Shown here: positions 1 through 11,200 of the stretch, piece after piece
Numbering within the stretch: the stretch's first letter is position 1
Layout: the number at the start of each line of letters is the position of its first letter
Assembly: GCF_003436425.1 (NCBI RefSeq)
Contig: NZ_QSPK01000070.1
Coordinates: forward strand, 1 to 11,200
DNA: 11,200 nucleotides
Direction: 5' to 3'
Source of the DNA: Eubacterium sp. TM05-53
Lineage (GTDB): Bacteria; Bacillota_I; Bacilli_A; Erysipelotrichales; Erysipelotrichaceae
Notes under the pieces: generated by a model
The model's database searches: none
What the model was told of the DNA's origin: nothing
Seen by the model: only the letters and a program-made list of their open reading frames with translations
Made by a program: the position numbers and the translations under genes

Positions 1-21
1 GTATAAATGATAAAAACCAGA

Positions 22-52
22 ATTATAACAATGTCACCAAATTGCTAGTTAA
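22..52 (-). promoter_or_regulatory. Possible leftward promoter with extended -10
   Basis: Read on the minus strand, TATAAT lies at 27-22, preceded by TG one base upstream (an extended -10). A weak -35 TTAACT lies at 52-47 with a long 19-base spacer. It would drive a gene starting left of the window. Such matches arise easily in AT-rich DNA, and the plus-strand terminator at 93-126 suggests that the left neighbour may instead be a plus-strand gene, so this call is tentative. Confidence 0.3.
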
Positions 53-60
53 GCCTAACT
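47..60. promoter_or_regulatory. DtxR-box-like inverted repeat
   Basis: The sequence AGTTAAGCCTAACT is an inverted repeat in which six of seven base pairs match (arms AGTTA and TAACT). It resembles the core of classical DtxR/IdeR operators (GGTTAGCCTAACC-like). It overlaps the -35 element of the possible leftward promoter, where a repressor would sit. A DtxR-family repressor is encoded about 8 kb away in this window. The resemblance is seen directly; binding is inference. Confidence 0.3.
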
Positions 61-92
61 TATTCTGTTTATTTCATATATTCCTATTTCTT

Positions 93-126
93 GGTGAGTC
101 AGAATAATAGACTCACCCTTTTTTTT
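93..126 (+). terminator. Intrinsic terminator, plus strand
   Basis: A perfect 8-bp stem (GGTGAGTC at 93-100, GACTCACC at 110-117) with a 9-base loop is followed by C and eight T residues (119-126). This is the arrangement expected for a plus-strand transcript entering from left of the window, converging on pcp. No convincing reading frame was seen in 1-92, so the gene it ends probably lies outside the window. Confidence 0.75.
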
Positions 127-133
127 GAACAAG

Positions 134-163
134 AAAAAAAGAAAAGAACAAATCTTTTCTCTT
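134..163 (-). terminator. Intrinsic terminator of the pcp operon
   Basis: On the minus strand an AGAAAAGA/TCTTTTCT stem (160-153 with 147-140) encloses a 5-base loop and runs into a T tract (140-134). The stem can extend by a G-U and two A-U pairs back into the pcp stop codon. It lies directly after the pcp stop and faces the plus-strand terminator at 93-126. Confidence 0.7.
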
Positions 164-809
164 AATGCGTTTCTCCAGTAACCACTTTAATATCCGTATC
201 ACTCTCTAACATAGCTTCTACAGACAATTCAATGGCTTTAGCAATATCTTTTAAATTCATTCCAGGAGTTCCTGCTGGCTGATTTACTGTTTGTTCAGTC
301 GCAAAAGGTACATGCATAAAGCCACCTTTTACATCTTTAAATTCTGTATGACAATAATGCAATACAGAATACATTACATCGTTACAAACATAAGTACCTG
401 CTGTATAACTAACACTTGCTGGAATTCCATTTTCCTTCATTTTTTCAACCATTCTAAATACAGGAAGCATTGTAAAATAAGCTTCTGGCCCATTTTCTAC
501 AACACTTGTCTGCAAAGGTTGATTGCCTTCATTATCGGCAATTCTGGCATTTCTAAAGTTAATACCCACCCATTCTGGTGTGACTTGACTTCTTCCTCCT
601 GCTTGACCAATACACAATACAAAATTTGGCTGATTCTCTTGAATCGCTTCATAAACTGCATCTGGCCCTTTTTGAAATACTGTAGGAATTTCTTTCTTAA
701 CGATTTTTGCCCCACCAATTTCATCCGGCAATAATTTAACAGCTTCATAAGCTGGATTGATTTTTTCTCCTCCAAAAGGATCAAAACCTGTAATTAATAC
801 TTTTTTCAT
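162..809 (-). CDS. pcp: Pyroglutamyl-peptidase I (pyrrolidone-carboxylate peptidase)
   Basis: A cytoplasmic cysteine peptidase of family C15 that removes N-terminal pyroglutamate (5-oxoproline) from peptides. The 215-residue length is normal for the family. The N-terminus carries the conserved ITGFDPFGG (6-14). The catalytic triad is visible: Glu79 in the GGRSQVTPEW segment, Cys142 in AGTYVCNDVMY and His166 in GFMHVPF, each two positions before the Glu81/Cys144/His168 numbering of the Bacillus amyloliquefaciens enzyme. The start has an AGGAGA site that overlaps the TAG stop of the preceding DUF979 gene, leaving a 13-base gap, so the two genes are cotranscribed and probably translationally linked. 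Downstream is a terminator at 134-163. Linkage to the DUF969/DUF979 transporter suggests that the released 5-oxoproline is moved by it. The assignment is secure. Confidence 0.96.
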   Translation of the reverse strand: MKKVLITGFDPFGGEKINPAYEAVKLLPDEIGGAKIVKKEIPTVFQKGPDAVYEAIQENQPNFVLCIGQAGGRSQVTPEWVGINFRNARIADNEGNQPLQTSVVENGPEAYFTMLPVFRMVEKMKENGIPASVSYTAGTYVCNDVMYSVLHYCHTEFKDVKGGFMHVPFATEQTVNQPAGTPGMNLKDIAKAIELSVEAMLESDTDIKVVTGETH

Positions 810-822
810 AACATTTCATCTC

Positions 823-1776
823 CTATGACATCATGATCATCATGACGATTTGTACCACTAACATTATTACGGCAACAAGCACCTGTTTTTTAATGACACC
901 ATTTTTATCTTTCATTTCTAAAATTGCGACAGGAACCATATTAAAGTTTGCTGCCATTGGCGTACATAGTGTACCACAATATCCACAAGTTAATGCTAAT
1001 GAACCAATCACAACTGGATCTGCCCCATATTTAAGTACAAATGGTGCCCCAATCCCAACTGTCATTACGGTAATTGCCGCAAAAGCATTTCCCATGATCA
1101 TGGTAAATACGGCCATACCAATCGCATAAACAATAATTCCAATTGTGACATTGCCTGCAGGAATAATATTCGATACTAAACCAGAAATCACATCACCTAC
1201 GCCTGCAGCCGTAAAAACAGCCCCTAAAGCCGCAAGTAACATTGGAAGCATACTTAATGGACCAACCACATCCATCATTCTACGACAATCTTTCAAGAAA
1301 ACACTAGGCGTATTTGCTTTTGAATAGATACGCAAAATAATCATGGCTACAAATACACCCACAGTCATACCAACTAATGGTGAAATCTTAGTAAAGAATG
1401 CAGCTAACAACGCAAATAAACCAATACATACTGCTGGAATAAATACTTTTGAACCGATTTTCTTGTTGTTTTGTTCCATTTCTTCAAGAGTAGGTTCAGG
1501 CTCATTACCAGGTGAAACTTTCTTTAAGATTGGAGGCAATACCAAGATGATCAATAAAATACCATCCGCTAAAGCTGGTAACCATTTACCTAACACAAAC
1601 ATAAGTCCTAAATCAAACCAGAAAATAAAAGAACCAACATTATTTTTATTTTCTTTATCTTTTAGATTTTTAAAGGCAACATAAATAGAAATCAATCCAA
1701 TAAGACAATACATGATTTCTAATAGTTTTTCTGAAAGTGTAACATCCACACTTGTATAGAATTGAATTGGATTCAT
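823..1776 (-). CDS. DUF979 family membrane protein, putative 5-oxoproline transporter subunit
   Basis: A 317-residue polytopic inner-membrane protein with about eight or nine hydrophobic segments, for example near 18-35, 51-83, 111-129, 133-150, 170-191, 209-229, 231-248, 254-272 and 298-316. A hydrophilic loop lies at 84-110. Conserved-looking blocks are MGNAFAAITVMTVGIGAPF (228-246) and TCGYCGTLCTPMAANFNM (263-280), re-entrant-like glycine-rich stretches. It matches the DUF979 family, which is habitually encoded beside DUF969 and pcp and annotated as half of a two-component 5-oxoproline transporter. The start ATG overlaps the DUF969 stop by one base (TAATG), and its AGAAGGGAG site lies inside the last codons of that gene, which indicates strong translational coupling and probably 1:1 subunit synthesis. 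Family membership is confident; substrate and direction of transport are inferred from family and context. Confidence 0.9.
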   Translation of the reverse strand: MNPIQFYTSVDVTLSEKLLEIMYCLIGLISIYVAFKNLKDKENKNNVGSFIFWFDLGLMFVLGKWLPALADGILLIILVLPPILKKVSPGNEPEPTLEEMEQNNKKIGSKVFIPAVCIGLFALLAAFFTKISPLVGMTVGVFVAMIILRIYSKANTPSVFLKDCRRMMDVVGPLSMLPMLLAALGAVFTAAGVGDVISGLVSNIIPAGNVTIGIIVYAIGMAVFTMIMGNAFAAITVMTVGIGAPFVLKYGADPVVIGSLALTCGYCGTLCTPMAANFNMVPVAILEMKDKNGVIKKQVLVAVIMLVVQIVMMIMMS

Positions 1777-2447
1777 TATTTAGTCTCCCTTCTAGACAAT
1801 TGTTTATCTTTAATATAGTAATACACGATTGCGACAGCTACGGCAATAATTGCCACTGGAATTTGTACTTTCATTAAATCGACCAATTCAACATTGTATC
1901 CTAAGCCAGCTAATGTAGATTGCACTAAGATCATTCCACTTGTTCCTACAAACAAAACTTGCCCAAAGAACCATGCGATATTTTCCATACCACTTGCCAT
2001 TCCTTTTAAGTTTTCTTCATACTTTTCACTGATCTTTTTACCATTTTTCTTAGCTGCAGCAGTCGCCATAGGCAATACAATAGGACGAACAAATCCGGCA
2101 ACGCCACCAAAGCTTACATTAAATGCCGCAAAGACTAGACGGAATACACCATAAATCGCAAGAACAACACCGGCTGATGCATTTTTAAATTTCTTCATTA
2201 AATTAGCTGCTGCTTGTTTTAAACCATTTCTTTCCAGAGTTCCCGTAACTACCATAACCATCACAAACACGCACATACTGCGATTAGCGACGAAGCTTGA
2301 TCCAAGTGTTTCCAAGAAAGTAACTGGATCCATACCTGCAACAAGTGCAGTCACAATAGCGGCAATCATAATAATCAAAATCGAATCCAATTTTAATACA
2401 AATCCGATTACAACAATTAGAATGCCTAATAATTTCAATAATTCCAT
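1776..2447 (-). CDS. DUF969 family membrane protein, putative 5-oxoproline transporter subunit
   Basis: A 223-residue integral membrane protein, first gene of the pcp operon. Hydrophobic segments lie near 3-19, 21-38, 56-70, 91-112, 155-182 and 194-212. Recognisable family stretches are NRSMCVFVMVMVVTGTLERN (55-74) and FGGVAGFVRPIVLPMA (113-128). A cytoplasm-like basic patch (133-148) follows, and the C-terminus is positively charged. DUF969 proteins occur paired with DUF979 proteins and are annotated as the other half of a 5-oxoproline transporter. The ATG at 2447 has only a weak purine-rich leader (GAGAGAATGAAAGATT). A second ATG ten bases upstream is out of frame. An extended -10 promoter lies about 50 bases upstream. 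Function rests on family and on the gene order DUF969-DUF979-pcp. Confidence 0.9.
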   Translation of the reverse strand: MELLKLLGILIVVIGFVLKLDSILIIMIAAIVTALVAGMDPVTFLETLGSSFVANRSMCVFVMVMVVTGTLERNGLKQAAANLMKKFKNASAGVVLAIYGVFRLVFAAFNVSFGGVAGFVRPIVLPMATAAAKKNGKKISEKYEENLKGMASGMENIAWFFGQVLFVGTSGMILVQSTLAGLGYNVELVDLMKVQIPVAIIAVAVAIVYYYIKDKQLSRRETK

Positions 2448-2495
2448 AATCTTTCATTCTCTCTTTCATATTTCTTACAGAAATTTACATCTGAA

Positions 2496-2504
2496 ATTAT
2501 ATCA
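2496..2504 (-). promoter_or_regulatory. Extended -10 promoter of the DUF969-DUF979-pcp operon
   Basis: On the minus strand TGATATAAT (2504-2496) is a perfect -10 hexamer preceded by the TGn extension. There is no good -35 match; TTGTTT at 16-base spacing falls at the edge of the preceding terminator's T tract. The predicted transcript starts near 2489, giving an untranslated leader of about 40 bases. No operator-like repeat was seen between promoter and start codon. Confidence 0.65.
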
Positions 2505-2521
2505 TATTCTTCAACAAAAAC

Positions 2522-2548
2522 AAAAAAAATGGATCAAACGATCCATTT
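2522..2548 (-). terminator. Intrinsic terminator of the HAD-dipeptidase unit
   Basis: On the minus strand a perfect 9-bp stem (AAATGGATC, loop GTTT, GATCCATTT) runs straight into a T8 tract at 2529-2522. The stem begins inside the TAA stop codon of the dipeptidase gene. Termination here separates that unit from the pcp operon promoter about 20 bases further on. Confidence 0.85.
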
Positions 2549-3539
2549 ACAACACTTCTTTATAAACTCTTAATACATTCTTATAGAAGATTTTTTCTAC
2601 TTCTTCTTGTGTAAGCCCTGCCTTATATAAAGCTTCTTCTAATAGATTCATCATAGAAGCATCTTCAATTTCTAAAGGACATGAAATCCCATCAAAATCT
2701 GTACCTAATCCAATGACATCAATTCCTGCAAGATCTTTGATATATAGAATATGTTTCACCATATCTTCGACACAACTCTTGTGATCATCACGATCCGCTA
2801 AGAAACTGCCACAGAAATTAAGTCCCATGACACCACCACGTTTTGCCAATTGAAGAATCATATCATCACTCATATTACGTGCTACATTACATACACTTCT
2901 TGCGTTTGAATGTGATGCCACAAATGGTTTTGTCGTATATTTCAATACATCATAGAAACCAGCATCATTTAAGTGAGAAACATCAACGATCATGCCTAGT
3001 CTTTCCATTTCTTTTACATATGAAATTCCAAACTCTGTCAATCCTCTTTCTGTATCTACACTACGCTTATAGTTAGGTCGATTTCCATTCATATCTTTCA
3101 TAGAAAGGTTTGGATAACCAATTCCATTCTCATAATTCCATGTTAGTGCAATCATTCTTACACCCATGCGATAGTAGTTTCTTAACATTGCTAAATCATT
3201 GAAGCAAACACCACCATCTTCTAAAGTTAATAAGCTTGATAATTTTCCTTCTTTATCATTCTTCTCAATATCACTAAACGTATATACAGGTGCAATATAA
3301 TCTGCATACTTATCCATTTGTGTACAATATTCATCATACAAACGCATTGTCTGTTGCTCAGGAATAGCTAGTTCTTTTTGATCTGTAAACAACGCAAAAT
3401 TCTGTAATAAATAATTACCCTTTTTCATTTTTTCCAAATCAATCGACAAATCATTTGAATACAAACTTGCCTCTTTCCCTTTTAAATCACGACTCAATAA
3501 TTCTAGAATCGTATCACAATGCATATCGACTACTCTCAT
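2547..3539 (-). CDS. Peptidase M19 family dipeptidase (membrane dipeptidase-like)
   Basis: A 330-residue zinc dipeptidase of the renal (membrane) dipeptidase family, which hydrolyses a range of dipeptides, often including ones with a D-residue at the C-terminal side. Metal-site residues of the (beta/alpha)8 fold are in place: His7 and Asp9 in DMHCDT, Glu107 in LTLEDGG (bridging ligand), His189 in VDVSHL and His210 in VASHSNARS; Asp281 and Asp283 lie in GLGTDFDG. There is no signal peptide, so it should be cytoplasmic despite the family name. An in-frame GTG lies 21 bases upstream (3560), but the ATG at 3539 is preferred: it has AAAGGAG eight bases upstream and begins at the family's usual point. 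The gap to the upstream HAD stop is two bases, so the pair is an operon. A dedicated terminator follows. Confidence 0.93.
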   Translation of the reverse strand: MRVVDMHCDTILELLSRDLKGKEASLYSNDLSIDLEKMKKGNYLLQNFALFTDQKELAIPEQQTMRLYDEYCTQMDKYADYIAPVYTFSDIEKNDKEGKLSSLLTLEDGGVCFNDLAMLRNYYRMGVRMIALTWNYENGIGYPNLSMKDMNGNRPNYKRSVDTERGLTEFGISYVKEMERLGMIVDVSHLNDAGFYDVLKYTTKPFVASHSNARSVCNVARNMSDDMILQLAKRGGVMGLNFCGSFLADRDDHKSCVEDMVKHILYIKDLAGIDVIGLGTDFDGISCPLEIEDASMMNLLEEALYKAGLTQEEVEKIFYKNVLRVYKEVL

Positions 3540-3541
3540 TT

Positions 3542-4348
3542 TTATAACTCCTTTAACCACTCTATACAGCCATCTTCATAACATGAAGGAACAATTTTTT
3601 TTGCGACTTTTTTACATGCTTCACAACCATTTTCAAGAGTAACACCAAGACCAGATGCTTCTAATACAGGCGCATCACTTGAACCATCTCCGATGGAACT
3701 GACATCTTTCCAAGAGATTTCAAGATTCTTCAACAAGCGGTTCACACTATTTAACTTTTCACAATCCTTATGAATAATGTCAATCATCGTATCTGTACTA
3801 TGCACAACTTTTACATTACAATTTAATTCAATAATCGATTTCATTTCATCATAAATTGAATCAATTCGTGATTTTGAATCCGATATAGACACTTTCCACA
3901 CAGAACCCTTTAAATATTTTTCCATGTGATTCGTTAAAATGTAATCCACATCACAATTATGCATGTCCAGTTCAAATCCATGTGTCATTTTATTTGCCAC
4001 AAAATAATCGGGTTGACTATATCCAACGCCTAAATTATGCTTTTGAGCATATTGCCAAATAAATGAAACATCGTTATTTGAGATTACATACTCAAACATC
4101 GTCTTTTTCATTTTCACATCAAAACAATGGGCTCCATTACAACTAATGACATATCCACCAAAATCTTGCATCAAAATCTGCTTAGACAATGGATATACGC
4201 CTTGAAAGCATCGAGCTGAATTTAATACGACTAAGACATCTCTTTTTTCAACTTCAATCAATGCTTCTTTAACAGCTTCATTGACATAGATTCCACTACT
4301 CGGATTCATTAAAGATCCATCTAAATCACATACAATTGTCCTGACCAT
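3542..4348 (-). CDS. Cof-type HAD-IIB family hydrolase
   Basis: A 268-residue cytoplasmic haloacid-dehalogenase phosphatase, probably acting on sugar phosphates or other small phosphate esters; the substrate is unknown. Motif I is CDLDGSL (nucleophile Asp8, acid/base Asp10). Motif II is LNSAR (Ser44), where many relatives have S/T-x-R. The motif III lysine is probably Lys198. Motif IV is IGDGSSDAPVLE (Asp221, Asp225), in which the usual Asn of GDxxND is Ser. The C2-type cap lies between about 82 and 190. Length and layout match Cof/YidA-like proteins. The ATG at 4348 has AAGGAAG six bases upstream. Two bases separate its stop from the M19 dipeptidase start, and that gene's ribosome site lies inside this gene's end. 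No strong promoter was seen between it and the enolase terminator; the pair may have a weak promoter of its own or depend on read-through. Confidence 0.88.
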   Translation of the reverse strand: MVRTIVCDLDGSLMNPSSGIYVNEAVKEALIEVEKRDVLVVLNSARCFQGVYPLSKQILMQDFGGYVISCNGAHCFDVKMKKTMFEYVISNNDVSFIWQYAQKHNLGVGYSQPDYFVANKMTHGFELDMHNCDVDYILTNHMEKYLKGSVWKVSISDSKSRIDSIYDEMKSIIELNCNVKVVHSTDTMIDIIHKDCEKLNSVNRLLKNLEISWKDVSSIGDGSSDAPVLEASGLGVTLENGCEACKKVAKKIVPSCYEDGCIEWLKEL

Positions 4349-4392
4349 ATAGCACTTCCTTTTACTTGTTTAATAGTAATACGAAACGCCAC

Positions 4393-4417
4393 AAAAAAAA
4401 AGACCCCGAAGGGTCTT
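4393..4417 (-). terminator. Intrinsic terminator of eno
   Basis: On the minus strand AAGACCC-TTCG-GGGTCTT is a 7-bp stem capped by a C(UUCG)G tetraloop, an exceptionally stable loop. It continues directly into a run of eight further T residues (4400-4393 region). It lies 27 bases after the enolase stop codon. This is the strongest-looking terminator in the window, fitting a highly transcribed gene. Confidence 0.92.
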
Positions 4418-4443
4418 AATTAGCTAAAGTTCTTAGTGAAATA

Positions 4444-5796
<1,353 letters not shown>

Positions 5797-5809
5797 TTAA
5801 GCTAATAAA

Positions 5810-5838
5810 ATAATAGCACGCAAGCCATCTAAAATCAA
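5810..5838 (-). promoter_or_regulatory. Promoter of eno
   Basis: On the minus strand TTGATT (5838-5833), a 17-base spacer and TATTAT (5815-5810) with a TGC extension just before the -10 form a strong sigma-A-type promoter. The -35 overlaps the TGA stop codon of the preceding U32 gene. The predicted start is near 5803, leaving a leader of about 30 bases that holds the GAGGAGG site. No operator was seen. Confidence 0.8.
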
Positions 5839-8000
5839 CGATTATAGGCTCTGAAAGCGGTTTTAACTTCCTCTTGGTTCTCATCAGTAAACACAAAGCG
5901 GAAATGTTTTATTCCATACGATTCATAATCTTTTCGATTTTCAATTTCATTCATAATATTCACATCATATAATCGCATGTGACAATCTTTATCTCCAAAT
6001 AAAAAGACACGCTTTCCATCTAAGCCTTCAAGCTCATAACGATGATGATGGCACAAACCGCAATTCATTCTCTTACCATCTTTTAAAGCCGTATTTACAG
6101 GACAATGTTTCATCGTCATCAAGCGTCGTTTCTGATATAAAGTCTTATAGACTGGAGCATTAAAATGATAACGAGCCATAAATGCCTTCATCAACGCTTC
6201 AACTTGATATGTATCACATTCATCACTTAAAACACAACTTTCATATCCCATCTCTAAGATAGCAGCCACACTATATGAATTGGAAATATTTAATGAATCT
6301 ACGATCTTTCCATCCCCTAAATGCGCATTGACTACACCATGGATTCCTGTAATATTCGACTTATTTAATACATTCTCATTATTCAACATTTCACTTACAT
6401 AACAACTTGAATCATCCACCTTTTGATTCACTGCATTAATTTCAAATAAATCAAACGTTGTCTTACTTTCAGTTGGAACATAACTATATTCTTTTTCAAC
6501 AATCATTCCTTGTTTTAAACATGCCTCTTTCGTTTTTTCTAGAGCATCCCTTCGAAGTTGGTTCATCACAGAAATTGGAAAATAAATATCTTTACCCAAA
6601 TGATATTCAATCTGATCAAAACTTGCCCAACTATCTTTTGTCTTAGAAAACTGTTTATTCAATGTTTCTTCATCCGTTGCCCGCTTTAAAGCTTTAACAC
6701 TATTAATATCCGTAGAAACATTAACTCTTGTCGAATCCTTATATACTTCCATCACCATAGGCATTCCAACTGCACTACAAGTCACAATCGCATTGACCTT
6801 GCTTTGACGATTGGATGTACGAATTCTTTCCTCGATTGTTTTATTCAACTCAGAATCCATCGTTTTACGAACAACACTGCCTACATGCACACCTGCAGGT
6901 CCTTCAATTAGTACAGTATTATTTTTTGACATAAAAGAAATCAACTTTTGTTTCTTATCATACATAAAATTTACGTTACAACCCAAGTTTTCTCTTTCAA
7001 AACGAATGCCATCATTTTGATGAAGGTCTTGACTCAATTGAATACAAATCTTATTTTTATTTACCTTAACAACTTTACCAATTTCAATTCCTTGATGATT
7101 ACAAGTTTTACTATTCATTAATTCTTTGCCAGTCGCCTTATACATATGTCCTAAAGTATATTCACGATTGAATGTAACACGCAAGTTTTGTTCATCCAAA
7201 TTACTTCGTTGAATATTCTCTAATACTTTTTTGACTTGTGAAACACTCTCATATACATAAGGAGCACTTTTCATTCGTCCTTCAATTTTTAAGGAACAAA
7301 CACCCATATCCGCTAATGTATTGACTTCATCCATTAAAGATAAATCTTTAGGACTTAATACATAATCTCCATGCGTATCCACTTTATTTCCATCTTCATA
7401 AAGGTTATATTTCATACGACATGGCTGCGCACACATACCTCGATTTCCACTTCGTCCATAATGCACACTTGAAAAATAACATTGTCCCGAATAACAAATA
7501 CATAAAGCTCCATGCACAAAAACTTCCACTTCAATTCCTGTATCTACACAGGCTTGAATTTCTTCTTTTGTACATTCTCTAGCTAAAACAACACGTTGAA
7601 CACCTAATTTTTTTAGTTGTTCAATTTGATAAGGATTAGAAACTGAAAGCTGAGTAGAAGCATGTAGCACCAAATTGGGTAGTCTATGATGCAAAAGATG
7701 AATAAATCCTAAATCTTGAATGATCAAAGCATCTACACCAAAAGAATGAACCATCTTTGCCATATTGTAGGCATCCTCAATTTCATCCTCATATAATATA
7801 GTATTCATCGTAATATATACTTTTACGCCACACAAATGACATCTTTCAATGACTTCTTTTGTGGTTTTTAAATCAAAATTATTTGCGAATGCCCTAGCCC
7901 CAAAACTAGGCAATCCAAAATAAACGGCATCACACCCTGCCGCTAAGGCTGCATTTAATGCTTCCATACTTCCTACGGGTGCTAATATTTCTGGTCTCAT
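5835..8000 (-). CDS. Peptidase U32 family protein, RlhA-like (probable RNA hydroxylase)
   Basis: A 721-residue cytoplasmic protein. The N-terminal U32 domain (about 1-250) begins with the family's MRPEILAPVGS. It contains SGQC and GRSGNRGMCAQPCR with Cys167, Cys174, Cys190 and Cys194, the expected Fe-S ligands. A DUF3656-type region lies at about 385-500 (ending in QLRRDALEK). A C-terminal part has a second Cys cluster (Cys633, Cys647, Cys650, Cys673) within HCPVN, NCGLC and DKDCHMRLYD. This is the architecture of E. coli RlhA (YdcP), which makes 5-hydroxycytidine in 23S rRNA; related U32 proteins (TrhP) hydroxylate tRNA uridine. The old label 'protease' is probably wrong for this branch. The RNA target is not known. 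The ATG at 8000 is chosen over an in-frame TTG at 8018 because GAAAGGAG lies eight bases before it. It follows the metal repressor gene, with a hairpin between them. Family assignment is firm, activity inferred. Confidence 0.88.
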   Translation of the reverse strand: MRPEILAPVGSMEALNAALAAGCDAVYFGLPSFGARAFANNFDLKTTKEVIERCHLCGVKVYITMNTILYEDEIEDAYNMAKMVHSFGVDALIIQDLGFIHLLHHRLPNLVLHASTQLSVSNPYQIEQLKKLGVQRVVLARECTKEEIQACVDTGIEVEVFVHGALCICYSGQCYFSSVHYGRSGNRGMCAQPCRMKYNLYEDGNKVDTHGDYVLSPKDLSLMDEVNTLADMGVCSLKIEGRMKSAPYVYESVSQVKKVLENIQRSNLDEQNLRVTFNREYTLGHMYKATGKELMNSKTCNHQGIEIGKVVKVNKNKICIQLSQDLHQNDGIRFERENLGCNVNFMYDKKQKLISFMSKNNTVLIEGPAGVHVGSVVRKTMDSELNKTIEERIRTSNRQSKVNAIVTCSAVGMPMVMEVYKDSTRVNVSTDINSVKALKRATDEETLNKQFSKTKDSWASFDQIEYHLGKDIYFPISVMNQLRRDALEKTKEACLKQGMIVEKEYSYVPTESKTTFDLFEINAVNQKVDDSSCYVSEMLNNENVLNKSNITGIHGVVNAHLGDGKIVDSLNISNSYSVAAILEMGYESCVLSDECDTYQVEALMKAFMARYHFNAPVYKTLYQKRRLMTMKHCPVNTALKDGKRMNCGLCHHHRYELEGLDGKRVFLFGDKDCHMRLYDVNIMNEIENRKDYESYGIKHFRFVFTDENQEEVKTAFRAYNR

Positions 8001-8016
8001 TTTCCTTGCTCCTTTC

Positions 8017-8047
8017 AAAATAAAAGCTACAGATACAATCTATAGCT
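8017..8047 (-). terminator. Intrinsic terminator or attenuator between the metal repressor and U32 genes
   Basis: In minus-strand RNA, AGCUAUAGAU (8047-8038) pairs with AUCUGUAGCU (8034-8025) over ten bases with one U-G wobble and a 3-base loop. TTTTATTTT follows. The stem starts within the repressor's TAG stop codon, and the U-rich tract ends at the U32 gene's ribosome-binding site. The interrupted tract and tight loop suggest partial termination. No good promoter was found for the U32 gene downstream of it. Confidence 0.6.
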
Positions 8048-8417
8048 AGTCTTTATTATTTTGATAATACTTTTTAATTGCCTCAAAAGATTCTTGCGAA
8101 ATCACATGTTCAATACGACAAGCATCTTCTGTCGCAATATTTTTAGGTACCCCAATATTTTGTAGCATTTCTGAAAAGAAAATATGACGCTCATATGTTT
8201 CTTCTGCGATTTTCTTTCCTTCTTCACTCAAAGTTAAAAATTTACTAACATCTAAAGCAATTAATCCTTGCTCAGACAATAATTTTACGGCATGTGAGAC
8301 GCTAGGCTTAGAAAAACCCAAATAACTTGCGACATCAACGCTACGAACATGATCTAAACATTTTGATAAAACTAATATGGCTTCTAAATAATCTTCCATC
8401 GATTCGCCTAACTGCAT
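8046..8417 (-). CDS. DtxR/MntR-family metal-dependent transcriptional repressor
   Basis: A winged-helix regulator that binds DNA when loaded with Fe(II) or Mn(II) and normally represses metal uptake. About 123 residues hold only the DNA-binding and dimerisation domains, as in MntR, with no C-terminal SH3/FeoA-like domain. The recognition helix is around SKPSVSHAVKLL (36-47). Candidate metal ligands, counted from the preferred start, are Asp9 and Glu12 (MEDYLEA), His78 (YERH), Cys100, Glu103 and His104 (DACRIEHVIS). The first pair resembles MntR (Asp8/Glu11), while Cys100 replaces MntR Glu99 and resembles DtxR/IdeR Cys102, so the metal specificity is unclear. The ATG at 8417 is preferred over one at 8423, because AGAGGAG lies eight bases before the former and only two before the latter. 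It is divergent from the tetR gene with a good promoter of its own, and its transcript can continue into the U32 gene. Confidence 0.88.
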   Translation of the reverse strand: MQLGESMEDYLEAILVLSKCLDHVRSVDVASYLGFSKPSVSHAVKLLSEQGLIALDVSKFLTLSEEGKKIAEETYERHIFFSEMLQNIGVPKNIATEDACRIEHVISQESFEAIKKYYQNNKD

Positions 8418-8446
8418 ATTCATTACTCCTCTAACTCTTTTTTTTA

Positions 8447-8475
8447 ATTTTAAGCTAGTCCTCTTTTAAAGTCAA
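8447..8475 (-). promoter_or_regulatory. Promoter of the DtxR-family gene
   Basis: On the minus strand TTGACT (8475-8470), a 17-base spacer and TAAAAT (8452-8447) match the vegetative promoter consensus at five of six positions each. The predicted start is near 8440, giving a leader of about 23 bases that contains AGAGGAG. The -35 ends one base from the palindrome at 8477-8486, so a protein bound there could affect both divergent genes. Confidence 0.72.
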
Positions 8476-8476
8476 T

Positions 8477-8486
8477 TGTCATGACA
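8477..8486. promoter_or_regulatory. Palindromic operator candidate between divergent promoters
   Basis: TGTCATGACA is a perfect 10-bp palindrome wedged between the -35 of the dtxR-type gene (ends 8475) and the -10 of tetR (starts 8487). The position suits a repressor site covering both promoters; TetR-family autoregulation is the simplest guess. No second copy was noticed in the window, so the binding protein is unknown. Confidence 0.4.
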
Positions 8487-8492
8487 TATAAT
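8487..8492 (+). promoter_or_regulatory. -10 element of tetR, predicted leaderless start
   Basis: A perfect TATAAT ends seven bases before the A of the chosen ATG (8499), so transcription should begin at or within a base or two of the start codon. The -35 region is weak (TTTTAA near 8464), which fits an activator-dependent or repressible promoter. No Shine-Dalgarno site lies before the start codon. Confidence 0.55.
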
Positions 8493-8498
8493 AGTTGT

Positions 8499-9017
8499 AT
8501 GAACGATACAAAACTAACGATCGCAAATGCGCTATTAATTCTATTAAAGACACAATCATTAAACAAGATTACAGTCACGCAGATCACAAAAGAAGCAAAT
8601 CTAACAAGACAAACATTTTATCGTAATTTTGAAGATAAAGAAGATCTAGTGAATTGGTATTTTGAAAAGCTATGCCTAGACTCTTTTAAAGAAATGGCTG
8701 ATCAAACCACTTTAAAAGAAGCTTTGATCAAAAAATTCACTTTTATCCAAAGCCAAAACACATTCTTTAAAGAAGATGACTACAATTCTTTGACAAACTA
8801 TGACTATCGCTGTATCTATGATTTCTACAAAAAGAAAATCGAAACAAAAACAACAATTGATCCACAACTAGACTTTCTACTTCAAATGTATTGTCATGGA
8901 TCTATTGAAATGACTAAGTCCTGGGTCGAAAAAAATATGTATCTAGATATAGAAACGCTAGTCAATATGTTGATTGAATCCATGCCCGAAAGATTGAAAC
9001 AATATGTCAATCTTTAA
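8499..9017 (+). CDS. TetR/AcrR-family transcriptional regulator
   Basis: A 172-residue one-component regulator. The N-terminal TetR helix-turn-helix is clear: helices across 7-18 and 25-33, then LTRQTFYRNFEDKEDLVNWYF (35-55) containing the signature T-x-TFYRNF-xx-KEDL. The C-terminal ligand domain (about 60-172) is diverged. Its YCHGSIEMTKSWVEKNM segment (about 131-147) resembles the second domain of the small AcrR/DhaS-like regulators common in Bacillota; the inducer is unknown. An in-frame ATG at 8481 would add six residues but overlaps the palindrome and lies upstream of the TATAAT, so the ATG at 8499 is chosen. Neither has a ribosome-binding site, and the transcript is predicted leaderless. 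It is divergent from the DtxR-type gene, and its last 11 bases overlap the convergent pentapeptide-repeat gene. It probably regulates itself and perhaps a neighbour. Confidence 0.88.
   Translation: MNDTKLTIANALLILLKTQSLNKITVTQITKEANLTRQTFYRNFEDKEDLVNWYFEKLCLDSFKEMADQTTLKEALIKKFTFIQSQNTFFKEDDYNSLTNYDYRCIYDFYKKKIETKTTIDPQLDFLLQMYCHGSIEMTKSWVEKNMYLDIETLVNMLIESMPERLKQYVNL
8989..9015. terminator. Shared hairpin at the tail-to-tail overlap
   Basis: AAAGATTGA (8989-8997) and TCAATCTTT (9007-9015) form a perfect 9-bp stem with a 9-base loop. It covers the pentapeptide gene's stop codon (9009-9007) and the first base of the tetR stop codon (9015-9017). Neither strand has a proper T tract after the stem, so it may be a weak bidirectional terminator or an RNA 3'-end stabiliser rather than a classical terminator. 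Confidence 0.4.
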
Positions 9018-9621
9018 CTACAATACCTAAAAGTCTCACAAATTCAAGTGCCTGGGATGAATTCACGACAACACCTGTTAATTTATCACTCGACACAGCA
9101 ATGTTTTCAATTTCACAGCTTGAGAAATCAAGCTCTTTTAATTTTGTGTTAAACCATTCCGTTGAATTTAATATACATTTATCAAATGAAGAATTTTTAA
9201 AATTACATTGAACAAATTCTGAACCCGTTAAATCATTGATGTCAAATGCACAATCTTTAAATGTACTGCCACCAAAGTCACAATAATGTCCTTTGCATAA
9301 TTGAAATAATGTGTCTTGAACTAAGCTTTGTGAAAGTTCCATCCCACTGATTCGACAAGAAATGAAATGAACACGGCTTAAACTACATTGATTCAAGTGT
9401 ACATTTACAAATTCACAGTGATCAAAAATAATATCCATACATTCAATAAAGCTAAAGCTACAATCATTAATTTGACACTTGCTAAATTTACACCCATCCA
9501 TCGTGATATTATCTAAGTTTTCTTCAATACAAACATTCTCAAATATATAATCACTCACATACGATTCATATGTCCATTCATCCATTGGTTCTAAACAATT
9601 ATTTATTTTTAGTTTTTTCAT
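9007..9621 (-). CDS. Pentapeptide-repeat protein, Cys-rich
   Basis: A 204-residue protein. From about residue 41 to 185 it shows a five-residue periodicity, with Phe/Ile/Leu at the central position and Cys/Ser/Val two before it (for example CKFSK-CQIND-CSFSF at 44-58, then CEFVN, CSLSR, CRISG, CAFDI, CNFKN and CILNS). This predicts a right-handed quadrilateral beta-helix. Fifteen Cys residues, mostly at the inward i-2 position, make it unusually Cys-rich. Some members of the fold (Qnr, MfpA) mimic DNA and bind gyrase, but nothing here shows that role and the substrate is unknown. There is no signal peptide or membrane segment. The ATG overlaps the upstream gene's TGA (ATGA), and no Shine-Dalgarno is present, so translation probably depends on coupling to that gene. 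Its end overlaps tetR by 11 bp in a convergent arrangement. Confidence 0.85.
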   Translation of the reverse strand: MKKLKINNCLEPMDEWTYESYVSDYIFENVCIEENLDNITMDGCKFSKCQINDCSFSFIECMDIIFDHCEFVNVHLNQCSLSRVHFISCRISGMELSQSLVQDTLFQLCKGHYCDFGGSTFKDCAFDINDLTGSEFVQCNFKNSSFDKCILNSTEWFNTKLKELDFSSCEIENIAVSSDKLTGVVVNSSQALEFVRLLGIVVKD

Positions 9622-10220
9622 ATATTTTTGATTTTTAATAATACTTCCTGATTAAACAAGACATCTTTTAATAATTGTAAATCTTCATAACTCACAAAAT
9701 CATACTCTGCACGATTTAAAATAATATAGATTTGTTGAAGAGCATTTTTAAGTTCCATCCATCCTTCTGGCGTACCAAACGCTTCATCAAACAACTTATG
9801 AATGTTGTCCTCATTCATTAAAGGATATAAATAGGAATAGATGGTTGTCGTTGAAGGATTATTAAATCCATCAAAGAAATTCTTAAAGATAGGGTAGATA
9901 TATTTTCGTAACATGTTCAAAGTGGCTTTCGCATAAAATAAGGCACTCGCACTAAAATCAACATCCTTTACATCTTCATAATAGACTTCCAAATCACTTC
10001 CTGCTTCGATTTGATCTAAGGCACTTCCCGGAAAATCTGCATAATCTTCTTCATTTATATTTAAAGCTTCATAAAAGTCCGTTTCTTCTTCAGACTCTTC
10101 GTTTTGTTTCATATTATTCATCATATTTTGAGCCATGTCATTTAACTTATTCTTTTCTTCATCGCTCATATTGTCCATCATTCTTGAAATGGCTGAAAAA
10201 TCAATATCACTAAATTTCAT
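9618..10220 (-). CDS. Acidic protein of unknown function
   Basis: I do not recognise the family of this 200-residue protein. Residues 1-60 are hydrophilic, Met- and Asn-rich and strongly acidic, with helical stretches (SDEEKNKLNDMAQNMMNNM at 19-37) and an EESEEET patch (41-47), probably coiled or disordered. Residues 89-200 are helical with hydrophobic and aromatic positions (TLNMLRKYIYPIFKNFFDGF, 100-119; GWMELKNALQQIYIILNRA, 153-171), suggesting a compact all-helical domain. There is no signal peptide, and the segments are too charged to be clearly transmembrane. An in-frame ATG at 10256 exists, but the ATG at 10220 is preferred because a GAGGT site lies seven to eight bases upstream and the TATAAT at 10251-10246 fits its leader. 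It is the first gene of a coupled pair with the pentapeptide-repeat gene (4-base overlap), so the two products may act together. Confidence 0.75.
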   Translation of the reverse strand: MKFSDIDFSAISRMMDNMSDEEKNKLNDMAQNMMNNMKQNEESEEETDFYEALNINEEDYADFPGSALDQIEAGSDLEVYYEDVKDVDFSASALFYAKATLNMLRKYIYPIFKNFFDGFNNPSTTTIYSYLYPLMNEDNIHKLFDEAFGTPEGWMELKNALQQIYIILNRAEYDFVSYEDLQLLKDVLFNQEVLLKIKNI

Positions 10221-10245
10221 GTTTATTACCTCATTTCTAACAAGT

Positions 10246-10251
10246 ATTATA
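10246..10251 (-). promoter_or_regulatory. -10 element of the acidic-protein/pentapeptide pair
   Basis: On the minus strand TATAAT (10251-10246) would start transcription near 10239, leaving a leader of about 19 bases with TGAGGT. The hexamer at 17-base spacing (TGTTAA) is a poor -35. The divergent promoter of the VanX-like gene begins about 14 bases away on the other strand. Confidence 0.5.
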
Positions 10252-10264
10252 CACAAAACATAAG

Positions 10265-10293
10265 TGGATTAACATAAACAAATATATTAAAAT
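10265..10293 (+). promoter_or_regulatory. Promoter of the VanX-like gene, predicted leaderless
   Basis: TGGATT (10265-10270), a 17-base spacer and TAAAAT (10288-10293) place the predicted transcription start at 10300, the A of the start codon. An overlapping TATATT (10283-10288) would give a leader of about five bases. Neither option leaves room for a Shine-Dalgarno site, and none is present. The region is very AT-rich, so the exact hexamer is uncertain. Confidence 0.45.
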
Positions 10294-10299
10294 ATATAC

Positions 10300-10914
10300 A
10301 TGAAATTATTAAATATACAAAAAGAAATCCCCGATATTCTTTTAGATATTCGCTATTGCACAACTTACAATTTCATCGGTGAAATCATTGATGGCTATAT
10401 AGATCCGGTAGCGTTAGGAACAAAAGAATTGGTGAAGCAATTAAAAGTAATCAATTCAAAGGCAAGACAAATGGGATATCGATTAAAGATATGGGATGCC
10501 TATCGACCTCAAAGTGCCCTTGATCATTTCATGACTTGGAAAGATACTGAGGATGATAAAATGAAATCCATTTTCTATCCAAAATATTCCAAAAAATATC
10601 TTTTTGAGAATGACTTTATCATTGAAAAATCAGCGCACACCAGAGGTAGCACTGTCAATTTAACTTTAGTTGATGAAAAAACAGGAAAAGAATTAGATAT
10701 GGGATCTTACTTTGATTATTTTGGCGATATTTCTAGTCCATTATACACAAAAGGATTAACGAATCATCAAATAAACAATCGCAAGACACTTAGAAATTTA
10801 ATGTTAGACAATGGATTTATCCCTTTAGAATCCAAGTGGTGGCACTATACTTTAAAGGATGAACCCTATCCAGATACTTATTTTAATGTGGAGGTAAAAT
10901 CTGATGGAAACTAA
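10300..10914 (+). CDS. VanX/DdpX-family D-Ala-D-Ala dipeptidase homologue, probably inactive
   Basis: A 204-residue member of peptidase family M15D, full length compared with VanX (202 residues). Conserved stretches are LDIRYCTTYNF (15-25), IWDAYRPQSAL (64-74, Arg69 equivalent to VanX Arg71), SAHTRGSTVNLTL (111-123), NGFIPL (171-176) and WWHYTLKDEPYPDTYF (180-195). VanX binds zinc with His116, Asp123 and His184 and uses Glu181 as catalytic base. Here the His residues are kept (His113, His182), but the Asp is Asn120 (codon AAT at 10657-10659) and the Glu is Lys179 (AAG at 10834-10836). Loss of a zinc ligand and the base predicts no dipeptidase activity, although the rest of the fold is well kept, suggesting a pseudoenzyme with a retained role. 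There is no signal peptide, so it is cytoplasmic. No Shine-Dalgarno is present. Its end overlaps the next gene by 11 bp. No vanA/H/R/S genes are nearby. Confidence 0.9.
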   Translation: MKLLNIQKEIPDILLDIRYCTTYNFIGEIIDGYIDPVALGTKELVKQLKVINSKARQMGYRLKIWDAYRPQSALDHFMTWKDTEDDKMKSIFYPKYSKKYLFENDFIIEKSAHTRGSTVNLTLVDEKTGKELDMGSYFDYFGDISSPLYTKGLTNHQINNRKTLRNLMLDNGFIPLESKWWHYTLKDEPYPDTYFNVEVKSDGN

Positions 10915-11173
10915 ATTATGGTCCGCTTTAATTGGTCTTTCTAAAACCGTGGATTCTAATCCAAAAACAGAACATACAGACTCAATCATCATGGATTGTC
11001 TTCAACATTTAAAAAATCATACGGTAACACAAGATCTAATTGATTTAGTGCATAAAGAAAAAGACAAAATATCACCAGGATGTAAAACGTGTACGCATCC
11101 TTGTGGCAATACAAGTGATTATGACATGTCTTTGATTAATGATAAAAAAAGCCCATCAAATCATATAAAATGA
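10904..11173 (+). CDS. Small protein with CxxCxxxC motif, unknown function
   Basis: An 89-residue protein that I cannot place in a named family with confidence. The first 55 residues look helical, with conserved-looking hydrophobic spacing (METKLWSALIGLSK; LIDLVHKEKDKI). They are followed by GCKTCTHPCGNTSDYDM (59-75), in which Cys60, Cys63 and Cys67 form a C-x2-C-x3-C site suited to binding a metal or Fe-S cluster, with Cys32 as a possible fourth ligand. The C-terminus is short, polar and lysine-rich. It starts inside the VanX-like gene (11-bp overlap) with GGAGG about nine bases before the ATG, in good position, so it is coexpressed and probably translationally linked. The stop codon lies within the terminator stem. 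A redox or metal role is only a guess. Confidence 0.78.
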   Translation: METKLWSALIGLSKTVDSNPKTEHTDSIIMDCLQHLKNHTVTQDLIDLVHKEKDKISPGCKTCTHPCGNTSDYDMSLINDKKSPSNHIK

Positions 11174-11190
11174 TTTGTATGGGCGCTTTT
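11144..11190. terminator. Bidirectional intrinsic terminator
   Basis: GCCCATCAAATCAT (11151-11164) pairs with ATGATTTG-T-ATGGGC (11170-11184) over 14 bp with one bulged T and a 5-base loop. Reading minus, the stem is followed by seven T residues (11150-11144), a strong terminator. Reading plus, it is followed by GCTTTT, a weaker one. It ends the VanX-like unit, whose last stop codon is in the stem. The better minus-side tract suggests a convergent gene right of the window. Confidence 0.8.
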
Positions 11191-11200
11191 CATTTGCCAA

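What the first reader, a model, noticed from the sequence alone, without database searches (positions are those of the whole stretch)
10300..10914. VanX-type dipeptidase with both a zinc ligand and the catalytic Glu replaced
The protein follows VanX along its whole length, including the WWHY..DEPYP ending. However, the HxxxxxxD zinc motif reads H113...N120, and the catalytic ExxH reads K179xxH182. Each change needs only one G-to-A transition (GAT to AAT; GAG to AAG), yet the frame is intact and nearby family residues are kept. This looks like a pseudoenzyme, perhaps a D-Ala-D-Ala sensor or binder, or a very recently inactivated gene.
Basis: partly seen in the sequence, partly recalled or inferred. 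Interest (0 to 1): 0.7.

Follow-up and report, generated by a model that had tools for sequence, protein, structure and literature searches.

The report
VanX-like dipeptidase, strain-private dead active site
A gut bacterium's gene for an enzyme that cuts the cell-wall building block D-Ala-D-Ala carries two changes at the reaction centre that its nearest relatives lack, so it is most likely a recently disabled copy (or a sequence error) rather than a new kind of sensor protein.

Summary
The 204-aa ORF at 10300-10914 is a full-length VanX-type M15 protein with Asn120 at the zinc Asp and Lys179 at the catalytic Glu; its model matches VanX 1r44 best, TM 0.88. The two nearest genomes held, Holdemanella porci and H. 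biformis (98% and 95% identical proteins, same locus), keep the family-typical residues. So do 41 of 41 loci at position 120 and 40 of 40 that reach position 179. No clade with Asn/Lys was found. These are the only window-private missense changes in the gene; the congeners' copies are constrained (dN 0.034, dS 0.199). Best reading: a recent, strain-private loss-of-function allele of an ordinary dipeptidase outside any van cluster. An artefact cannot be excluded, because the window's own assembly is not held. A conserved pseudoenzyme is unlikely but not excluded; same-species strains could not be read. What stays odd is that both private missense changes hit the catalytic centre (chance roughly 1 in 1000, uncorrected for how the finding was picked).

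The parts
10300..10914 (+). VanX-type M15 D-Ala-D-Ala dipeptidase homologue, 204 aa, predicted inactive
   Evidence: model pLDDT 92.6, best PDB match 1r44 TM 0.88
10504..10506 (+). codon 69, Arg (aligned with VanX Arg71, whose role is recalled), kept
   Evidence: R in 124 of the 124 relatives with a letter there
10636..10638 (+). codon 113, His, first zinc ligand position, kept
   Evidence: alignment
10657..10659 (+). codon 120, Asn at the zinc-Asp position; private to the window
10834..10836 (+). codon 179, Lys at the catalytic-Glu position; private to the window
10843..10845 (+). codon 182, His, last zinc ligand position, kept
   Evidence: alignment

Best explanation
This is the Holdemanella orthologue of a cytoplasmic VanX/DdpX-type D-Ala-D-Ala dipeptidase (no signal peptide apparent by eye), in a strain that has recently lost the activity. 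Intact relatives would bind Zn2+ through two His and an Asp and use a Glu as general base to split free D-Ala-D-Ala. In the window one zinc ligand is an amide and the base is a lysine, so hydrolysis should be abolished while the fold, and perhaps weak ligand binding, is kept. Shown: the residues, their privacy to the window and the conservation elsewhere. Inferred: loss of activity, recency, and tolerance because D-Ala-D-Ala cleavage is dispensable or costly.
For: Both nearest genomes held carry the typical residues at the same locus. None of the relatives examined carries Asn120 or Lys179. Only 4 window-private DNA changes lie in the gene, 2 silent and 2 missense, all of one transition class. 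The segment 8046-10914 is about 1% from H. porci, with 16 nonsynonymous and 6 synonymous codon differences, as expected of young, little-filtered change. The congeners' copies are constrained: dN 0.034, dS 0.199 between H. porci and H. biformis. Each congener has one Ddl-sized ligase; the other hits lie in frames of 1074 aa, which I take to be carbamoyl-phosphate synthase. No van cluster is among the window's ORFs. A review calls DdpX activity potentially lethal (PMC6403190, passages), which fits tolerated loss.
Against: Simple decay predicts scattered missense changes, frameshifts and stops. Instead both private missense changes hit the catalytic centre: 5 of 137 possible missense transitions of that class hit the five active-site codons, so about 0.0013 for two. 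The gene shows no excess of broken copies in Holdemanella-like protein clusters: 78 of 3983 members, against 208 of 2387 for the neighbouring pentapeptide gene; it is not generally being lost. The DNA upstream of the gene is conserved with both congeners.
Confidence: 0.57

Rival explanations
1. The letters are not faithful to a living strain: consensus, assembly or polishing errors, or text changed after sequencing, put the two substitutions into an otherwise ordinary intact gene.
For: The only private missense changes are two at near-invariant catalytic positions. Chance of this is about 0.0007-0.0013. The own assembly is not held, so the window's letters cannot be checked. A CpG hot spot does not explain them: outside the gene 2 private transitions at 321 CpG bases.
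Against: The 13 ORFs that I treated as genes are open and 8.6 kb align to H. porci in one collinear stretch. Two silent private changes sit in the same gene.
Confidence: 0.3
2. A true pseudoenzyme: a catalytically dead VanX fold kept in this lineage to bind D-Ala-D-Ala or a protein partner, somewhat as Sonic hedgehog uses a LAS domain for signalling.
For: Frame, upstream DNA, fold and the other active-site residues are kept. Two catalytic residues are lost with no other private missense change. [quoted passage not shown]
Against: None of the relatives examined shares the residues. The segment is very young relative to H. porci, so selection has had little time to show. Hedgehog keeps its zinc ligands and Glu, and the same paper argues that it is a peptidase after all, so the precedent is weak; hedgehog chains in the fold search are weak too (best E 0.027, TM 0.36). 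No new neighbour gene: the aligned stretch is collinear with both congeners.
Confidence: 0.1
3. The protein is still an active enzyme with altered chemistry or substrate (Asn as a metal ligand, Lys as base).
For: Nothing direct; the His ligands and Arg are kept.
Against: The positions are near-invariant in the family. A solved structure of the related VanY bears E175A (title of 5hnm); that this is the equivalent Glu, changed to inactivate, is my inference.
Confidence: 0.03

Closest known systems
VanX of Enterococcus faecium (PDB 1r44), M15 D-Ala-D-Ala dipeptidase
   Same: Near whole-length homology (residues 12-200), same fold (TM 0.88, 34% identity), same His ligands, Arg and C-terminal motif
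   Different: Asn for the zinc Asp and Lys for the catalytic Glu; no van cluster in the window; below the NCBIfam VanX equivalog cut-off
H. porci LKV-472-APC-3 and H. biformis DSM 3989 orthologues (L001/L010, L002/L011)
   Same: 98% and 95% identical, same locus
   Different: They keep the family-typical active-site residues
Sonic hedgehog N-terminal domain (LAS group)
   Same: Zinc centre that maps onto VanX (PMC4102407, passages); a weak match in the fold search; a LAS domain with a signalling role
   Different: Hedgehog keeps all zinc ligands and the Glu, and whether it is a peptidase is disputed

Membership tests
M15 / VanX-type D-Ala-D-Ala dipeptidase (homology) | Full-length match to PF01427 and to VanX | tested here: met
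M15 / VanX-type D-Ala-D-Ala dipeptidase (active enzyme) | HxxxxxxD...H zinc triad | tested here: not met
   Asn120 at the Asp position
M15 / VanX-type D-Ala-D-Ala dipeptidase (active enzyme) | Catalytic Glu of ExxH | tested here: not met
   Lys179
M15 / VanX-type D-Ala-D-Ala dipeptidase (active enzyme) | Hydrolysis of D-Ala-D-Ala | not testable with these tools
   needs a protein assay
VanX of a vancomycin-resistance operon | Adjacent vanH/vanA-type ligase and vanRS | tested here: not met
   None among the window's ORFs (10 proteins scanned in Pfam, the HAD-like, enolase and U32-like ORFs named by eye). The gene lies about 290 bases from the window's end, so what follows is unseen. One Ddl-sized ligase per congener genome
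VanX of a vancomycin-resistance operon | NCBIfam NF033115 equivalog score of at least 320 | tested here: not met
   192.4 bits
Clade-fixed pseudoenzyme | Substitutions shared by a clade | tested here: not met
   Asn120 in 0 of 41 and Lys179 in 0 of 40 loci that reach the position; 0 of 142 and 0 of 148 proteins. Same-species strains not available
Clade-fixed pseudoenzyme | Purifying selection after loss of catalysis | not testable with these tools
   a single sequence carries the allele

The most novel reading that the evidence does not exclude
A pseudo-VanX fixed in one Holdemanella lineage: a full-length VanX fold that has lost a zinc ligand and the catalytic base, and is selected as a D-Ala-D-Ala binder or regulator instead of an enzyme.
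Probability: 0.08. Interest if true: 0.55.

Novelty: new member of a known kind. Interest (0 to 1): 0.2.

Why it matters
As it stands, it matters little: a single-sequence loss-of-function allele, or an error, in a dispensable peptidase. It would matter if other strains shared it, because a dead VanX fold kept by selection would be an unusual non-enzymatic LAS peptidase in bacteria. I know of none; that is recollection. The search 'pseudoenzyme' with 'VanX' found no paper. A second search found 13 papers, 8 listed, and their titles and abstract openings name no inactive VanX; I did not read them, apart from passages of PMC4102407. It also warns annotation pipelines that a full-length VanX-like hit need not mean activity.

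Tried and rejected
Recurrent decay of this gene in Holdemanella was considered, because fragment clusters exist (P0013 with 54 members and P0016 with 20, and P0012 and P0125, all of which I read from their protein letters as frameshifted). It was rejected as specific evidence: the neighbouring pentapeptide gene has a larger share of broken cluster members, 208 of 2387 against 78 of 3983. Choices in that tally are mine. For the VanX-like gene I counted as full P0002-P0005 and as broken P0009, P0010, P0012, P0013, P0016 and P0040; less similar clusters (P0006-P0008, P0011 and the rest) were dropped as other species. For the control I dropped P0163, P0171 and P0175. The two lists are not fully alike: only the best 120 of 7938 hits are shown, so weaker fragments are missed, and a second search with residues 98-204 added 73 members in short fragments. 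Only representatives, not members, were seen, and I read the letters of only 7 of the control clusters.

A CpG mutation hot spot was considered and rejected: CpG transitions elsewhere in the aligned window are not enriched. A bias of the private changes to one transition class was considered: 4 of 4 in the gene against 3 of 10 in the rest of 8001-11150, Fisher p 0.07, inconclusive. Recombination as a source was rejected because none of the relatives examined carries the residues. A plasmid origin was not supported: no DNA match of 9900-11200 in plasmids. As a protein, 459 plasmid records match, all below 60% identity, 402 of them Enterococcus; 2 phage records match. The promoter scan was at background (8 found, 6.9 expected) and it found no terminator. 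The paper search for named VanX active-site residues listed 10 of 34 papers; passages of one, PMC9866002, held nothing on them. The search for Holdemanella with D-Ala-D-Ala listed 3 papers, not read. One search failed on a missing file and was repeated. (a stretch of L003) was not used.

Full report
What is there. The ORF at 10300-10914 (+) encodes a 204-aa protein that matches Pfam Peptidase_M15 over residues 2-199 and E. faecium VanX (1r44) at E 2.8e-40 over residues 12-200. In the VanX alignment the His, Asp and His zinc positions and the catalytic Glu read His113, Asn120, His182 and Lys179 (roles recalled). Arg69 and the C-terminal WWHY..DEPYP are kept. An AlphaFold model from 46 natural sequences is confident (mean pLDDT 92.6), and its best PDB match is VanX, TM 0.88. 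Such a model is insensitive to point changes, so it shows the fold only, not function.

Where it is. The window's own assembly is not held. The window aligns collinearly to both: 96.3% over 2517-11151 to H. porci and 93.8% over 310-11151 to H. biformis. It is therefore most likely chromosomal Holdemanella DNA. There is no van cluster among the window's ORFs. Each congener has one PF01427 match and one Ddl-sized ligase. In the order, 75 of 315 genomes searched carry a match to the protein.

Are the substitutions shared? Not in what could be examined. Both congeners keep the typical residues. Of 41 loci examined (7, 6, 28; duplicates L010, L011, L046 and L047 left out, and the places without a locus not examined), 41 have Asp at position 120. 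40 have Glu at position 179 and one does not reach it. Of 152 other proteins aligned, 141 of 142 with a letter at 120 have Asp and 146 of 148 with a letter at 179 have Glu. The exceptions are a fragment out of register (P0142) and tails read as frameshifted (P0012, P0125). One metagenome singleton, P0051, lacks the first His, so stray active-site losses do occur. These 152 are the best-listed part of a far larger family (120 listed of 7938 hits, 32 more). The representatives P0002 and P0003, which stand for 1332 and 2562 members, have typical residues, but their members could not be read and the window's allele could hide there.

How young and how odd. Against both congeners the gene has four private changes, two silent and two missense, and the two missense changes are the ones at issue. 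H. porci against H. biformis gives dN 0.034 and dS 0.199; without the divergent block of codons 146-170 it gives 0.009 and 0.104. The congeners' copies are therefore constrained. In 8046-10914 the window differs from H. porci by 16 nonsynonymous and 6 synonymous codons, a mark of young, little-filtered variation. Five of 137 possible missense transitions of the class seen hit the five active-site codons (35 of 1363 over all classes), so two independent chance hits have a probability of about 0.0013 or 0.0007. One hit suffices to kill the enzyme (inference). The second remains unexplained by simple decay, which is why I keep substantial weight on artefact and some on pseudoenzyme.

Control against me. 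I expected broken copies to be commoner in this gene if it were dispensable. They are not: 78 of 3983 members against 208 of 2387 for the neighbouring pentapeptide gene, with the caveats told under Tried and rejected. The gene appears maintained in the genus, and the window is the exception.

Mechanism. With a zinc ligand turned into an amide and the general base into a lysine, hydrolysis of D-Ala-D-Ala should be lost (inference from the family mechanism: PMC4087270 and PMC4102407, passages). Loss may be tolerated because cutting D-Ala-D-Ala drains the product of Ddl; a review calls DdpX activity potentially lethal (PMC6403190, passages). Verdict: recent strain-private inactivation most likely, artefact next, pseudoenzyme least of the three.

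Noticed in passing
window 10904-11173 (+): 89-aa ORF overlapping the end of the VanX-like gene, with a Cys cluster CKTCTHPCG; no Pfam or NCBIfam match at E 0.001. The stretch up to 11151 aligns in both congeners.
   Followed up: no
window 6001-8000: The U32-type gene is far more diverged from H. porci (about 11% in 6001-7200; 25 private missense changes in the gene) than its neighbours, suggesting local recombination. The name U32 is recalled, not searched.
   Followed up: no
window 162-3560 (-): Pyroglutamyl peptidase, DUF979, DUF969 and an M19 dipeptidase lie in a row on one strand, perhaps a peptide-use operon.
   Followed up: no
P0051 (metagenome protein): VanX-like protein with Tyr at the first zinc His; a single-member cluster.
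   Followed up: no
L001 and L002, codons 146-170 of the gene: Block of dense differences between H. porci and H. biformis, which looks like allele replacement.
   Followed up: partly
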